DNA from: Shimia sp. Alg240-R146
GTDB lineage: Bacteria; Pseudomonadota; Alphaproteobacteria; Rhodobacterales; Rhodobacteraceae
NCBI RefSeq assembly: GCF_947331465.1
Contig: NZ_CAMZOK010000003.1
Span: forward strand, 496,001 to 560,000
Length of the DNA stretch: 64,000 nucleotides
Direction of reading: 5' to 3'
The notes beneath the pieces were generated by a model, which saw nothing but the letters and a program-made list of their open reading frames with translations, was not told the origin of the DNA and made no database searches. The translations under genes were made by a program, and so were the position numbers. This document shows positions 1-64,000 of this stretch, piece after piece (within the stretch, counting starts at the first letter, position 1; each line of letters begins with the position of its first letter).

Positions 1-24
1 AGCGCTTTTTGCGCTGGTTTTTTG
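1..24 (+). terminator. possible intrinsic terminator of a gene left of the window
   Basis: A 5-bp stem AGCGC/GCGCT with a TTTTT loop is followed by GG and six T. It could end a plus-strand gene lying outside the window. The stem is short and may continue beyond the left edge, so the call is tentative. Confidence 0.35.
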
Positions 25-130
25 GAGGGTGATTTGCGTTCCATGCACTTTCCTTACATGAGCAGCAAAAAACCGTCCAGATTGCGCTTGCACCCTCTGT
101 GGTTTGAGTCTAAATCCCCGCCACGGTAAT

Positions 131-205
131 GCTGTGGTAGCTCAGTGGTAGAGCACACCCTTGGTAAGGGTGAGGTCGGGAGTTCGATCCTCCCTCACAG
201 CACCA
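131..205 (+). tRNA. tRNA-Thr (anticodon GGU)
   Basis: The cloverleaf can be read directly. The 7-bp acceptor stem GCTGTGG pairs with TCACAGC with one G-T wobble. The D-arm carries CTCAGTGGTAGAG. The anticodon stem CACCC/GGGTG encloses the loop TTGGTAA, giving anticodon GGT, which reads ACC/ACU threonine codons. The T-arm is GGGAG-TTCGATC-CTCCC. The 3' CCA is encoded (203-205). It stands alone, and no other tRNA was seen in the window. Confidence 0.96.
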
Positions 206-888
206 CCGGATCCCCCCGAGATACGGCAAGACGATCTACCGCGCGCAAGCACCGACTCGCCCGAATGTCACTCGTATGATTCTTAGCACTCACACCGTCG
301 CCCCTTCGCCAAATTATGTCGTTGATTCGAATCACCTTTGTTTGCGCATTCTGATCAATCAGGCGCAACGCGCGCTTTTGTTCGCGAATTGAAATCAATT
401 CCGGTTACTCCCAAACAGCCACGTCACAACAGATTCTCAATCCACCAAATCTCCGGATTGGTTCCCATTTGGAAACGACTGAAGCAGCGGTATCAAATGT
501 GGCGCGAAGCCTTTGCTGCAATTGAGCAATTTGGACCAAATTGTGTCAAAAATGCACACCGAAAACCGCACCTTTCCGCCACACTTCTGCCGCAATACGG
601 AAACAATAGCCAAATTCCCCTGCAAAAACAGACAAGGTTAACAATTGGTTAACGCCACAATTTCGGTTCTTTTTCGACCAAATTTAGATGTTTTTGTTTC
701 AACGCCGCCTTCTTTCGCCCATATTTGGGTCACGCCTATCTGGGGGGCGTATGTTCTGGCTGGGGCAGCCAATCAACAAATAGGCATCTTTCGGGATGTC
801 GAATTGCCGCTTCTTTTTGAGCGGTGGGAGCGCTGTGCTTCGTGTTCATTTAGAACCACGAGCCGTGCACAAAGGAAACGAGGGAACA
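206..888. other. long AT-rich intergenic region upstream of the RTX/Hint gene
   Basis: About 680 bases hold no convincing gene. Small ORFs exist but none has a plausible start, Shine-Dalgarno site or recognisable product. The region is visibly more AT-rich than the flanking genes. It holds three perfect inverted repeats: TGATTCGAATCA at 323-334, GAATTGA-AA-TCAATTC at 386-401 and CAATTTGG-A-CCAAATTG at 527-543. It also holds the exact TTAA-N7-TTAAC motif listed separately at 638-653. I infer that it is the control region of the large secreted-protein gene. I could not place a convincing -35/-10 pair. Confidence 0.6.
638..653 (+). promoter_or_regulatory. CtrA-type binding site (TTAA-N7-TTAAC)
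   Basis: The bases read TTAA, then seven bases (CAATTGG), then TTAAC. This is an exact match to the full binding consensus of CtrA, the response regulator that in Rhodobacterales governs motility, gene transfer agent and related late functions. The site lies about 235 bases before the start codon of the RTX/Hint gene. The match is visible; the regulation is inferred. Confidence 0.55.
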
Positions 889-3800
889 ATGGCTGATCCG
901 ACAGGTCCTGGCATCGTGGACGGAACCGAGAACGATGACGTAGTGAATGTGGGTTTCACCGACGGCGAAGGTGACGCAGCTGCAAATTCCGGCGCCGCAA
1001 TCAGCACGCAAGGTGGTGACGATCTGGTCGTCAGCGGTGCTGGCGATGACACAATTTATGCCGGTAACGGCGACGACACCGTTCTCGCAGGCGCCGGCGA
1101 CGACGAGGTTCTCGGCGACGAATCCGACCCGCAAGACGCGGATCAGGATGGCGACGCGGAACCGGGCGATGACCTGCTTGCCGGCGAAGCTGGTTCCGAC
1201 ACCATCGACGGTGGCGGCGGCGACGACGTGATCTATGGTGGTTTTGCGCCTGTCAGCGATACCAGCGGCGGCACGTCTGGCGGTGTTGAAAGCTTTAACT
1301 GGAGCGAAATCGGCACGCCGGCGGATGGTGACCCGCTCGCGGGCCCCGTTACACAGGACACCGGTTCTGTTTCCGTGGCTTATTCCTCCACGACCACCGG
1401 CGGCACAACTCCAGAGTTTGACGACGCCACGCAAATCGTCGATGGCCTCGACGGCGGCGGCGAAACGATTGACCCGAACAGCGGCCTGCGCATGGACACC
1501 GGTGCCGGCACCGGTGCCACAACCACTGCGGCGCTTGAGTTCTCCGAAGCGGTTGAAAACGCTCAATTCCGCATCAATGACATCGACGGCAATGCCGTGA
1601 CAAAGGTCTGGGCCTACGACACTGAAGGCAACCGGATTGAGGTCACACTGACCAGCGAAGATGGCAGCAACCTGCATCTCGTGGACATCGATGGCGACGG
1701 CACCACCGAAGGTGCAATCTCAGACGGTAGCGCTCCGGGTGACGCGGCGACTGGCGGCAACTCGGTCTTGGTGGACATTCCCGGTCCAGTGGCGCGCATC
1801 GAGATCATCACCATCAACCTCGATGATGAGTCAGCGGATGTGACCGTTTCCGACGTCTACTTCACCACAGATGGCGTTGTGACCTCGACCGAGGACGGCG
1901 ACGACGTTCTGTTGGGCGGCGATGGCAGCGACATGATCTATGGTCAGGACGGCGAAGACGAGATCACCGGCGGCGCAGGTGTCGATACCATCGACGGCGG
2001 CGCAGATGCAGATACCATACTTGGTGGGTCTACTCTGGATCTGGTCGACGGCGGAAGCGACGGCGATGACAACGACACATTGGATCTGCGCGGTCTTGGT
2101 GCGATCACAGTCGTCTATGATCCCGAGAATGGCGAAAACGGCGTGGCCGTGATCGAAGAAACCGGTGAAGCGTTTGAATTCTTCGATATCGAGAACGTTC
2201 TCGCCGACGAGATTTCAGACCGCACACGTGACGGCATCGTCGAAGGCACGGCGGGAAGCGACCTGATCGACCTGGAGTACGATGGCGATCCGGACGGCGA
2301 TTTTGTTGACAACGAAGACAACATTTTCCCTGGAAATGCCGAAAACGACGACATCATCGTAGCTTATGGCGGCGACGACACTATTGTCGCGGCTGAAGGT
2401 GACGACATCGTATTTGGTGGCGAAGGCAACGACGTCATAGGCGGCGGCGCAGGTGACGACAGCATGGCTGGCGGCGCGGGCGACGACTACATGGAAGGCG
2501 CAGCTGGCGACGACGTGCTTTACGGCCGCGACGGCAACGATACCCTCGCAGGCGGCGACGACAACGATATTCTCGTTGGCGAAGCCGGCGATGACGTCCT
2601 TGCAGGTCATTCGGGTAGCGACACCCTTGACGGTGGTTCCGGCAACGACACGCTCGACGGTGGTTCCGGCGACGACCTTATGAAAGGTGGCGCTGGAGAC
2701 GACGAACTCGACTCGGGCGGTGGCGACGACACTGTGTTCGGTGGTGCTGGCAACGACTTCATTGAAGGAAACCCCGGGAACGACGAACTCTGGGGCGAAG
2801 ACGGCGACGACACCATCTTCGGCAACGACGGCGACGACACCATCGAAGGCGGCGCAGGCAACGACGTGATTTCGACTGGACCGGGCGAAGATGTTGTTAA
2901 CGCAGGCGACGACCGCGATACCATCATCGTTGTTGGTCAAGACAACCAGTTCATTGACGGTGCCGAAGGCGGCGACGACTTTGATACGCTGCAAGTTCTT
3001 GGCAACGCCGAGATCGAATACGACGTCGACAACCCGGAAAACGGTGTGGTCTATTATCTGGATGCGGACGATGTGCGCACCGGTGTAACCACCACATTCG
3101 TGAACATCGAGAACGTTGAAATCGTCGACCTCAGCGGGCTGGATGGTGTTGTCGAAGGCACTGACGGAGACGATCTGATTGACGCATCCTACGTTGGTGA
3201 TCCGGAAGGTGACCGAGTCGACAATTTCGATGCGCTCGACAACTTCTTGGACGAAGCCCTCGATTCAACTGTACCGTCCAGCTTCTTCGAAGCTCCAGGC
3301 GGTGCGCCTCGCGGTGACCAACGTGATGCGATCGATGCCGGAGCAGGTAACGACACTGTGCTTTCCGGTGACGGTGACGACGTCGTCCACGGCGGCGCAG
3401 GCGACGATAGCATCGATGCCGGTGCAGGCTTTGACGATGTCGCCGGCGGAGACGGAGACGACACCATCTTCGGTGGCATCGGTACCGATAAGTTGTTCGG
3501 TGAAGCCGACGACGACGTTCTCTACGGCGGCGGTCAGTCCGACACCATATACGGTGGCGACGGTAACGACGAACTCTGGGGCGAAGACGGCGCTGACTCT
3601 TTGATCGGTGGCGACGGTGCCGACACCTTTGTTGGTGGCCAGGGCTCCGACACGATCGACGGCGGCGAAGGTGACGACTCGATCCTTGCTGGTGACGGCG
3701 ATGACGTGATCATGACCGGCGATGGTGCCAACTTTGTTGACGCAGGCTCCGGTGACAACATGGTCATTGCAGGAGACGGCGACGATACGCTGACTGGTGG

Positions 3801-5142
3801 CATTGGCGGAGACAGCATTGATGGCGCCGGCGGCGACGACCTGATCATTGGTGGCGCGGGCGTGGACACCATCGACGGCGGCGACGGCAACGATGCGATC
3901 ACCGGCGGCACGCCAGGTGTGACCGGCGTGGCCTCTGTGGGTCAAACACCCGACTTCCTCAGCGGCGGCGCTGGCGATGACATCATCAACGGTGACTCTG
4001 GCGACGACGTGATTAGCGGCGGTGCGGACAACGACAGCATCGGCGGCGGCATCGGTGGCGACACCATCACCGGCGGCACCGGCGACGATGTTATCTATGG
4101 CGAAGACAGCCTCGATCTGGCAACCGGCGAACTGGTCGACCGTCCCGCGGACTTCGACGATGCTCTGGCACTTGAACCGGGCGACGACGACATCCGTGGT
4201 GGCGCGGGCGACGACATGATCTTCGGTCAAGAGGGCGACGACACCATCCGTGGCGGCACCGGCAGTGACACCATTGAAGGTGGTGCTGGCACCGACGAGC
4301 TTCGTGGCGGAGCCGACGAAGACGTCTTTGTCATCGGGTCTGCCGAAGACGGCATTGGCGACCAAATTTTTGGCGGCGCAGCTGGAGTCGACCTCGATAC
4401 TATCGACATCTACGGTGAGCGTGACGTTGATTGGCGCGTGACTAACCTTGTCACAGATAGCGATGGAAATGGTTTTGACGGAACCATCGAATTCCTTGAT
4501 GCCGACGGTATGGTCACTGGCACTCTGGACTTCGAGAACATCGAAGGTGGTCCCGCCGTTGTCTGCTTCACACCAGGCACCAAAATCTTGACCCCGATGG
4601 GCGAAATTGCGGTGGAGAACCTTTCCGAAGGTGATCTGGTTGTGACCCGCGACAATGGTTTGCAGGCAATCCGTTGGGCCGGTTCCCGCAGCCTGAACAC
4701 TGCCGAGATTGCGGCGCGCCCACAACTGCGTCCGGTGATGATCCGCCAAGGCGCATTGGGACCGAACCAGCCAGAGCGTGACATGATGGTCTCGCCAAAC
4801 CACCGCATGCTGCTCGTGTCCGAGCAGGCCGAGCTGCTCTTTGAAGAGCGCGAGGTTCTGGTGGCCGCGAAGCACCTGACACATCTCGAAGGTGTGGACG
4901 TGGTTAACGTCGATGACGTGACTTACATCCACATCATGTGCGAACAGCACGAGGTGGTTCTGGCAGACGGCGCCTGGAGTGAAAGCTTCCAGCCTGGTGA
5001 CTATTCGATGAAAGGCATCGAAAAATCCCAGCGCGAAGAGATCTATTCCCTCTTCCCGGAGTTGCGCAATGAGGAAGGCCTCGCCGCCTATCCAGCCGCG
5101 CGTTTGTCGCTCAAGCGTCACGAGGCTCAGCTGATCGCCTAG
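889..5142 (+). CDS. RTX calcium-binding protein with C-terminal Hint domain
   Basis: A 1417-residue acidic secreted protein. Start ATG 889 is chosen because GGAAACGAGGG lies just upstream; an ATG at 796 gives an implausible N-terminus. Residues 40-85 are RTX repeats (GGxGxDxLx type). Residues about 133-328 form a non-repetitive, probably beta-sandwich, domain. RTX blocks then fill most of the protein, interrupted by linker modules starting near 396, 699 and 1170. The C-terminus is a Hint_2 domain beginning at Cys1226 (CFTPGTKI), with GDLVVTRDNG, SPNHRML and HEVVLADGAWSESF blocks. There is no N-terminal signal peptide, which fits type I secretion, but no T1SS genes are in the window. Hint domains self-cleave at their N-terminal Cys in other families; here that is inference. 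A strong terminator follows. Confidence 0.93.
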   Translation: MADPTGPGIVDGTENDDVVNVGFTDGEGDAAANSGAAISTQGGDDLVVSGAGDDTIYAGNGDDTVLAGAGDDEVLGDESDPQDADQDGDAEPGDDLLAGEAGSDTIDGGGGDDVIYGGFAPVSDTSGGTSGGVESFNWSEIGTPADGDPLAGPVTQDTGSVSVAYSSTTTGGTTPEFDDATQIVDGLDGGGETIDPNSGLRMDTGAGTGATTTAALEFSEAVENAQFRINDIDGNAVTKVWAYDTEGNRIEVTLTSEDGSNLHLVDIDGDGTTEGAISDGSAPGDAATGGNSVLVDIPGPVARIEIITINLDDESADVTVSDVYFTTDGVVTSTEDGDDVLLGGDGSDMIYGQDGEDEITGGAGVDTIDGGADADTILGGSTLDLVDGGSDGDDNDTLDLRGLGAITVVYDPENGENGVAVIEETGEAFEFFDIENVLADEISDRTRDGIVEGTAGSDLIDLEYDGDPDGDFVDNEDNIFPGNAENDDIIVAYGGDDTIVAAEGDDIVFGGEGNDVIGGGAGDDSMAGGAGDDYMEGAAGDDVLYGRDGNDTLAGGDDNDILVGEAGDDVLAGHSGSDTLDGGSGNDTLDGGSGDDLMKGGAGDDELDSGGGDDTVFGGAGNDFIEGNPGNDELWGEDGDDTIFGNDGDDTIEGGAGNDVISTGPGEDVVNAGDDRDTIIVVGQDNQFIDGAEGGDDFDTLQVLGNAEIEYDVDNPENGVVYYLDADDVRTGVTTTFVNIENVEIVDLSGLDGVVEGTDGDDLIDASYVGDPEGDRVDNFDALDNFLDEALDSTVPSSFFEAPGGAPRGDQRDAIDAGAGNDTVLSGDGDDVVHGGAGDDSIDAGAGFDDVAGGDGDDTIFGGIGTDKLFGEADDDVLYGGGQSDTIYGGDGNDELWGEDGADSLIGGDGADTFVGGQGSDTIDGGEGDDSILAGDGDDVIMTGDGANFVDAGSGDNMVIAGDGDDTLTGGIGGDSIDGAGGDDLIIGGAGVDTIDGGDGNDAITGGTPGVTGVASVGQTPDFLSGGAGDDIINGDSGDDVISGGADNDSIGGGIGGDTITGGTGDDVIYGEDSLDLATGELVDRPADFDDALALEPGDDDIRGGAGDDMIFGQEGDDTIRGGTGSDTIEGGAGTDELRGGADEDVFVIGSAEDGIGDQIFGGAAGVDLDTIDIYGERDVDWRVTNLVTDSDGNGFDGTIEFLDADGMVTGTLDFENIEGGPAVVCFTPGTKILTPMGEIAVENLSEGDLVVTRDNGLQAIRWAGSRSLNTAEIAARPQLRPVMIRQGALGPNQPERDMMVSPNHRMLLVSEQAELLFEEREVLVAAKHLTHLEGVDVVNVDDVTYIHIMCEQHEVVLADGAWSESFQPGDYSMKGIEKSQREEIYSLFPELRNEEGLAAYPAARLSLKRHEAQLIA

Positions 5143-5173
5143 CCGGCGCACAGCACAAAGTTCGCTATGGGAT

Positions 5174-5206
5174 GGGTCGGCCGTGGGGGCCGACCCTTCT
5201 CTTTTT
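5174..5206 (+). terminator. intrinsic terminator of the RTX/Hint gene
   Basis: A perfect 9-bp stem GGGTCGGCC/GGCCGACCC with loop GTGGG is followed by TTCTCTTTTT. It lies 32 bases after the stop codon. Confidence 0.92.
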
Positions 5207-5297
5207 AACGCGAACATTTCACATCTCGACTGGACAGCCTGATCGCGAAAGTCTTTGATCGGAAAAACGCAATTCATTTCGCTCGAAAGGACACGGC

Positions 5298-6080
5298 ATG
5301 CCAGCGCCTAAAAACACATTCAAGGCCGCACTGGCACAACACAAACCGCAAATAGGCTGCTGGCTGACCTTTGCTGAAGCTTATGCCGCCGAATTGATGT
5401 CGACCACCGGCTTTGATTGGCTGGTCGTTGACGGAGAACACGGCCCCAATGATTTGCGCAGCATTCGCGACCAGTTGATGGTCATCGATCCCTCCCCCAG
5501 CCACGCCGTTGTGCGTGTACCCTACGGGCAGGACTGGATTGTCAAACAGGCACTGGATGCGGGCGCTCAAACCCTGCTGGTTCCTCTCATCGACACGGCT
5601 GAGCAGGCGCGAGACATGGTAAAAGCCTGTCGCTATGCGCCCAACGGCATCCGCGGCATGGGCGGCGCCGGATCACGTGTCACGCGCTTTGGGTCTATTC
5701 CGGATTACGTCACCACTGCGGACGCGGAAATCTGTTTGCTCGTGCAGGCCGAAAGTCGCCAAGCACTTGAGAACCTGGATGAAATTCTTGCGGTTGAAGG
5801 TGTCGATGGCGTGTTCATCGGCCCAGCTGACCTGTCCGCCGATATGGGATATCCCGGCAATGCCGGCGCACCTGAGGTTCAGACGGCCATCGAGGCCGCC
5901 ATCAAGAAAATCCGCGCCGCGGACAAAGCAGCGGGCATATTGACCCTGACTTTGGACGGCGCAAAAACCCACCTCGATCAGGGTGCTACTTTTGTGGCCG
6001 TGGGCATGGACACGCTCGTTCTGGCTAAGGCCGCGCGCGCCCTGTCCGCCGACGCCAAAGGATTTGTGGACAAGGCATAG
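5298..6080 (+). CDS. hpaI: HpcH/HpaI family aldolase
   Basis: A 260-residue class II (metal-dependent) aldolase of the 4-hydroxy-2-oxoheptanedioate aldolase family, which cleaves hydroxy-oxo-diacids to pyruvate and an aldehyde. Full family length is present. Visible active-site elements are His48 in DGEHGPND, Arg73 in VVRVPYG, the metal ligand Glu152 in LVQAESRQ, and Asp178 in IGPADLSADMGY. The start is supported by AAAGGA upstream. No aromatic-degradation genes are adjacent, so the natural substrate cannot be inferred, and related family members act on other oxo-acids. The following channel gene starts 20 bases downstream. Confidence 0.88.
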   Translation: MPAPKNTFKAALAQHKPQIGCWLTFAEAYAAELMSTTGFDWLVVDGEHGPNDLRSIRDQLMVIDPSPSHAVVRVPYGQDWIVKQALDAGAQTLLVPLIDTAEQARDMVKACRYAPNGIRGMGGAGSRVTRFGSIPDYVTTADAEICLLVQAESRQALENLDEILAVEGVDGVFIGPADLSADMGYPGNAGAPEVQTAIEAAIKKIRAADKAAGILTLTLDGAKTHLDQGATFVAVGMDTLVLAKAARALSADAKGFVDKA

Positions 6081-6100
6081 GACACCCCATGGGAGAAGTG

Positions 6101-6574
6101 ATGAGCCAATCTGATCAACTCTTTTGGGGGTCTGTCGTTCTCAGCCTTTGCGCCATCATTCATGTCGGCCTTTTGGCTGCCATGATTGGGCCTCTGGAAA
6201 TTCTGGGCCGCTGGATGCGGCGGCGGGGACGTGCAATTCGCACGGCCGTTCTCACAGGTGCCGCCTTTGGCATGATTGTGTTTTCCCACACAGTTCAGAT
6301 TTGGCTCTGGGCCTATTTCCTGATGTGGATGGGCGCTTTGGTCGAGTTCTACGATGCGTTGTATTTCTCGATCGTCACCTACACCACTGTCGGGTACGGC
6401 GACCTTATCTTGCCGGTCGAATTCCGTGTCTTCGGAGCATTCGGTGGTGTGACCGGCATTCTGTGTTTTGGCATTTCGACAGCCTTTCTGGTTTCTCTGG
6501 TCAGCAGCTTGATGCCGCGCGCTATTGGTCGGTCGTTTGACTCCAAACCGCGTTCCAGCAACAAGGACACATGA
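6101..6574 (+). CDS. two-transmembrane potassium channel protein
   Basis: A 157-residue Ion_trans_2-type protein. The K+ selectivity filter TVGYGD is at residues 96-101, between a pore helix and a final membrane helix. An N-terminal helix and a central one (GMIVFSHTVQIWLWAYF) make it an integral inner-membrane channel. No C-terminal RCK/TrkA regulatory domain follows, so gating is unknown. I prefer ATG 6101, which has GGGAG five bases upstream; ATG 6089 would add four residues. The stop overlaps the next gene in ATGA (6571-6574), implying cotranscription with the DUF2478 gene. Confidence 0.85.
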   Translation: MSQSDQLFWGSVVLSLCAIIHVGLLAAMIGPLEILGRWMRRRGRAIRTAVLTGAAFGMIVFSHTVQIWLWAYFLMWMGALVEFYDALYFSIVTYTTVGYGDLILPVEFRVFGAFGGVTGILCFGISTAFLVSLVSSLMPRAIGRSFDSKPRSSNKDT

Positions 6575-7080
6575 TGAAAATCGCCTACACGATGGCCCAC
6601 GGACGGGGCGAACTTGATCTGCTGCTTGCGGAGCTTGCCAAACGTCTGGAGGCCCGCGGCGTTGCCACGCGCGGCATTGTGCAAATCAACAGCGAATGTG
6701 AAAGCGATCATCGCTGTGACATGGACGTGCAAATTCTGCCGAACGGGGACGTGATCCGCATCAGCCAGCATCTCGGCAAAGAGGCCCGTGGCTGTCGTCT
6801 CGATCCAAATGCCATGGCACATGCGGTGACCCAAGTCGCGCGCAGCATGGAAGCGCCATATGATGTCTTCATGCTCAACAAATTTGGCAAACAGGAAGCA
6901 GACGGGCAAGGGTTCCGCGACCTCATCGCGGAAGCTGCCGCAAGCGGTGCCACGGTGATCGCGGGCACCAACCCGCTCAACTCCGAAAAGTTCGAACAAT
7001 TTGCTGACGGTATGGCGACCGAAGTCGCCCCGGACATCGACGCGCTACTGGCATGGTATGACAAGGTCAACGCCGCTTAA
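6571..7080 (+). CDS. DUF2478 family protein
   Basis: A 169-residue conserved protein recognised by the block LNKFGKQEADGQGFR (residues about 110-124), typical of DUF2478. That family often lies near molybdenum transport genes and looks like a nucleotide-binding P-loop relative without a clear Walker A motif. No molybdate genes are present here. Two adjacent in-frame ATGs (6571 and 6574) are possible starts. The 3' end interlocks with the convergent transporter gene: both stop codons lie in TTAA at 7077-7080. The function is not established. Confidence 0.75.
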   Translation: MMKIAYTMAHGRGELDLLLAELAKRLEARGVATRGIVQINSECESDHRCDMDVQILPNGDVIRISQHLGKEARGCRLDPNAMAHAVTQVARSMEAPYDVFMLNKFGKQEADGQGFRDLIAEAAASGATVIAGTNPLNSEKFEQFADGMATEVAPDIDALLAWYDKVNAA

Positions 7081-8174
7081 TCGGCCGCGTCAGACAACTC
7101 TTCGCGGCGGCTTGGCACTTCGCCATTGTTGGTCAGCAAAATTGCCATTGGCCTCGTGACCGCAAAGAATGACATGATCGTCATAATGCCTGAGGTCAGA
7201 ATGACGGACAAAATGGCGCCAATCAGGCCCCAGATCGCAGCCCAAGAGGCAAGCGAGACCATGACGATTACAGGACTTAGGTTCATCGACCGCCCCATCA
7301 GACGCGGCTCCCAAAAATAGCCGATCCCAAACTGCGCGGCACTTAGCAGCGAGAACAGCCAGAACACGTTCCAACTCAGCCCAAGCTGCCCGACGGCAAA
7401 CAACATCGGCAGGGCCATTGCGATCCACGACCCGACATAAGGGATGTAGTTGAAGATCGCCGTCGTCACGGCAAAGAAGGCCGCAAATTCCAGTCCAAAC
7501 ATCTGAAAAATCAGCCAGCAGATCAGCCCCAACACAACGTTGATCATCGTCTTGGTGGTGAAATAGGTCCCGATCTGGTCGGTGATCAAGTCGATGGTAT
7601 GCCACACATCCTGACGACTTTGCTCATCCGGCGTTATTGCTGCGACCTTAACGGCTATGCTTTCCCGTTCGATCAGGAATAGCACGGCATACAGGAACAC
7701 CAGAGCCAGATATCCCGCGGAATAGCTGACCGAGTTCAAGGTGTATCGGATCAGCCATTGCACATCGATATTGTCAAAGATCAGCCGGTCAACCGATTGC
7801 CATGTCAGTTCAAATTCGACATCAAACCGCGCAGCAATTTCGGAGACCGCAACAGACAATCCGGTCACATAAGCCGGAATCGCGCGCACCACCGGGTCAA
7901 GGTTTCGGGCGAAAAAGCTGATGAGGCCGGTCAGCGCCACAAAAAGAACAACCGTGGTCAACGTCATACGCAGCCAACTTGGCACAACAGCACTGTAATA
8001 CGGAATGCGGGCAAGAACGCGGGAAATCCCGTCCATCAAAAACGCCAGCAACGCACCAAGAACGATTGGAATGATGATCGGCTGCGCGGCGTTCAGAAAC
8101 CAGCCAAAGGCAATCACCGCAATCACGGCTAGGCACGCGGTCGCAAGCCGGAGATAGCTGTTGGTTTGGGTCAC
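7077..8174 (-). CDS. AI-2E family transporter (PerM-like)
   Basis: A 365-residue membrane protein with about eight hydrophobic segments, the length and layout of the AI-2E transporter (PF01594, TqsA/PerM/YdiK) family. The family-typical region GLEFAAFFAVTTAIFNYIPYVGS and a following EPRLMGRSMNLSP segment are clear. Members have been linked to autoinducer-2 export or Na+/H+ antiport; the substrate cannot be told from sequence. Translation starts at GTG with GAGG about nine bases upstream. The final codons interlock with the DUF2478 stop on the other strand. Confidence 0.88.
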   Translation of the reverse strand: MTQTNSYLRLATACLAVIAVIAFGWFLNAAQPIIIPIVLGALLAFLMDGISRVLARIPYYSAVVPSWLRMTLTTVVLFVALTGLISFFARNLDPVVRAIPAYVTGLSVAVSEIAARFDVEFELTWQSVDRLIFDNIDVQWLIRYTLNSVSYSAGYLALVFLYAVLFLIERESIAVKVAAITPDEQSRQDVWHTIDLITDQIGTYFTTKTMINVVLGLICWLIFQMFGLEFAAFFAVTTAIFNYIPYVGSWIAMALPMLFAVGQLGLSWNVFWLFSLLSAAQFGIGYFWEPRLMGRSMNLSPVIVMVSLASWAAIWGLIGAILSVILTSGIMTIMSFFAVTRPMAILLTNNGEVPSRREELSDAAD

Positions 8175-8249
8175 GGGACGCCCTCATTCTGAGTCCATGC
8201 ATCCTACCCTAGGTGCGCGTAGGAACAAGCAAGGAAAGCAAAGAAACGC

Positions 8250-9017
8250 TTATCCTAGTAACCCGCGGCGGATCAGGTTTAGGGAAGCCAACAGCAAAAT
8301 CAGAAGGGTCGCCTGCCGGAACATGTCCTGATCAATCCGGTCCGAGATCTGGCCGCCAACCCACATGCCAAGAATGGCTGGCGGGATAAGCGCCATGGAA
8401 AACGGAACCGTTGCGGCACTCAGAACACCTGATCCGAGATGCGCACCCACCAGCAACAAGGCGCCAAGCCCATACACGACACCCTGCACACGGATCTGTT
8501 CTACCTTTGGCGTGCCGATGGCCGTCAGATAGGTCACAGTAGGCGGCCCCCAAACCCCGGACAGCCCCCCCAGCACGCCGGCTACCGTTCCTACGGCCAT
8601 CTCGCCTCTTGCCGAAGGTTTGGCGATGCGGATTGGCCGTCCCAGCAACTGGCTGGCTGCAAACACCGAAACTGGTATCCCGATGATCAAAAGCATGATC
8701 TCCGACGGCAGCACTCGCACAAATTGGGCACTGATCAGCATCGTTATTCCTCCGGCAAAAAGGAACCGCCGAAAACGGCGCACGGATTGCCACGCTGCTC
8801 GGATGCCTTGGCGAAACGCTTGAATGCCGTTGGTGATTAGCGTCGGCAGAATCAGTCCCGCAAGCGCAAGTTCCGGCGCGATGAACGAACTCAGCCCGGA
8901 AATCAGAACCATCGGCATGCCGAAGCCGACCATGCCCTTTATCACCCCAGCCAGAATCGCCACGCCACACGCTAGAAAAAGTGTGACGGGCTCAAGGTTT
9001 GAGAAAAATACATCCAT
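8250..9017 (-). CDS. sulfite exporter TauE/SafE family protein
   Basis: A 255-residue integral membrane protein with seven to eight hydrophobic helices and the duplicated TauE/SafE signature: GVIKGMVGFGMPMV near residue 25 and GVLGGLSGVWGPPTVTYL in the second half. The family exports sulfite, sulfoacetate or other small organic anions across the inner membrane. The Gly-rich motifs are intact. It stands alone with 75 bases to the transporter gene downstream, and no taurine or sulfonate catabolic genes are nearby, so the substrate is open. Confidence 0.88.
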   Translation of the reverse strand: MDVFFSNLEPVTLFLACGVAILAGVIKGMVGFGMPMVLISGLSSFIAPELALAGLILPTLITNGIQAFRQGIRAAWQSVRRFRRFLFAGGITMLISAQFVRVLPSEIMLLIIGIPVSVFAASQLLGRPIRIAKPSARGEMAVGTVAGVLGGLSGVWGPPTVTYLTAIGTPKVEQIRVQGVVYGLGALLLVGAHLGSGVLSAATVPFSMALIPPAILGMWVGGQISDRIDQDMFRQATLLILLLASLNLIRRGLLG

Positions 9018-9159
9018 ACCCTGCTATAGCCCGTAATTGCTGCACCCGCAAAATTCACGCGCGCAACATATGAACAAAACGTCGCGTTAGTTGGCATTTT
9101 TGTTGCGCTGCAACTGCAAAAGAATTATGTCACACTGCAGAAACAGAGGATACAATTCC

Positions 9160-10848
9160 ATGGCCCATGATGGACAGGACCCGACGATGACAAGCCCCGT
9201 AATTCTCCCCGATCTTTTGACTCTGACTGGCGCGGCAGTGGCCCCGGTCGAAGCGCTTTTGGCCACCGCAACTGCCCGCGTACGCGACACCGTGTCGACA
9301 GACGGCAAGGTTTCCGGCCAATTGATCGAAGAGAACCAAACAGCCGCTCACGGCCTGTCCTGGCTTGCGACTTACGCTCAGTCTCTCAAGCAAATGCAGG
9401 CGTGGGCCGAACGGCTGCAATCAGACGACAAGTTTGGCGAGATCGAGCAATTGATCCACCAGATCGCTTTTGGCGAATACCTCTGGCAGGTCTATGGCGG
9501 TATCCCGATGAGCCAAGGCGAAATCATCCGCTTGCAGGATCTCGGCCTGACGCAGGACGAATTGCGCGGCCTCATGCAGCCCGCAGTTATGACGCTATGC
9601 GATTCCGGCAATTCCCAGGCCGCCCGAATGCGTCTTGTTGAACTGATGCAGGAGCAATCCGCCAACATCATGTTCGGGGCATCCGGACTTGATGACGAGC
9701 TGGAAATGATCCGCGAACAGTTCCGCCGCTTTGCCGTTGACCGCGTGGAACCAAATGCACATGAGTGGCACCTGAAGGATGAGCTCATCCCGATGGAAAT
9801 CATTGAAGAGCTTGCGGAATTGGGCGTTTTCGGCCTGACCATTCCTGAGGAGTACGGCGGGTTCGGCCTGTCCAAGGCAAGCATGGTTGTGGTGTCCGAG
9901 GAACTGTCGCGTGGTTATATCGGCGTGGGCTCGCTTGGCACACGCTCCGAGATCGCAGCCGAGCTGATCCTCTGTGGCGGAACTGAAGAGCAGAAACAGC
10001 AGTGGCTGCCCAAAATCTCGAGTGCTGAGATCCTGCCAACCGCGGTATTTACCGAACCAAACACCGGCTCCGACCTCGGCTCGCTGCGCACCCGCGCAGT
10101 AAAGACCGAGGACGGCAATTGGGAGGTCACAGGCAACAAAACCTGGATCACGCATGCGGCGCGCACCCACGTCATGACGCTGTTGGCGCGCACAAATCCT
10201 GACACCTCGGATCACCGCGGTCTGTCAATGTTCCTCGCCGAAAAGACCCCTGGTTCCGACGAAAACCCTTTCCCGACCGAAGGCATGACCGGAGGCGAAA
10301 TCGAAGTCCTCGGCTATCGCGGCATGAAGGAATACGAGCTGGGATTTGACGGCTTCAAAGTCAAAGGTGAAAACCTTCTTGGCGGCGAAGAAGGCAAAGG
10401 TTTCAAACAGTTGATGGAAACCTTCGAATCCGCGCGCATTCAAACTGCAGCCCGCGCCATCGGCGTTGCACAATCCGCCATGGATGTTGGCATGCAGTAT
10501 GCGATCGACCGCAAACAGTTCGGAAAGTCGCTGATCAACTTCCCACGCGTGGCCAGCAAACTCGCGATGATGTGCGTGGAAATCATGGTGGCGCGTCAGC
10601 TGACATATTTCTCCGCTTGGGAGAAAGACCACGGCCACCGCTGTGATCTTGAGGCCGGTATGGCCAAGCTGTTGGGCGCCCGTGTGGCATGGGCGGCCGC
10701 GGACAATGCGTTGCAGATCCACGGTGGCAATGGCTTTGCGCTAGAATACTCCGTCAGCCGCATTCTATGCGATGCGCGTATCCTGAACATCTTTGAGGGT
10801 GCTGCGGAAATTCAGGCACAGGTGATCGCGCGGCGTTTGCTGAGCTGA
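9160..10848 (+). CDS. mcd: acyl-CoA dehydrogenase, probably (2S)-methylsuccinyl-CoA dehydrogenase
   Basis: A 562-residue FAD-dependent acyl-CoA dehydrogenase with an N-terminal extension of about 160 residues before the standard fold. The extension (AHGLSWLATYAQSLKQMQAW) and the segment GEYLWQVYGGIPMSQGEI resemble methylsuccinyl-CoA dehydrogenase of the ethylmalonyl-CoA pathway, which forms mesaconyl-CoA during acetate assimilation in Rhodobacteraceae. The catalytic Glu is in NIFEGAAEIQ near the C-terminus, and FTEPNTGSD is the FAD/substrate motif. ATG 9160 is preferred for AGAGGA upstream; ATG 9187 also has AGGA and would shorten it by nine residues. The family is certain; the exact substrate is inferred from the extension. 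Confidence 0.72.
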   Translation: MAHDGQDPTMTSPVILPDLLTLTGAAVAPVEALLATATARVRDTVSTDGKVSGQLIEENQTAAHGLSWLATYAQSLKQMQAWAERLQSDDKFGEIEQLIHQIAFGEYLWQVYGGIPMSQGEIIRLQDLGLTQDELRGLMQPAVMTLCDSGNSQAARMRLVELMQEQSANIMFGASGLDDELEMIREQFRRFAVDRVEPNAHEWHLKDELIPMEIIEELAELGVFGLTIPEEYGGFGLSKASMVVVSEELSRGYIGVGSLGTRSEIAAELILCGGTEEQKQQWLPKISSAEILPTAVFTEPNTGSDLGSLRTRAVKTEDGNWEVTGNKTWITHAARTHVMTLLARTNPDTSDHRGLSMFLAEKTPGSDENPFPTEGMTGGEIEVLGYRGMKEYELGFDGFKVKGENLLGGEEGKGFKQLMETFESARIQTAARAIGVAQSAMDVGMQYAIDRKQFGKSLINFPRVASKLAMMCVEIMVARQLTYFSAWEKDHGHRCDLEAGMAKLLGARVAWAAADNALQIHGGNGFALEYSVSRILCDARILNIFEGAAEIQAQVIARRLLS

Positions 10849-10867
10849 TCGACCCGAGATTTCCATC

Positions 10868-10907
10868 AAAAGCCCCGCGAAACCTTGGCGTTTCGCGGGG
10901 CTTTTTT
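10868..10907 (+). terminator. strong intrinsic terminator after the acyl-CoA dehydrogenase gene
   Basis: A perfect 15-bp stem (AAAGCCCCGCGAAAC and its complement) with loop CTTGGC ends in a run of T. It lies 20 bases after the stop codon. The A-run on the 5' side means it could also work in reverse for the gene at 10978-11370. Confidence 0.95.
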
Positions 10908-10977
10908 GTGGCCGCTGCATCCTGCAAGGCCGGTGTCTGTAAAACGTCAGTATTGCGACTGCAGAGCGTCTGTTTCG

Positions 10978-11370
10978 TTATCGCGCCACAACCAGTGCTA
11001 TGCTTGGGCCTCGCGCGCCGATTGCCGTCACGACCGAGATGGTCAGAAAGATTGTCCACTGCGGCATGATCCAAAGCGTACCAAGCAACGCCAGACCGTA
11101 ATAGACAAACAGCGCCGAAAACCCGACCTGCACGGCCACCATCACATATGCCAACGCGGGGTTTCTATGCGTGGCCAAATAGGCGCAGGCGATTGCAAAC
11201 ACCGCCAAGATCACTGTCACCGCGTGCCAAAGCACTGCCGCCACGCCGCGCACGCTCGGGGCCAGTTCGCTTTGCTGAATTACGTGGTGAATTTCAGGGC
11301 CACCCAAGAAGAGGTGCACAAAATTGGTCAGCACCAATAAGGCCGTCGCGGCCACCATCCAATAGTTCAT
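10978..11370 (-). CDS. small four-helix membrane protein controlled by the adjacent TetR regulator
   Basis: A 130-residue hydrophobic protein with four predicted membrane helices: residues about 3-22, 42-66, 75-95 and 103-122. I do not recognise a named family. It is divergently transcribed from a tetR-type gene 83 bases away, and a perfect palindrome (11381-11396) sits about ten bases before its start codon. It is therefore probably the regulator's target. Small membrane proteins paired with TetR regulators often take part in efflux or membrane stress, but nothing here proves that. Confidence 0.72.
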   Translation of the reverse strand: MNYWMVAATALLVLTNFVHLFLGGPEIHHVIQQSELAPSVRGVAAVLWHAVTVILAVFAIACAYLATHRNPALAYVMVAVQVGFSALFVYYGLALLGTLWIMPQWTIFLTISVVTAIGARGPSIALVVAR

Positions 11371-11380
11371 AAATCATCTC

Positions 11381-11396
11381 CATACGATTCCGTATG
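11381..11396. promoter_or_regulatory. TetR operator 1 (upstream of the membrane protein gene)
   Basis: CATACG-ATTC-CGTATG is a perfect inverted repeat with 6-bp arms. It lies ten bases before the start of the minus-strand membrane protein gene. Read on the other strand it shares ATACGGAA-x-CGTATG with operator 2. Centre-to-centre spacing to operator 2 is 49 bases. Confidence 0.75.
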
Positions 11397-11429
11397 GTGG
11401 GAGCGTGTGTCATAACGATTGCCAGAGTC

Positions 11430-11445
11430 AATACGGAAGCGTATG
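11430..11445. promoter_or_regulatory. TetR operator 2 (upstream of the regulator gene)
   Basis: AATACG-GAAG-CGTATG is an inverted repeat with one mismatch at the outermost position. It ends eight bases before the regulator start codon, so it covers the place of the ribosome binding site and probably mediates autorepression. It matches operator 1 in 14 of 16 positions when that site is read in reverse. Confidence 0.72.
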
Positions 11446-11453
11446 GTTTGGAC

Positions 11454-12005
11454 ATGAGCAAAAGATTGAACAAAGAAGATTGGCTGAAGGCGGGGTTTCG
11501 TGCCCTGACCGAAGCAGGGGTGGCGGCGTTAAAGGCCGAGCCAATGGCGCGGCGGCTGAACACCACCAAGGGATCGTTTTACTGGCATTTTGCAGATGTG
11601 CCTGCCTTTCACGACGCAATGCTGCACACTTGGGAGGCCCGCGCCTATGACGACATCGTTGCGCAGCTTGAGACCCACGAAACGTCGGTGTTGAAACTGC
11701 GCGCACTTGGGCAGATTGCCGTGTCTGGCGCGCCCGAGGAATACGGCGGCATGGCTTTAGAGCCTGCAATCCGCGCGTGGGGGCGCAGTGATGCGGCGGT
11801 GTCAGAGGCTGTGGCGCGGGTCGATGGGCTGCGGATGCAGTATTTGGCAAAGCTGATGCAGGACATCGGGCTGTCCAATCCGGAATTGGTGCGCATTCTG
11901 TATGCGTCTTTCATCGGGATGGAGGATTTGTCGTCGCGAGATGCGCTGGAAAACGGCGCTGCGATGGGCACGCTGGTGGATTTGATTTTGGCGCTTTATC
12001 AATAA
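11454..12005 (+). CDS. TetR family transcriptional regulator
   Basis: A 183-residue repressor. The N-terminal helix-turn-helix (residues about 5-50) carries the family pattern WLKAGFRALTEAGVAALK followed by LNTTKGSFYWHF. The C-terminal ligand domain is variable, as usual. ATG 11454 is chosen because the upstream ATG 11394 lies inside operator 1. There is no strong Shine-Dalgarno site, and the operator occupies that position. Two matching palindromes in the divergent intergenic region indicate control of itself and of the membrane protein gene at 10978. The inducer is unknown. The lipoprotein gene starts three bases after its stop. Confidence 0.9.
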   Translation: MSKRLNKEDWLKAGFRALTEAGVAALKAEPMARRLNTTKGSFYWHFADVPAFHDAMLHTWEARAYDDIVAQLETHETSVLKLRALGQIAVSGAPEEYGGMALEPAIRAWGRSDAAVSEAVARVDGLRMQYLAKLMQDIGLSNPELVRILYASFIGMEDLSSRDALENGAAMGTLVDLILALYQ

Positions 12006-12008
12006 GTC

Positions 12009-12416
12009 ATGAAATATCTTTTGCCTCTTGTTGGTCTGCTTGCTTTGGCGGGATGCGGACGTGATGAAACCCTGACCCAATATGGTGGGGACGCGTTTCC
12101 GTGGCGGCTGCTTATCCTAGACGGGAAACCAGTGAGTTTTCCCAATGAGATCACCTTTGGACCGCGCGGCAGCGTATCGGGGTTTGGGCCATGTTCGACT
12201 TATTCTGCGCGCCAGACAGCGCCCTACCCTTGGTTTGCGCTTGAGGATGTGCAGCTGCTCGAGGTCACGCAGGATTGTGCGTTTCAGGCGCAAGAGGCTG
12301 CGTATTTTGCAGCGCTCAGCGAGATGAGTCTGTCAGAGGTTTCTGGCAACAAGCTGGTGCTCAGCGATGATACAGGCCGCGAGATGGTCTTTACGGGCGT
12401 GTCATACGCGCGGTGA
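12009..12416 (+). CDS. META domain lipoprotein
   Basis: A 135-residue lipoprotein. The signal peptide ends in the lipobox LAGC (lipidated Cys16). The rest resembles the META/HslJ domain: a [11 protein letters not shown] start, an [20 protein letters not shown] core, and a C-terminal [10 protein letters not shown] strand. HslJ-type proteins are linked to heat or novobiocin stress in Escherichia coli; the biochemical role is unknown. It starts three bases after the tetR-type gene, so the two are probably cotranscribed. Its last 26 bases overlap recO on the opposite strand. Confidence 0.78.
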
Positions 12417-13122
12417 ACAGGTCAACAAACCGACCACGGGCCTCGGGCAGCGGGCGGTGACCCAATTCTGGTGCGAGCTTTTCAGACAGGAAATAGCCAG
12501 TGGTCCGGAAGGCTTGAGCGATCTCTGCATCAGGCGCGTCGCCCTTGCCAAGCATAACCTGCGGCAGAGGCAACAGACGATCCACCCACTCCCCCGCACC
12601 CTCTACTGAAACCGCCCGACCGGACTTCGGCGACACATAGTTCAGGTGCTGGTTGGTACCTTTCACCGCGCAAGCCGAGAGGTCAAAGCCAAACCCCAAC
12701 TCTTCCAGCAAGGCCATCTCCCACCGCAGATAGGCCAAAGGCCAAAGGTCGTTCTGCCCCAACAGATCCAAAAGTTGTTCGGATCGGTGGTAAAAATCGG
12801 GATGCGGTTCCCGTTCCGGCAAACAAAACGCCAAGAGTGCTGTCACGGCGTTGAGACCGGCCAGCGCCAAGCGATCCCCCAGAACCGTGGCACGGCTGCG
12901 GACAGGTTCCACCGTAAAGCTGCCAATGTGATCTTCGAGCCGCGCCCGCCAGCTGAGATCAAGCTGACCACCGGGTTGCAAAATAGGGGTCATTTTACGG
13001 CTGACCCCACCGCGCACGATACCCGCGTGCCGGCCGTGTTCCGGTGTAAAGACCTCAAGAATGACCGAGGTCTCGCCGTGTTTTCGGGTGGAGAGCACAA
13101 AGCCCTGATCGCGCCAGTCCAT
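12391..13122 (-). CDS. recO: DNA repair protein RecO
   Basis: A 243-residue recombination mediator of the RecFOR pathway, which loads RecA on SSB-coated gaps. The N-terminal OB-fold begins [17 protein letters not shown] and contains [15 protein letters not shown], close to alphaproteobacterial RecO. ATG 13122 is chosen because AAAGGA lies seven bases upstream and the N-terminus then fits the family; an upstream ATG at 13146 would add eight atypical residues. It is the last gene of the housekeeping block and overlaps the convergent META lipoprotein gene by 26 bases. Confidence 0.93.
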
Positions 13123-13207
13123 AGCCAAATCCTTTGCGCCATCCAAAACCGGTTGAGATGATTTTTCTAGAAAAATCGACCTGCACGATCCGCCTCAGTG
13201 GAGACTA

Positions 13208-13537
13208 TCACTCGGAAAGACCGGGCTCGTCCAGCAAATGCCGCCCTTGCCGGTCTTCGACTTCGATCACCCAAGCATCGGTGTCAAATCCGCGTTGGCG
13301 TGCGAGCGCCGCGTCCACATCGGCCTCAGCGCCCTCAGATAGCACCACCCAACGCCGCTCACCGCTCATCAAATCAAACGAACGTTCAAACACTTTGGCC
13401 TGACCGTCTAGCGTGTTGAGTTTCACCAGCACCGCACCAGCGGTGTCATCGCCATGCGCGACGACAAAGGCTGGGATGTCCATCAGACGAAGCCGCGCCA
13501 GATAGGCTTGCACCCAAAACTCCGCGGTCAGGCGCAT
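13208..13537 (-). CDS. DUF1491 family protein
   Basis: A 109-residue protein of the alphaproteobacterial DUF1491 family. It is recognised by the N-terminal MRLTAEFWVQAYLARL and the central VVLSEGAEADVDAALARQRGFD. No catalytic motif or membrane segment is evident and the role is unknown. It begins two bases after the era stop codon, so it is translated from the same message, and recO follows 85 bases later. The position between era and recO suggests a link to RNA or DNA housekeeping, but this is only context. Confidence 0.85.
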   Translation of the reverse strand: MRLTAEFWVQAYLARLRLMDIPAFVVAHGDDTAGAVLVKLNTLDGQAKVFERSFDLMSGERRWVVLSEGAEADVDAALARQRGFDTDAWVIEVEDRQGRHLLDEPGLSE

Positions 13538-13539
13538 CC

Positions 13540-14448
13540 TCAGGCGTTGCCGTCTTTGAAGTCGAGACCCATCTCGGAATAACGCTCTTTTTCTTCTAGC
13601 CAGTTTGGACGCACTTTGACCTGCAAGAACAGGTGGATACGGCGCCCCATGAATTCTTCGAGTTCTTCGCGGGCGGCTTTGGACACGGCTTTGATGGTCT
13701 CGCCCTTGTTGCCCAGAACGATACCTTTGTGACCATCGCGCATGACGTAAATTATCTGGTCCACTCGGGCGGAGCCGTCTTTGCGTTCTTCCCAACTCTC
13801 AGTTTCCACCGTCATCTGATAAGGCAGTTCCTGATGCAGGCGCAGAGTCAGCTTTTCGCGGGTGATTTCGGCGGCAATCATGCGCATCGGCAGATCGGCA
13901 ATCTGGTCTTCGGGGTAGAGCCACGGACCTTCTGGAACCTCTCCCGCCAGCCAGGTTTTAAGATGCTCGCAACCGTGGCCCTTTTCAGCAGAGATCATGA
14001 AGGTCTCAACAAAGTCGTAGCGGTCGTTGAGGTTCTTGGACAACGCCAGCAGCACTTCGGATTTAACGCGGTCAATTTTGTTGATCGCCAGCGCCACCTT
14101 GCGGCCTTTGCCAATTTCCTGAAGCCCATCAAGAATGGCTTCCACACCTTTGGTCACGCCGCGATGTGCCTCGATCATCAGCACGATCACATCAGCATCC
14201 GCAGCCCCGCCCCAAGCGGCGGCGACCATGGCGCGGTCCAATCGACGACGCGGGCGGAACAAGCCGGGTGTGTCAACAAAAACAAGCTGGCTGTCACCTT
14301 GCAACGCCACGCCACGGATACGGGCACGCGTGGTTTGCACCTTGTGGGTCACGATCGACACTTTGGCGCCCACCATCTGATTGGTGAGCGTGGATTTGCC
14401 CGCATTGGGCTCTCCGATCAGGGCGACGAATCCGGCGCGTTTGGTCAT
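13540..14448 (-). CDS. era: GTPase Era
   Basis: A 302-residue ribosome-assembly GTPase that binds 16S rRNA. G1 is GEPNAGKST at residues 12-20. The switch region has TTRARIRGV, G3 is DTPGLF and G4 is NKID. The C-terminal KH domain includes KGIVLGNKGETIK. Length is normal. In most relatives era follows rnc directly, but here a dioxygenase-like gene lies between them and 94 bases separate it from era. Confidence 0.97.
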   Translation of the reverse strand: MTKRAGFVALIGEPNAGKSTLTNQMVGAKVSIVTHKVQTTRARIRGVALQGDSQLVFVDTPGLFRPRRRLDRAMVAAAWGGAADADVIVLMIEAHRGVTKGVEAILDGLQEIGKGRKVALAINKIDRVKSEVLLALSKNLNDRYDFVETFMISAEKGHGCEHLKTWLAGEVPEGPWLYPEDQIADLPMRMIAAEITREKLTLRLHQELPYQMTVETESWEERKDGSARVDQIIYVMRDGHKGIVLGNKGETIKAVSKAAREELEEFMGRRIHLFLQVKVRPNWLEEKERYSEMGLDFKDGNA

Positions 14449-14542
14449 TGGGCTTGGCCTTTGATTGGTTAAGGCGCGTCTGTAGCTTACTTTGGCAGCA
14501 GGGGCTAGGGGAAGGTTGTTTCCCCATGCAGAGCTTGGCCGC

Positions 14543-15208
14543 CTATTGCGCCCACTTTAATGGATCGGGCAGATCAATAGCGGCATAGTCGATCCGCAGC
14601 ACCCGTCTTTGCTGTGGGGATGTGGTCGGGCGCGAACGATGCAGCGTCATTATCGAGAGCAAAAGAGCGTCACCGGCTGAACCTTGAGTGACTTCAGTGT
14701 CAAATCGCTGCGCTTGACTGTCTGCCTCCGACGCAGGGATCGCCCCGACCTTGTGGCTTTCTAAAGCAATCTCCATCGCGCCTGTCTTGTCGGTGTTGTC
14801 GTCTAGATGCAGGCGCACAAAGAGCATATTTTCCAACACGTCCAATGGAGGTTCGCAATGCCAGACCCCGCGCTTGCAGGACCAATTGACATATCCCGGC
14901 GCCATATCGCGATCTTGCACCGCAATGATCCGATCTTGGTGCCAGGGCACTCCCCAGTTGCTGTCCTGTGTTTTGTTAAACCCCACCACACGCACTGGCT
15001 TCATAGCGGGGAAAAGGGCTGAGACCTGACCGTGAAATCCGGTGTGCGCCAAGCACTGTGCCAATGGGTCAGTCGGCGATATTCTTTTACCCGCGCCAAA
15101 CTCGCTTCTCCAATTGGCCCGAAGATCCATGAGATTTTGATCCGATAACACGTCGCGCAGCCACAGACGGCCGTCGGTCTCAAAGGTGTCGATATCTGAG
15201 CACGTCAA
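14543..15208 (-). CDS. phytanoyl-CoA dioxygenase (PhyH) family protein inserted between rnc and era
   Basis: A 221-residue Fe(II)/2-oxoglutarate-dependent oxygenase-like protein. The metal-binding His-x-Asp is in PWHQDR. A distal LHRSRP supplies the second His, and RRVLRIDY the 2-oxoglutarate-binding Arg. The N-terminal [14 protein letters not shown] is family-typical. There is no ATG in that region, so translation appears to begin at TTG 15208, whose bases overlap the rnc stop (TTGA); this implies translational coupling. The substrate is unknown. Its position within a conserved ribosome and secretion gene block is unusual. Confidence 0.78.
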
Positions 15209-15888
15209 GACGTGGTCACATTGTCCAACAAGGCCTTGGCCGCGGCCTGTTCGGCTTTGCGTTTGGAATTGTCCGTCGCCTCGGCCTTTAGGCCGTTTTC
15301 AAGTGTCACCGCGATGGTGAACACCGGCGCATGATCCGGACCGGATCGCGAAACCAAATCGTAATTCGGCGGCGGCAACTTGCGGGCCTGCGCCCATTCC
15401 TGCAATGACGTCTTAGGGTCGCGCGCGTCGGCCTCGACACTCTGAACCCGATTGCCCCAAAGGCGCAAAATCATCGCGCGGGCCGCGTCAAAACCCGCGT
15501 CGCGATAAACGGCGGCAATCACCGCCTCCATCGCATCACCAAGCAAGGCTTGTTTGCGGCGGCCGCCGCTCATCATTTCGGACCGTCCAAGTTTCAAAGC
15601 CGCGCCAATATCGATTTCGCGTGCCACATCGGCGCAGGTTTCTTTGCGCACCAATGCGTTGAACCGTGGTGCAAGTTGGCCTTCGGCGGCTGATTTGTCG
15701 TGTTCCAGCAAGGCCTCGGACATCACCAGACCCAACACCCGATCCCCGAGGAATTCGAGCCGTTGGTTATCTTGTCGGGTGGGCGAAGACATCGACGAAT
15801 GCGTCACTGCGCGCACGAGCAGGTCGGGGCGTTCAAAAGTGTGCCCCAACCGCGCCTCAAGCGCTTTCAGTTCCGCAGCCAGCTTCAC
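15205..15888 (-). CDS. rnc: ribonuclease III
   Basis: A 227-residue double-strand-specific endoribonuclease for rRNA and mRNA processing. The signature [13 protein letters not shown] is intact with its metal-binding acidic residues, and [12 protein letters not shown] carries the second acidic pair. The C-terminal dsRNA-binding domain (residues about 155-225) ends [13 protein letters not shown]. The start codon is GTG and overlaps the lepB stop in GTGA (15885-15888). Its own stop overlaps the TTG start of the next gene. Confidence 0.97.
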
Positions 15889-16721
15889 TCTACCGCCTTA
15901 AAGAAGCGGTCCCCCCGCCACGTCCAGAAATAGAACATGGATCGACCAGCAGAAGAGAACATGATCCGGTCCGCACGACCAATCAGGTTTTCATAGGGCA
16001 CAAATCCAACCCCACGCCGGTTCTGGCCAACGCGACTGTCGACCGAGTTGTCGCGATTGTCGCCCATGAAGAAGAAGTGGCCTTCGGGAACGGAGTAGAC
16101 ACCGGTGTTGTCGACAGCCGTTGTGCCAATGTTGAGCACACCATAGCTTTTGCCGTTGGGCAGCGTTTCAATCTTGCGAGATTTCACACAGATGCCACCA
16201 AGGCCAACCGGATCGTTTTCGCAAGACGGCGGTCGACGTTCCGGTCCCTGAAGCTCCTTGGGTTCTTCAAATACGCCATCCGGCATTTGCTGGACCGGCA
16301 CGCCGTTAATGTAGGGCACACTGGCTTTGATCTGCACCTTGTCGCCCGGCAAACCAATCAGCCGTTTGATATAATCCTGCCCAGTGACGGGGTGGCGGAA
16401 CACCACCACATCCCCGCGTTCGGGCTCGCCGCCCCAGAAGCGTTTGTTGTCGCGATCCAGCCAGCCGCAGATATCCTTGGCATCGATGTTCACGCCAAAC
16501 CGCTGCATTCGGATCGACGGACAAGACGCGTAGGAGTAGCCGTAGGTCATCTTGTTCACAAAAAGGAAGTCGCCGATCAGCAGCGTGTCCTTCATGGATC
16601 CTGACGGAATCCAGAATGGCTGAAAGAACAGGGTGCGGAACACGCCCGCAATCAAAAGCGCATAGACAATGGTTTTGATGGTTTCAACGATACCGCTGTC
16701 TTGTTTGGCTTTGTCGGCCAT
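15885..16721 (-). CDS. lepB: signal peptidase I
   Basis: A 278-residue inner-membrane serine protease that removes signal peptides from exported proteins. One N-terminal membrane segment (residues about 17-36) precedes the catalytic Ser42 in [14 protein letters not shown]. The general base is Lys119 in [12 protein letters not shown], and [11 protein letters not shown] is the conserved box near the C-terminus. The periplasmic domain holds an insert with several Cys residues, as in related alphaproteobacteria. It is coupled to rnc by a 4-base overlap; acpS ends 56 bases upstream. Confidence 0.97.
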
Positions 16722-16777
16722 GGGTCTGGTCTCTCCGGATTGGGTCGGGGGTTACATGCGGGCGCAGGCGGGGCCTG

Positions 16778-17191
16778 TCAACCCGGCTTGGATGCAATGG
16801 GGCGGGCTTCGATCACCACAAAGGCCTGCGCCCATGGGTGGTCGTCGGTCAAAGTCACGTGGATGATGGCCTCATGGCCTTCTGGTGTCATCTCCTTGAG
16901 GCGTTCCGCCGCCCATCCGGTGACATGCATGATCGGCTGGCCGGTGCGCAGATTGCTAACCGCCATGTCCTTCCAACTGATGCCCATGCGAAGGCCCGTG
17001 CCCAATGCCTTGGAGCAGGCTTCTTTAGCCGCCCAGCGTTTGGCGTAGGTGCCCGGCGTGTCGAGGCGGCGTTCAGCCTTGGCCTGCTCCACCTCGGTGA
17101 ACACACGGTTGCGAAAGCGGTCACCAAATCGCTCAAGCGTCCCTGCGATGCGGTCAATATTCGCGAGATCCGTGCCGACGCCCAAAATCAT
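16778..17191 (-). CDS. acpS: holo-[acyl-carrier-protein] synthase
   Basis: A 137-residue phosphopantetheinyl transferase that activates acyl carrier protein with CoA. Diagnostic motifs are [12 protein letters not shown] near the N-terminus, with its Mg-binding Asp, and [16 protein letters not shown] in the centre. ATG 17191 is chosen because the protein then starts MILGVGTDL like other AcpS, and it overlaps the preceding Dabb gene stop by 4 bases. It lies between pdxJ and lepB as in other alphaproteobacteria. Confidence 0.96.
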
Positions 17192-17499
17192 GTCGCGATC
17201 TCCAGATCGTACACCATGATGCCCTTGGCGCCTCCTTCGCACATCGCCACCAGCCGCGCGCCCAGCGCCTTGTGATCGGGGTGCTCGGCATAGGTCGCCA
17301 GCGTTTCGGCGTCCTTTGCGTCAAACATAAATCCATAAGGATAGTCCGGCGATTTCTGTTCAAAATCTCGATTAGGGCCAGATACGAAGTTGTCACAGCC
17401 CTCCAGTTGATCAACCAGATCCGCCAGCTTGCCCATCACCACTTCAAGCGGGGCTTGCACATGCGGGCGCAGGTTGAGCATCACAACGTGTCGGATCAT
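17188..17499 (-). CDS. Dabb (stress-responsive alpha-beta barrel) family protein
   Basis: A 103-residue protein with the dimeric alpha-beta barrel fold signature: [12 protein letters not shown] at the N-terminus, [30 protein letters not shown] in the middle and a terminal IMVYDLEI strand. Members are small cytoplasmic proteins of mostly unknown function. It overlaps both neighbours by 4 bases, so it is read from the pdxJ-acpS transcript. Confidence 0.83.
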
Positions 17500-17945
17500 G
17501 CGCCGCTGGCCTTCTTAGCTTGCACGCGCAGCACGTTTCTGACGCCTATCCACAGGAAGCACACGTTGCTGAAATAGATCGCGACAACCATAATGGCCGT
17601 GATGATCGCCAGTCCCGGCGCGCCAATGCCCGCCACATGAGAGAGCATGTTGACGCCGGTCATCACTGCCAGCCCGCCAATGACCGCCGTAGCCACAATC
17701 AGATGCAACACCACAGCAATCACGGTGGCAGGCACACCTAAACGCCAATAGGTCCCGACAGGCAAAGGTGCGCCCGTGTCACGTGCAATGGCCTGTCCTG
17801 TTACGAGGGCCCCGACTGCTGGTGACAGCCACGTGTTCATGCCAGGGGGCACGCCAATGCGAAAATAGCTTAACGCAAATCCTGCAATCGCCAGCCCCAC
17901 AAGTGTCAGCACAAAAGCAACGGCATATCGGCGAGGATTGATCAT
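17496..17945 (-). CDS. small four-helix membrane protein, function unknown
   Basis: A 149-residue hydrophobic protein with four predicted membrane helices: residues about 8-28, 70-92, 96-118 and 120-138. A basic C-terminal tail follows. The layout recalls the ABZJ_00895 family of small membrane proteins, but I cannot confirm that by eye. It overlaps pdxJ and the Dabb gene by 4 bases each, so it is part of the same polycistron. Confidence 0.7.
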
Positions 17946-18676
17946 GCGCGTGCCTCGTCCATGATACGACGCATTTCCTTGATCGCGGGCTCAAGGCCGA
18001 GAAAAATCGACTCCCCGATCAGGAAGTGACCGATATTGAGCTCCATGACCTCGGGCAATGCCGCAATCGGGGTCACTGTTTCATACGTCAGGCCGTGACC
18101 GGCGTGCACCTCGAGGCCCAGCGAGTGGGCAAAAGTTGCCATCTCCGTGAGGCGGGCCAGTTCAGCGTCGCGTTCATCAAAGCGGCCTTCGGCGTGAAAG
18201 TCGCAATAGGCACCGGTGTGCAACTCAATCACTTGCGCCCCGATGCGGTTCGCGGCCTCGATCTGCGCTTGATCTGCGGCGATGAAGATCGACACACGGC
18301 AACCGACCTCGCGCAGCGGCGCGATGAAATGCGCCAGCTTGTTTTCTTCGCGTGCGACTTCAAGTCCGCCTTCGGTTGTGCGTTCCTCACGCTTTTCCGG
18401 CACGATGCACACCGCGTGCGGTTTGTGACGCAGAGCAATGGCCAGCATTTCGTCAGTCGCCGCCATTTCAAAGTTCAGCGGCACCGTCAGCGCCTCCATG
18501 AGACCATCGATATCGGCGTCCTCAATGTGGCGGCGGTCTTCACGCAGGTGGGCCGTAATGCCGTCTGCGCCGGCCTCTTCGGCCAGCTTGGCGGCGCGCA
18601 CCGGATCAGGATAGGCAGAGCCCCGCGCGTTTCGCACCGTGGCGACGTGGTCGATGTTCACTCCGAGACGCAACAT
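17942..18676 (-). CDS. pdxJ: pyridoxine 5'-phosphate synthase
   Basis: A 244-residue TIM-barrel enzyme that condenses 1-deoxy-D-xylulose 5-phosphate with 3-amino-2-oxopropyl phosphate to make vitamin B6 phosphate. Motifs include [16 protein letters not shown] at the N-terminus, [31 protein letters not shown], and the C-terminal [12 protein letters not shown] phosphate-binding segment. Length is normal for the family. It starts the run of overlapping genes down to acpS; 65 bases separate it from the DUF2062 gene upstream. Confidence 0.97.
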
Positions 18677-18741
18677 GGCAGTCCTCCTAAGGTCGTTAGG
18701 CCGACACTACGGCGCAGCCTGTCGAAGGAAAACCGGTTTTT

Positions 18742-19422
18742 TCAGGTTTTGGAGCTGTCGTTTTGGGCCTGCTCGACCTGCGTGCGGGCGACCTGTTCTT
18801 CGGCCATAGCGCGCACCTGCATGATCTTTTTCTGAAACCGAGCGGAGCGGCGTTTTTGATAGGCTCGGATCACCGGCACGCTCAGGTAGTAGGCCACCGT
18901 GCCCGCAACGATTCCCGGAAGGATGCCGCCGATCAGGTAGGGGTAGAAGACTTCGTCATAAAAGATCGTCAGCCCGTGCCAATCCGCAACGTCCTCGTTA
19001 AAAATGGCAAAGAAATTATGCCAGAGGTCAGCCCCCGCATCGGCAAACTTGCGACCCAGCGTCTTTGTTTCACCGGCCTCAAATTCAGTCCCCAACAGGA
19101 AGTGACCGGTCTTGAGCGACACCACCCCAATCGGAAGATAAGTCAACGGATTGCCAAAGAACGTTGCCAGCAAAGCTGCGAGCAGATTGCCGTTCAGCAC
19201 CCGCGCCAAAACCGCAGCCACCAGAAAGTGCATGCTATAAAACGGCGTAAAGGTGGTGAAGACGCCCGCCCAGATGCCGCGCGCGATGGTCTCTGGCGTG
19301 CCTGGTAGGCGTCGCAACCTGTGTTGAACATACCGCGCCGCCCGGCTCCAACCACCACGCGGATAGAAAAGCTCTCCCAAAGCCTGGAAGAATGGTCTTC
19401 TATCGCGCCGTTTGAATACCAC
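18742..19422 (-). CDS. DUF2062 domain membrane protein
   Basis: A 226-residue protein with the DUF2062 pattern: TPETIARGIWAGVFTTFTPFYSMHF, then NLLAALLATFFGNPLTYLP with membrane helices. A third hydrophobic segment lies near residue 168. The C-terminus is basic and hydrophilic, with coiled-coil character. The biochemical role is unknown. Translation begins at GTG with AAGGA about ten bases upstream, and the gene starts 18 bases after the rsh stop, so it is cotranscribed with rsh. Confidence 0.85.
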   Translation of the reverse strand: MVFKRRDRRPFFQALGELFYPRGGWSRAARYVQHRLRRLPGTPETIARGIWAGVFTTFTPFYSMHFLVAAVLARVLNGNLLAALLATFFGNPLTYLPIGVVSLKTGHFLLGTEFEAGETKTLGRKFADAGADLWHNFFAIFNEDVADWHGLTIFYDEVFYPYLIGGILPGIVAGTVAYYLSVPVIRAYQKRRSARFQKKIMQVRAMAEEQVARTQVEQAQNDSSKT

Positions 19423-19440
19423 CTTGGGTGTCCTTGCGTG

Positions 19441-21603
19441 TCAGGGTCCGCTAGGCGCGCGCGCCGGTTCGGGGTTGCGATAACGTGAAACCTCGGCAAC
19501 GTCGTTCTCTGCCTCCAGCGCCAGCATCAACTTGTGCAGATGTTCGGCATCCGCAAGTTCGACGCTGACCAGAAGGCGATAGAAATCCGGCTTGCGATCC
19601 ACAAATTCAAGGTCAGAGATATTGGCCTTGTTCTCTCCGATCAATGTGCAAATACGTCCCAGTACCCCGGCGTCGTTGCCAATCGTGACCCAGACCTTCA
19701 CATCAAAGATGGGTTTGTATTTGCCAGAATGCCAATGCAGGTCCAGCCAACGGTCCGGCTGATCCTCATAATTGGACAGGCTGTCGCAATCAATCGAGTG
19801 CACCACGACACCCTGACCACGATAGGTGATGCCGACGATGCGTTCACCGGGCAGCGGCTGACAGCATTTCGCGCGTTGAAAGCTCTGATCTGCCGCCAGA
19901 CCAATCACCGCCCGCTCGCTGGTCACCATTTCGCTCTCGTCCGGAACCAGTTCGGGATAGACCGCCTGCACCACTTCGGTGCCAGCCAGTTCCGCCGAGC
20001 CGAGTCGTGCCAGAACCTCGTCCTTGTCCTTCAGGCGGAAGTGTTTGGCTGCCACGCCCAACGCCTTGTCGGTTGGCTTTTTGTTGACCTGCTCAAACGC
20101 TGCCACGGCCAACTGTGCACCCAGTTTGACATAGCGTTCGCGGTCCATCTCGCGCAAAGCGCGGCGGATGGCGGTGCGCGCCTTGCCGGTTGTCGCGATA
20201 TCAAGCCATGTGGCCTGCGGCATCTGGCCCTCGGCGGTGATGATTTCGACCGATTGCCCGTTCTTGATACGAGTCCAAAGCGGCACCCGGCGGTGATCAA
20301 TCTTGGCGCCCACACAGGCGTGACCGATGCGGGTGTGAATGGCATATGCGAAATCAATCGGCGTCGCGCCACGCGGCAATTTCACAACTTCGCCTTTAGG
20401 CGTGAAGCAAAACACCTGATCGGAGTACATCTCAAGCTTCACGGCTTCGAGGAAATCCTCGTGATCTTCTTCCGCATCAAACTGTTCAGAAAGGCCAGAG
20501 ATCCACTTTACCGGATCCACCGCAAACGGGTTTTCACCGCGCACACCGTCCTTATAGGACCAATGCGCCGCAACACCGGATTCGGCCACATCGTGCATCT
20601 GCTGGGTGCGGATTTGCACCTCTACGCGGCGGCCGTTGCGCCCGGACACCGTTGTGTGGATCGAGCGATAGCCGTTGGATTTCGGCTGACTGATATAGTC
20701 TTTGAACCGGCCCGGCACTGCGCGCCAGCGCTGGTGGATCACGCCCAAGACACGGTAACAATCCTGTTCGCTCTCAGTGATGATGCGAAATCCATAGATG
20801 TCGGATAGGCGCGAAAACCCCTGATCTTTTTCCTGCATCTTGCGCCAGATCGAATAGGGCTTTTTCGCCCGGCCCATGACCCGCGCACCGATGCCAGCGG
20901 CGGCTAACTCGGTCTCCATGTCACCGGTGGTGCGCTCAATCACATCGCCGGTTTCTTTCTGCAACGTGATAAAGCGGCGGATGATTGACGCGCGACCTTC
21001 AGAATTCAGCACCTTGAAGGCAAGGTCCTCAAGCTCTTCGCGCATCCACTGCATACCCATACGGCCCGCGAGAGGCGCATAGATGTCCATGGTCTCGCGC
21101 GCCTTCTGCGACTGCTTGTCGGGGCGCATTGCCTTGATCGTGCGCATGTTGTGCAAACGGTCTGCCAGCTTGACCAAAATCACCCGCAGGTCCTTGGACA
21201 TGGCCATGAACAGCTTGCGGAAATTTTCTGCCTGTTTGGTCTCGGTCGAGCTCAGCTGCAGATTGGTCAGCTTGGTGACGCCATCCACAAGACCGGCAAC
21301 TTCCTCGCCAAATTGTTCTGCCACCCCATCAAAAGAGGCTTTGGTGTCCTCGATTGTGTCGTGCAATAGCGCTGTGATGATTGAGGCATCATCCAAATGC
21401 TGTTCTGCCAGAATGCGGGCGACATCAATTGGATGGGAAAAATAGGGTTCGCCTGAGTGGCGGAACTGCCCGTCATGCATCGCGCGGCCAAATTCATAAG
21501 CCGCGCGGATCAGTGTCTCATTAGTACGGGGGTTATACGCGCGAACGAGCGCGACAAGATCATCTGCCGGAAAAAGCGCGACCTTGTCGTCTGTGTCGGC
21601 CAT
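19441..21603 (-). CDS. rsh: bifunctional (p)ppGpp synthetase/hydrolase, RelA/SpoT homologue
   Basis: A 720-residue stringent-response enzyme that makes and degrades (p)ppGpp. The N-terminal HD hydrolase domain has the catalytic His81-Asp82 in ALLHDTIED. The synthetase domain (residues about 240-360) has YGFRIITES and RFKDYISQPKSNGYRSIHTT. A TGS domain follows (FTPKGEVVKLPRGATPIDFAY), and a C-terminal ACT domain ends the protein. Both active sites look intact, as expected for the single long Rsh of alphaproteobacteria. rpoZ lies 24 bases upstream, the usual arrangement. Confidence 0.96.
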   Translation of the reverse strand: MADTDDKVALFPADDLVALVRAYNPRTNETLIRAAYEFGRAMHDGQFRHSGEPYFSHPIDVARILAEQHLDDASIITALLHDTIEDTKASFDGVAEQFGEEVAGLVDGVTKLTNLQLSSTETKQAENFRKLFMAMSKDLRVILVKLADRLHNMRTIKAMRPDKQSQKARETMDIYAPLAGRMGMQWMREELEDLAFKVLNSEGRASIIRRFITLQKETGDVIERTTGDMETELAAAGIGARVMGRAKKPYSIWRKMQEKDQGFSRLSDIYGFRIITESEQDCYRVLGVIHQRWRAVPGRFKDYISQPKSNGYRSIHTTVSGRNGRRVEVQIRTQQMHDVAESGVAAHWSYKDGVRGENPFAVDPVKWISGLSEQFDAEEDHEDFLEAVKLEMYSDQVFCFTPKGEVVKLPRGATPIDFAYAIHTRIGHACVGAKIDHRRVPLWTRIKNGQSVEIITAEGQMPQATWLDIATTGKARTAIRRALREMDRERYVKLGAQLAVAAFEQVNKKPTDKALGVAAKHFRLKDKDEVLARLGSAELAGTEVVQAVYPELVPDESEMVTSERAVIGLAADQSFQRAKCCQPLPGERIVGITYRGQGVVVHSIDCDSLSNYEDQPDRWLDLHWHSGKYKPIFDVKVWVTIGNDAGVLGRICTLIGENKANISDLEFVDRKPDFYRLLVSVELADAEHLHKLMLALEAENDVAEVSRYRNPEPARAPSGP

Positions 21604-21627
21604 TACACTCCCCTGAAGCCTCGCGGC

Positions 21628-21981
21628 TTAGCCCTGACCTTGCGCTTCCATCAGCGCGCGCAGCAGCTTTTCTTCGGACATGTCGTCCTCGGCCGGTGTA
21701 TCGGCTTCGGCTCCCATGAGAAGCGCCATCTTGTCTTCTTCTGGCTCATCGACCTCAATCTGGGTCTGGTTCGCCTCGATCAGACGCTCGCGCAGCTCAT
21801 CAGCGGTTTGCGTTTCCTCGGCGATTTCACGCAGCGCTACAACGGGGTTTTTGTCGTTGTCGCGGTCCAGTGTGATCGCAGCACCCGCCGACACTTCGCG
21901 GGCGCGATGGCTGGCAAGCATTACGAGTTCAAAACGGTTCGGAACCTTGTCGACGCAATCTTCAACGGTTACGCGGGCCAT
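21628..21981 (-). CDS. rpoZ: DNA-directed RNA polymerase subunit omega
   Basis: A 117-residue RNA polymerase assembly subunit. The N-terminus [20 protein letters not shown] and the core [12 protein letters not shown] are diagnostic, and [12 protein letters not shown] follows. ATG 21981 is chosen as the family start; an ATG four codons earlier exists. It is followed closely by rsh, the conserved rpoZ-spoT order. Omega is part of a ppGpp-binding site in RNA polymerase, so the pairing makes functional sense. Confidence 0.96.
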
Positions 21982-22054
21982 GCGGCACTCCATTCATACG
22001 GTCTGATCAGAAGTGGTGTATTTATGCGGGTTTTCGCGCGGTGACAAGCGCGTT

Positions 22055-22615
22055 TCAAAGGCTTTTTAGCGCCGCAATGTCCTGTTTTGGCAATTGAGCG
22101 TGGATTTCCGCCACTGTTTTACCTGTTAGCGGGTGTTTCCACAAAGGCGCGACGTCCATCATCGGGCCAATAACAAAGGCGCGATCTTGCAAACGGGGGT
22201 GAGGGAGAATCAGTTGCTCCGGCGTCGCGCGCACTTGCTCTTCCAGCGGCAAGGTTTGCCAGGACCGCTGTGTGGTGGCGTCCGGCAACACCAAATCCCC
22301 CATTGCGATCAGGTCAATATCCAGTGTCCGCATGCCCCAACGGGTATCTCTCTTACGGCCAAACTCCGCTTCGATCTCATGAAGCCGACGCAGCAGATCC
22401 CGAGGCGCCAGATCGCTGGAAACTTTGGCCGCGGCATTCACGTAATCAGGGCCGGCACCCGCCGGAAAACAAGGTGTTTCGTAGAATCGACTGACCGCAA
22501 GGAGAGCGATCCCCGCCCCATTCAACCGCGCAAGCGCGGCGGCCAACGTCTCTTTTGGGTCACCAATGCGTGACGGCAGGTTCCCGCCGAGCGCTAAAAG
22601 TATGTTTTTATTCAT
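22055..22615 (-). CDS. folK: 2-amino-4-hydroxy-6-hydroxymethyldihydropteridine pyrophosphokinase
   Basis: A 186-residue HPPK that transfers pyrophosphate from ATP to the pterin in folate synthesis. ALGGNLPSRIGDP is the N-terminal motif, SRFYETPCFP and PDYVNAAAKV are substrate-binding blocks, and RWGMRTLDIDLIAMG carries the metal-binding Asp pair. LPHPRLQDRAFVIGPMMDVAP is the C-terminal block. It heads the long minus-strand block and is divergent from the NYN gene; 73 bases separate it from rpoZ. Confidence 0.96.
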   Translation of the reverse strand: MNKNILLALGGNLPSRIGDPKETLAAALARLNGAGIALLAVSRFYETPCFPAGAGPDYVNAAAKVSSDLAPRDLLRRLHEIEAEFGRKRDTRWGMRTLDIDLIAMGDLVLPDATTQRSWQTLPLEEQVRATPEQLILPHPRLQDRAFVIGPMMDVAPLWKHPLTGKTVAEIHAQLPKQDIAALKSL

Positions 22616-22768
22616 TTTAGCGCCATCATTCTGGGGACCTATCCTAAATAGCCAGGGGGTGATCTTGATGCTGCCGCAAATATCACTACCCTTATGATGC
22701 TGTCACGCTCGTTCATTTTAACACTCACGGGACATTTCACGCGCGACAGGTTCAGAAAGGACATTTTG

Positions 22769-23344
22769 ATGTTTTACAAAGACGAACGGCTTGCGCTGTT
22801 CATAGACGGGTCGAATCTTTACGCCGCGGCCAAATCGCTCGGCTTCGACATCGACTACAAGCTGTTGCGTGCCGAGTTCATGCGGCGTGGCAAGTTGCTG
22901 CGCGCTTTTTACTATACTGCTTTGCTGGAGAACGACGAGTATTCGCCGATCCGGCCACTGGTAGACTGGCTGCATTACAACGGTTTCACCATGGTCACAA
23001 AAGCAGCCAAGGAATACACCGACAGCCAAGGCCGTCGTAAGGTCAAAGGCAACATGGACATCGAGCTGGCGGTCAACGCCATGGAGCTCGCACCACATGT
23101 GGACCACATCGTGCTGTTTTCCGGAGATGGGGATTTCCGGCCGCTCGTTGAGAGCCTGCAGCGTCAAGGTGTGCGCGTATCTGTTGTTTCTACAATCCGC
23201 AGCCAGCCGCCGATGATTTCCGACGAACTGCGCCGTCAGGCCGACAACTTTATCGAGCTGGACGGCCTGCGCGATGTCATTGGGCGCCCACCGCGCGATC
23301 CGATGCCCGAGCGTGATCGCGAAGAAGAATTCGCAGCCAAGTAA
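22769..23344 (+). CDS. NYN domain (LabA/DUF88) protein
   Basis: A 191-residue PIN-like NYN domain protein. The acidic residues expected of a metal-dependent nuclease site are visible: FIDGSNLYAAAK near the N-terminus, KGNMDIELAVNAM in the middle and LFSGDGDFRPLVESL before the C-terminus. The family is thought to cleave RNA or act with RNA; the target is unknown. ATG 22769 is chosen because AAAGG lies about eight bases upstream. It is monocistronic and ends at a clear terminator. Confidence 0.9.
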   Translation: MFYKDERLALFIDGSNLYAAAKSLGFDIDYKLLRAEFMRRGKLLRAFYYTALLENDEYSPIRPLVDWLHYNGFTMVTKAAKEYTDSQGRRKVKGNMDIELAVNAMELAPHVDHIVLFSGDGDFRPLVESLQRQGVRVSVVSTIRSQPPMISDELRRQADNFIELDGLRDVIGRPPRDPMPERDREEEFAAK

Positions 23345-23364
23345 CTCAGCTTGTCGACGACCTG

Positions 23365-23394
23365 AAACCGGGGCTGCAACGCCCCGGTTTTTTT
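23365..23394 (+). terminator. intrinsic terminator after the NYN gene
   Basis: A perfect 10-bp stem AAACCGGGGC/GCCCCGGTTT with loop TGCAAC continues into a T run ending at 23394. Confidence 0.93.
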
Positions 23395-23417
23395 GTGCCC
23401 GATTGCTACGGTACCCG

Positions 23418-23864
23418 CTATGCTCCGTTGGCCTTATTGTGCATATCAATCACACGTTCAGGCCATGTGCTTTTGATATAGCCTAGGACATCTAGAATAT
23501 CCTGATCCGACAGCACGTCACCAAAGCCGGGCATGTCACTCTTGTAGCCCTGCCCCACGACCTGTTCCGTGCCATACTTTGTGATGGCTATCAGAATGTC
23601 GTCTGAGTGATGCCAGGTGTGGCCTGACGCGTCATGCGGCGGCGCAGGCATCATGCCGTCTGGCTTCCGCTGCCGCCAGTTGTCCTCACCCTCCAACGCA
23701 GCCCCATGACAGGACGCACAGTTTTCCGCATAAATCGGTTCGCCGCGCGCCACACTGGCAGCATCCTGATATGGCAAGCCATTCGCGGCAGCGCCGGACA
23801 TAAACACCCAAACGCCTGCTACTGCGGCCACCACTGCAACCGCTCCGCCCCACACAAAACGCAT
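23418..23864 (-). CDS. membrane-anchored c-type cytochrome
   Basis: A 148-residue monohaem cytochrome c. An uncleaved anchor or signal segment covers residues 5-24. The haem-binding motif is CASCH (Cys49, Cys52, His53), and the likely sixth ligand is Met111 in SDMPGFGD. The C-terminal helix ends the fold (DILDVLGYIKSTWP). ATG 23864 is chosen because AAAGGAA lies upstream; the open frame continues further but is not cytochrome-like. It would act in the periplasm as an electron carrier; partners are not nearby. Confidence 0.9.
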   Translation of the reverse strand: MRFVWGGAVAVVAAVAGVWVFMSGAAANGLPYQDAASVARGEPIYAENCASCHGAALEGEDNWRQRKPDGMMPAPPHDASGHTWHHSDDILIAITKYGTEQVVGQGYKSDMPGFGDVLSDQDILDVLGYIKSTWPERVIDMHNKANGA

Positions 23865-24043
23865 GTAATATTCCTTTGTATTGTTGTGTTGGCATCCCGC
23901 TAGGGACTTCCAGCGCTGGAAGGTCAAGAAACTCGGCACGCCAGCGGGCTTCAACTTTTTGTGCTCGACCATCTCGGTGTTTGGACAGGCTGGACCACAG
24001 CGACGCAAACGCTTACCTGTGAATGCGCGATACGGAGACCATC

Positions 24044-24997
24044 ATGACCAAACCACCGCTTCAGATCCACTTGGCCGCCCCACGCGGGTTTTGCGCCGGA
24101 GTCGACCGTGCGATCAAGATCGTCGAAATGGCCCTGACCAAATGGGGGGCGCCGGTCTATGTGCGCCACGAAATCGTGCACAACAAATTTGTCGTGGATG
24201 GTCTGCGGGACAAGGGTGCAGTGTTTGTCGAAGATCTCGACGAATGCCCTGATGACCGCCCGGTGATATTTTCTGCGCATGGGGTCGCCAAAGTCGTGCC
24301 CGCCGAAGCGGAACGCCGCAATATGATTTATGTCGACGCGACCTGTCCCTTGGTGAGCAAGGTGCATATCGAGGCAGAGCGCCACTCAGAACAAGGCCTT
24401 CAGATCATCATGATCGGCCACGCAGGCCACCCCGAAACCATTGGCACCATGGGCCAGTTGCCTGACGGCGAAGTGCTGCTGGTAGAGACCGCTGACGACG
24501 TGGCCACCGTGGATGTGCGTGACCCTGACAAACTGGCATTTGTGACGCAGACCACATTGTCAGTGGACGACACCATAGGCATCGTTGCCGCGCTGAACGC
24601 GCGCTTTCCCAATATCGTTGGGCCGCACAAAGAAGACATCTGCTACGCCACCACAAACCGGCAAGAGGCGGTCAAGGCCGTAGCGCCGAAGGTAGATGCA
24701 ATGCTCGTGGTGGGCGCACCAAATTCCTCCAACTCCAAGCGGCTCGTTGAAGTGGGCGCCAACAATGGCTGTGAATACAGCCAATTGGTACAACGCGCCG
24801 ACGACATAGACTGGCGTGCATTGGAAGGCATCTCGGCACTTGGCATCACGGCCGGGGCCAGCGCGCCCGAAGTTTTGGTAAACGAGGTGATCGACGCCTT
24901 CCGAGACCGCTTTGATGTGACAGTCGAAATCGTGGAAACGGCCGTTGAACGGGTGAACTTCAAAGTTCCGCGGGTATTGCGGGACCTGGAAGTATGA
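24044..24997 (+). CDS. ispH: 4-hydroxy-3-methylbut-2-enyl diphosphate reductase
   Basis: A 317-residue iron-sulfur enzyme, the last step of the MEP isoprenoid pathway, making IPP and DMAPP. The cluster cysteines are visible in [11 protein letters not shown], in [10 protein letters not shown], and in the region [20 protein letters not shown] and GHAGHPET supply the His residues of the active site, and [11 protein letters not shown] is the diphosphate-binding segment. ATG 24044 is chosen for GGAGA upstream. The stop overlaps a 22-codon ORF that runs to the next gene. Confidence 0.97.
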
Positions 24998-25062
24998 GCC
25001 GATCGCTCTCCGGTCCACCGTATTTGAGCCCTACCGGACTTGGCGCGACGGGGCGGGCATGA
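24994..25062 (+). CDS. possible 22-codon leader ORF bridging ispH and the methyltransferase gene
   Basis: A short ORF ([11 protein letters not shown]...GRA) starts at an ATG overlapping the ispH stop in ATGA. It ends at a TGA overlapping the methyltransferase start, also in ATGA. It has no recognised family and no independent Shine-Dalgarno site. It could pass ribosomes from ispH to the next gene by termination-reinitiation, or be chance. Only conservation across relatives would settle it. Confidence 0.3.
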
Positions 25063-25664
25063 GCGACAAACAAACACTGGACGTCTACGCCAAAGCGGCT
25101 GGCACGTATGCCGAGAAATTCTCGCGTATCGATGACATCGATGTGGATCAATTCAGCGACCTAACCGCATTTTTTGACCTTCTGCCCGAGGATGGGCTTG
25201 TACTGGACTACGGCTGCGGACCCGGACAATGGGCGGCCAAAATTCGCACGGCCGGATACCGCGTAGAGGCAATGGATGCCTCGCCAGAAATGGCGGATCT
25301 TGCAAAGGCGGCGTTTGATCTGGATGTGACAGTTGGCACGTTTGATGCTTTGGACGCGGTTGCACGTTACGACGGTATTTGGGCCAATTTCAGCCTTTTG
25401 CACGCGCCGAAGACAGAATTACCTGCGCATCTGGTCCGTGTGAAACAAGCGCTCAAACCTGCGGGCGCATTCCACATTGGAATGAAACTTGGCAACGGCG
25501 AAGCGCGCGATCATCTGGGCAGATTTTACAGCTACTACCAGCCGGAAGAGTTGACCAATTTGCTTGAGACCGCCGGTTTCACCGTGACCCGAAAACGTAC
25601 CGGAAGCGGGGTCGGTTTGGCTGGCACAGACGACACATTTGTCATACTCACCGCGCATGGCTGA
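25059..25664 (+). CDS. class I SAM-dependent methyltransferase
   Basis: A 201-residue Rossmann-fold methyltransferase. Motif I is [12 protein letters not shown], the acidic loop [10 protein letters not shown] binds the ribose of SAM, and [12 protein letters not shown] is motif IV-like. The substrate is unknown. It lies between ispH and rnhA on the same strand. Its 3' end overlaps rnhA by 8 bases, which suggests that all three are translated from one message. Confidence 0.86.
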
Positions 25665-26115
25665 TTTGTTTGCATATACCGATGGCGCGTGTTCAGGAAA
25701 TCCCGGTCCGGGCGGCTGGGGCACCTTGATGCAAGCCAAAGACGGTAACACCGTCGTCAAAGAACGCACGCTGAACGGCGGGGCGGCGGAAACCACCAAC
25801 AACAAGATGGAACTGATGGCGGCGATCATGGCGCTCGAGACGCTTGAGCGCCCCTCGGTGATCACAGTTGTGACCGACAGTTCTTATGTCAAAGACGGGG
25901 TGACTGGCTGGATCCACGGCTGGAAACGCAATGGCTGGAAAACCGCTGCAAAGAAGCCGGTCAAAAACGTCGAACTTTGGCAGCGGCTGGATGCGGCACA
26001 GGCGCGCCATGATGTGACCTGGGAATGGGTCAAAGGCCACGCCGGTCATCCAGAAAACGAGCGCGCCGATGAATTGGCCCGCGAAGGCATGGCGCCCTTC
26101 AAGGCCAAAAAATAA
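25657..26115 (+). CDS. rnhA: ribonuclease HI
   Basis: A 152-residue enzyme that degrades RNA in RNA-DNA hybrids. The four carboxylates of the active site are present: Asp9 in [15 protein letters not shown], Glu52 in NNKMELMAA, Asp74 in VVTDSSYV, and Asp138 in NERADELA. The basic handle [16 protein letters not shown] and the loop KGHAGHPEN are also present. ATG 25657 is chosen because the protein then begins directly at the family N-terminus. It overlaps the preceding gene by 8 bases. Confidence 0.97.
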
Positions 26116-26148
26116 GGCGCGGACCATCGCCGCGCCTTTCACTTTTTT
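26114..26148. terminator. bidirectional terminator between rnhA and the glycosyltransferase gene
   Basis: A stem AAGGCGCGG/CCGCGCCTT with loop ACCATCG is followed on the plus strand by TTTCACTTTTTT and on the minus strand by ATTTTTTGG. It lies between two convergent genes, so it probably serves both. Confidence 0.8.
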
Positions 26149-26163
26149 AGATTTCAGACCTGA

Positions 26164-27192
26164 TTAAGCGGCCTTGTTCTCGTTGACGGCCTCGACTTGT
26201 TCGCGCGCCTTAAGCTTGGCGAGGAACATCTTGGTCGGCCGCTGGCGACGCGCTTTTTGCGCCATGCGTTGCGCCCAATCCACGGCTGCATGATGGTGCT
26301 TGGCCAAGATTTCGTCTTTGAGCAGTTCGGTTTTCAGCGCAAGCGCGGTGTCAAACCCTTCGGCCAGTCGACGGTCCTCGGTCTGGTTTTTGTCAAACTT
26401 GTTCCAATACGGCAGCTCCAGCTTGCCATTCACATGATTGGCGCGACCGCGGCGTTGCTTGTTCAGGAAACTGTCCACCGAACGCAGCGCATAATGGTTC
26501 AGTTGCGCCACGTCGTAGCCAAACCCCTTGTCGATATGCAGCGCACCTTTGACCTGACGGTGATCCAGTCGTGTGCCATCAGGCGTGACCCAATTGATGT
26601 CTGTGGCGTCCGGTTCAATGAACGGACGGTGCACACCCATGCGGTTGAATTTCTTGGTGTTGCGGAACAACGTTTTGAAGAACCGGTGCGGATGCATGTC
26701 TGCCGTTGGCACCTCAGGTTCTGCCAAGGTGAACTGCTGTGGCACTGGCACATCAGAGATCGCCTCAATGCCCGCGCTGCCGAAAACGCGCCACACAAGA
26801 GAGATCGCGTCCGCGTCGGGGTGCTCATTGATCAGCGCCTGGAACGTGCCATCGCCGACGCCGATTTGTAGGTACTCGTCGACATCCACGACCAGAATAT
26901 AGTCGGCATCCTGAACACAGGGTTCATGCTGCGCCCACATCAACGCGCTTTTGTGCGGGCCACGTTTCATCACACGATTGAACCGGTGATGCAGCTGTCC
27001 TAGCCGATTGAGATTGCGCAGGATCAAATCAGTTTGATCGCTGCAATCGTTGGTGAAAACGACGATGTCGGTCGCGCCCAGCGCTTTGTAATGCGCCACC
27101 CAGTCGAGAATATAAGCACCCTCGTCCTTCATGGTGGTGACAACCGTCACTTTTGGGGCAGCGGACTCGCTGCCAAATCCGAAGAAAGCCAC
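26164..27192 (-). CDS. family 2 glycosyltransferase (Glyco_tranf_2_4 type)
   Basis: A 342-residue glycosyltransferase. The N-terminal block VTTMKDEGAYILDWVAHYKALGA and VVFTNDCSDQTDLIL match the family that works on surface polysaccharides. VVDVDEYL is the nucleotide-sugar metal-binding acidic motif. The basic C-terminus carries no membrane helix. I chose GTG 27192, with GAGG about nine bases upstream; no in-frame ATG exists near the start, and a TTG at 27258 would add 22 residues. No polysaccharide locus surrounds it, so the glycan is unknown. Confidence 0.83.
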   Translation of the reverse strand: MAFFGFGSESAAPKVTVVTTMKDEGAYILDWVAHYKALGATDIVVFTNDCSDQTDLILRNLNRLGQLHHRFNRVMKRGPHKSALMWAQHEPCVQDADYILVVDVDEYLQIGVGDGTFQALINEHPDADAISLVWRVFGSAGIEAISDVPVPQQFTLAEPEVPTADMHPHRFFKTLFRNTKKFNRMGVHRPFIEPDATDINWVTPDGTRLDHRQVKGALHIDKGFGYDVAQLNHYALRSVDSFLNKQRRGRANHVNGKLELPYWNKFDKNQTEDRRLAEGFDTALALKTELLKDEILAKHHHAAVDWAQRMAQKARRQRPTKMFLAKLKAREQVEAVNENKAA

Positions 27193-27327
27193 TGTTTTTG
27201 CCTCATGCTCATGGGCAGCTCTTTTCGGCCACCCTTTGTTATGAGTACAGGGTAGCAAGCCGTCAGGGGCGACGTCTACATTTTTAATTGAATCAAGGGT
27301 TTTCGCGGCAGAAACGCCACAGCGGGT

Positions 27328-27564
27328 CTAGCGGCGGAAATGTGTGGGCACGATAACGAGCGCCCCGACAGCGGACACAATTGCGTTCATTCCGGGACTG
27401 CCAAAGCCGATATGGAACATGCGCGACACCATAAAAAACAGAAACGCGCCACCCACACAGATGATGATCGACGGGATATAGCCGTTGTGGGTGAAGCCCG
27501 ATCTCTCAGACGCGTATCCGATGATACCGGCGATGATGACCGTGCCGAAAAAGGCAAAGAACAT
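27328..27564 (-). CDS. small membrane protein, GlsB/YeaQ-like
   Basis: A 78-residue protein with three hydrophobic segments and regularly spaced glycines (GTVIIAGIIGYASE, then IIICVGGAFLFF and AIVSAVGALVIV). The layout resembles the GlsB/YeaQ/YmgE stress-response membrane proteins, but the match is loose. ATG 27564 is chosen for the strong AAGGAG upstream; an ATG ten codons earlier is less likely. It lies ten bases after the fmt stop, so it is probably read from the def-fmt transcript. Confidence 0.6.
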   Translation of the reverse strand: MFFAFFGTVIIAGIIGYASERSGFTHNGYIPSIIICVGGAFLFFMVSRMFHIGFGSPGMNAIVSAVGALVIVPTHFRR

Positions 27565-27574
27565 AGTGCGCTCC

Positions 27575-28480
27575 TTAAAGGGTTTGGCCGGCACTCAAAG
27601 GAAAGCCCCGCAAAAATGTCTCTGCATCCTGCGCGCCTTTGCCCGCACGTTGCAAGCGCAGAAGCTGCACCGACCCACTCGCGCACGCCACGGTAAGCGC
27701 ATCATCCAACAGCGTGCCTGGTTCACCCTGCCCCGCGCCGATCCGCGACGCCAAAAGTTTCACCCGCTGGCCGTCAATCTCGGTCCATGCACCTGGAAAC
27801 GGGGACAAGCCGCGGATTTTGCGGTCAACCTCTCCGGCCGTCGCGGTCCAGTCAATTTTCGCCTCAGATTTGGCGATCTTCTCGGCGTAAGTAACACCCT
27901 CGCTAGGCTGAGGCTCTGGTTTCAGCGCCGACAGGTTTGCCAGCGCATCAGCGATGGCGCCCGAGCCAAGTTGCGACAGGCGGTCGTGTAGCTCGGCGGT
28001 GGTTTCAGTGGCGCCAATCGCAATCTCACGCCGCAACAGCACGTCGCCGGTATCAAGGCCCGCATCCATTTGCATGATGCAAACGCCGGTCTCCGCATCG
28101 CCCGCCATGATCGCGCGGTGGATCGGCGCCGCCCCGCGCCACCGGGGCAAAAGACTGGCATGAATGTTCAAACACCCATGTTTTGGCGCATCAAGAATCG
28201 CCTGTGGCAGGATAAGGCCATACGCCACCACGACCCCGATATCGGCTTTGAGCGCCGCGAACTCGGCCTGCGCCTCTTCATTGCGCAACGACACAGGATG
28301 GCGCACCTCAAGACCCAAATCCTCGGCACGCGCATGCACCGGCGTCGGGCGGTCTTTCTTGCCGCGACCTGCAGGGCGCGGCGGCTGGCAATAGACGGCG
28401 GCGATCTCGTGACCCGCCGCAATGAGAGCATCCAGAACCGGCACCGAAAAATCGGGAGTACCCATGAAAACAATACGCAT
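27575..28480 (-). CDS. fmt: methionyl-tRNA formyltransferase
   Basis: A 301-residue enzyme that formylates initiator Met-tRNA using 10-formyl-tetrahydrofolate. The N-terminal domain begins [16 protein letters not shown], and the catalytic block [20 protein letters not shown] with [11 protein letters not shown] is intact. The C-terminal tRNA-binding domain spans residues about 205-300. It lies directly downstream of three peptide deformylase genes, the enzymes that later remove the formyl group, a standard functional pairing. Confidence 0.97.
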
Positions 28481-28503
28481 CTGCTTCTCCTGTGCGCGGC
28501 GCT

Positions 28504-28998
28504 TCAGCGCTGCTTGCGGGCCTTTTTGATCAACATATCCCGCTTGGTCTTGCTAAGGTGGTCGAAATACATCTTGCCGTTGATGTGGTCGATCTGATGT
28601 TGAACCGATGTCGCCCACAGACCGACAAAATCCTTCTCAACGGTTGCGCCGTGTTCGTCCAAATAGCGCACGGTCACCGCGCGCGGACGTTTGATTTTGG
28701 CCGACACGCCCACAAGGTTTGGACTCGCTTCTTCGTGCTCGCGCGGCTGCACCGACGCGTGCAGGATTTCCGGATTGGCCATCCGGATCGCTTCGGTGCC
28801 GTCTTCGGTCGCATCCACCACAATCACGCGCAGCATCACGCCGATCTGGTTTGCCCCCATGCCAACACCGGGCATCGCATACATCGTCTCGATCAAATCG
28901 TCCCAGACCTGACGCACCTCTTCGGTAATCCCGCTCACTGGTGCAGCGGCGGTGCGCAGGCGTTTGTCAGGCCAAGGTATACAGGAACGAACAGTCAT
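28504..28998 (-). CDS. catalytically altered peptide deformylase paralogue
   Basis: A 164-residue protein with the peptide deformylase fold but substituted catalytic residues. Motif 1 reads GVGMGANQ (usual GxGxAAxQ). Motif 2 (usual EGCLS) reads EASPN, so the metal-ligand Cys is Ser92. Motif 3 reads HQIDH, so the catalytic Glu is Gln135, while both His ligands (134, 138) remain. It is full length, in frame and overlaps the next deformylase gene by 4 bases, so it is kept as a gene. It may bind rather than hydrolyse formyl-peptides or ribosomes. Loss of activity is inferred. Confidence 0.82.
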
Positions 28999-29486
28999 TT
29001 GGGGTCATATCCTTCTATCAGCGCGGTCCGGGTGGCGGTGTCGAGGTGATCCAGCGTGACAACGCCGTCCAAATGATCCATTTCGTGCTGGATACAACGG
29101 GCCGCAAAACCGTCAAAGTCGGCGCTGTGCGAGGCACCAGCTTCATCGCGCCATGTTACGGAAACCTCGCGTGGCCGCGTCACTGGCACCATCAGGTCAG
29201 GGATAGACAGGCAGCCCTCTTCCATCACGACAGTTTCGACGCTTCGGGCGGTGATCGCCGGATCGGCAAAGACCATCGGAGTCCGCGCGCCCTCTTTCCA
29301 CGTGACATCCATCACGAAAACGCGGCGCATATCGCCGATTTGCGGACCGGCAAGCCCACGGCCCGGAGCCGCATACATTGTTTCAAACATCTCATCGGTC
29401 AGCGTTCGAATATCCGCGTCGCCGACCGGGGCGCAAATTTGCGACAAGCGCGCATCAGGCCAGAGAACAATCGGCAGAACGCTCAT
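28995..29486 (-). CDS. def: peptide deformylase paralogue, active-site residues present
   Basis: A 163-residue peptide deformylase. Motif 1 is GRGLAGPQ (residues 42-49), with one Gly in place of the usual Ala. Motif 2 is EGCLS with Cys92, and motif 3 is HEMDH (134-138). The metal ligands and catalytic Glu135 are therefore present and activity is plausible. The sequence is more diverged than the neighbour at 29483. It overlaps both flanking paralogues by 4 bases, showing a tandem duplication read as one operon with fmt. Confidence 0.88.
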   Translation of the reverse strand: MSVLPIVLWPDARLSQICAPVGDADIRTLTDEMFETMYAAPGRGLAGPQIGDMRRVFVMDVTWKEGARTPMVFADPAITARSVETVVMEEGCLSIPDLMVPVTRPREVSVTWRDEAGASHSADFDGFAARCIQHEMDHLDGVVTLDHLDTATRTALIEGYDPK

Positions 29487-29995
29487 CCCCGCGCCAGCTC
29501 ACGCTTCATCTTCTGGCTCTTGCGGGTCATCATCTGACGCTTCATCGGGCCGAGATAATCAATGAACAGCTTGCCGTTCAGGTGGTCGATCTCGTGCTGC
29601 ACGCAGGTCGCCCACAACCCGTCAAAGTCTTTTTCCTGCGGGTTGCCGTCCATGTCGATCCAGCCCACGCGAACCGCTTCGGGGCGGGTGACGTCGGCAA
29701 ATTGCTCGGGGATCGACAGACAGCCTTCTTCATAGACGTTGGTTTCGTCAGAACTGCCCAAAACCTCTGGATTGAACATCACCATAGGCTCCGGTTCGCC
29801 CTCTTTGACGCAGTCCATCACGATCAACCGATCCAGCACGCCAACCTGCGGCGCCGCAAGGCCGATGCCGGGCGCATCATACATGGTTTCCAGCATGTCA
29901 TTGGCCAGAGTGCGCAATTCATCGCTTAGGTCGGCGACCGGCGCACAGACCTTTTTCAGACGGGGATCAGGGTGGATCAGGATCGAACGTTTCAT
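29483..29995 (-). CDS. def: peptide deformylase (canonical copy)
   Basis: A 170-residue enzyme that removes the N-formyl group from nascent proteins. All three motifs are canonical: GIGLAAPQ (43-50), EEGCLSIP with Cys91 and HEIDH with Glu134 on the MKRSILIHPD numbering (about one residue uncertainty). ATG 29995 is chosen because relatives start MKR; an ATG three codons earlier is possible, and neither has a strong Shine-Dalgarno site. It is the first gene of the def-def-def-like-fmt operon. Confidence 0.95.
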   Translation of the reverse strand: MKRSILIHPDPRLKKVCAPVADLSDELRTLANDMLETMYDAPGIGLAAPQVGVLDRLIVMDCVKEGEPEPMVMFNPEVLGSSDETNVYEEGCLSIPEQFADVTRPEAVRVGWIDMDGNPQEKDFDGLWATCVQHEIDHLNGKLFIDYLGPMKRQMMTRKSQKMKRELARG

Positions 29996-30096
29996 GGCTT
30001 TCATCTAGGACACGCAGCACGATTGCGCAACGGGGTTGCGCATGCCCGCCAATGAGGTAGCGTCATGCCGTTCAATCCAACAAAGGACCCACCTAA

Positions 30097-31269
30097 ATGA
30101 GCTTTGACGAGATCATCGACCGCTTTGGCACCCACTCCGTGAAATGGGACATGATGGAATCGATTTACGGCGTACCTGCCAAAGACGGCATTGCCATGTG
30201 GGTGGCCGATATGGATTTCCGCCCGCCTAAATGTGTGTCGGATGCTCTGGTCAAGATGAACGACATGGGCGTTTACGGCTACTACGGTGACGACGCGGCC
30301 TATCGCGACGCGATCCGCTGGTGGATGAAGGAACGTCACAACTGGACCGTTGAACGTGACGAGATTTTCACCACCCATGGTCTGGTGAATGGCACCGCAA
30401 TGTGTGTCGACGCCTTCACCAAGCCCGAAGACGGCATTGTGCTGATGACACCGGTCTATCACGCCTTTGCCAAGGTCATCAAAGCGGCGGGTCGAGAGGT
30501 TGTCGAATGCCAGCTCGCGCTGAACGACGGCCGTTACGAGATGGATTTTGACGCCTGGGAAACGCAAATGAAGGGGCATGAAACAATGCTCATTCTTTGC
30601 TCGCCCCACAATCCGGGCGGACGCGTCTGGACACGTGACGAATTGCAAGGCGTTGCGGATTTCTGCAAACGCCATAACCTCATTCTGGTGAGCGATGAGA
30701 TCCACCACGATTTGGTTTTTGCCGGCAACACGCATATCCCAATGGCCAATGTGGACAGCTCGATCGCCGATCGTTTGGTGATGATGACGGCCACCACCAA
30801 GACCTTCAATATCGCTGGCAGCCACTCCGGCAATGTGATCATTGCGGACCCTGCCCTGCGCGCAAAATTCGGCGCGCGCATGGCAGCACTTGGTCTGTCG
30901 GCCAACAGTTTTGGTCTCTTCATGGCCGAGGCCGCTTATTCGCCCGAGGGTGCTGCGTGGGTCGATGACCTGGTGGTCTATCTGGATGGAAACCGCAAAA
31001 TCCTGGACACAGCGATTGCCGACATTCCGGGGCTGGCGTCGATGGAGTTGGAAGCGACGTATCTCAGCTGGGTCGATTTCTCCGGCACCGGTATGGGGCG
31101 CGAAGAGTTCACGCGCCGTGTGGAGAAAGACGCACGCATCGCGGTGAACCACGGCCCGACCTTTGGCACGGGCGGCGAAAACTACCTGCGTTTCAATATC
31201 GCCACCCCGCGCGCGCGGGTGCAGGAAGCCTGTGAGCGACTGGCCGAAGCCTTTTCGGATTTGCAGTGA
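30097..31269 (+). CDS. patB: MalY/PatB family cystathionine beta-lyase / aminotransferase
   Basis: A 390-residue PLP enzyme of fold type I. The Schiff-base Lys235 is in TATTKTFNIAGSHSGN, which fits the MalY/PatB subfamily rather than generic aspartate aminotransferases. Other family blocks are WVADMDFRPP near the N-terminus, LCSPHNPGGRVW, and SDEIHHDLVF with the PLP-contacting Asp. It probably cleaves C-S bonds in cystathionine or other S-substituted cysteines, giving thiol, pyruvate and ammonia. It is divergent from the deformylase operon. Confidence 0.9.
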   Translation: MSFDEIIDRFGTHSVKWDMMESIYGVPAKDGIAMWVADMDFRPPKCVSDALVKMNDMGVYGYYGDDAAYRDAIRWWMKERHNWTVERDEIFTTHGLVNGTAMCVDAFTKPEDGIVLMTPVYHAFAKVIKAAGREVVECQLALNDGRYEMDFDAWETQMKGHETMLILCSPHNPGGRVWTRDELQGVADFCKRHNLILVSDEIHHDLVFAGNTHIPMANVDSSIADRLVMMTATTKTFNIAGSHSGNVIIADPALRAKFGARMAALGLSANSFGLFMAEAAYSPEGAAWVDDLVVYLDGNRKILDTAIADIPGLASMELEATYLSWVDFSGTGMGREEFTRRVEKDARIAVNHGPTFGTGGENYLRFNIATPRARVQEACERLAEAFSDLQ

Positions 31270-31285
31270 TTAAGTTTAACGCACC

Positions 31286-31412
31286 AGCGCCTGAACCGAG
31301 GGGAGGAAGCAAAGCGCCCTCCCCGTTGGGTCGGTTCGGGCGCTAGCCACAGCTTTGCTTTGGCTGTGGGGGAGAAGGTTCTGATGCGCCTCTGATAAAG
31401 CTGTCGGCTTTA
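31286..31412. repeat. highly structured intergenic segment with three nested or tandem hairpins
   Basis: Hairpin 1 has an outer 14-bp stem, 31286-31299 with 31331-31344 (one G-T wobble), and an inner 7-bp stem GGGGAGG/CCTCCCC (31300-31306 with 31318-31324). Hairpin 2 is CCACAGC/GCTGTGG (31347-31353 with 31363-31369). Hairpin 3 is TAAAGC/GCTTTA (31396-31401 with 31407-31412). No T run follows any of them, so this is not an ordinary terminator. It may be a palindromic repeat element or a structured RNA. It lies 16 bases after the patB stop and before an AT-rich ORF. Confidence 0.55.
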
Positions 31413-31447
31413 CGGGACTTAGAAGCCAGTAATCCTCACAAGGGAGT

Positions 31448-31858
31448 ATGTTCAAAACCCTTCTAAAGAGCCTTACTAAGTGCGACATACTATTACGAGA
31501 TATCAATTGGTTACATGGAATCAAAATCGTGCAACGAACGTCAAACTCTGCAGTCAAAATCGACGAATATCTCAAACCAAGCGCTCGATTTTGGGACCAA
31601 CTCGAGATCAATTGCGATGCTGGGTGCTGTGGTCTTGAGGCTTTCTCGTTTAAGCAAAAAGACATCAAATGCGTCGCTTCGAGACTTGGCGAAGCCGAAG
31701 TGCTTTCACAGTTGACTGAGTTGCGGGATCAAATTTCAAAACATACTGCGAACACGATATATAGCCACCGCCTGAATTATTGGGATAAGAAGCAAGGCTT
31801 CATTGCGTTACTAGGCCAAATAATCGAGAATTTTCCGAACGGAGGAACCCCCGATTGA
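31448..31858 (+). CDS. AT-rich orphan ORF with a Cys-Cys-Gly motif
   Basis: A 136-residue hypothetical protein with no membrane segment. The segment CDAGCCGLEAFSF (residues about 56-68) is its most distinctive feature and recalls small proteins such as DUF6331 members; I am not sure of that link. The DNA is clearly more AT-rich than its neighbours and uses A/T-ending codons, suggesting recent acquisition. The start is uncertain: AAGGGAG lies only one base before ATG 31448. It sits alone after the structured segment. Confidence 0.5.
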   Translation: MFKTLLKSLTKCDILLRDINWLHGIKIVQRTSNSAVKIDEYLKPSARFWDQLEINCDAGCCGLEAFSFKQKDIKCVASRLGEAEVLSQLTELRDQISKHTANTIYSHRLNYWDKKQGFIALLGQIIENFPNGGTPD

Positions 31859-31961
31859 GTGAATAGAGCGTGGTAGTTCAGGGCTCAAAACTGCCATTCC
31901 TCCAGAACGCCAGCCATCCTGAAACCTCACCAATGATCTGCGGTCAGCCACAGCCCAACCC

Positions 31962-32315
31962 TCAGCCCTCTTTCCCCAACAACGCCACCGGCGCTTGGCT
32001 CACCCGTTCAAAATCCACCGGCGCTTGGTCCGTCGCCAGCGTGTGGCGTTTGAAGTCGTAGCGCATTTCGTCCGCTTCCTCTGAAGAGGCAACGATCAGG
32101 CATTGGTACAAGTGATTGCCGCCGTCAAAGACATCGACCAGACCGCGCAGATGCGGGGCGTCTTGGATATCCAGTGTAAAGCCGTCGTCTTCGAATTTGA
32201 TAACACGAAAGCTCCGGCCGTTCGCCTCCACCCGCAGGCGATGGCGTTGCTTCAATGCTTTCTTGCGGGCGGCATCCAAGCCAGCCTGCACGTCAGGGGG
32301 CAAAAAGGTGCTCAT
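31962..32315 (-). CDS. conserved hypothetical protein of Rhodobacteraceae
   Basis: A 117-residue soluble protein starting MSTFLPPDVQAGLDAARKKA, with a basic middle (KQRHRLRVEANG) and a core HLRGLVDVFDGGNHLYQCLIVAS. I recall similar uncharacterised proteins in related genomes but know no function. ATG 32315 is chosen for the very strong GGAGGAG upstream. It is divergent from the glutathione transferase gene and convergent with the AT-rich ORF. Confidence 0.75.
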   Translation of the reverse strand: MSTFLPPDVQAGLDAARKKALKQRHRLRVEANGRSFRVIKFEDDGFTLDIQDAPHLRGLVDVFDGGNHLYQCLIVASSEEADEMRYDFKRHTLATDQAPVDFERVSQAPVALLGKEG

Positions 32316-32520
32316 GTCATCTCCTCCGCGGTTGCCATCAAAATCGGTGTCCAGCCTACCGGGGTCAAGCCAAGTTTTTGTAAACACACTGTCTCTGGCA
32401 AAATGCCGCGGATCCGCCGCAAACTGTGCACTGGCGCGCAGAGGCTTTGCGGCGACAGCGGTTTCACCACGGCCGCACGACGTTTACCTAGAACGTCAAC
32501 ACCGCGCAGAGGAGACGAAG

Positions 32521-33495
32521 ATGGGCCTTTTGGTAGACGGAAAATGGGTGGATCAGTGGTATGATACCAAATCTTCGGGCGGCAAATTTGTGCGCTCGGC
32601 CAGCCAGTTCCGCAACTGGATCACCGCAGACGGATCCGCTGGCCCCAGCGGCATCGACGGGTTTCAGGCTGAGAGCGGGCGGTACCACCTTTATGTCTCC
32701 TACGCCTGCCCTTGGGCGCACCGCACGCTGATTTTCCGCGCATTGAAGGGGCTGACGGATCACATCACCGTCTCGGCCGTGCATCCGGATATGCTGGATC
32801 AAGGCTGGACGTTTGAAACGGACGACAAGGGCGCCACCGGCGACACGCTTTACGGCCTCAGCCACGCCCACAACATCTATACCAAAGCCGACCCGACCTA
32901 TTCCGGTCGCGTGACGGTGCCGATCCTCTGGGACAAGCAGCGCGAGACCATCGTAAGCAACGAAAGCGCAGAAATCATCCGCATGTTAAACAGCGCCTTT
33001 GACGGCATCACCGGCAACACGGATGACTACTGGCCGGAGGCACAACGCGACGCCATTGAGGAGGTCAACGCGCGGATTTACGACACGCTGAACAATGGTG
33101 TCTACAAATCCGGTTTTGCCACCACGCAGGAAGCCTATGACGCCGCCGTACATCCGCTGTTTGACACGCTGGACTGGTTGGAAGCACGGCTTTCAGAGCA
33201 CCGCTACCTGATGGGCGACACGCTGACCGAGGCGGACTGGCGCCTGTTTACGACGCTGATCCGCTTTGATCCGGTTTATCACCTGCATTTCAAATGCAAC
33301 CGCAACAGACTGGTCGATTTCCCCAATCTCTGGGGCTACACGCGGGAGCTTTATCAGATGGCCGGCGTGCGCGAGACGGTGAACTTTGACCACATCGTGC
33401 GCCACTATCACTACAGCCACGAAAGCATAAACCCGCACCGCATTGTGCCATTCAATCCGGTGATCGACTACGACGCGCCACACGGGCGCGCCTGA
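32521..33495 (+). CDS. yqjG: glutathionyl-hydroquinone reductase (Xi-class glutathione transferase)
   Basis: A 324-residue Xi-class GST that reduces glutathionyl-hydroquinones with glutathione. The N-terminal thioredoxin-like domain carries the catalytic Cys63 in YACPWAHR. The substrate-domain blocks DPTYSGRVTVPILWD, IVSNESAEIIRM and RYLMGDTLTEADWRLFTTLIRFDPVY are diagnostic of the YqjG/ECM4 family. ATG 32521 is chosen for AGGAG upstream; the frame is open 135 codons further 5' but that part is not GST-like. It lies alone between a hypothetical gene and a receiver gene. Confidence 0.93.
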   Translation: MGLLVDGKWVDQWYDTKSSGGKFVRSASQFRNWITADGSAGPSGIDGFQAESGRYHLYVSYACPWAHRTLIFRALKGLTDHITVSAVHPDMLDQGWTFETDDKGATGDTLYGLSHAHNIYTKADPTYSGRVTVPILWDKQRETIVSNESAEIIRMLNSAFDGITGNTDDYWPEAQRDAIEEVNARIYDTLNNGVYKSGFATTQEAYDAAVHPLFDTLDWLEARLSEHRYLMGDTLTEADWRLFTTLIRFDPVYHLHFKCNRNRLVDFPNLWGYTRELYQMAGVRETVNFDHIVRHYHYSHESINPHRIVPFNPVIDYDAPHGRA

Positions 33496-33513
33496 GTTTT
33501 TTGCGATCAAAGA

Positions 33514-33909
33514 TCAGATGGCCAGACCAGACACCTGCTTGCGGCCGTCGCCGGTATTGGCCAGGTGGCCGACCAGCGCAGCAAGGTCTTCAGGTGGGGT
33601 GGATTTGGACAGCAGCCCACCCATGTTGACGCAAAACCTAAACAGCGACCCGTCCAGCAGTGACGGCTTGTCAGCCACGAACACCACCTGTGCTTCCGGC
33701 TGACGCACGCAGGCATAATCCGTCAGTGCAAATGCATTGTCTTCTGTGTCCCCTTCCAGATCCAGAACCACAACGCGATAAGAACAGGTGCGTAACTGCA
33801 TTGCTGCATCGTCGTTTGTCTTCACCACATCGACCCGCATACCCGCGTCATTGATGTGGTGGCCCCACAGTTTGGCAAGATTTGTCTTGCCGACTATAAG
33901 TGTGCCCAT
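33514..33909 (-). CDS. degenerate stand-alone receiver-domain protein
   Basis: A 131-residue CheY-like protein. The phospho-acceptor position is kept (Asp50 in VVVLDLEGD) and the conserved Lys is present (Lys102 in GGLLSKSTPPEDLAALV). The N-terminal acidic pair is replaced (LIVGKTN, Gly7-Lys8), and the usual Thr/Ser after strand 4 is Ala79. Metal binding and phosphorylation are therefore doubtful. No histidine kinase is adjacent. It is convergent with the GST gene; similar single-domain proteins occur in roseobacters. Confidence 0.68.
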   Translation of the reverse strand: MGTLIVGKTNLAKLWGHHINDAGMRVDVVKTNDDAAMQLRTCSYRVVVLDLEGDTEDNAFALTDYACVRQPEAQVVFVADKPSLLDGSLFRFCVNMGGLLSKSTPPEDLAALVGHLANTGDGRKQVSGLAI

Positions 33910-34083
33910 ATCTATCCCCCCTAGGATTTTGACATTTGGCGGTCATTGCTTGCGCCGCCGTATCCCCAAAGACTCTAGGTCCGCGCCAGCAATTCCAACT
34001 TTAATTTTCCGTAAACGGCAATTTCTTGCCAATACGGGTGGATATCGCATATTCGCGGGTAGCAAGAGCAAAGAGTCGGTAAA

Positions 34084-35043
34084 ATGCGAATGATTTCAAC
34101 GTCCGAAACACGCACTCCGCGCGACCATGGCGGTGGCATCGACGCAGCGGTGGCCCGTTGGGGCGGCACCCGTGATGGATGGTTGGATCTGTCCACCGGC
34201 ATCAATCCTGTGCCCTATCCACTGCCGGACCTATACGCCGCTGATTGGGCAGATTTGCCAGACAAGGCCGCGCAAAATGCCCTCATCGACGCGGCGCGGG
34301 ACTTCTGGAACGTTCCGCCGGGCGCCGCGATACTGGCCGCACCCGGTGCGTCAGCCTTGATCGCACGCATTCCCGCTTTGGCATCACCTGCGCGTGTGGA
34401 TATTCCGACGCCGACCTACAACGAACACGCCGCCGCCTTTGTGGCGCAGGGATGGGATGTCTCGACCGACGATCCTGCCGCCCGCGTTTTGGTGCACCCC
34501 AACAACCCGACCGGACGGCTTTGGACCGAAAACGATCTGACTGCGCCAATGACTGTGATCGACGAAAGTTTTTGCGACGTCACACCCGACGCCACTCTGG
34601 TGAAAGAAACCGATCAGACCGGCCGCATTGTGCTCAAGAGTTTTGGCAAATTCTGGGGGCTTGCCGGCGCACGGCTGGGGTTTGCAATCGGAGACCCTGC
34701 CTTAATCGCGCGGCTTGCGGATTTCACCGGCCCTTGGGCGGTCTCCGGCCCCGCGCTGCGCATTGGCGCGGCTGCCTTGCGCGATCACGGCTGGGCGGAT
34801 GCGACACGAACGCGATTGATCGCGGACGCCTCCCGACTTGACGCCCTGATGACCCTAAAAGGCGCCAAAATCGTGGGCGGCACCACGCTGTTCCGGCTTT
34901 ATGTAGTCAACGACGCCGCCGCGTGGCAGGACCGTCTTGCCAAGCAACACGTCTGGTCCCGCATCTTTCCCTATTCAAAAACCTACCTGCGTCTGGGCCT
35001 GCCCGCGCCGGACCGCTGGGCGCAGCTGGAGGCGGCGTTATGA
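34084..35043 (+). CDS. cobC: threonine-phosphate decarboxylase (CobC; CobD in Salmonella)
   Basis: A 319-residue PLP enzyme that makes aminopropanol phosphate for the nucleotide loop of cobalamin. [14 protein letters not shown] is the conserved N-terminal block, [10 protein letters not shown] and VIDESFCDV contact PLP, and the Schiff-base Lys189 lies in [18 protein letters not shown] 34084 or 34090 may start translation. Its stop overlaps the next gene in ATGA, and the product of both enzymes meets in the same pathway step. Confidence 0.9.
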
Positions 35044-35948
35044 GCCACGCCGCAGTTCTTTTTCTTGCGATGCTACTGGACGCAGCAATGGGAGAGCCGC
35101 GTTGGATGTGGGACCGCATGCCCCACCCCGCTGTCCTGATCGGCCGCGTGATTGGCAAAGCTGACGAACGCTTGAACACGGGCGAGAGCCGCTTTGCCAA
35201 AGGCGTTGTCCTGTGTTTTGCCTTGGTTGTCGGGGCATGGCTTTTGGGGTCTGTCTTGGCGGCGATTGGCTGGCTGCCGGAATTGCTTTTGGCGGCAATC
35301 CTGCTGGCGCAACGGTCACTGGTGCAACATGTGCAGGCCGTTGGCGACGCGTTGCGGGTGTCTTTGGGCGACGGCAAACGCGCGGTGGCGATGATCGTCA
35401 GCCGCGACACCGCGGCGATGGACCAAAGCGATGTGGCGCGGTCCGCCATCGAAAGCGCGGCTGAGAACCTGAGCGACGGTGTCATTGCGCCCGCTTTCTG
35501 GTTCCTGATCGCCGGGCTGCCCGGCCTGCTGATCTACAAGGCCATCAACACCGCCGATAGCATGATCGGCTATCGCACCGAGCGATATGAACAGTTTGGC
35601 AAAGCCGCGGCCAAACTTGACGATCTGCTGAACTGGATCCCTGCCCGCCTGACCGCTGTATTGATCGCCGTGACCTATCGCACCATGGGCGACTGGGGCG
35701 CGATCCGCGCGGATGCAGCACTGCACCGCTCGCCTAACGCGGGCTGGCCCGAGGCCGCCATGGCGCGGGCCTTGGGCATCGCCGTGTCCGGCCCGCGTAC
35801 CTATGACGGCGAATTGCGCGATTTCCCCTTTGTGAACGCAGATGGTCGTCGCACAGTCACGCCTGACGACATCGACACCGCCTGTTCCGCGCTGTGGCGC
35901 ACATGGGGGCTGGCTGTCGGCACTGTTCTATTTTTTGCAGTGGTCTAA
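35040..35948 (+). CDS. cobD: adenosylcobinamide-phosphate synthase
   Basis: A 302-residue integral membrane protein, CbiB in Salmonella nomenclature, that joins adenosylcobyric acid to aminopropanol (phosphate). Diagnostic blocks are [24 protein letters not shown], the central [27 protein letters not shown], and [16 protein letters not shown]. Several hydrophobic helices make it an inner-membrane enzyme. It is coupled to cobC by a 4-base overlap. No other corrin genes are adjacent; the B12-controlled cobalt transporter lies 5.6 kb away. Confidence 0.95.
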
Positions 35949-36008
35949 TTCATTGCCCTACGCCGCCCCTCTGCTTAGGGTCGACGCAACAGATTAAGAG
36001 GTTTTTTT

Positions 36009-37178
36009 ATGCGTTTGACACTCGCCATTTCCACCCTGCTTCTCAGCGCCGGCCTTGCGGCCGCCAAAGTGCCCTGCGGCGGCTCCTTTAACGGCTTTAT
36101 CAATGGCTTGAAAAAAGAAGCTGTTTCCAAAGGTCACTCCAAATCTACGGTGGACAAGTTTTTCGCCTCCGCCCGTCAGGATCCGGCAACGATCAAGGCA
36201 GACCGCAGTCAGGGCGTGTTTCAAATGCCGTTTCTGGATTTCTCGCAACGTCTGATCAGCCAGAACCGTATCGACAACGGCCGCAAAAAATCCAAGCAAT
36301 ACAACACCATCTTCAACCGCATCGAACAGCAATATGGCGTGTCGCGCGGCGTGCTTTTGGCGTTTTGGGCCTTTGAAACCGACTACGGCGCGTTCCAGGG
36401 CAACTTCAACACGCTGAATTCCTTGGTGACGCTGTCGCACGATTGCCGCCGCCCCGAATTGTTCCGCCCGCAAGTTTTTGCGGCACTGGAACTTTATGAA
36501 CGCGGCGATTTCAGCCCAACCAAAACCACTGGTGCGTGGGCGGGTGAAATCGGCATGGTGCAAATGCTGCCTGCCGACATCATCGAAAACGGTGTGGACG
36601 GCGATGGCGACGGCAAGGTGACGCTCAAAACGTCAGCCCCTGATGCGCTGATGTCCGGCGGCAAAATGCTGTCTCATCTGGGCTGGCGCAAGGGCGAGCC
36701 TTGGCTGCAGGAGGTCTCAGTGCCATCCAACCTTGATTGGTCAAAATCCGGTCTGGATCACACTATGAACGCCCGCGATTGGGCCAAGATGGGCGTAAAA
36801 CCACGTTCGGGGAAATTGGCCAACTTGCCCGCCTCGCTGCTTTTGCCGCAAGGCCGCAAAGGCCCGGCATTTTTGGCTTACCCGAATTTCCACGTCTATT
36901 TTGAATGGAACAAGAGCTTTGTCTATGTGACCACCGCCGCCTATTTCGGCACCCGCCTTGAGGGCGCGCCACGCTATGATGCAGGCAACGCCGATCCGGG
37001 TCTGTCTGGTGGCCAGATGAAAGCGCTGCAAAAGAAGCTCAAAGCACGTGGGCATGACGTCGGCAAGGTTGACGGCATTCTGGGCAAACTGACCCGCCGC
37101 GCTGTGCAAGCCGAGCAAAAACGCCTTGGCCTTCCCGCCGATGCGTGGCCAACAGCGGCGTTGCTAAACAAGCTCTAA
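36009..37178 (+). CDS. lytic murein transglycosylase with peptidoglycan-binding domain
   Basis: A 389-residue periplasmic enzyme of the MltB/SLT_2 family. A signal peptide covers residues 1-19. The catalytic Glu123 is in AFWAFETDYGAFQGNFN, and GEIGMVQMLPADIIENGVDGDGDG is the conserved substrate-cleft segment. A PG_binding_1 domain (residues about 329-388) begins SGGQMKALQKKLKARGHDVG. It cleaves glycan strands with formation of 1,6-anhydromuramic acid. It is not lipidated, unlike E. coli MltB. It stands alone. Confidence 0.92.
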   Translation: MRLTLAISTLLLSAGLAAAKVPCGGSFNGFINGLKKEAVSKGHSKSTVDKFFASARQDPATIKADRSQGVFQMPFLDFSQRLISQNRIDNGRKKSKQYNTIFNRIEQQYGVSRGVLLAFWAFETDYGAFQGNFNTLNSLVTLSHDCRRPELFRPQVFAALELYERGDFSPTKTTGAWAGEIGMVQMLPADIIENGVDGDGDGKVTLKTSAPDALMSGGKMLSHLGWRKGEPWLQEVSVPSNLDWSKSGLDHTMNARDWAKMGVKPRSGKLANLPASLLLPQGRKGPAFLAYPNFHVYFEWNKSFVYVTTAAYFGTRLEGAPRYDAGNADPGLSGGQMKALQKKLKARGHDVGKVDGILGKLTRRAVQAEQKRLGLPADAWPTAALLNKL

Positions 37179-37215
37179 AAACTACGGGCGGATGGGAAAT
37201 CGCATCCCATCCGCC
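37172..37215 (-). terminator. terminator embedded in the 3' coding end of the minus-strand gene
   Basis: On the minus strand an 11-bp perfect stem GGCGGATGGGA/TCCCATCCGCC (loop of seven bases) is followed by CGTAG and then TTTTT. The stem encodes the last residues of the 37182-37532 protein and the stop codon lies between stem and T run. It may also slow read-through towards the convergent transglycosylase gene. Confidence 0.55.
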
Positions 37216-37532
37216 GTCTGCAGCACCAAGCGATCGCCGTTGGTAACGAACCTATCGCAACGCTCGACGCCGGTGACAAAGGTCACACAGACCCGCGAGT
37301 TGTCGGCCACTTCCCAATGCCCGTACCACGTGCCACCGCCGCCGTAGATGTACTGATACTCGCCGTTGCTGTCATAGACGGACCGCCCATCGTCATAAAA
37401 CGTCAGCGTTTGCCCCGATAGGCGCGCTTCAAGCGTCTCCGCGTCAAAGGCCTCATCGCCGGAGTGCGACTTCCAGTCCTGCGCAAAGGCAGGCGCGGCA
37501 ACGAGGGTGAGAACAGCAACAAATACGCGCAT
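37182..37532 (-). CDS. secreted hypothetical protein
   Basis: A 116-residue protein with a clear signal peptide ending APAFA-QD (cleavage after residue 17). The mature part is rich in aromatic and beta-forming residues: GQTLTFYDDGRSVYDSNGEYQYIYGGGGTWYGHW is split by a glycine run. Two Cys residues flank VTGVER and could form a disulfide. No family is recognised. It is transcribed as a single gene and carries a terminator inside its own 3' end. Confidence 0.75.
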   Translation of the reverse strand: MRVFVAVLTLVAAPAFAQDWKSHSGDEAFDAETLEARLSGQTLTFYDDGRSVYDSNGEYQYIYGGGGTWYGHWEVADNSRVCVTFVTGVERCDRFVTNGDRLVLQTADGMRFPIRP

Positions 37533-37602
37533 AAATATCTCCTGTTTGAGATAACCTTATGCGGGGTTTAGCTCGCGCGGGTGTCACGTTGCGGTGAACC
37601 GG

Positions 37603-40600
37603 TTAGGCCACCAGAGTTTCCGCCGCCTTCAAATCAACGCTCACCAATTGGCTGACGCCCTGCTCGGCCATGGTCACGCCGAACAAGCGATCCATTCGCG
37701 CCATTGTCACCGCGTGGTGGGTGATGATCAAAAAGCGCGTGTTGGTGCGACGGCACATTTCGTCCAGCAAATCACAGAACCGCGTGACGTTGGCATCATC
37801 CAGCGGCGCGTCGACCTCGTCCAGCACACAAATCGGCGCCGGATTGGCTAGGAACACCGCAAAGATCAACGCCATCGCGGTCAGGGTCTGTTCCCCGCCC
37901 GACAACAGCGACAGTGTGCTGAGTTTCTTGCCCGGTGGCTGACACATGATCTCCAGCCCAGCCTCAAGCGGGTCGTCACTTTCAACCAACACCAAATTCG
38001 CCTCACCACCACCAAACAGGTGACGGAACAAGAGACCAAAGTTGCTGTTCACTTGCTCGAAGGCCGTCAGCAAACGCTCGCGACCTTCTTTGTTCAGGCT
38101 GGCAATGCCGTTGCGCAGGGTGGCAATCGCCTCTTCCAGATCGGTTTTCTCGCCAGTCAAAGTGTCGAATTCTTCCTGCACTTCCTTGGCGTCTTCTTCG
38201 GCCCGCAAATTCACCGCGCCCAGCGCGTCCCGCTGCCGCTTCAGGCGGTTCACATCCGCCTCGACTTGCGCTGCATCCGGCATATTGTCCGGATCTACGT
38301 CCAGCCGCTCCAACAACTGCGCAGGCGAGACTTCCTGATCTTCCATGATGCGTTCAGCCGCATACGCCACGGTTTCACGCGCCGCATCGGCCCGTGCTTC
38401 GGACCGCGCCCGCGCTTCACGGGCCTCGCCAGCCAATCGCTCAGCCTCACGCGACGCATGTTCCGCCTCACGCGATGCCGTCTCCGCCTCTGCCAGCACA
38501 TCAGCAGCACCGCGACGGCGTTCTTCAGCCTGATCAATTGCGTCCGTCAGCTCTTCGCGTTTGGCGGCGATTTCTTCGGGCGCCGCGCCAGCATCAAGAA
38601 GCTCCTCTTCTGAGGCTTCCTTGCGCTCGGCCAGCTCACTCATCCGCTTTTCGGCGGTTTCCAAACGGTGACGCCAGCCGCTGATTTCTTTGGTGACTTC
38701 TTGTGACCGCTTCAGACGCGCCTCACCTTCGCGGCGCAATTCATCGTGCGAAGACCGGCGCGACATCATCATGATCCGCGCGGCTTCGACCGTCATCTTG
38801 ATGTCTTCGACGTCCGCCCGCGCCGCATCGAGATCGCCAAGGTCGGCCAACGCGCGCTCGGCTTCCTGCAATTGCGACCGCGCGGCCATGGCTTCCTCTT
38901 CGTGACGGGTCACAGCAAGGCCCAATGATTCAAGCCTGCCTTCCGCCAGATTGCGATCCGCCTCAGCCCGGCTTAGCGCACGGTTGGCATCCGCCACCGC
39001 GCGATCTGCTGCCCGCCGCGCCTCACGTGCGGCCTGATCGATCTGCGCCAATTCTTGCAAACGTGACTGCAGCGTTTCATGCGCCTGCACAGCACCATCC
39101 GCCCGCGCCGTCGCAACCGCCATTGTCTGCTTTAACTCTTCCAGACGGTTGAGCTGTTGCAGTCGCAATGCCGCCGCGCTTGGCGCATCTTCAGCCCAGG
39201 CACGAAAGCCGTCCCACCGCCACAAATCCCCTTCCAGCGACACCAGCCGCTGACCGGGTTTCAACATCGGCTGAAGGCTCAGCGCATCCTCTGTCGACAC
39301 CAAACCAATCTGGCTCATGCGACGCTCCAGAACATCGGGAACCGAGACATGTTCCACAAGCGATGTTACGCCCGCTGGAAGCGGTTGCACGTCGTGATAT
39401 TGCGGCAGCACATACCAACCCGACGGCCCGTCTTCTTCGACCTCAGGCGCGCGCAGATCATCTGCCATCGCCGCGCCCAGCGCTTTTTCAAAGCCCTGCT
39501 GCACTTGCAGGCGGTCAAGAATTTGGCCGCCTTCGGCTGTGTCGCGCTCGACCAATTTGGCCAAAGCGGTGGTTTCGGCGCGCAGCGCGTTCAACTCGCC
39601 TTCGGCCTCGGAGCGTTCCGCGCGGGCATCAGCCTCGCGGGACTGTGTTTCCGCGCGGTCTTCTTCGACTTCTGCAAGGCGCTCCTCAGCATCCTGCGCC
39701 GCCTCGATCGCCTCGCCCTCGGCCTCGCCAGCACTCTCAAGCTGGGCCGCCGCGCGCTCCAAAGCTTCCTTGGATTCGCTCACAGCTGCGCGGGCCTTCG
39801 CGGCTTCAATCTCGTTCTTTGACTGGGTTTTCTGGGTGTCCTCAAGCAAGCGATGCGCCGACTGATGCCGCGCGGCCAGACGCGCCACATCCTCGGTCAG
39901 CTGCGCCAACTCACTTTCGCGCTCTTGCAGCACCGACGCCGCCTCGCGGGCCTCGTCTTGCGCCTCCTCAAGCCGCTCTGCCTGCCCCTCGCCGGCTTTG
40001 GCGAGCTCTTTTTGCTCCCATTCCAACCGTTCGATGGTGTCCACAGCGTCGCGGTTCAACCCACCTTCGCGCTCCATGTCACGGCCCAGTTGCAAGATGC
40101 GGTTCTTCAACGTTTCGATGATCTGAAGCGCATGCGCCTCCTGATCGTTCAGACTGTCACGCTGCACCTGAAGGCGCTGCAACACAGCCGCAGCTATCGC
40201 TTCTTCTTCGCGCAGTGGTGGCAAGGCGTCGTCGCGAACCTGTCGCTCTTTCGCCGCCACACGGCTTAGCCCTTCGGCCTGCGCGGCTTGCGTGGTGCGG
40301 GTTTTCAGCTCGTCATCTGCCGCCGCGCGGGCGTCGTCTGCTTCACGCCAACGGCGGTATAACAACAGACCCTCGGATTGGCGCAACTCGTCGCCAATGG
40401 CACGATAGCGCGCCGCCTGTCGCGCTTGGCGCGCAAGCTGGCCAAGCTGATTGGCCAATTGTTCAATGACATCGTCAACGCGGGCCAGATTGGTTTCGGC
40501 CCCTCTAAGCTTCAGCTCTGCCTCATGGCGGCGCTGATAAAGCCCGGAAATGCCTGCGGCCTCTTCCAAAATCCGCCGCCGTGCCTTGGGTTTGGAGTTG

Positions 40601-41058
40601 ATCAGCTCCGCAATCTGCCCCTGCCGCACAAGCGCAGGTGAATGCGCACCTGTTGAGGCGTCAGCAAACAACATCTGGACATCGCGGGCCCGTACATCTT
40701 TGGCGTTTACCTTGTAGGCGGAGCCAACATCGCGCGTGATGCGGCGGTTGATTTCCAATGCGTCATCATCATTGAACCCCGCCGGTGCAAGTCGTTCCGA
40801 GTTGTCGATCTGCAAGGCGACTTCGGCAAAATTACGCGCCGGACGGGTGGCGGCACCGGCAAAGATCACATCTTCCATCCCACCGCCGCGCATCGCCTTG
40901 GGGCGGTTCTCGCCCATCACCCAGCGCAGCGCCTCAAGCAGGTTCGACTTGCCACAGCCATTCGGACCAACCACGCCGGTCAGACCATCCGCGATGATCA
41001 GATCGGTTGGATCGACGAAGCTTTTGAAGCCGGTCAGTCTGAGTTTGGAGAAGCGCAA
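37603..41058 (-). CDS. smc: chromosome segregation protein SMC
   Basis: A 1151-residue condensin ATPase. The Walker A motif GPNGCGKSN is at residues 31-39 and the C-terminal signature LSGGEQTLTAMAL is followed by Walker B VLDEVDAPLDD. Two long Ala/Glu/Arg-rich coiled coils flank a hinge around residues 500-640. It organises and segregates the chromosome with ScpA and ScpB. Relatives begin MRFSKLRL; the only matching codon here is TTG 41058, with AAAGG about 12 bases upstream, so a TTG start is likely. No scp genes are adjacent. Confidence 0.97.
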   Translation of the reverse strand: MRFSKLRLTGFKSFVDPTDLIIADGLTGVVGPNGCGKSNLLEALRWVMGENRPKAMRGGGMEDVIFAGAATRPARNFAEVALQIDNSERLAPAGFNDDDALEINRRITRDVGSAYKVNAKDVRARDVQMLFADASTGAHSPALVRQGQIAELINSKPKARRRILEEAAGISGLYQRRHEAELKLRGAETNLARVDDVIEQLANQLGQLARQARQAARYRAIGDELRQSEGLLLYRRWREADDARAAADDELKTRTTQAAQAEGLSRVAAKERQVRDDALPPLREEEAIAAAVLQRLQVQRDSLNDQEAHALQIIETLKNRILQLGRDMEREGGLNRDAVDTIERLEWEQKELAKAGEGQAERLEEAQDEAREAASVLQERESELAQLTEDVARLAARHQSAHRLLEDTQKTQSKNEIEAAKARAAVSESKEALERAAAQLESAGEAEGEAIEAAQDAEERLAEVEEDRAETQSREADARAERSEAEGELNALRAETTALAKLVERDTAEGGQILDRLQVQQGFEKALGAAMADDLRAPEVEEDGPSGWYVLPQYHDVQPLPAGVTSLVEHVSVPDVLERRMSQIGLVSTEDALSLQPMLKPGQRLVSLEGDLWRWDGFRAWAEDAPSAAALRLQQLNRLEELKQTMAVATARADGAVQAHETLQSRLQELAQIDQAAREARRAADRAVADANRALSRAEADRNLAEGRLESLGLAVTRHEEEAMAARSQLQEAERALADLGDLDAARADVEDIKMTVEAARIMMMSRRSSHDELRREGEARLKRSQEVTKEISGWRHRLETAEKRMSELAERKEASEEELLDAGAAPEEIAAKREELTDAIDQAEERRRGAADVLAEAETASREAEHASREAERLAGEAREARARSEARADAARETVAYAAERIMEDQEVSPAQLLERLDVDPDNMPDAAQVEADVNRLKRQRDALGAVNLRAEEDAKEVQEEFDTLTGEKTDLEEAIATLRNGIASLNKEGRERLLTAFEQVNSNFGLLFRHLFGGGEANLVLVESDDPLEAGLEIMCQPPGKKLSTLSLLSGGEQTLTAMALIFAVFLANPAPICVLDEVDAPLDDANVTRFCDLLDEMCRRTNTRFLIITHHAVTMARMDRLFGVTMAEQGVSQLVSVDLKAAETLVA

Positions 41059-41308
41059 AGTGGCGGTGATCCTTTGTTCGGTTCAGTGGACATTGGGCCT
41101 GCGCGTGTGATTCCCGCAGATTTCCAAGTCTGCAAAGCGCCATGTGTTTGAGTCAACGCCTAACCACAGCATCTGGCCAAAGACTGCCAGTTATCCACAA
41201 GATATTGCATTCCGTTGTGTTGCATCCTTGCGGCAGAACGCCGTTTGCGCCGTCAACTATGTCGGAAACGGCCTTGACCCCTAGCGCAAAAAACCGCCAA
41301 ACAGGGCG
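41059..41308. other. intergenic region between smc and the cobalamin riboswitch
   Basis: About 250 bases hold no gene. I see a single perfect DnaA box (TTATCCACA, 41191-41199), which by itself means little. TTGACC at 41274-41279 could be a -35 element for the riboswitch transcript but no good -10 follows. The divergent promoters of smc and cbtBA must lie here. Confidence 0.5.
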
Positions 41309-41481
41309 TGTACGGTATTTCGGCGCGACTTGCGCTGAATCGGGAATGAGGAAGGAGCCCTGCTCTGTGCCTCAGCCGCCCCCGCGACTGTGAGTGGCGA
41401 GCGCGCGTTCAAACCACTGGAGAGTCTCTCCGGGAAGGGAATGCACCGCGTCGACCCACGAGCCAGGAGACCGGCCGTGCA
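41309..41481 (+). promoter_or_regulatory. cobalamin (B12) riboswitch upstream of cbtBA
   Basis: The conserved elements occur in order: CGGGAA near 41341, CAGCCGCCCCCGCGACTGTGAG at 41373-41394 in two parts, CCACTGG at 41414-41420, GGGAAGG at 41432-41438, and the B12 box AGCCAGGAGACCGGCC at 41461-41476. A closing P1 helix pairs TGTACGGT (41309-41316) with GCCGTGCA (41474-41481). Adenosylcobalamin binding would be expected to shut off the downstream cobalt transporter genes. Confidence 0.94.
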
Positions 41482-41501
41482 GACAGTGAAACCCCATTTC
41501 G

Positions 41502-41528
41502 CCCGTCGGGTGTGACGGGAAAGGAGAA
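41502..41528 (+). promoter_or_regulatory. riboswitch expression platform hairpin and cbtB ribosome binding site
   Basis: A 6-bp stem CCCGTC/GACGGG with loop GGGTGT (41502-41519) stands directly before AAAGGAG (41520-41526). There is no T run, so control is more likely at translation initiation than by termination. Pairing between the aptamer and this segment was not modelled. Confidence 0.6.
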
Positions 41529-41534
41529 AAGAAC

Positions 41535-41705
41535 ATGACGACCAAAACCGCGACTTTCGCCGTAACCGGTTCCAACACGCTTGCATTTGCCTTCACTCTG
41601 ATTGTGGGCTTGGGCCTTCTGACCGTATCCGGTATGGCGCAAGCCACCGTTTTGCATGACGCGGCACACGACCAGCGTCACGCCATGGCATTCCCCTGCC
41701 ACTAA
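41535..41705 (+). CDS. cbtB: cobalt transporter subunit CbtB
   Basis: A 56-residue membrane protein with one hydrophobic helix (residues about 16-36) and a His-rich tail, HDAAHDQRHAMAFPCH. This is the CbtB pattern: a tiny protein whose terminal His and Cys residues probably bind Co2+. It lies right after the B12 riboswitch, with AAAGGAG upstream of the ATG, and 18 bases before cbtA. CbtAB is a B12-regulated cobalt uptake system known from comparative genomics. Confidence 0.93.
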   Translation: MTTKTATFAVTGSNTLAFAFTLIVGLGLLTVSGMAQATVLHDAAHDQRHAMAFPCH

Positions 41706-41723
41706 GCGCACGCCTGTAAAACA

Positions 41724-42413
41724 ATGACCAAAAATTTGTTGTCCAGCGCTGTGTTCGCTGGCCTGATAGCGGGGCTGATTGCAGCCCTGCTTCAGTTCGT
41801 TTTTGTCATCCCGCTTTTGCTGGAAGGTGAACTTTACGAATCCGGCTCCCGGCTGCATTTCCATGCGGATGGTACCCCTCAATCTGACCGTGGCGCGCCC
41901 GGACTGGGTGGTGAATGGGGTCGTCATCTGGTTACGATCGGCTTCAACCTCGTGACGTACACCGGCTATGGCCTGTTGATGGTGGCGGCAATGGGACTGG
42001 CACGCGACCACCGTGGCACCGCGATCACGGCGCAGAACGGCATCATCTGGGGTTTGGCCGGGTTTATCGCGGTACAACTGGCCCCTGCCGTTGGCCTGCC
42101 ACCTGAATTGCCCGGTACACCGGCTGCTGAGTTGGCCCCGCGTCAGGTTTGGTGGATCGGCACCATCCTTGCCACCATGGTTGGCCTTGCGCTGATCGCT
42201 TTTGGGCGCGGCATGGTGATGCATCTTTTGGGTCTGATCGTGATCCTAGCACCCCAGCTGATCGGTGCGCCGCATCTGGACACCTTCTGGGGCGTCGCCC
42301 CACCCGAGTTGTCGGCGGAGTTTGTCACCCAGAGCCTTGGCTTTGCCGCCGTTGGTTGGGTTACACTTGGCTATTTCTGCGCCTTCTTCATGGCGCAAGG
42401 CGAAGACAGCTAA
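41724..42413 (+). CDS. cbtA: cobalt transporter CbtA
   Basis: A 229-residue membrane protein with about five to six hydrophobic helices, the usual length of CbtA. The N-terminal helix FAGLIAGLIAALLQFVFVIPLLLEGE is family-typical, and conserved His residues occur at RLHFHADG, GRHLVTIG and GAPHLDTFWG. It would form the membrane channel of the CbtAB cobalt importer. Placement under the riboswitch with cbtB gives the function strong support, since cobalt demand tracks B12 synthesis. Confidence 0.93.
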   Translation: MTKNLLSSAVFAGLIAGLIAALLQFVFVIPLLLEGELYESGSRLHFHADGTPQSDRGAPGLGGEWGRHLVTIGFNLVTYTGYGLLMVAAMGLARDHRGTAITAQNGIIWGLAGFIAVQLAPAVGLPPELPGTPAAELAPRQVWWIGTILATMVGLALIAFGRGMVMHLLGLIVILAPQLIGAPHLDTFWGVAPPELSAEFVTQSLGFAAVGWVTLGYFCAFFMAQGEDS

Positions 42414-42471
42414 ACATTTGGCGGGAGGGGCTGTGCCTCTCTTGCCCCAAGGCATTCTCAGAACAAAAAGC

Positions 42472-42822
42472 CTAAAGCGCCGGAATGCGGCCTTTGAGGC
42501 AAAACCGCAGACGGCCCGCCGGGCGCGCGTCGGTGATCTCGCCTGCCTCAGCCTGAACAAAGAGCTTGGCCATGGCCAAAGTGTCGGCGAGATCCGTTTC
42601 GGGAACGATGCCTGCAAACAGGTAGGCCGCCTTTTCAGGCGCGCGCAGCGCCAATGCCAGAGGCTCGGAGCAGACGTTTAAGCAGCTAACCGATCTGATA
42701 TCCAACGCCCACAAGTCCGGATCCGCACAGGCAGCCTCTCGCAAGGCGGCGGCGAAGGTCGCGCCGTTGGGCTGCTCATTTTCGGCGCAGCAGGTGTCAC
42801 AAACAAAAAGCGTATGCGTCAT
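42472..42822 (-). CDS. DUF1636 family metal-binding protein
   Basis: A 116-residue thioredoxin-like ferredoxin-type protein of DUF1636. Cysteines are arranged as VCDTCCAENE near the N-terminus and VSCLNVCSEPLALAL in the centre, a layout that could hold an Fe-S cluster or another metal. Family members usually sit in cobalamin gene clusters, and here it is convergent with cbtA, which fits. ATG 42822 is taken as the start although no strong Shine-Dalgarno site is visible. Confidence 0.85.
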   Translation of the reverse strand: MTHTLFVCDTCCAENEQPNGATFAAALREAACADPDLWALDIRSVSCLNVCSEPLALALRAPEKAAYLFAGIVPETDLADTLAMAKLFVQAEAGEITDARPAGRLRFCLKGRIPAL

Positions 42823-42905
42823 CGGGTGGTCATTCCAAAAGCTGAGGCTGGACAGCAGCCGAGCGATGCCACAGATTGGCGCGCGAAACCAGAGGGGGAA
42901 AGATG

Positions 42906-43364
42906 ATGAGCGACATTCGCGTTGTACCGGGGAATCCTCGGGAGCCACAAGCCACCCGTCTGTTGCAAGCAAGTCATGCGCTCATGCAGTCTCTGTTTTC
43001 CTCGGAAGACAACCATTTTCTGTCAATTGACGAGCTGTGCGTCGAGTCCGTCCGCTTCTTTGTCGCCAAAGACGGGGACACCACGTTGGGGTGTGCCGCG
43101 CTGGCCAACAAGGGGGACTATGCCGAGATCAAATCGATGTTTGTCGACCCCAAAACACGGGGGCGCGGCATCGCGCACAAGTTGATGCATCATCTTGAGC
43201 GGGAAGCGCGCGCGCAGAACATATCGGTGTTGAAACTGGAGACTGGCGACACGCTCACGCAGGCGCACAGCCTGTATTACGCGCACGGGTTCAAAGATTG
43301 CAGCCCGTTTGGCGATTATGAGGAAAGCCCGTCCTCGATCTTCATGACCAAAACGCTGGACTAG
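42906..43364 (+). CDS. GNAT family N-acetyltransferase
   Basis: A 152-residue acetyltransferase. The acetyl-CoA-binding motif A is IKSMFVDPKTRGRGIAHKLM (Q/RxxGxG/A pattern), and ALYYAHGF-like residues (HSLYYAHGFKDCSPFGDY) form motif B, similar to the E. coli YiaC/PA4866 type. The acceptor is unknown. ATG 42906 has GAGGGGG seven bases upstream; ATG 42903 is the alternative. Its stop interlocks with that of the convergent lipoprotein gene in CTAG. Confidence 0.87.
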   Translation: MSDIRVVPGNPREPQATRLLQASHALMQSLFSSEDNHFLSIDELCVESVRFFVAKDGDTTLGCAALANKGDYAEIKSMFVDPKTRGRGIAHKLMHHLEREARAQNISVLKLETGDTLTQAHSLYYAHGFKDCSPFGDYEESPSSIFMTKTLD

Positions 43365-43756
43365 TCGCAGTCGGCCTCAAGGTAAGCTGTTGCCCCGCCT
43401 GCGGGCACAAAGATGTCGACCACCTCACAGTCTTTTTCCTTGAGATAGCTAAGCGCTGGTGGCGGCCCATCGTCCGGACCGCAGGCCAATATGCCGGTGA
43501 TTGTGGCCGCGTCGCCGCGTATTTCGACAACATCGCAGCCGGTAACCACCTGCATTGCGATTTCCGCCTTTGGCGCAATACCGTCTAGGCGCGGGGCATA
43601 TTGCCTGTTCACGCGGATCGCCTCGGCCAGGCGGCCTTTGTGGCGCACATCAAACGTGCTTCCCATAACCGAAACGCGCGTGACCTCAGTACCAGAAAAA
43701 TGCGGGCTTGGGGTGTTACAGGCAGTGAGAAGCAGACAGAAAACCAACAAACGCAT
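43361..43756 (-). CDS. hypothetical lipoprotein
   Basis: A 131-residue protein with a short signal sequence and lipobox LTAC (lipidated Cys13). The mature part contains VSVMGSTFDVRHKGRLAEAIRVN and four further Cys residues (TGCDVVE, ILACGPD, KDCEVVD, EADCD) that could form two disulfides. No family is recognised. It is expected at the outer or inner membrane periplasmic face. It ends tail-to-tail with the GNAT gene. Confidence 0.72.
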   Translation of the reverse strand: MRLLVFCLLLTACNTPSPHFSGTEVTRVSVMGSTFDVRHKGRLAEAIRVNRQYAPRLDGIAPKAEIAMQVVTGCDVVEIRGDAATITGILACGPDDGPPPALSYLKEKDCEVVDIFVPAGGATAYLEADCD

Positions 43757-43827
43757 GATCCCAGACTGGCCAAATATGGTTAACGCAACCTTACCAAGTC
43801 CGCACGCCTTGCGCCGCCGCGTCGTAT

Positions 43828-43848
43828 GTGGTCAAATCTTTTGACCAC
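43828..43848. promoter_or_regulatory. operator palindrome for the FadR-type regulator
   Basis: GTGGTCAAA-TCT-TTTGACCAC is a perfect inverted repeat with 9-bp arms. It ends 16 bases before the regulator start codon. The TGGTC/GACCA halves recall GntR/FadR-family sites, though these are usually more tightly spaced. Autoregulation is the obvious inference. Confidence 0.72.
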
Positions 43849-43864
43849 TTTGCGCGAGACATCC

Positions 43865-44632
43865 ATGCCCTTCCAAAAGGTCCAGCCAGAAAAACTCTCC
43901 ACCTCAGTTGTGCGCCAGATCGAGCTGCTGATCCTGCGCGGCATTCTGCGACCCGGCGAACGACTGCCCGCCGAACGGGAGTTGAGCGAGCGCCTTGGCG
44001 TGTCCCGCCCCAGCCTGCGCGAGGCGATTTCGGCCTTGCAGGACAAAGGCCTTCTGGCGTCCAAAGCCGGCGCTGGCATCTTTGTGGCTGACGTTTTGGG
44101 CAGCGCCTTTTCGGACTCGTTGGTGCAACTGTTTGCGGCGCATGACGAAGCGGTGTTTGACTACATTTCCTTCAGACGCGACATGGAGGGCTTGGCGGCG
44201 GAGCGCGCCGCGACGCTGGCCTCCGATACCGATTTGAGCGTCATTCAGGCGGTGTTTTCCAAAATGGAGGCCGCCCACCCCAAACGCAATCCGGCGGACG
44301 AGGCGCGGCTGGACGCGGATTTCCACCTTGCCATCATCGAGGCCAGCCACAACGTGATCATGCTGCACATGATGCGCTCGATGTATCAGCTTTTGCGGGA
44401 GGGTGTGTTTTACAACCGTACAATCATGTTCCGCCAGCGCACAACGCGGCACGAACTGCTGGAACAACACCGTGCGATCAACACCGCCCTGCAGGCGCGC
44501 GATCCCCAAGCGGCCCGTGCCGCCGTCGAAGCGCATCTAACGTTTGTTGAAACCGCGCTGTCAGACCATCAGGTGTATTTGCACAACGAGGCTGTGGCCA
44601 AACAACGGTTCGAACATGAGGCGACGCGCTAG
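43865..44632 (+). CDS. FadR/GntR family transcriptional regulator (FCD domain)
   Basis: A 255-residue regulator. The N-terminal winged helix-turn-helix (residues about 10-75) includes RPGERLPAERELSERLGVSRPSLREAI. The FCD ligand domain follows (DFHLAIIEASHN, with Asp and His residues that bind metal in this family). ATG 43865 is chosen because the upstream ATG 43826 lies in the operator. Related regulators respond to lactate, pyruvate or other carboxylates. No target operon is adjacent on either side, so its regulon lies elsewhere. It is eight bases from the convergent quinone oxidoreductase gene. Confidence 0.9.
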   Translation: MPFQKVQPEKLSTSVVRQIELLILRGILRPGERLPAERELSERLGVSRPSLREAISALQDKGLLASKAGAGIFVADVLGSAFSDSLVQLFAAHDEAVFDYISFRRDMEGLAAERAATLASDTDLSVIQAVFSKMEAAHPKRNPADEARLDADFHLAIIEASHNVIMLHMMRSMYQLLREGVFYNRTIMFRQRTTRHELLEQHRAINTALQARDPQAARAAVEAHLTFVETALSDHQVYLHNEAVAKQRFEHEATR

Positions 44633-44640
44633 CCCGCGCC

Positions 44641-45624
44641 TTAGCCGACCTTCATCACGATTTTGCCGATGTGGCCGCTGCTTTCCATGCGCTGATGTGC
44701 CTGAACTGCCGTTTCCAGCGTGAATTCGCTGTCCATCACCGGCGCCACGCGGCCTGCATCCAACAAAGGCCAGACATGTTCCGCGAGGCTTCCCGCAATC
44801 CGCGCCTTGGCAAGATCGCTCTGCGGGCGCAGCGTGCTGCCGGTGATAGTCAGGCGCCGCATCATAACCTGTGCGAAATTCAGATCCACCTGAGGGCCTT
44901 GCAGGAACGCGATCTGCACAAGCCGCCCGTCATCGGCCAACGCTTTGACGTTTCGTTTGATATAATCGCCACCCACCATATCGAGGATCAGATCGGCACC
45001 GCCTTCGGCCCGCATCACATCGACGTAATCCTCAGAGCGGTAGTTGATTGCCTTCTCCGCACCCAGTTTCTCGCAGGCTGCGCATTTCTCATCTGATCCG
45101 GCTGTCGCGAACACCCGCGCGCCAAGCACATTTGCCAACTGGATCGCCGTTGTGCCAATCCCGCTTGAGCCGCCATGCACCAAAAACCGCTCACCGGCCT
45201 TTAGCCCGCCACGCTGAAACACGTTGGACCAGACTGTGAAAAAAGTTTCCGGCAAACAGGCCGCTTCGCGCAATCCCATACCACGCGGCACAGGCAGGCA
45301 ATGGGCTGCGGGTGTCAGCGCATATTCGGCATAGCCACCACCGGGCAACAGGGCGCAAACCTCATCGCCTTCGGCCCACTCCGCGACGCCTTCGCCCACT
45401 GCAGCAATGGTGCCGGACGCTTCCAGACCCGGAAGATCCGAGGCATTTGAGGGCGGTGCATAAAGCCCCGCGCGTTGCAGCACATCGGGACGGTTCACAC
45501 CGGCATAAGCGATTTTCAGCAGCACTTCGCCGGGTCCGGGTTGCGGGATGGGGCGGTCGGTAAGCTCAAGCACCTCCGCCGGTCCGGGTTTGGAAATTTC
45601 CACGGCGCGCATCATGCTGCTCAT
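44641..45624 (-). CDS. NAD(P)H quinone oxidoreductase, PIG3/QOR type
   Basis: A 327-residue zinc-free medium-chain dehydrogenase/reductase. The nucleotide-binding block LVHGGSSGIGTTAIQLANVLGA and the N-terminal GVNRPDVLQRAGLY match the TP53I3/PIG3-like quinone reductase subfamily. It reduces quinones with NADPH by one-electron steps in known members. ATG 45624 is chosen for GAGGACA upstream. A 100-base gap separates it from coq9 on the same strand, so cotranscription with that quinone-biosynthesis gene is possible. Confidence 0.9.
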   Translation of the reverse strand: MSSMMRAVEISKPGPAEVLELTDRPIPQPGPGEVLLKIAYAGVNRPDVLQRAGLYAPPSNASDLPGLEASGTIAAVGEGVAEWAEGDEVCALLPGGGYAEYALTPAAHCLPVPRGMGLREAACLPETFFTVWSNVFQRGGLKAGERFLVHGGSSGIGTTAIQLANVLGARVFATAGSDEKCAACEKLGAEKAINYRSEDYVDVMRAEGGADLILDMVGGDYIKRNVKALADDGRLVQIAFLQGPQVDLNFAQVMMRRLTITGSTLRPQSDLAKARIAGSLAEHVWPLLDAGRVAPVMDSEFTLETAVQAHQRMESSGHIGKIVMKVG

Positions 45625-45724
45625 CTTGTGTCCTCGGCCAAAGTGATCGTTGCCCGCAGGTGTAGCACCGCGACGCGCGCAAGGAACAGAGACTTTTGGA
45701 CAAGACCTCAAACGGATCGCTGCG

Positions 45725-46417
45725 TCAGCGGCGCGGCGGGGTCCAGCTGCCAGGCATCCCTTCTGGCGCCTTGGGCGCACGGATACGCTCAAGCATGTCC
45801 AACGGCGCAGCCATCATCTTGCCGATCGGGCTGCCTTTGAACTGGGCCTTGGTCTTTTCAAACTGCATCACGTTCTCGATCCGCCGATCCAGAAAGGCCC
45901 AGGTTGCCGTGTTGCTTTCGCTGTCGTCCCCCAGCCAGTAAAGAACTGTGGAGCCGTAAACCGCACTCAGTGTCGCGCGTTTGGAATACCAGTTGAAATC
46001 CCGCGAAGTGTCGCCGATCGCGGTCCAGATCGCATCGCAAGTGCCCCAAATCAGCTCTGCGCCCTGCGCGGCATGCTGCGGCAAAGCGAACAACGTGGTG
46101 CCACGACGTATGACTTCCCGATCGGGGCAAATCTCCAGCCGCTTGCGCACCGCGAAGGTGATCTTTTCGCGGATTTTCATCGCGTCCAGATCCGCCTCTG
46201 CCAGCGCGTCGCGCATCAACGAATCGCCGCGCTTGTGATAGGCCACTGCCAGATCGACCGCGCCCCGCGGGCACAGCGCCCGCGCTACAGTCGCGTCAAT
46301 ACCGGTGTCTGTCACTGCCGCCGCATAGGTGGCCTCGGACCAACCATCAAAGGGCACATGCATCTCTGCGGCCTCAAGCAGGCGGGTTTTCAGATCGCTT
46401 TCGGGGGCATCGGACAT
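45725..46417 (-). CDS. coq9: COQ9 family ubiquinone biosynthesis protein
   Basis: A 230-residue protein of the COQ9 family, a lipid-binding TetR-like fold that presents ubiquinone intermediates to the hydroxylase Coq7. The N-terminus LLEAAEMHVPFDGWSEATYAAA recalls the TetR helix-turn-helix, and the C-terminal half has the COQ9 block SAVYGSTVLYWLGDDSESNTATWAFLDRRI in two parts. ATG 46417 is chosen for CGGAGAA upstream. It is divergent from rpsU, an arrangement I recall from other roseobacters. Confidence 0.9.
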   Translation of the reverse strand: MSDAPESDLKTRLLEAAEMHVPFDGWSEATYAAAVTDTGIDATVARALCPRGAVDLAVAYHKRGDSLMRDALAEADLDAMKIREKITFAVRKRLEICPDREVIRRGTTLFALPQHAAQGAELIWGTCDAIWTAIGDTSRDFNWYSKRATLSAVYGSTVLYWLGDDSESNTATWAFLDRRIENVMQFEKTKAQFKGSPIGKMMAAPLDMLERIRAPKAPEGMPGSWTPPRR

Positions 46418-46468
46418 GGGGTGTTCTCCGGCACAATTTGGCAGGTGATGCTGCACTTGCAGCCATAC

Positions 46469-46497
46469 TAGACAATGTTTGGACCCTTTGCTATACG
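46469..46497 (+). promoter_or_regulatory. probable sigma-70 promoter of rpsU
   Basis: TAGACA (46469-46474), a 17-base spacer and TATACG (46492-46497) form a reasonable housekeeping promoter 55 bases before the start codon. Its position gives a short leader that contains two small hairpins. Confidence 0.5.
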
Positions 46498-46506
46498 GCG
46501 GCTTCC

Positions 46507-46551
46507 TGCAATTTCATTGCAACTCAAACTTAGAAAGGTGGTGAAAACCAC
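46507..46551 (+). promoter_or_regulatory. structured rpsU leader with GNRA hairpin abutting the start codon
   Basis: Hairpin A is TGCAAT-TTC-ATTGCA (46507-46521). Hairpin B is GTGGT-GAAA-ACCAC (46538-46551), a 5-bp stem with a GAAA tetraloop whose last base directly precedes the ATG. The Shine-Dalgarno site AAAGG (46534-46538) touches its 5' side. Folding B would alter the spacing between Shine-Dalgarno and start codon, which suggests translational control. The function is inferred. Confidence 0.5.
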
Positions 46552-46758
46552 ATGCAGGTTAGTGTTCGTGACAACAATGTCGATCAGGCGCTCCGCGCTC
46601 TGAAGAAAAAGCTGCAGCGTGAAGGCGTATTCCGCGAAATGAAGCTCAAGCAACATTTCGAGAAGCCGTCCGAGAAAAAAGCGCGCGAGAAAGCTGAAGC
46701 TATCCGTCGTGCCCGTAAATTGGCACGTAAGAAACTCCAGCGCGAAGGTCTGCTCTAA
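46552..46758 (+). CDS. rpsU: 30S ribosomal protein S21
   Basis: A 68-residue basic ribosomal protein. [25 protein letters not shown] is the family N-terminus, followed by [24 protein letters not shown] and a Lys/Arg-rich tail, typical of alphaproteobacterial S21. It binds the small subunit near the anti-Shine-Dalgarno region. It is a single-gene unit with its own promoter, a structured leader and a strong terminator. Confidence 0.97.
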
Positions 46759-46794
46759 GCACCCTTTGATCCAGCTTTGGACACAAGAAGTTAC

Positions 46795-46831
46795 AACCCC
46801 CGAAGCCTCGGTTTCGGGGGTTTGTTTTTTT
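46795..46831 (+). terminator. intrinsic terminator of rpsU
   Basis: A 10-bp stem AACCCCCGAA/TTCGGGGGTT encloses a short loop and leads into TTGTTTTTTT. Confidence 0.94.
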
Positions 46832-46901
46832 CGGCGACGGACCGCCGACGTCCCCCCGTATAACTGTGGCCCTTCACGGAAAAACCGATCAGAGAGCCCT
46901 T

Positions 46902-47987
46902 ATGACACTTTTGCCTGATAAAACCGTGCTGAACCGCTACTTGCCCACGATCCTTTTTGCGGTCATCGCTGCAGGTGTGGTCGGCGCGTTTTATGGCTAC
47001 ATCATGTCCCAGATCGTGGGGCGCGACTTCTCCGCCAAGGTGCTGATGTGGGGCGCAAGCCGCGGCATCTTTGTCGCGCTTGCCGTGCTGACACTGGAAC
47101 TTTTGGTGCATCGCGGCCCTGTACAGCGCCGGATGCGCGCGATGGCCTTTGTGCCCGCCTTTATCCTGCGCTCGATCATCACCTCAACCCACCTTATCGC
47201 CGCCCTCGCGCTCAGCCACTGGCTCTATTCACCGGACTGGGCCAACTTCTGGATGTGGGTACAACGTGGCCTGCCACGCGATTTTTTCTTTGCCGCTAGC
47301 ACCGCGTTTGTCGTGCAGCTGATCCTCCAGTCAAAACGGCTTGTAGGCGGCCGGACCCTGCGCCACTTCCTGATGGGGCGCTACAACCGCCCGGTACAGG
47401 AAGACCGCATTTTTGTGTTGGCCGATCTGGTGGGGTTCACCGCCATGGCCGACAAGCTGGGCAATCAGCGCAGCCTCGAGCTGGTATCGGGCTTCTTTCT
47501 GGATCTCGACCCGACGATCCACAATTACGGCGCCATGATCCACAACTATGTCGGCGACGAAGTTGTCATGAGCTGGCGCGACCGCGGCAGTGTCAAAAAT
47601 GGCCGCGCCGTGCGCTGTGTGCGCGATATGATCGCAAAAACCGCTGAAGTGCAGGCAAAATACCTCGACACATTCGGCGTCGCCCCCACCCTGCGCATCG
47701 GCATGGCGGCGGGTCCCGTCGCCGTTGGTGAATGCGGTTGGGAAAAACGGCAAGTGATCTATATCGGCGACACAATCAACACCGCCAAGCGGCTTCAGGA
47801 TGCCTGCAAACCCTATGGCGTGTCTGTAATGACCGACGCCGACACCTTGGCTCGTATGGACATGCCTGACCAAATGACGGTCACGGAAATGGGTCGCACC
47901 ACACTCAGGGGGCGCGAAACAGAGACCCTGATGATGGCGCTCGGCAAAGACACTGGTCCCTATTCTCTGCCCGCTTTGGGAAACTGA
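46902..47987 (+). CDS. membrane-bound adenylate/guanylate cyclase domain protein
   Basis: A 361-residue protein with four predicted N-terminal membrane helices (residues about 12-125) and a C-terminal class III nucleotide cyclase domain. Catalytic elements are intact: metal-binding Asp175 in FVLADLVGFTAM and Asp219 in YVGDEVVMSW, and transition-state Asn293 and Arg297 in YIGDTINTAKRL. It probably makes cAMP at the inner membrane. ATG 46902 is preferred over a GTG 12 codons upstream. No receptor or cAMP-effector gene is adjacent. Confidence 0.88.
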   Translation: MTLLPDKTVLNRYLPTILFAVIAAGVVGAFYGYIMSQIVGRDFSAKVLMWGASRGIFVALAVLTLELLVHRGPVQRRMRAMAFVPAFILRSIITSTHLIAALALSHWLYSPDWANFWMWVQRGLPRDFFFAASTAFVVQLILQSKRLVGGRTLRHFLMGRYNRPVQEDRIFVLADLVGFTAMADKLGNQRSLELVSGFFLDLDPTIHNYGAMIHNYVGDEVVMSWRDRGSVKNGRAVRCVRDMIAKTAEVQAKYLDTFGVAPTLRIGMAAGPVAVGECGWEKRQVIYIGDTINTAKRLQDACKPYGVSVMTDADTLARMDMPDQMTVTEMGRTTLRGRETETLMMALGKDTGPYSLPALGN

Positions 47988-48057
47988 TCCCGCCCCCCTG
48001 TCAATCCGCGCAGATGCGCTTAGATTGGGCGCAACAACACGCAAACAGGGTACTTAC

Positions 48058-48927
48058 ATGACCGATACATACACGCCCCCCAAAGTCTGGACATGGGACT
48101 CGGAAAGTGGCGGCAAATTCGCCAGTATCAACCGCCCCATCGCAGGCCCGACCCAAGACAAAGACCTGCCGCGCGGCGAACATCCCTTTCAGCTTTATTC
48201 CTTGGCCACGCCCAACGGCGTCAAAGTCACTGTGATGTTCGAAGAGTTGTTGGCGGCCGGTCACACCGGCGCGGAATATGACGCCTATCTGGCGAACATC
48301 AGCGAGGGCGATCAGTTCGGCTCCGGCTTTGTCGACGTGAACCCGAACTCCAAAATTCCGGCGTTGATGGATGTGTCCGGCGACAAAGAAGTCCGCGTTT
48401 TTGAAAGCGGCGCGATCCTGCTGCATCTTGCCGAGAAATTTGACGCCTTCCTTGGTCCCAAGGAAAACCGCGCCGAAATGATCAGCTGGCTGTTCTGGCA
48501 AATGGGCAGCGCGCCTTATCTGGGTGGCGGCTTTGGCCATTTCTACGCCTATGCACCGGAGAAATGGGAATACCCGATCAACCGCTTTGCCATGGAAACC
48601 AAACGCCAACTTGACGTATTGAACCGCCAATTGGCCGACAACAAGTTCATCGCAGGCGACGACTACACCATCGCCGATATTGCGATTTGGTCCTGGTACG
48701 GCCAGCTTGTACTTGGTCGCCTCTACAGCGCGGCGGAGTTCCTCGATGTGGAAAGCTATGAGCACGTGCAACGCTGGGCCAAGGCGATCGACGCGCGTCC
48801 TGCTGTTACGCGCGGCCGCATGGTCAATCGAGCGTGGGGTGAGCCGAACGAGCAGCTGCGCGAACGTCATGCTGCGGAGGACTTCGAAACCCGCACGCAG
48901 GACAAGCTGGAACCAGAAGAGGGCTAG
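48058..48927 (+). CDS. yghU: glutathione-dependent disulfide-bond oxidoreductase, YghU type
   Basis: A 289-residue nu-class glutathione transferase. The long N-terminal arm (SGGKFASINRPIAGPTQDKDLPRGEHPFQLYSLATPNG) is typical of YghU, and the TPNGVKVTVMFEE block holds the glutathione-activating Thr/Asn. VNPNSKIPALMD and VFESGAILLHLAEK complete the thioredoxin-like domain. Known members reduce disulfide bonds using two bound glutathiones. ATG 48058 is chosen over an earlier start 11 codons upstream. Its stop interlocks with the MFS gene stop in CTAG. Confidence 0.92.
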   Translation: MTDTYTPPKVWTWDSESGGKFASINRPIAGPTQDKDLPRGEHPFQLYSLATPNGVKVTVMFEELLAAGHTGAEYDAYLANISEGDQFGSGFVDVNPNSKIPALMDVSGDKEVRVFESGAILLHLAEKFDAFLGPKENRAEMISWLFWQMGSAPYLGGGFGHFYAYAPEKWEYPINRFAMETKRQLDVLNRQLADNKFIAGDDYTIADIAIWSWYGQLVLGRLYSAAEFLDVESYEHVQRWAKAIDARPAVTRGRMVNRAWGEPNEQLRERHAAEDFETRTQDKLEPEEG

Positions 48928-50138
48928 GCCGACCGCGGGCGCATCCGCCCGCTTTCCAGCGCAAACAACAGGAGTGCGGCGCCAAGAGAGAGCGCCGCCC
49001 CCGCCACGGCCACACCGCCATAACCGATGGTCTCCGCAAATCCCGCAAACAAACCTGACGCCACCAGCGTGCCGCCAAAATGCGACATGGAGATCAACGA
49101 ACTGCCCGCACCCGGCCGATGCTCTACCAATGACTGAATGTACCCGACCGGCACCGACAGGATGATGCCCGCGCCGATGCCAAACGGCAGGATTAACCAC
49201 CACGCCGCCGCCATTGATGGCACCACCGCAAGGGCCGCGAAACTGATTGCGTAAATGACTGCTCCGCCCAGAATGACAGACACTCTTGAAAAACGCCTCA
49301 GCAACAGAGCTCCAGCCAACATGACCGGCAGTTCCACCATCGCCACGCCGCCGGAAAACCAGCCGATGTCGCTCTCTTGTCCGCCCAGCCGCGTCACCAC
49401 CAGCAGCCCCAGCAAAATATTATATAGCCCGTTGGCCGAGGTCACAGCCGTGATCAGCCCCAGCCGGACCAGCACCGCAGGCGCCACCACCTCGCGCACC
49501 GCCTCGCCAAACGTCAGGCCCGAACCGCCGCCGTCATCTCCGGTATCTTTGGGCCACATCCGAAAGACCACGGCCAGCACCAGCACATTCGCCACCGCCA
49601 GCGTCCAATAGACCGCCAAAAGGTCCACACCACGCGCCAGCGCCAAGGCCCACAACGGAGGCGTGATCGCAAATGTGCCCGCAAACCCCGCACGCACCAG
49701 CGACAGCCCCACGTCCTTGTCGATCTGCGGATTGCGGTCCGCGGCCACAGCTGCCAGCGCGAAATACTGGGTGAATGTCGTCGCCGCGATTGGGAAAAGC
49801 ACCATATGCACCACCACAAACGCCGCCGCTGTCGGCCAGACTGCCATCAGAATGCCCGCAACGATGCCCACGCCGATACAGGCCAACAAGATCGCGCGAT
49901 ACCGCTGTGTCTGATCCACGATGATGCCGATCACAACTGAGGCGATCACGCTGAATAATGCGCCTGCTGTCACCACAAATGCATAGACCGCGTTGCCGAA
50001 TCCTAGCCGCTCAATTGCGATCACAGATTGGAACGGCGCCACCGAGGCAACAGCCGGCCCCATCAAGAGAATGCAGACAAAAGCGACCCGCAATAGGGGG
50101 TCATTCAAGGCGCGAAGAAAAATCAAAGCGAGATCCAA
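48924..50138 (-). CDS. MFS transporter, sugar-efflux (SetA-like) type
   Basis: A 404-residue protein with twelve predicted membrane helices. The N-terminal segment DPLLRVAFVCILLMGPAVASVAPFQSV resembles the first helix of SetA-type sugar efflux transporters. No in-frame ATG precedes that helix, so translation begins at a TTG: 50138 gives the annotated protein and 50108 is an alternative, neither with a good Shine-Dalgarno site. Substrate unknown. It is divergent from the haloalkane dehalogenase gene and interlocks with yghU at its stop. Confidence 0.82.
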   Translation of the reverse strand: MDLALIFLRALNDPLLRVAFVCILLMGPAVASVAPFQSVIAIERLGFGNAVYAFVVTAGALFSVIASVVIGIIVDQTQRYRAILLACIGVGIVAGILMAVWPTAAAFVVVHMVLFPIAATTFTQYFALAAVAADRNPQIDKDVGLSLVRAGFAGTFAITPPLWALALARGVDLLAVYWTLAVANVLVLAVVFRMWPKDTGDDGGGSGLTFGEAVREVVAPAVLVRLGLITAVTSANGLYNILLGLLVVTRLGGQESDIGWFSGGVAMVELPVMLAGALLLRRFSRVSVILGGAVIYAISFAALAVVPSMAAAWWLILPFGIGAGIILSVPVGYIQSLVEHRPGAGSSLISMSHFGGTLVASGLFAGFAETIGYGGVAVAGAALSLGAALLLFALESGRMRPRSA

Positions 50139-50319
50139 TCAAGGCGCAGCAGGTGCGCCGAGCAAGCAAAACATGACTGTTTGGCGATATCAACTCCGTC
50201 ATTCCCGACGCGGCCCACTTACAAAAGACCCCGCGTCGCGCCCGGTGTGAAACATTGGACAGCACGCGCCGACTTCTGCAGACTTCACAGCAACTCAATT
50301 TGACCAGCCGGAGACTGAC

Positions 50320-51225
50320 ATGGATTTTCTGCGCACACCCGAAGACCGTTTCAACGGCCTGCCAAACTACGACTTTGCCGCCAATTACAAAACCATCGAC
50401 GACACCGATGGCGGCAAGTTGCGCGTGCATTATCTGGACGAAGGCCCAAGCGACGCGAACCCCATCCTTGTGATGCACGGCGAGCCGACGTGGTGCTATC
50501 TCTACCGCCACATGATCCCGATCTTCGCGGATGCCGGCCATCGCGTCGTCGCGCCCGATCTGGTTGGGTTTGGCCGCTCCGACAAACCCACCAAACGCAC
50601 GGATTACACCTATCAGCGCCATGTCGACTGGATGAGCGACTGGCTTAGGCAGGTCGATCTGACAAACATCACTCTGGTCTGTCAGGACTGGGGCGGTCTA
50701 ATCGGCCTGCGCCTTGTGGCCGCCATGCCCGAACGGTTCGCCCGCGTCGTGGTTGCCAACACCGCACTGCCGACGGGCGACCAACCTATGGGCAAAGCCT
50801 TTGAGGGCTGGCGCGAGTTTTCGCAAACGACGCCCATCTTCAACACCGGCAAAATCGTCTACGGCGGCACCACCTCCAAACTGACCGAGGCCGAAGTGGC
50901 CGCCTACGACGCGCCCTTCCCGGACGAAACCTACAAAGAAGGCGCGCGTCAGTTCCCGATGTTGGTCCCAGCCAGCCCCGACGACCCAGCGGCGCAACCC
51001 AACCGCGACGCTTGGAAAGTGCTGATGGGGCTGGACATCCCCGTGCTGACCGCCTTTGGCTCTGATGACAAGATCATGGCGGGCGTGGACAAGGTCTTCC
51101 AGAAATTGATGCCCGGCGCGGCGGATCAGCCCCACACCATCCTCGAAGGTGGCAACCACTTCCTGCAAGAAGATGTCGGCGCTGAGTTGGCGCAGGTGAC
51201 ACTCGACCTCATCGAACGGACATAA
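50320..51225 (+). CDS. dhlA: haloalkane dehalogenase
   Basis: A 301-residue alpha/beta-hydrolase of haloalkane dehalogenase subfamily I. The nucleophile Asp123 lies in CQDWGG, followed by the halide-binding Trp124. The oxyanion motif is HGEPTW (53-58), the catalytic acid is probably Asp250 in GSDDKIMAG, and the base is His280 in GGNHFLQED. It hydrolyses carbon-halogen bonds to alcohols; marine bacteria may meet natural haloalkanes. No haloacid dehalogenase is adjacent. The symbol follows the family; the true substrate is unknown. Confidence 0.9.
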   Translation: MDFLRTPEDRFNGLPNYDFAANYKTIDDTDGGKLRVHYLDEGPSDANPILVMHGEPTWCYLYRHMIPIFADAGHRVVAPDLVGFGRSDKPTKRTDYTYQRHVDWMSDWLRQVDLTNITLVCQDWGGLIGLRLVAAMPERFARVVVANTALPTGDQPMGKAFEGWREFSQTTPIFNTGKIVYGGTTSKLTEAEVAAYDAPFPDETYKEGARQFPMLVPASPDDPAAQPNRDAWKVLMGLDIPVLTAFGSDDKIMAGVDKVFQKLMPGAADQPHTILEGGNHFLQEDVGAELAQVTLDLIERT

Positions 51226-51311
51226 ACTCATAACATCCCGTAAAACCGGACTTTCCCGCTGTTGGGCATTCCTCTAGGTTGTATCCAATTGCATTCAAAG
51301 AGGTTTTCCCG

Positions 51312-51947
51312 ATGGCATGGTCCGAAATTCTGACGTTTTCCTTTGTCGCAGCGCTTCTGGTCATGTCCCCCGGCCCCAACAGCGTGCTGATCGCCAAAAC
51401 CGTACCCACCTCGGGCCGCAGCGCGGGCTTTGCCAATGTCGCCGGATTTGTTGCCGCCTTCTACCTGCACGGCGCCATGTCCGTGCTCGGCATCTCGATC
51501 CTTCTGATGCAATCCGCGCTCGCCTTTTCCGTCGTAAAATACCTCGGCGCGGCCTATCTCTGCTGGATTGGCATCAAAGCCCTGATCGCGGCCTTCCGCG
51601 GCGTGGAACCTGCCGCAAGCACCGCCCCCGCCAAACGCAAACGCACCCTTGCCAAAGCCTTCACCGAAGGCTTCCTCACCAACGCGCTCAACCCGAAGGT
51701 CTCGATGTTTTACCTCGCCGCCTTCCCGCAGTTCATCACGCTGGGCGAAACCACCGCGGCTGCGTCTTTCCTGCTCGTGTTCATCCACTCGATGATCAAC
51801 GCGCTGTGGTTTGGCGCCATGGTCCTGTTGCTCGCGCGCCTGTCGCAGGCCGCCCAAAACCCCCGCTTCCAGCGCTGGCTCAAAGGTGTGACTGGCGTTG
51901 TCTTCCTCGGCTTCGGCGCCAAACTCGCCACCATGCGCGCGACGTAA
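51312..51947 (+). CDS. LysE family amino-acid exporter
   Basis: A 211-residue membrane protein with six predicted helices. The motif MSPGPNSVLIAKT near the N-terminus and FLTNALNPKVSMFYLAAFPQF in the middle are diagnostic of LysE/RhtB exporters, which expel amino acids or derivatives by proton exchange. ATG 51312 is chosen for AGAGG upstream. The following lipoprotein gene starts 18 bases later, so the two may be cotranscribed. Confidence 0.92.
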   Translation: MAWSEILTFSFVAALLVMSPGPNSVLIAKTVPTSGRSAGFANVAGFVAAFYLHGAMSVLGISILLMQSALAFSVVKYLGAAYLCWIGIKALIAAFRGVEPAASTAPAKRKRTLAKAFTEGFLTNALNPKVSMFYLAAFPQFITLGETTAAASFLLVFIHSMINALWFGAMVLLLARLSQAAQNPRFQRWLKGVTGVVFLGFGAKLATMRAT

Positions 51948-51964
51948 CCCCACAAACGCAACAG

Positions 51965-52417
51965 ATGAAAATTTCCAAAATGACCCAGACCCACCTTATC
52001 GCTACCTTCACGGTTGCAATTCTCCTGATGTCCTGCGCGACCGCCCCCCAACCCGCGGGTGAGGCCGCGGTGTTTGACGTCTCCGCACGCACGTCAGACG
52101 GCCGCGCCCTGACCGGTCTCTCCGTCTTCCGACCGGGCCAGCCCGACGCCTTCTGCATGCGCAACAAGACACTTGCCTGCAAAGGTGAAATCCCGTTTTC
52201 CACACGCCCCGGCGCGGAAATTTCCTTCCCTTTCACCTGTGACGATGGCACCGAGGGCTTTGGCACCATGTATCGCAAGCAGGTCGGCCGCCTGATCATC
52301 CCGACCCACGGGAAGGCAAGTTTTGACAGCGGGATCACGGCCGATGTCGCCGTTTCCCTAAACCGCCGCACCAAAGGCGAGACTTTCGAAGACATCGAAG
52401 CTTGCAACAGGCTCTAG
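51965..52417 (+). CDS. hypothetical lipoprotein
   Basis: A 150-residue protein with an N-terminal hydrophobic segment and lipobox LMSC, so it is probably lipidated. The mature part contains FDVSARTSDGRALTGLSVFRPG, a CMRNKTLACKGEI Cys pair, and FTCDDGTEGFGTMYRK, and looks like a small beta domain. No family recognised. ATG 51965 or ATG 51980 may be the start. It ends tail-to-tail with the carbamoyltransferase-like gene, the two stop codons sharing CTAG (52414-52417). Confidence 0.72.
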   Translation: MKISKMTQTHLIATFTVAILLMSCATAPQPAGEAAVFDVSARTSDGRALTGLSVFRPGQPDAFCMRNKTLACKGEIPFSTRPGAEISFPFTCDDGTEGFGTMYRKQVGRLIIPTHGKASFDSGITADVAVSLNRRTKGETFEDIEACNRL

Positions 52418-53268
52418 TTTAGAGCCGCCACCATCATCGCATTTTGAACATGCATCAGGTACGCCTTCGCTGGTGTCGCCACGCACGCCTCGTGCACCAT
52501 CGCCGCCGCGTCTACTTCTTCCCCACGGGTCACAGGCGGGCAAGGAATGAACAGAACATCAGACCGGCAGCGATCCAACAGCGCGCCGGTCACCGCATAC
52601 CCGGGCACCTTCTGACCTGCCGCCATCGCCCAGCAATCAGTGACGATCACGTCCGCGTCCCAAAACGCCGTTTCATCCTGCGTCACCACACAACCAGCCG
52701 GCAATTCCTCCGCGCTAAATCCCTGCGCTGCCGGACACCATTGCGTCACCGAAATCGGCAAGACCCGCGCCGCTTCCAGCCAGGACCGCGCGATATTGCC
52801 CTTCGGTCCCGCAACCACAACCTTCAGCCCGTCCAAAGCCCCCCGTTGCGACAAAACGAAGGCCAGATCGCCCAGCACCTCGCAGGGATGGTTGTCATGG
52901 GTGCGCAAGTTCACCACTGGAAAATCCGCCGCCTCGGCAAATACCTGCAATTGCGACAGCCGCGGCGTGCGCACTGCCATCAGGTCGCACCAATTGCCCA
53001 GATACCCCGCCAGATCCTCGACGGCCTCACCACCCTCAAGCGTCGCGCCCGTGTCGACACAGACCGCCCCCATCTCTGCTGCACCAAACTTCAGCGCAGT
53101 CGGATTGCGCCACCCCGGCAGTTCGGCAATCAACCCGATCCGCCGCCCCTTGAGCGCCGCCGGCATCCGCCGCGCGTCCCAATCACGTGCCATTTGCAAA
53201 GACCGATCCAACACCGCCTCCACACCGGCGCGAGCCAGATCATCCACCCGTAGAAGATGCGTCACCAT
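52414..53268 (-). CDS. ornithine-carbamoyltransferase-like protein lacking the carbamoyl-phosphate loop
   Basis: A 284-residue protein with the overall aspartate/ornithine carbamoyltransferase layout, but the STRTR carbamoyl-phosphate loop is replaced by Gly52-Trp-Arg-Asn-Pro56 in ELPGWRNPTALKFGAAEMG. The HPxQ motif reads HPCE (127-130), HCLP reads PCPP with Cys243 kept, and the C-terminal Arg (NRMH in OTC) is Leu (YLMH). Carbamoyl transfer is therefore doubtful; it may bind another ligand. Its ATG overlaps the stop of the upstream GMC oxidoreductase gene (TGATG type), so the two are coupled. The identities are my own alignment by eye. Confidence 0.78.
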   Translation of the reverse strand: MVTHLLRVDDLARAGVEAVLDRSLQMARDWDARRMPAALKGRRIGLIAELPGWRNPTALKFGAAEMGAVCVDTGATLEGGEAVEDLAGYLGNWCDLMAVRTPRLSQLQVFAEAADFPVVNLRTHDNHPCEVLGDLAFVLSQRGALDGLKVVVAGPKGNIARSWLEAARVLPISVTQWCPAAQGFSAEELPAGCVVTQDETAFWDADVIVTDCWAMAAGQKVPGYAVTGALLDRCRSDVLFIPCPPVTRGEEVDAAAMVHEACVATPAKAYLMHVQNAMMVAALN

Positions 53269-54848
53269 CAGGCCGCTCCCAACATCATCTCCGCCGCCTT
53301 CTCGCCAATCATGATCGACGGCGCATTGGTGTTGCCCGATGTGATCGCCGGCATCACCGAGGCATCCACCACCCGCAAACCATCCAGCCCGCGCATCCGC
53401 AACGCGCCATCCAAAGGCGCAGCCGCGTCACTGCCCATCCGCACCGTGCCGACAGGATGGAATATTGTCGTGCCGATATCGCCGGCCGCACGGGCCAGCG
53501 CGGCCTCATCCTGCGCCGTAATCCCCGGCTTCATTTCCTCCGGCGCGTATTTCGCCATCGGCCCCTGCTCCATGATCGCCCGCGCCTGCCGGATCGCGGC
53601 CACAGCAACCGCGCGATCGCCCTCCGTTGCCAAATAATTCGGCGCAATCTCAGGCGCATCCTCCGGGTTCGCGGACACTATCCGCACATTTCCCCGACTT
53701 TCAGGCCGCAGATTGCAGACGCTCGCGGTGATGGCCGGAAAATCATGCAATGGCTGCCCAAACGCCTCAAGGCTCAACGGTTGCACATGGTATTCAAGAT
53801 CAGGTGTCGCCAAATCAGGCCGCGACTTGGTGAACGCCCCCAACTGGCTCGGCGACATCGACATTGGCCCCGTGCGGCGCGCCAGATATTCCATCCCGAT
53901 CTTGGCTTTGCCCCACAGGCTTGCAGACATGGTGTTCAGCGTCTTGGCACCTTGCAATTTCCATGCACAGCGCAATTGCAAATGATCCTGCAAATTGGCC
54001 CCGATCCCGGGCATCTCATGCTGTACGGTGATGCCATGTTGCTGCAGCAACTCACCCGGCCCGACTCCGGATAACTGCAAAATCTGCGGCGAGTTCACAG
54101 CCCCCGCAGACAGCACAACCTCCCCCGCGCAACGCGCTTGCTTCAACACGCCATTCTGACGATACTCCACGCCCACAACGCGCCCGTCCTCAATCAAAAG
54201 TCGGGTGGTATGCGCCTGGGTTTCAACCTTCAATCTCTGCTTGGCAGGCCGCAAAAACGCCTTCGCCGTGTTCCAGCGCCAGCCGTTCTTCTGGTTCACC
54301 TTGAAATAGCCGACGCCTTCGTTGTCGCCGGTGTTAAAGTCATCCGTGCGCGGCACACCCGCCGCTTCTGCCGCCGCCATCCAGTCGTCCAGCACATCCC
54401 AATGCAGGCGTTGCTCGTTCACGTGCCATTCGCCACCCACGCCATGCATCTCGCTTGGCCCGTCCATGTAATCCTCGGATTTCTTGAAAAGCGGTAGCAC
54501 ATCATCCCACCCCCATCCGGGCAGACCCATTTGCCGCCATCCGTCATAATCCGCCGCCTGCCCTCGCAGATACAGCATGCCGTTGATCGACGAACATCCC
54601 CCCAAAACCTTGCCACGCGGATAGATCAACGACCGCCCGTTCAGCCCCGCATCCGGCGCCGTTTTATACATCCAATCGGTGCGCGGATTGCCGATGCAAT
54701 ACAGATAGCCCATCGGGATATGGATCCAGTGATAGCTGTCGCGCCCACCGGCCTCCAGCAACAGCACTTTGCGCCCCCCCTCTGCCAGCCGCGCCGCGAC
54801 AACGCAGCCCGCACTGCCCGCGCCCACTACAATGTGATCCCACTCCAT
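53268..54848 (-). CDS. GMC family flavin oxidoreductase (choline dehydrogenase-like)
   Basis: A 526-residue FAD enzyme. The dinucleotide-binding motif GAGSAGCVVAARL is at residues 9-21, GKVLGGCSSINGMLYLRG is GMC signature 1, GAVNSPQILQLSGVGP is signature 2, and the active site has His in IFHPVGTVRMG and Asn in SGNTNAPS. It resembles BetA-like alcohol dehydrogenases. The substrate is unknown, since no betaine genes are nearby. The stop codon overlaps the start of the OTC-like gene by one base. Confidence 0.92.
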   Translation of the reverse strand: MEWDHIVVGAGSAGCVVAARLAEGGRKVLLLEAGGRDSYHWIHIPMGYLYCIGNPRTDWMYKTAPDAGLNGRSLIYPRGKVLGGCSSINGMLYLRGQAADYDGWRQMGLPGWGWDDVLPLFKKSEDYMDGPSEMHGVGGEWHVNEQRLHWDVLDDWMAAAEAAGVPRTDDFNTGDNEGVGYFKVNQKNGWRWNTAKAFLRPAKQRLKVETQAHTTRLLIEDGRVVGVEYRQNGVLKQARCAGEVVLSAGAVNSPQILQLSGVGPGELLQQHGITVQHEMPGIGANLQDHLQLRCAWKLQGAKTLNTMSASLWGKAKIGMEYLARRTGPMSMSPSQLGAFTKSRPDLATPDLEYHVQPLSLEAFGQPLHDFPAITASVCNLRPESRGNVRIVSANPEDAPEIAPNYLATEGDRAVAVAAIRQARAIMEQGPMAKYAPEEMKPGITAQDEAALARAAGDIGTTIFHPVGTVRMGSDAAAPLDGALRMRGLDGLRVVDASVMPAITSGNTNAPSIMIGEKAAEMMLGAA

Positions 54849-54880
54849 GTCGCCTCTTTCCGCGCGCCCGCGCTTGTTCT

Positions 54881-54957
54881 TGGACCCCCGTTTTCTTTCT
54901 GGCCAAAATACCCTGGGGGAGTCGCCGTTTGCGGCGACGGGGGCAACGCCCCAAAAG
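54881..54957 (-). repeat. structured intergenic element, probably a dispersed roseobacter repeat and lrp terminator
   Basis: Read on the minus strand after the lrp stop, GGGGC-GTT-GCCCC is followed by GTCGCCG/CGGCGAC, then CCCCCAGGGTATTTTGGCC and AGAAAG. From memory, the latter motif recurs downstream of many genes in Rhodobacteraceae, but I cannot check that here. Its position fits an attenuating or terminating role between the lrp-type gene and the GMC gene. Confidence 0.5.
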
Positions 54958-54959
54958 CC

Positions 54960-55418
54960 TCACACCGGCAAAGCCGTCGTCTTGAACACCGTGCGCAAAG
55001 CAAAGCTCGACTGCATTTGCGCGACTCCCGGCAACCGCGCCAAATGCTGGCGGTGAATGCGCGCAAAATCCTCGGTATCCTCCGCCACAACTTTCAGAAT
55101 GTAGTCTGCGGTTCCGGCCATCAAATGACATTCCAAAACATCCGGTATGCGCGCCACGCTTTTTTCAAACGCATCGAGCACTTCGTCCGCTTGCCCCGAC
55201 AGTGTGATCTCGACAAAAACCGTGGTTGGAACATCCATCTTGCGCGGATCCAACAGCGCGACGTAGTCGCGGATATACCCTTCCGCCTCCAGCCTGTGCA
55301 CGCGTCGATGACACGCAGAGGCCGACAGATTCACCCGATCTGATAGCTCCGCATTGGACACCCGACCTTGCTTTTGCAAGACTCTCAAAATCCGACGATC
55401 CGTCTGATCAATTGTCAC
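54960..55418 (-). CDS. Lrp/AsnC family transcriptional regulator
   Basis: A 152-residue regulator. The N-terminal helix-turn-helix (DQTDRRILRVLQKQGRVSNAELSDRVNLSASACHRRVHRLE) and the C-terminal RAM/ligand domain (VLECHLMAGTADYILKVVAEDTEDF) are both complete. Translation starts at GTG 55418 with AAGGAG about ten bases upstream; the open frame further 5' is not Lrp-like. It is divergent from alanine dehydrogenase, a common arrangement in which the Lrp-type protein activates ald in response to alanine. Confidence 0.92.
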   Translation of the reverse strand: MTIDQTDRRILRVLQKQGRVSNAELSDRVNLSASACHRRVHRLEAEGYIRDYVALLDPRKMDVPTTVFVEITLSGQADEVLDAFEKSVARIPDVLECHLMAGTADYILKVVAEDTEDFARIHRQHLARLPGVAQMQSSFALRTVFKTTALPV

Positions 55419-55443
55419 TTGACGATCACTCCTTGCTTCTTGG

Positions 55444-55478
55444 GCCAAGTTATTCGAAGAATCTTCGAAAGCCAAGTT
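55444..55478. promoter_or_regulatory. operator-like palindrome between lrp-type gene and ald
   Basis: TTCGAAGA-A-TCTTCGAA (55453-55469) is a perfect palindrome with 8-bp arms. It is flanked on both sides by the same direct repeat GCCAAGTT (55444-55451 and 55471-55478). It lies in the divergent promoter region, about 25 bases from the regulator start and 85 from the ald start, and is the best candidate for the Lrp-type binding site. Confidence 0.65.
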
Positions 55479-55554
55479 TTCAAACCGCCCAAAAATCAAG
55501 CAAATTCCACATCCCGCTCCCTACCTTTACCCTAGGTCCAATCAGGAGAGCGAC

Positions 55555-56673
55555 ATGAAGATCGGCTGCCCCACAGAAATCAAACCTCAGGAATTCCGCG
55601 TCGGTATGACGCCTGATGCTGCGCGCGAAGCGGTGGCACATGGCCACGCCGTTTTGATCCAATCCGGCGCTGGAAATGGCGCGGGCTTTACGGATGAAGA
55701 CTACACCACCGCCGGCGCAACCATCATCGGCACTGCCGCCGAAGTCTTTGCACAAGCCGACATGATCGTGAAAGTCAAAGAGCCGCAAGCCGGTGAGCGC
55801 AAAATGCTGCGCGAGGGCCAGCTGCTCTTTACCTATCTGCACCTCGCCCCCGATCCTGAGCAGACCAAAGACCTGCTGGCGTCCGGCTGCACCGCGATTG
55901 CCTATGAAACTGTGACCGACGACCGCGGTGGCCTGCCCCTGCTGGCGCCGATGTCCGAAGTGGCCGGACGCCTTGCGCCACAAGTTGGTGCTTGGACTTT
56001 GCAAAAGGCCAACGGCGGTCGCGGCGTTCTGATGGGCGGCGTACCGGGTGTGGCCCCGGCCAAGGTTGTGGTGATCGGCGGTGGCGTTGTTGGCACCCAT
56101 GCGGCCAAAATCGCCGCCGGCATGGGCGCGGATGTGACTGTTCTGGACCGTTCTTTGCCTCGTCTGCGTTACCTTGATGACGTCTTTGGCGGCACCTTCA
56201 AAAATCAATACTCCACCGCGGGTGCAACCGCCGAACTGGTCCGCGAGGCCGACATGGTAATTGGCGCCGTGCTGATCCCGGGCGCGGCCGCGCCCAAACT
56301 TGTCACCCGCGCGCAATTGTCTGAAATGAAACCCGGCGCCGCGCTTGTGGACGTGGCGATTGATCAGGGCGGCTGTTTTGAAACTTCCCGTGCCACCACC
56401 CACGCAGACCCGATCTACGAGGTCGACGGCATCATGCATTACTGCGTCGCCAACATGCCCGGCGCGGTGGCCCGCACCTCAACCCAAGCGCTTGGCAACG
56501 CGACGCTGCCGTTCCTGCTGAACCTCGCCAACAAGGGCTGGAAACAGGCCTGCGAGGACGACCCGCACCTTCTGAACGGCCTGAACGTTCATGCGGGTCA
56601 GCTGACGTATTATGCGGTGGGCAAGGCGCTTGGCATCGACGTGATTTCTCCAACGCTAGCGCTCAAAAGTTGA
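55555..56673 (+). CDS. ald: alanine dehydrogenase
   Basis: A 372-residue enzyme that interconverts L-alanine and pyruvate plus ammonia using NAD. The N-terminal MKIGCPTEIKPQEFRVGMTP, the catalytic Lys75 in VKVKEP and His96 in TYLHLAPD are present, and VVVIGGGVVGTHAAKIAAGMGADV is the NAD-binding fold. Length is normal. GAGAG lies upstream of the ATG. Regulation by the divergent Lrp-type gene is probable. Confidence 0.97.
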   Translation: MKIGCPTEIKPQEFRVGMTPDAAREAVAHGHAVLIQSGAGNGAGFTDEDYTTAGATIIGTAAEVFAQADMIVKVKEPQAGERKMLREGQLLFTYLHLAPDPEQTKDLLASGCTAIAYETVTDDRGGLPLLAPMSEVAGRLAPQVGAWTLQKANGGRGVLMGGVPGVAPAKVVVIGGGVVGTHAAKIAAGMGADVTVLDRSLPRLRYLDDVFGGTFKNQYSTAGATAELVREADMVIGAVLIPGAAAPKLVTRAQLSEMKPGAALVDVAIDQGGCFETSRATTHADPIYEVDGIMHYCVANMPGAVARTSTQALGNATLPFLLNLANKGWKQACEDDPHLLNGLNVHAGQLTYYAVGKALGIDVISPTLALKS

Positions 56674-56821
56674 TCGCTCAGCCAAACAACCTGTGACGAA
56701 CTCCGCCCCGGCCTCAGTGTCGGGGCTTCACGACCGGGGCACCGTTCGCCGCGCTAACACCGCGCTCAGCCCGATCCAACACCGACGCGTTGCAAAACCC
56801 CAAGATTCGCTTCGTTACCAA

Positions 56822-56852
56822 CAAAAAGGGCGAGAGCAAAATTGCTCCCGCC
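56822..56852 (-). terminator. intrinsic terminator of the mscS-type gene
   Basis: On the minus strand a GC-rich stem GGCGGGAGCA with TGCTCTCGCC (one mismatch) and a small AT loop is followed by CTTTTTGT. It lies about 30 bases after the channel gene stop. Confidence 0.75.
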
Positions 56853-56882
56853 TTCTGCTTTTCCAACCATCGCACGATAGCA

Positions 56883-57677
56883 TTACGCCTCGCGCTTGAT
56901 CTCCACTGTATGCGGATAGGGGATCGAAATCCCGCCCGCGTCAAAGGCCTCTTTCACCGCCTGCGTAAAGCCGAATTTAAGCTCCCAGAAATCATCCGCC
57001 TGACACCATATCCGCGCCGTAATGTCGACCGAACTGTCGCCAAGATTGGTGACCCGCGCCCAGGATTCCGGATCTTTCAAAACCCTCTCGTCTTTGGCCG
57101 CGCACTCCAGAATTATCGCGCGCGCCTTCTCGATGTCATCGCCATAATCGATGCCGAAAACCACATCCACGCGGCGCGTGTCATGCGCTGAATAGTTGGT
57201 AATGACCGCGCCCCAGGCCTGACCGTTTGGCACAATGATCTGAACATTGTCCGGTGTTTTCAACTCGGTCACAAACAGGTTCAAGTCCACCACAGTGCCC
57301 GCTGTACCGCCGATGTCCACATATTGACCCAGCTTATAGGGACGGAACAGGATCAGCATAAACCCGGCCGCCAGATCGCTTAGTGTGCCTTGCAGCGCCA
57401 GACCAATGGCCAGTGTTGCTGCGCCCATCATCGCCACAAGCGAGGTCGCTTCGATGCCAAAGATGCCCAGAATGGCAACCAGCACCATAAGCAGGATCAC
57501 CCAACGCACTACGCTGGCGGCAAAATTGCCCAGTGTATTGTCGATCTCGGGTGACGCATTTACCCGTTTGCGCACCACAGAACTCACCCAACCGGCTACA
57601 ATCCAGCCGATCACCAGCACCACCAGTGCCTTGCCTGCTGCCATCACCAGCGGGCCAAAGCTCGCAACTTGTTCCAT
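56883..57677 (-). CDS. mscS: mechanosensitive ion channel protein, MscS family
   Basis: A 264-residue inner-membrane channel with three membrane helices (residues about 8-28, 55-75, 80-105). The pore helix block MMGAATLAIGLALQGTLSDLAAGFMLILFRPYKLGQYVDI is typical of MscS. A cytoplasmic beta domain follows (VVDLNLFVTELKTPDNVQIIVPNG). It releases solutes on hypo-osmotic shock. ATG 57677 is chosen for GGTGGAGA six bases upstream; a GTG four codons earlier is possible. mscL lies next to it on the same strand, so both osmotic valves are together. Confidence 0.94.
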   Translation of the reverse strand: MEQVASFGPLVMAAGKALVVLVIGWIVAGWVSSVVRKRVNASPEIDNTLGNFAASVVRWVILLMVLVAILGIFGIEATSLVAMMGAATLAIGLALQGTLSDLAAGFMLILFRPYKLGQYVDIGGTAGTVVDLNLFVTELKTPDNVQIIVPNGQAWGAVITNYSAHDTRRVDVVFGIDYGDDIEKARAIILECAAKDERVLKDPESWARVTNLGDSSVDITARIWCQADDFWELKFGFTQAVKEAFDAGGISIPYPHTVEIKREA

Positions 57678-57789
57678 AACTGTCTCCACCTGTCACTCTC
57701 CGTAGGCAAACCATCACATTTGCCGCCCCTAAAACGAAACATGGCGGCCAGGCGCAAGCCCCAACCGCCATGACCTAACGATACCCGTC

Positions 57790-58224
57790 TTACTTGTTCA
57801 GCGCGTCACGGATCTCAAGCAACACATCCAGCTCGCTTGGCCCTGCTGGAGCTTCCTCGGCTGGCGCCTCTTCTTCGGCTTCGGCCGCTGCTTCTTTGAC
57901 CTTGTTCACATAGCGCACCAGCATGAACACCACGAACGCGATGATCAGGAAGTTGATGATCGCCATCACAAAGGCACCCCAGGCAAACACCGCTGCGCCA
58001 GCTTCCCGCGCAGCCTCAAGGCTGGCGCCTTCGGCCACTTCACCGGCGAGAACCACATACATGTTGGTGAAATCCACACCCCCCATGAACAGTCCCACAA
58101 ACGGGTTGATCAAATCGCCCACCATCGATTTTACAATCGCGGTGAACGCTGCGCCGATGATGATCCCAACGGCCATATCCATCACATTGCCCTTGGCAAT
58201 GAAATCCTTGAATTCTTGCATCAT
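57790..58224 (-). CDS. mscL: large-conductance mechanosensitive channel
   Basis: A 144-residue pentameric channel. The N-terminal amphipathic helix [31 protein letters not shown] is almost invariant in MscL, and the second helix ends in [19 protein letters not shown]. The C-terminus has an Ala/Glu-rich stretch before the bundle helix [11 protein letters not shown]. Start at ATG 58224 or the next codon, with AGGGAACG upstream. Confidence 0.97.
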
Positions 58225-58371
58225 TGTCTTCGTTCCCTTCCCTGTATGTCGCGCTTTTTGCTCTTCTTTGGCTGCGCGCACGAACATTAACATGTTCGGA
58301 TTCGCACGGATAGGCTTGTGGTTTCAGGGGAAAAAGCCCCTATCTTCCCCATACACGCGACAGGAGAAGAC

Positions 58372-59070
58372 ATGACCAACGTCACAGACCACCCGATCAA
58401 CGCCCGCTGGCCCGCCGAAAACCCCGATGTGATCCAGCTTTATTCCTTTCCCACGCCCAACGGTGTGAAAGCGTCCATTGCCCTTGAGGAGCTTGGCCTG
58501 CCTTACGAGGCGCATCTGGTGACATTGTCAGATGCCGACGTCAAAAGCCCCGAGTTTCTCGCGCTGAACCCCAATAACAAAATCCCTGCGATCATCGACC
58601 CCAACGGACCGGACGGCGAGATGGTCACGCTTTTTGAAAGCGGAGCGATCCTGATTTATTTGGCAGAGAAAGCTGGAAAATTGCTGGGCAACTCAGCCGG
58701 TGAAAAGGCGCAGATCATCCAGTGGCTAATGTTCCAGATGGGCGGCGTTGGCCCGATGTTTGGCCAGATGGGTTTCTTCGTAAAGTTCGCGGGATCCGAG
58801 ATCGAAGACCCCCGCCCTCGCGAGCGCTACGTGAATGAGGCCAAGCGCCTGCTCGGCGTGATGGAGAAACAGCTAGAAGGTCAGGACTGGATCGCAGGCG
58901 ATTTCTCTATTGCCGACATCGCGCTCGCCCCTTGGATCGGGGCGCTGGATTTCTATGGCGCGAAACCCTTGGTGGGTTTTGACGATTTCCCCAATGTGGC
59001 CGCTTACGTCGATCGCTTTATGGCGCGACCTGCGGTTCAAAAAGGCCGCAACATCCCACCGCGCCCCTAA
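58372..59070 (+). CDS. glutathione transferase, nu-class (YfcG-like)
   Basis: A 232-residue GST. The TPNGVKASIALEELGLPYEAHLV block holds the glutathione-activating Thr/Asn of nu-class enzymes, and LNPNNKIPAIIDP with TLFESGAILIYLAEK completes the thioredoxin-like domain. It is clearly related to the YghU-type gene at 48058 but lacks its N-terminal arm. The likely activity is glutathione-dependent disulfide or peroxide reduction. ATG 58372 has AGGAGA upstream. It is followed by a hairpin-rich spacer. Confidence 0.9.
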   Translation: MTNVTDHPINARWPAENPDVIQLYSFPTPNGVKASIALEELGLPYEAHLVTLSDADVKSPEFLALNPNNKIPAIIDPNGPDGEMVTLFESGAILIYLAEKAGKLLGNSAGEKAQIIQWLMFQMGGVGPMFGQMGFFVKFAGSEIEDPRPRERYVNEAKRLLGVMEKQLEGQDWIAGDFSIADIALAPWIGALDFYGAKPLVGFDDFPNVAAYVDRFMARPAVQKGRNIPPRP

Positions 59071-59081
59071 TCCGAGACGTG

Positions 59082-59105
59082 AAAAAGGGGGCAGTCTGCC
59101 CCCTT
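59082..59105 (-). terminator. intrinsic terminator of ytoQ
   Basis: A 9-bp stem AAGGGGGCA/TGCCCCCTT with loop GTC has five A on its plus-strand left side, giving TTTTT on the minus strand. It lies 55 bases past the ytoQ stop. On the plus strand the tail is weak, though it also follows the GST gene. Confidence 0.65.
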
Positions 59106-59159
59106 GCTTGCACCGCACCTTCGCAAGCTACGCCCGAAGGTATTTACAGCGCCAAAAGC

Positions 59160-59606
59160 CTAGGGCAGCTGTGCCGTCAAAACATAACGCAGCATCTGCG
59201 CCACGGCCTTTGGCTCATCCGTAACAGCCAACGCCGCAGCGTGTACTTCCTTGAGGGCGTGCTGATGCTCCGGTTGGCTGACCACGATGATGCTTTTGCC
59301 AAGCGCGCTGGCATAGCCTGCGTCAAACGCCGCATTCCACTGTTTGTACTTCTCGCCAAAGCGCACCACGACCACGTCCGCCATCTCGACCCCGCGCCGC
59401 GTGCGGATCGCGTTCAGCTTGGCGCCTTTGTGGTCGTGCCAGAATTTGTTGTCCTCAGCGCCCATAATCGCCACGCCGCAATCGTCGCTTGCCGCATGAT
59501 CTGTGACCGGACTGTCAAACACCACATCCAGACCTTCGCAGGCCGCGATGATCTGCTCGCGCCAGTCGGTATGGATCTCGCCACTCAGGTAAACACTTAG
59601 GGTCAT
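59160..59606 (-). CDS. ytoQ: YtoQ family protein
   Basis: A 148-residue protein matching the YtoQ family: SVYLSGEIHTDWREQII at the N-terminus, FDSPVTDHAASDDCGVAIMG, and FGEKYKQWNAAFDAGYASALGKSIIVV. The fold is probably related to nucleoside deoxyribosyltransferases (Rossmann-like), but no activity is known to me. ATG 59606 is chosen for AAAGGAGAG upstream; the frame stays open further 5' without similarity. Confidence 0.85.
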   Translation of the reverse strand: MTLSVYLSGEIHTDWREQIIAACEGLDVVFDSPVTDHAASDDCGVAIMGAEDNKFWHDHKGAKLNAIRTRRGVEMADVVVVRFGEKYKQWNAAFDAGYASALGKSIIVVSQPEHQHALKEVHAAALAVTDEPKAVAQMLRYVLTAQLP

Positions 59607-59685
59607 GAAAACTCTCCTTTTGGATTTGAAGAGGTGATAGCGCCTTGCGCCGCCCGCGCCAATCGCGAACCGACCTGAAGCAGTT

Positions 59686-60318
59686 TCAGAGTTTGCGCGC
59701 GACGATGTAACGGCTTGGCGGGCGCACCGGAAAATTGCCGGTTTCCACGATCTCAAACCCCGCGTTTGAGATCATACTTTCCAGCTCACTCACGTGCAGA
59801 AAACGCACAAACGGTGCTTTGCCAAGCCACTGCAACATAGGAATCGCCAGTTTCATCAAGCCAAATTTCAGACCCAAACCGGGTTCCGCGATACAAGGCG
59901 TCTTGGATATGAACAGCCCACCGGATTTCACACGCCACGCGATGTCGGCCAGATCAGCGTCCAGATCATCTACCAAATGCAAAAGATTGTGCGCCAGCAC
60001 GACATCAAATGGTCCCTCCGGCGCAGTGGACGCCGCCGCGTTGGCAAAGCTGATGTTGCTGACGCCGGCCTCAATCGCGCGTTCGCGCCCGATGTCCAGC
60101 ATCTCGCCGGATATGTCGGTCGCCGTGATGTGTTTCACCCCGTCCGCCAGCGTGATTGCCGTGCTGCCCGTGCCCGCGCCAAGCTCAAGGGCGTGGTCGC
60201 TGTCTTTCAAGTAACTGCGCGTGCGCCCCAGCGTGTATTCATACGCTGGCACATCATCGATCGGCCGTTCGGCATAGCCACGCGCCTGTTTGTCCCAAAA
60301 ATTTGCTGCACTCGTCAT
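59686..60318 (-). CDS. class I SAM-dependent methyltransferase
   Basis: A 210-residue Rossmann-fold methyltransferase. Motif I is HALELGAGTGSTAITLA, the ribose-binding acidic residue lies in ITATDISGEML, and VVLAHNLLHLVDDLD is motif IV. The C-terminal half has a hydrophobic stretch (GLKFGLMKLAIPMLQWLG) that may lie on a membrane. ATG 60318 is chosen for AAGGAGAG upstream. It is divergent from a LysR-type gene, which is therefore its likely regulator. Confidence 0.87.
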   Translation of the reverse strand: MTSAANFWDKQARGYAERPIDDVPAYEYTLGRTRSYLKDSDHALELGAGTGSTAITLADGVKHITATDISGEMLDIGRERAIEAGVSNISFANAAASTAPEGPFDVVLAHNLLHLVDDLDADLADIAWRVKSGGLFISKTPCIAEPGLGLKFGLMKLAIPMLQWLGKAPFVRFLHVSELESMISNAGFEIVETGNFPVRPPSRYIVARKL

Positions 60319-60403
60319 AACTCTCTCCTTCGTTGCCTCTAAGATAGTCATGCGCAAACACATGTGAATTGCCGAAATTCGCAAGTACGTTATACAAATA
60401 TGC

Positions 60404-61282
60404 ATGAAGGATTTTGACTGGAACCACATCCGCGCCTTTTTGGCGACCGCCGAAGACGGATCTCTCAGCGCGGCAGCACGGCGGCTCGGGCTGACGCAAC
60501 CGACCCTTGGGCGACAGGTGTCTGCCTTGGAGGCCGATCTTGGCGTGCTGCTGTTTGAACGGGTTGGACGTTCACTGCGCCTTACAGATGCCGGCGCGGA
60601 ATTGCTGGGGCATGTGCGCGCGATGGGCGCGGCCGCCGACCGTGTGTCTCTTGCCGCGTCGGGCCAAAACCAGACCATCGAGGGCCGCGTGGCAATCACC
60701 GCCAGCGACGTGTTTTCTGCGTATCTGTTGCCCCCGATTCTCACCCGCCTGCGTCAGCTTGCCCCCAAGCTGGTGATCGACGTCGTGGCCGGAGATGACA
60801 TCCGCGACATCCTGCGCCGCGAGGCCGATATCGCCATCCGCCATGTGCGTCCTGAACAACCCGACCTGATCGCCCGCCTGATCCGCGACGCAAACGGGTA
60901 TTTCTATGCCGCGCCCGACTATCTTGACCGGCGCGGTCGTCCCAGATCCCTCGCGGATCTGAAAACCCATGATTTCATCGGGTTTTCCGACAACGACCGC
61001 ATGCTTGAATATTTGCACCCTCTGGGCTTTCCGATCACCCATGACAATTTTCGCGCCGGCTCTGCCAGCGGCCTTGTGGCGTGGGAACTCTGCCGTCAGG
61101 GCTTTGGCATTGCGCCGATGGCCGAGGAGGTAGCGGCCAAATCAACGGGCGTAGAACGCATTCTGCCGGACCTCGCGCCGATCACCTATCCGATCTGGCT
61201 GACCACGCACCGCGAGCTGCATACCAGCCGAAAAATCCGGCTGGTGTTTGATGTGTTGGCTGAAGCCCTCGCCAAAGGCTAA
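60404..61282 (+). CDS. LysR family transcriptional regulator
   Basis: A 292-residue regulator. The N-terminal winged helix-turn-helix reads MKDFDWNHIRAFLATAEDGSLSAAARRLGLTQPTLGRQVSALE; the remainder is the periplasmic-binding-like effector domain. A stretch of 85 bases separates it from the divergent methyltransferase gene, the usual LysR layout, so that gene is its probable target. The effector is unknown. Its stop interlocks with the convergent GNAT gene in CTAA. Confidence 0.93.
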   Translation: MKDFDWNHIRAFLATAEDGSLSAAARRLGLTQPTLGRQVSALEADLGVLLFERVGRSLRLTDAGAELLGHVRAMGAAADRVSLAASGQNQTIEGRVAITASDVFSAYLLPPILTRLRQLAPKLVIDVVAGDDIRDILRREADIAIRHVRPEQPDLIARLIRDANGYFYAAPDYLDRRGRPRSLADLKTHDFIGFSDNDRMLEYLHPLGFPITHDNFRAGSASGLVAWELCRQGFGIAPMAEEVAAKSTGVERILPDLAPITYPIWLTTHRELHTSRKIRLVFDVLAEALAKG

Positions 61283-61704
61283 AGCGCGCGAGTCATCATC
61301 ACGCGATTGCCGTCACGGCCTGTCTCTTGCCAGCCAAGATGATGGTAAAGCGCGATATTTCCAGCCAGATCGACGTGTGTCGCCAATGCGATCTCGCTAC
61401 ATCCAGCTTCTTGCGCCAGGGCCACTGCATGGCCGATCAGCTTACCGCCCAGCCCTTTGCCCCGAGCATCAGGAGACACCGCGACATTCATCAGATGCGC
61501 CTTGGGCGGCGCCAAAGCCACCATCAAAACACCCTGCACCTCGGCGCGCCCAGTGACCCAGATTTGACCCGCCGCAATGGCGCGGTCAATCCCGCCAGAC
61601 ACATCCGGCAAGACCACGCCTTGGTCGCGATAAGGTTGGTAGGCGGCGTCGATCAACCGCGCGATGGCTTCTGCTTCATAGGCGTGGGCCAAGCGCGGTA
61701 TCAT
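61279..61704 (-). CDS. GNAT family N-acetyltransferase
   Basis: A 141-residue acetyltransferase. The acetyl-CoA loop is VSPDARGKGLGGKLIGHAV (RxxGxG), preceded by the strand AHLMNVAV, and IALYHHLGWQETGR is the C-terminal motif B. The acceptor is unknown. It starts a few bases after the pheT stop on the same strand, so it may be cotranscribed with pheT. Confidence 0.88.
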   Translation of the reverse strand: MIPRLAHAYEAEAIARLIDAAYQPYRDQGVVLPDVSGGIDRAIAAGQIWVTGRAEVQGVLMVALAPPKAHLMNVAVSPDARGKGLGGKLIGHAVALAQEAGCSEIALATHVDLAGNIALYHHLGWQETGRDGNRVMMTRAL

Positions 61705-61707
61705 TGA

Positions 61708-64000
61708 TCAACCCCGCAGCGCGCCGCCGGTGGCCTTACTGACCTTCTCGACGATTTTGGCGGCCACCGCTTCGATATCCGCTTCTTTCAGCGTTGTCGT
61801 TGTGGGTTGCAAACGCACAGTGATGGCGAGGGATTTTTTGCCCTCGCCCAAGCTGCCGCCAATGAACTCGTCAAAGACGCGCACCTCATCAATCAGCGCT
61901 TTATCCGCACCGGCTGCGGCGTTCACAAGGTTCACCGCTTCAACATCCGCATCCACCACAAAGGCAAAGTCACGCTCAACCGCTTGCAGATCCGCCATGG
62001 TCACAGCACCACGCGAGGCCGACTTCTTCTTCGGCATCGGGATCTCTGCAAGATGAATGGCAAAGGCCACAACAGGCCCCTTCACGTTCATCTCGCTCAG
62101 AACTTTGGGGTGCAACTCACCAAAGGCGCCCAGCACCTTTTTCGGGCCCAGACCCACCTTGGCGCTGCGGCCCGGATGCCACCAGCCATTGGTGCCACGG
62201 TTGTAGGTCAGCTTCGTCGGCGCGCCCAGCGCGTCGAGAATGGCTTCCATATCCGCCTTGGCATCATACAGGTCCACGCCACGGCTCTCGCCATGAATGT
62301 CCTTGCCCACAGTCCGGCCCACCAGAATGCCGGTCAGGATGTTTTCCTGCTCGCCGGGCTCACCGCCATGGAACACCGCGCCACATTCAAACAGCGCCAT
62401 GTCGTTGAACCCACGCGCCTGATTGCGCGCTGCGGCCTGCAAAAGACCCGGCAACAGCGACGGGCGCATATGGCTCATCTCGCTGGAAATCGGGTTCTCC
62501 AGCATCGTTGCATCATCCCCGCCGCCAAACAGCTCTGCTGCGGCTTTGTCGATGAAGCTGTAGGTCACACATTCGTTGTAGCCCAAAGACGCCGTCGTGC
62601 GCCGCGCAACTTGTTCGCGCTTCTGCATTGGCGACAGGATCTGTTCGGGCAAACCCGCCGTCACTCGCGGCATTGGCTTGCCTTCGAGTTTGGTCAACGA
62701 GGCCACGCGTGCAACCTCTTCCACCAGATCGGCCTCACCACGCACATCAGGGCGCCAGCTTGGCACGTGCGCCATGTCGCCTTCGATCACAAAACCCAAG
62801 GCCGTCAGCGTCGCGCGCTGCGTCTCAGCCGGGATTTCCATACCCACCAGCGACTGCACGCGGTCAGTATCAAGCTTATAGGCGCGGCTTACGTCCGGCA
62901 CGTCGCCCGCAACCACCAAATTGGACGGCTCACCACCGCACAAATCGATGATCATCTGTGTCGCGTCGTCCATCGCCTGCATGTTGTAGGCCGGATCAAT
63001 GCCGCGCTCGTTGCGATAACGGGCGTCGGAATTCACCTTCAGGCCACGGCCCGTATAGGCGATTTGGATCAGATCCCAGACAGCGGCTTCAAGGAACACG
63101 TTGGTGGTTGCCTCGGTACAGCCGGTCGCCAGACCGCCCATAATGCCACCAATGGACTCAACGCCGTCGTCATCGCTGATGACAACCATGCCGTCGGCAA
63201 AGGTGTATTCTTTTTCGTCCAGCCCCACGAGCGTCTCGCCGCCCTTAGTGCGATGCACACGCAGATCGCCCTTGACCTTGTCGGCGTCAAACACGTGCAG
63301 CGGGCGGTTGCGATCATAGGTGAAGAAGTTGGTGATATCGACCAGCGCAGAAATCGGACGCAGGCCAATCGCGGTCAGGCGGTCCTGCAACCACTGCGGC
63401 GAGGGGCCGTTCTTCACGCCTTTGATCAGACGGCCGGCAAAGACTTCGCAGCCGTCCGTTGCCGCATCGGCGTCGATGCTCACAGACAGCGGGCTGTCGA
63501 ACAGGCCTTCGACAGACGCGGTTTTTGCAGGCTTCATTTTTCCCAGACCGCGCGCTGCAAGATCCAGGGCGATGCCACGTACGCCAAGCGCGTCAGGACG
63601 GTTCGGGGTGATCGCGATTTCAATCATCGTGTCGACCTTGGCCGGATCATTTTCCGCCAGCCAGTCCACGAACTTGTCGCCGACTTCGCCAGACGCAAGC
63701 TCGATAATGCCATCGTGCTCGTCGCTCAGTTCAAGCTCTTTTTCGGATGCCATCATGCCGTGGCTTTCGACGCCGCGGATGTTGCCAACCTTGATGGTCA
63801 GATCGAGACCCGGAATGTACATGCCCGGCTTACAGACCACGACGGTGATGCCTTCACGTGCATTGGGCGCGCCACAGATGATCTGTTTCTCACCTTCATC
63901 GGTCGCAACCTGACACACCCGCAGCTTGTCCGCATCGGGGTGTTTCTCGGCTTTCACCACTTTGCCAAGTGTAAACTCTGTCAACCGGTCCGCCGGATTG
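61708..64000 (-). CDS. pheT: phenylalanyl-tRNA synthetase beta subunit (5' end cut by the window)
   Basis: The C-terminal 763 residues of PheT. The first visible residues NPADRLTEFTLGKVV run into the tRNA-binding domain (HPDADKLRVCQV), with no true start inside the window; about 35-40 N-terminal residues lie beyond the right edge. B3/4 editing, B5 DNA-binding-like and catalytic-like domains follow, and the anticodon-binding FDX-ACB domain ends the protein. The beta subunit edits Tyr mischarged on tRNA-Phe. pheS should lie immediately to the right. Confidence 0.96.
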   Translation of the reverse strand, partial: NPADRLTEFTLGKVVKAEKHPDADKLRVCQVATDEGEKQIICGAPNAREGITVVVCKPGMYIPGLDLTIKVGNIRGVESHGMMASEKELELSDEHDGIIELASGEVGDKFVDWLAENDPAKVDTMIEIAITPNRPDALGVRGIALDLAARGLGKMKPAKTASVEGLFDSPLSVSIDADAATDGCEVFAGRLIKGVKNGPSPQWLQDRLTAIGLRPISALVDITNFFTYDRNRPLHVFDADKVKGDLRVHRTKGGETLVGLDEKEYTFADGMVVISDDDGVESIGGIMGGLATGCTEATTNVFLEAAVWDLIQIAYTGRGLKVNSDARYRNERGIDPAYNMQAMDDATQMIIDLCGGEPSNLVVAGDVPDVSRAYKLDTDRVQSLVGMEIPAETQRATLTALGFVIEGDMAHVPSWRPDVRGEADLVEEVARVASLTKLEGKPMPRVTAGLPEQILSPMQKREQVARRTTASLGYNECVTYSFIDKAAAELFGGGDDATMLENPISSEMSHMRPSLLPGLLQAAARNQARGFNDMALFECGAVFHGGEPGEQENILTGILVGRTVGKDIHGESRGVDLYDAKADMEAILDALGAPTKLTYNRGTNGWWHPGRSAKVGLGPKKVLGAFGELHPKVLSEMNVKGPVVAFAIHLAEIPMPKKKSASRGAVTMADLQAVERDFAFVVDADVEAVNLVNAAAGADKALIDEVRVFDEFIGGSLGEGKKSLAITVRLQPTTTTLKEADIEAVAAKIVEKVSKATGGALRG

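Follow-up and report, generated by a model that had tools for sequence, protein, structure and literature searches.

A conserved peptide deformylase paralogue with an altered active site in the deformylase gene cluster of Shimia and other Rhodobacteraceae

Peptide deformylase is an essential enzyme and a drug target. Among the deformylases already described, the type 1B enzymes (the E. coli type, represented by E. coli Def and by 1n5n of P. aeruginosa) resemble the paralogue discussed here, Def3, in having the whole fold with its C-terminal helix, both metal-binding histidines and the glutamine of motif I, and the E. coli and P. aeruginosa structures share 35-39% identity with it. They differ in carrying Cys, Leu and Glu in motifs II and III, where nearly all Def3 copies have Ser, Pro and Gln. 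Substitutions in the catalytic motifs are shared with the type 3 deformylases of Archaea and trypanosomatids, also present in S. aureus and S. pneumoniae (passages of PMC5591237 and PMC12690207), which are described in part of the former source as weakly active or inactive. Inactive or weak type 3 deformylases are thus already known, and what sets Def3 apart is its fixation within one family on an intact scaffold; compared with type 3 enzymes by description only, Def3 retains a C-terminal helix, and its copies make up a single group that lies beside def1. Accessory copies with changed properties are also represented by Def2 of Vibrio cholerae and the integron-borne deformylases (passages of PMC12690207; structure 9qft), but these are reported to be catalytically active and inhibitor-resistant, whereas Def3 is without the catalytic residues.

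The clusters of def genes described for Rhodobacterales in passages of PMC12690207 are the same clusters as those studied here. According to these passages, 104 of the 145 species with clustered deformylases belong to the Rhodobacterales, and 98.1% of the reference species of this order have clustered deformylase genes, with three together in 62.5% of these genomes; the rationale of the clusters is called elusive, and most accessory deformylases are said in the discussion to keep the critical residues. A Ser/Pro/Gln active site goes unmentioned in the abstract, sections 7 and 16 and the passages available from that source. Among the matches listed from the open-licence literature we found no report of the altered copy, and the literature matches listed likewise held no proteomic or transposon data on def3.

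We analysed a stretch of 64,000 nucleotides from Shimia sp. Alg240-R146 (contig NZ_CAMZOK010000003.1, positions 496,001 to 560,000; hereafter the window), in which the following features, all on the minus strand, make up the locus.

29483-30004, minus strand: def1, canonical peptide deformylase, 173 aa, with GIGLAAPQ, EGCLS, HEIDH and a basic C-terminal tail
28995-29486, minus strand: def2, second deformylase, 163 aa, with GRGLAGPQ, EGCLS, HEMDH and a short, non-basic C-terminal tail
28504-28998, minus strand: def3, deformylase paralogue, 164 aa, with Ser92, Pro93 and Gln135 replacing Cys, Leu and Glu
28714-28731, minus strand: altered motif II of def3, EASPNL, residues 90-95 (coordinates by codon position)
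28585-28599, minus strand: altered motif III of def3, HQIDH, residues 134-138 (coordinates by codon position)
28507-28551, minus strand: basic C-terminal helix of def3, residues 150-164 (AlphaFold helix 150-163), positioned where E. coli deformylase has its ribosome-binding helix
27575-28480, minus strand: fmt, methionyl-tRNA formyltransferase, 301 aa

A preliminary description of the window had reported three coupled def genes that overlap by 4 nt each and precede fmt, and the coordinates agree with it: def1 and def2 overlap at 29483-29486, def2 and def3 at 28995-28998, and 23 nt separate def3 from fmt. The translations also contain the motifs it had named, EGCLS and HExxH in Def1 and Def2 and EASPN with HQIDH in Def3, which is indeed full length with both His ligands in place. 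All three proteins score well above the Pfam cut-off for PF01327 (174.1, 159.4 and 129.7 bits for Def1, Def2 and Def3; cut-off 22.8), and they account for the only three matches to this family in the whole Shimia genome. Despite its altered catalytic residues, Def3 also exceeds the cut-off of the equivalog model TIGR00079 (pept_deformyl; 120.8 vs 103.95 bits), so that automatic naming probably labels it an active deformylase; it falls narrowly under the cut-off of NF001159 (123.2 vs 125). The def3 of Shimia sp. SK013 is 97% identical.

To describe the altered site we aligned Def1, Def2 and Def3 from the window and 134 further loci, a non-random sample chosen to span divergence (80 loci kept from a contig scan that found 477 relatives, the 24 lowest-scoring Def3-class matches of the family, and 30 of middling score). 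Ser92 recurred in 134 of 135 Def3 sequences, Pro93 in 135 of 135 and Gln135 in all 134 that were readable there (L137 ends at a contig edge), a recurrence which, together with the presence of Ser92 in both codon families, rules out chance or sequencing error as the source of these residues. At the same columns Def1 had Cys (135/135), Leu (135/135) and Glu (134/135), and Def2 had Cys (71/72), Leu (72/72) and Glu (71/72). Other residues conserved in Def3 were both metal histidines, His134 and His138, in 134/134 and Gln51 and Gly46 in 135/135. Eight columns were at least 90% conserved in both Def1 and Def3 and yet different, five of which (92, 93, 95, 131 and 135) fall within or next to motifs II and III. 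The preliminary description had named the Cys-to-Ser and Glu-to-Gln replacements; the Leu-to-Pro replacement next to the Ser, and a second Cys-to-Ser replacement at residue 131, immediately ahead of QHQIDH, are fixed as well. Motif I of the window Def3 reads GVGMGANQ, with Gly for one Ala of the AA pair in GxGxAAxQ.

Across the 134 loci, codon 92 was AGY in 111, TCN in 22 and CCG in 1, and Pro93 was written with all four Pro codons. The use of both AGY and TCN codons at residue 92 indicates that Ser itself is selected, the amino acids rather than the DNA being held. One locus, L258 (genome G240), carries the sole Def3 of the 135 with Pro for Ser92 (EAPPNL), and it keeps HQIDH.

In active deformylases the Glu of HExxH is the general base (Glu133 in E. 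coli), the backbone NH of E. coli Leu91 and Gln50 together steady the transition state, and the motif I glycines, Gln51 and both histidines hold the formyl-methionyl peptide. Docked ligands are described, in the passages available, as contacting the groups of the Leu91 NH, Gln50 and Glu133. Read against these roles, three elements of hydrolysis would be gone together in Def3, namely the Cys metal ligand (Ser92), the adjacent backbone NH (Pro93) and the Glu general base (Gln135), and the protein would retain the whole scaffold, the residues of the formyl-methionyl peptide groove and a basic docking helix. Passages of PMC3101196 are silent on mutants of the Glu or the Cys.

As modelled by AlphaFold, Def3 has a complete deformylase fold (mean pLDDT 93.1) with a C-terminal helix at residues 150-163, and in a re-ranking of Foldseek's own matches, rather than an independent search, it superposed on E. 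coli deformylase with an rmsd of 1.0 over 161-162 residues and a Z of about 27. The helix of Def2 is shorter (150-159). Counted from residue 148, the median net charge of the tail was +7 in the 135 aligned Def3 sequences (range 0 to 9), and +8 in Def1 and -1 in Def2 of the same loci. The C-terminal helix of deformylase binds ribosomal protein L22, according to part of PMC8712518. The basic helix of Def3 and the non-basic tail of Def2 thus suggest that the likely docking element survives in Def3 but not in Def2, and to judge from its sequence Def3 may dock at the ribosome, though a basic tail is no proof of docking. Binding of formyl-Met, which the kept groove residues would allow, is among the least certain of its presumed properties.

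In an unrooted tree from a quick search (117 rows: 38 Def1, 23 Def2, 38 Def3 and 18 other alphaproteobacterial copies), Def1, Def2 and Def3 each formed one side of a branch, and the branch of Def3 had a support of 99, its stem measuring 0.75 changes per column. Of two possibilities raised in the preliminary description, relaxed selection on the third copy was not seen in matched pairs, and pseudogenisation was not frequent. By pairwise Nei-Gojobori estimates, for which dS was near saturation, median dN/dS over 734 matched pairs was 0.181 for def3, equal to that of def1 (0.182), with fmt at 0.161; over the 215 pairs with all four genes it was 0.189 for def3, 0.197 for def1, 0.163 for fmt and 0.340 for the faster evolving def2; and in 12 close matched pairs it was 0.152 for def3, 0.170 for def1 and 0.184 for fmt. 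Pointing the other way, in unmatched pairs with a dS of 0.05-0.5 dN/dS was higher for def3 (0.247, 37 pairs) than for def1 (0.097, 18 pairs), and between the window and its nearest relative, SK013, it was about 0.15 for def3 and about 0.02 for def1. An intact def3 was the rule, the exceptions being the clearly broken L159 (genome G181), in which def2 and def3 are both in fragments beside an intact def1, and L134, with a degraded-looking def3 that reads HQANH. The state of L159 reflects either joint decay or errors in an assembly that is 80% complete.

The presumed loss of three hydrolysis elements at Ser92, Pro93 and Gln135, with groove and helix in place, favours a paralogue that does not cut and that would act as a competitor or a reader at the ribosomal tunnel exit. 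The reading we lean towards, at slightly less than an even chance of being right, is that Def3 is a conserved, non-hydrolysing, ribosome-docking pseudo-deformylase that modulates Def1. It draws on sequence, conservation, purifying selection, the single tree group, operon coupling and a predicted fold. From these we infer the loss of deformylase activity and the docking of Def3 at the ribosome, and, as its least certain parts, formyl-peptide binding and a regulatory effect. As a product of the coupled operon that also yields Def1, Def3 would visit the tunnel exit, where it would hold or shield formylated N-termini, or merely occupy the docking site, without cleavage, and would thereby set the timing of Def1 and then of methionine aminopeptidase. 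The preliminary description had suggested a non-catalytic regulator, of which the retained protein with a non-catalytic look is upheld by the fixed Ser, Pro and Gln and by purifying selection, its regulation being the part for which we claim least. More tentatively, it is possible that Def3 is a ribosome-docked, non-cleaving reader of formyl-methionine, retained in most of this one family, that times deformylation, in an operon that would split the ancestral job between Def1 as the full enzyme, Def2 as a catalytic copy without the basic anchor, and Def3 as an anchored copy without catalysis. If the pseudo-deformylase reading is true, Def3 would be a pseudoenzyme of a kind unusual in bacteria, with nascent chains as its site of action, and such a naturally occurring variant, its Glu and Cys replaced by Gln and Ser, might, if it binds formyl-Met at all, serve as a tool that binds without cutting.

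The organisation of the cluster in relatives bears on a first alternative, an unlikely one in our view, that Def3 is a subunit or scaffold which pairs with Def1 (or Fmt) and exerts its effect through contact between the proteins rather than by taking formylated chains into its own pocket. When each start codon was set as close as possible to the start of the profile, a 4-nt overlap was present between def2 and def3 in 63 of 71 loci, between def1 and def2 in 42 of 71, and, at loci for which no def2 was found, between def1 and def3 in 24 of 62. Downstream of the def genes fmt followed in 73 of 80 loci, at a median gap of 17 nt, and in the remaining seven the 4 kb that follow def3 yielded no fmt, the def genes still standing together. 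This translational coupling, the cohesion of the def genes in those seven loci, and the presence of Def1 at all 134 Def3 loci used would suit a pair of contacting proteins, but Def1 is probably essential, so that its constant presence carries little information, and conservation is centred on the ligand pocket (Gln51, Gly46, both histidines, Ser92-Pro93 and Gln135), for which a pure scaffold would have no use. As a rule, moreover, deformylases of the E. coli type are monomers. The seven loci comprise six from Salipiger and one from Thalassovita (L067, L075, L080, L082, L085, L088 and L091), each with def1, def2 and def3 together, and in L070-L073 an interval of 635-927 bp between def3 and fmt leaves room for an extra gene. 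The catalytic-looking extra copy, Def2, is less conserved than Def3: def2 was absent from 9 of 25 genomes of the genus and was not found in 30 of the 80 loci.

A second alternative holds that Def3 still catalyses a reaction, but with a different chemistry or use of its metal: the metal site might be of a 2-His-1-Ser kind, the substrate a different one, or the activity one that appears under oxidative stress. In its favour, both metal histidines and Gln51 are invariant, and Ser in Def3 stands for each of the two conserved Cys of Def1 (columns 92 and 131), which removes oxidisable thiols. However, Gln stands for the general-base Glu in 134/134 and Pro follows the metal ligand in 135/135, so that exchanging the metal would not by itself bring hydrolysis back; since three catalytic positions changed together, we regard altered chemistry as quite unlikely. 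Stress-adapted metal use has been suggested for type 3 deformylases generally, and type 3 deformylases of T. brucei with altered motifs are cited as active (both in passages of PMC12690207), so that the loss of the motifs is in itself no proof of inactivity.

Def3 could also serve as a decoy, binding natural inhibitors of deformylase of the actinonin kind and thereby shielding Def1, an idea to which we give only a small chance. The modelled fold and groove appear to be kept, and natural inhibitors have been proposed as a driver of accessory deformylases (in part of PMC12690207), but hydroxamates bind by way of the metal, which in Def3 no longer has its Cys ligand, and this would weigh against a decoy, as the constant linkage to def1, usually with fmt, would do by fitting housekeeping better than resistance. 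A decaying duplicate without function, to which the absence of def3 from part of the family, the clearly broken L159 and the degraded-looking L134 might point, is highly improbable, and was rejected as a general case on purifying selection equal to that on def1 in matched pairs, the near-invariant Ser-Pro-Gln of the family-wide sample and codon use at Ser92.

Within the genus def3 was present in 25 of 25 genomes (in one split between contigs). Across the family, in 394 genomes of 393 genera, the best match reached an E-value of 1e-50 or better in 335, was weaker in 47 and was missing in 12, a count made by hand that depends on a narrow score cut, Def1 matches extending up to 1.2e-49 and the weakest Def3 lying at 4.8e-51. 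All 24 of the lowest matches above the cut were Def3 by profile classification, and in an order-level sample of near-complete genomes, all of which belong to the Rhodobacteraceae, Def3-class matches were found in 41 of 41. The presence of Def3 in the 335 genomes above the score cut, with its three catalytic positions replaced in all copies read closely but for single exceptions, offers a partial answer to the clustering puzzle, in that one member of the cluster is probably a pseudoenzyme. Of the 47 genomes below the cut 28 were checked, and 26 were without Def3 and two had fragments, so any regulation by Def3 must be dispensable in those 26.

Outside the family Def3 was found in none of 187 genomes of the class (nine of them without any match), the best score, 170.9 bits, being at the level of canonical copies, and 27 of 27 loci from the best non-family genomes (L176-L202) had HExDH. 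Searched as a DNA pattern, QHQxDH gave matches in 45 of 181 class genomes (3 of the 181 belong to the family); of 20 such loci taken from those matches none was a deformylase, 17 being another or a spurious reading frame and three (L208, L214 and L216) giving no motif line. Matches occurred in 111 phage records, none above 60% identity, and in 979 plasmid records, of which a single one, from Pseudorhodobacter turbinis (1.58 Mb), exceeded 60%. The Def3-like copy of that plasmid (NZ_CP039965.1, 1086133-1086612) has 69% identity, and the plasmid holds three matching places.

Mapped on a def1 tree, which is poorly resolved, the presence of def3 required 18 changes; the label of Def1 only required 16, of which well-supported branches force three. 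Most of the genomes without Def3 (23 of 26) had Def1 with neither Def2 nor Def3, and one of these 23, G390, carries a different odd copy. At its locus L172, the ORF at 1467-1998 encodes an additional, separate deformylase that reads EGSLSM and HEIDQ (Ser for Cys, and Gln for the last His), which falls outside the Def3 class and, by its motifs, is possibly another altered copy.
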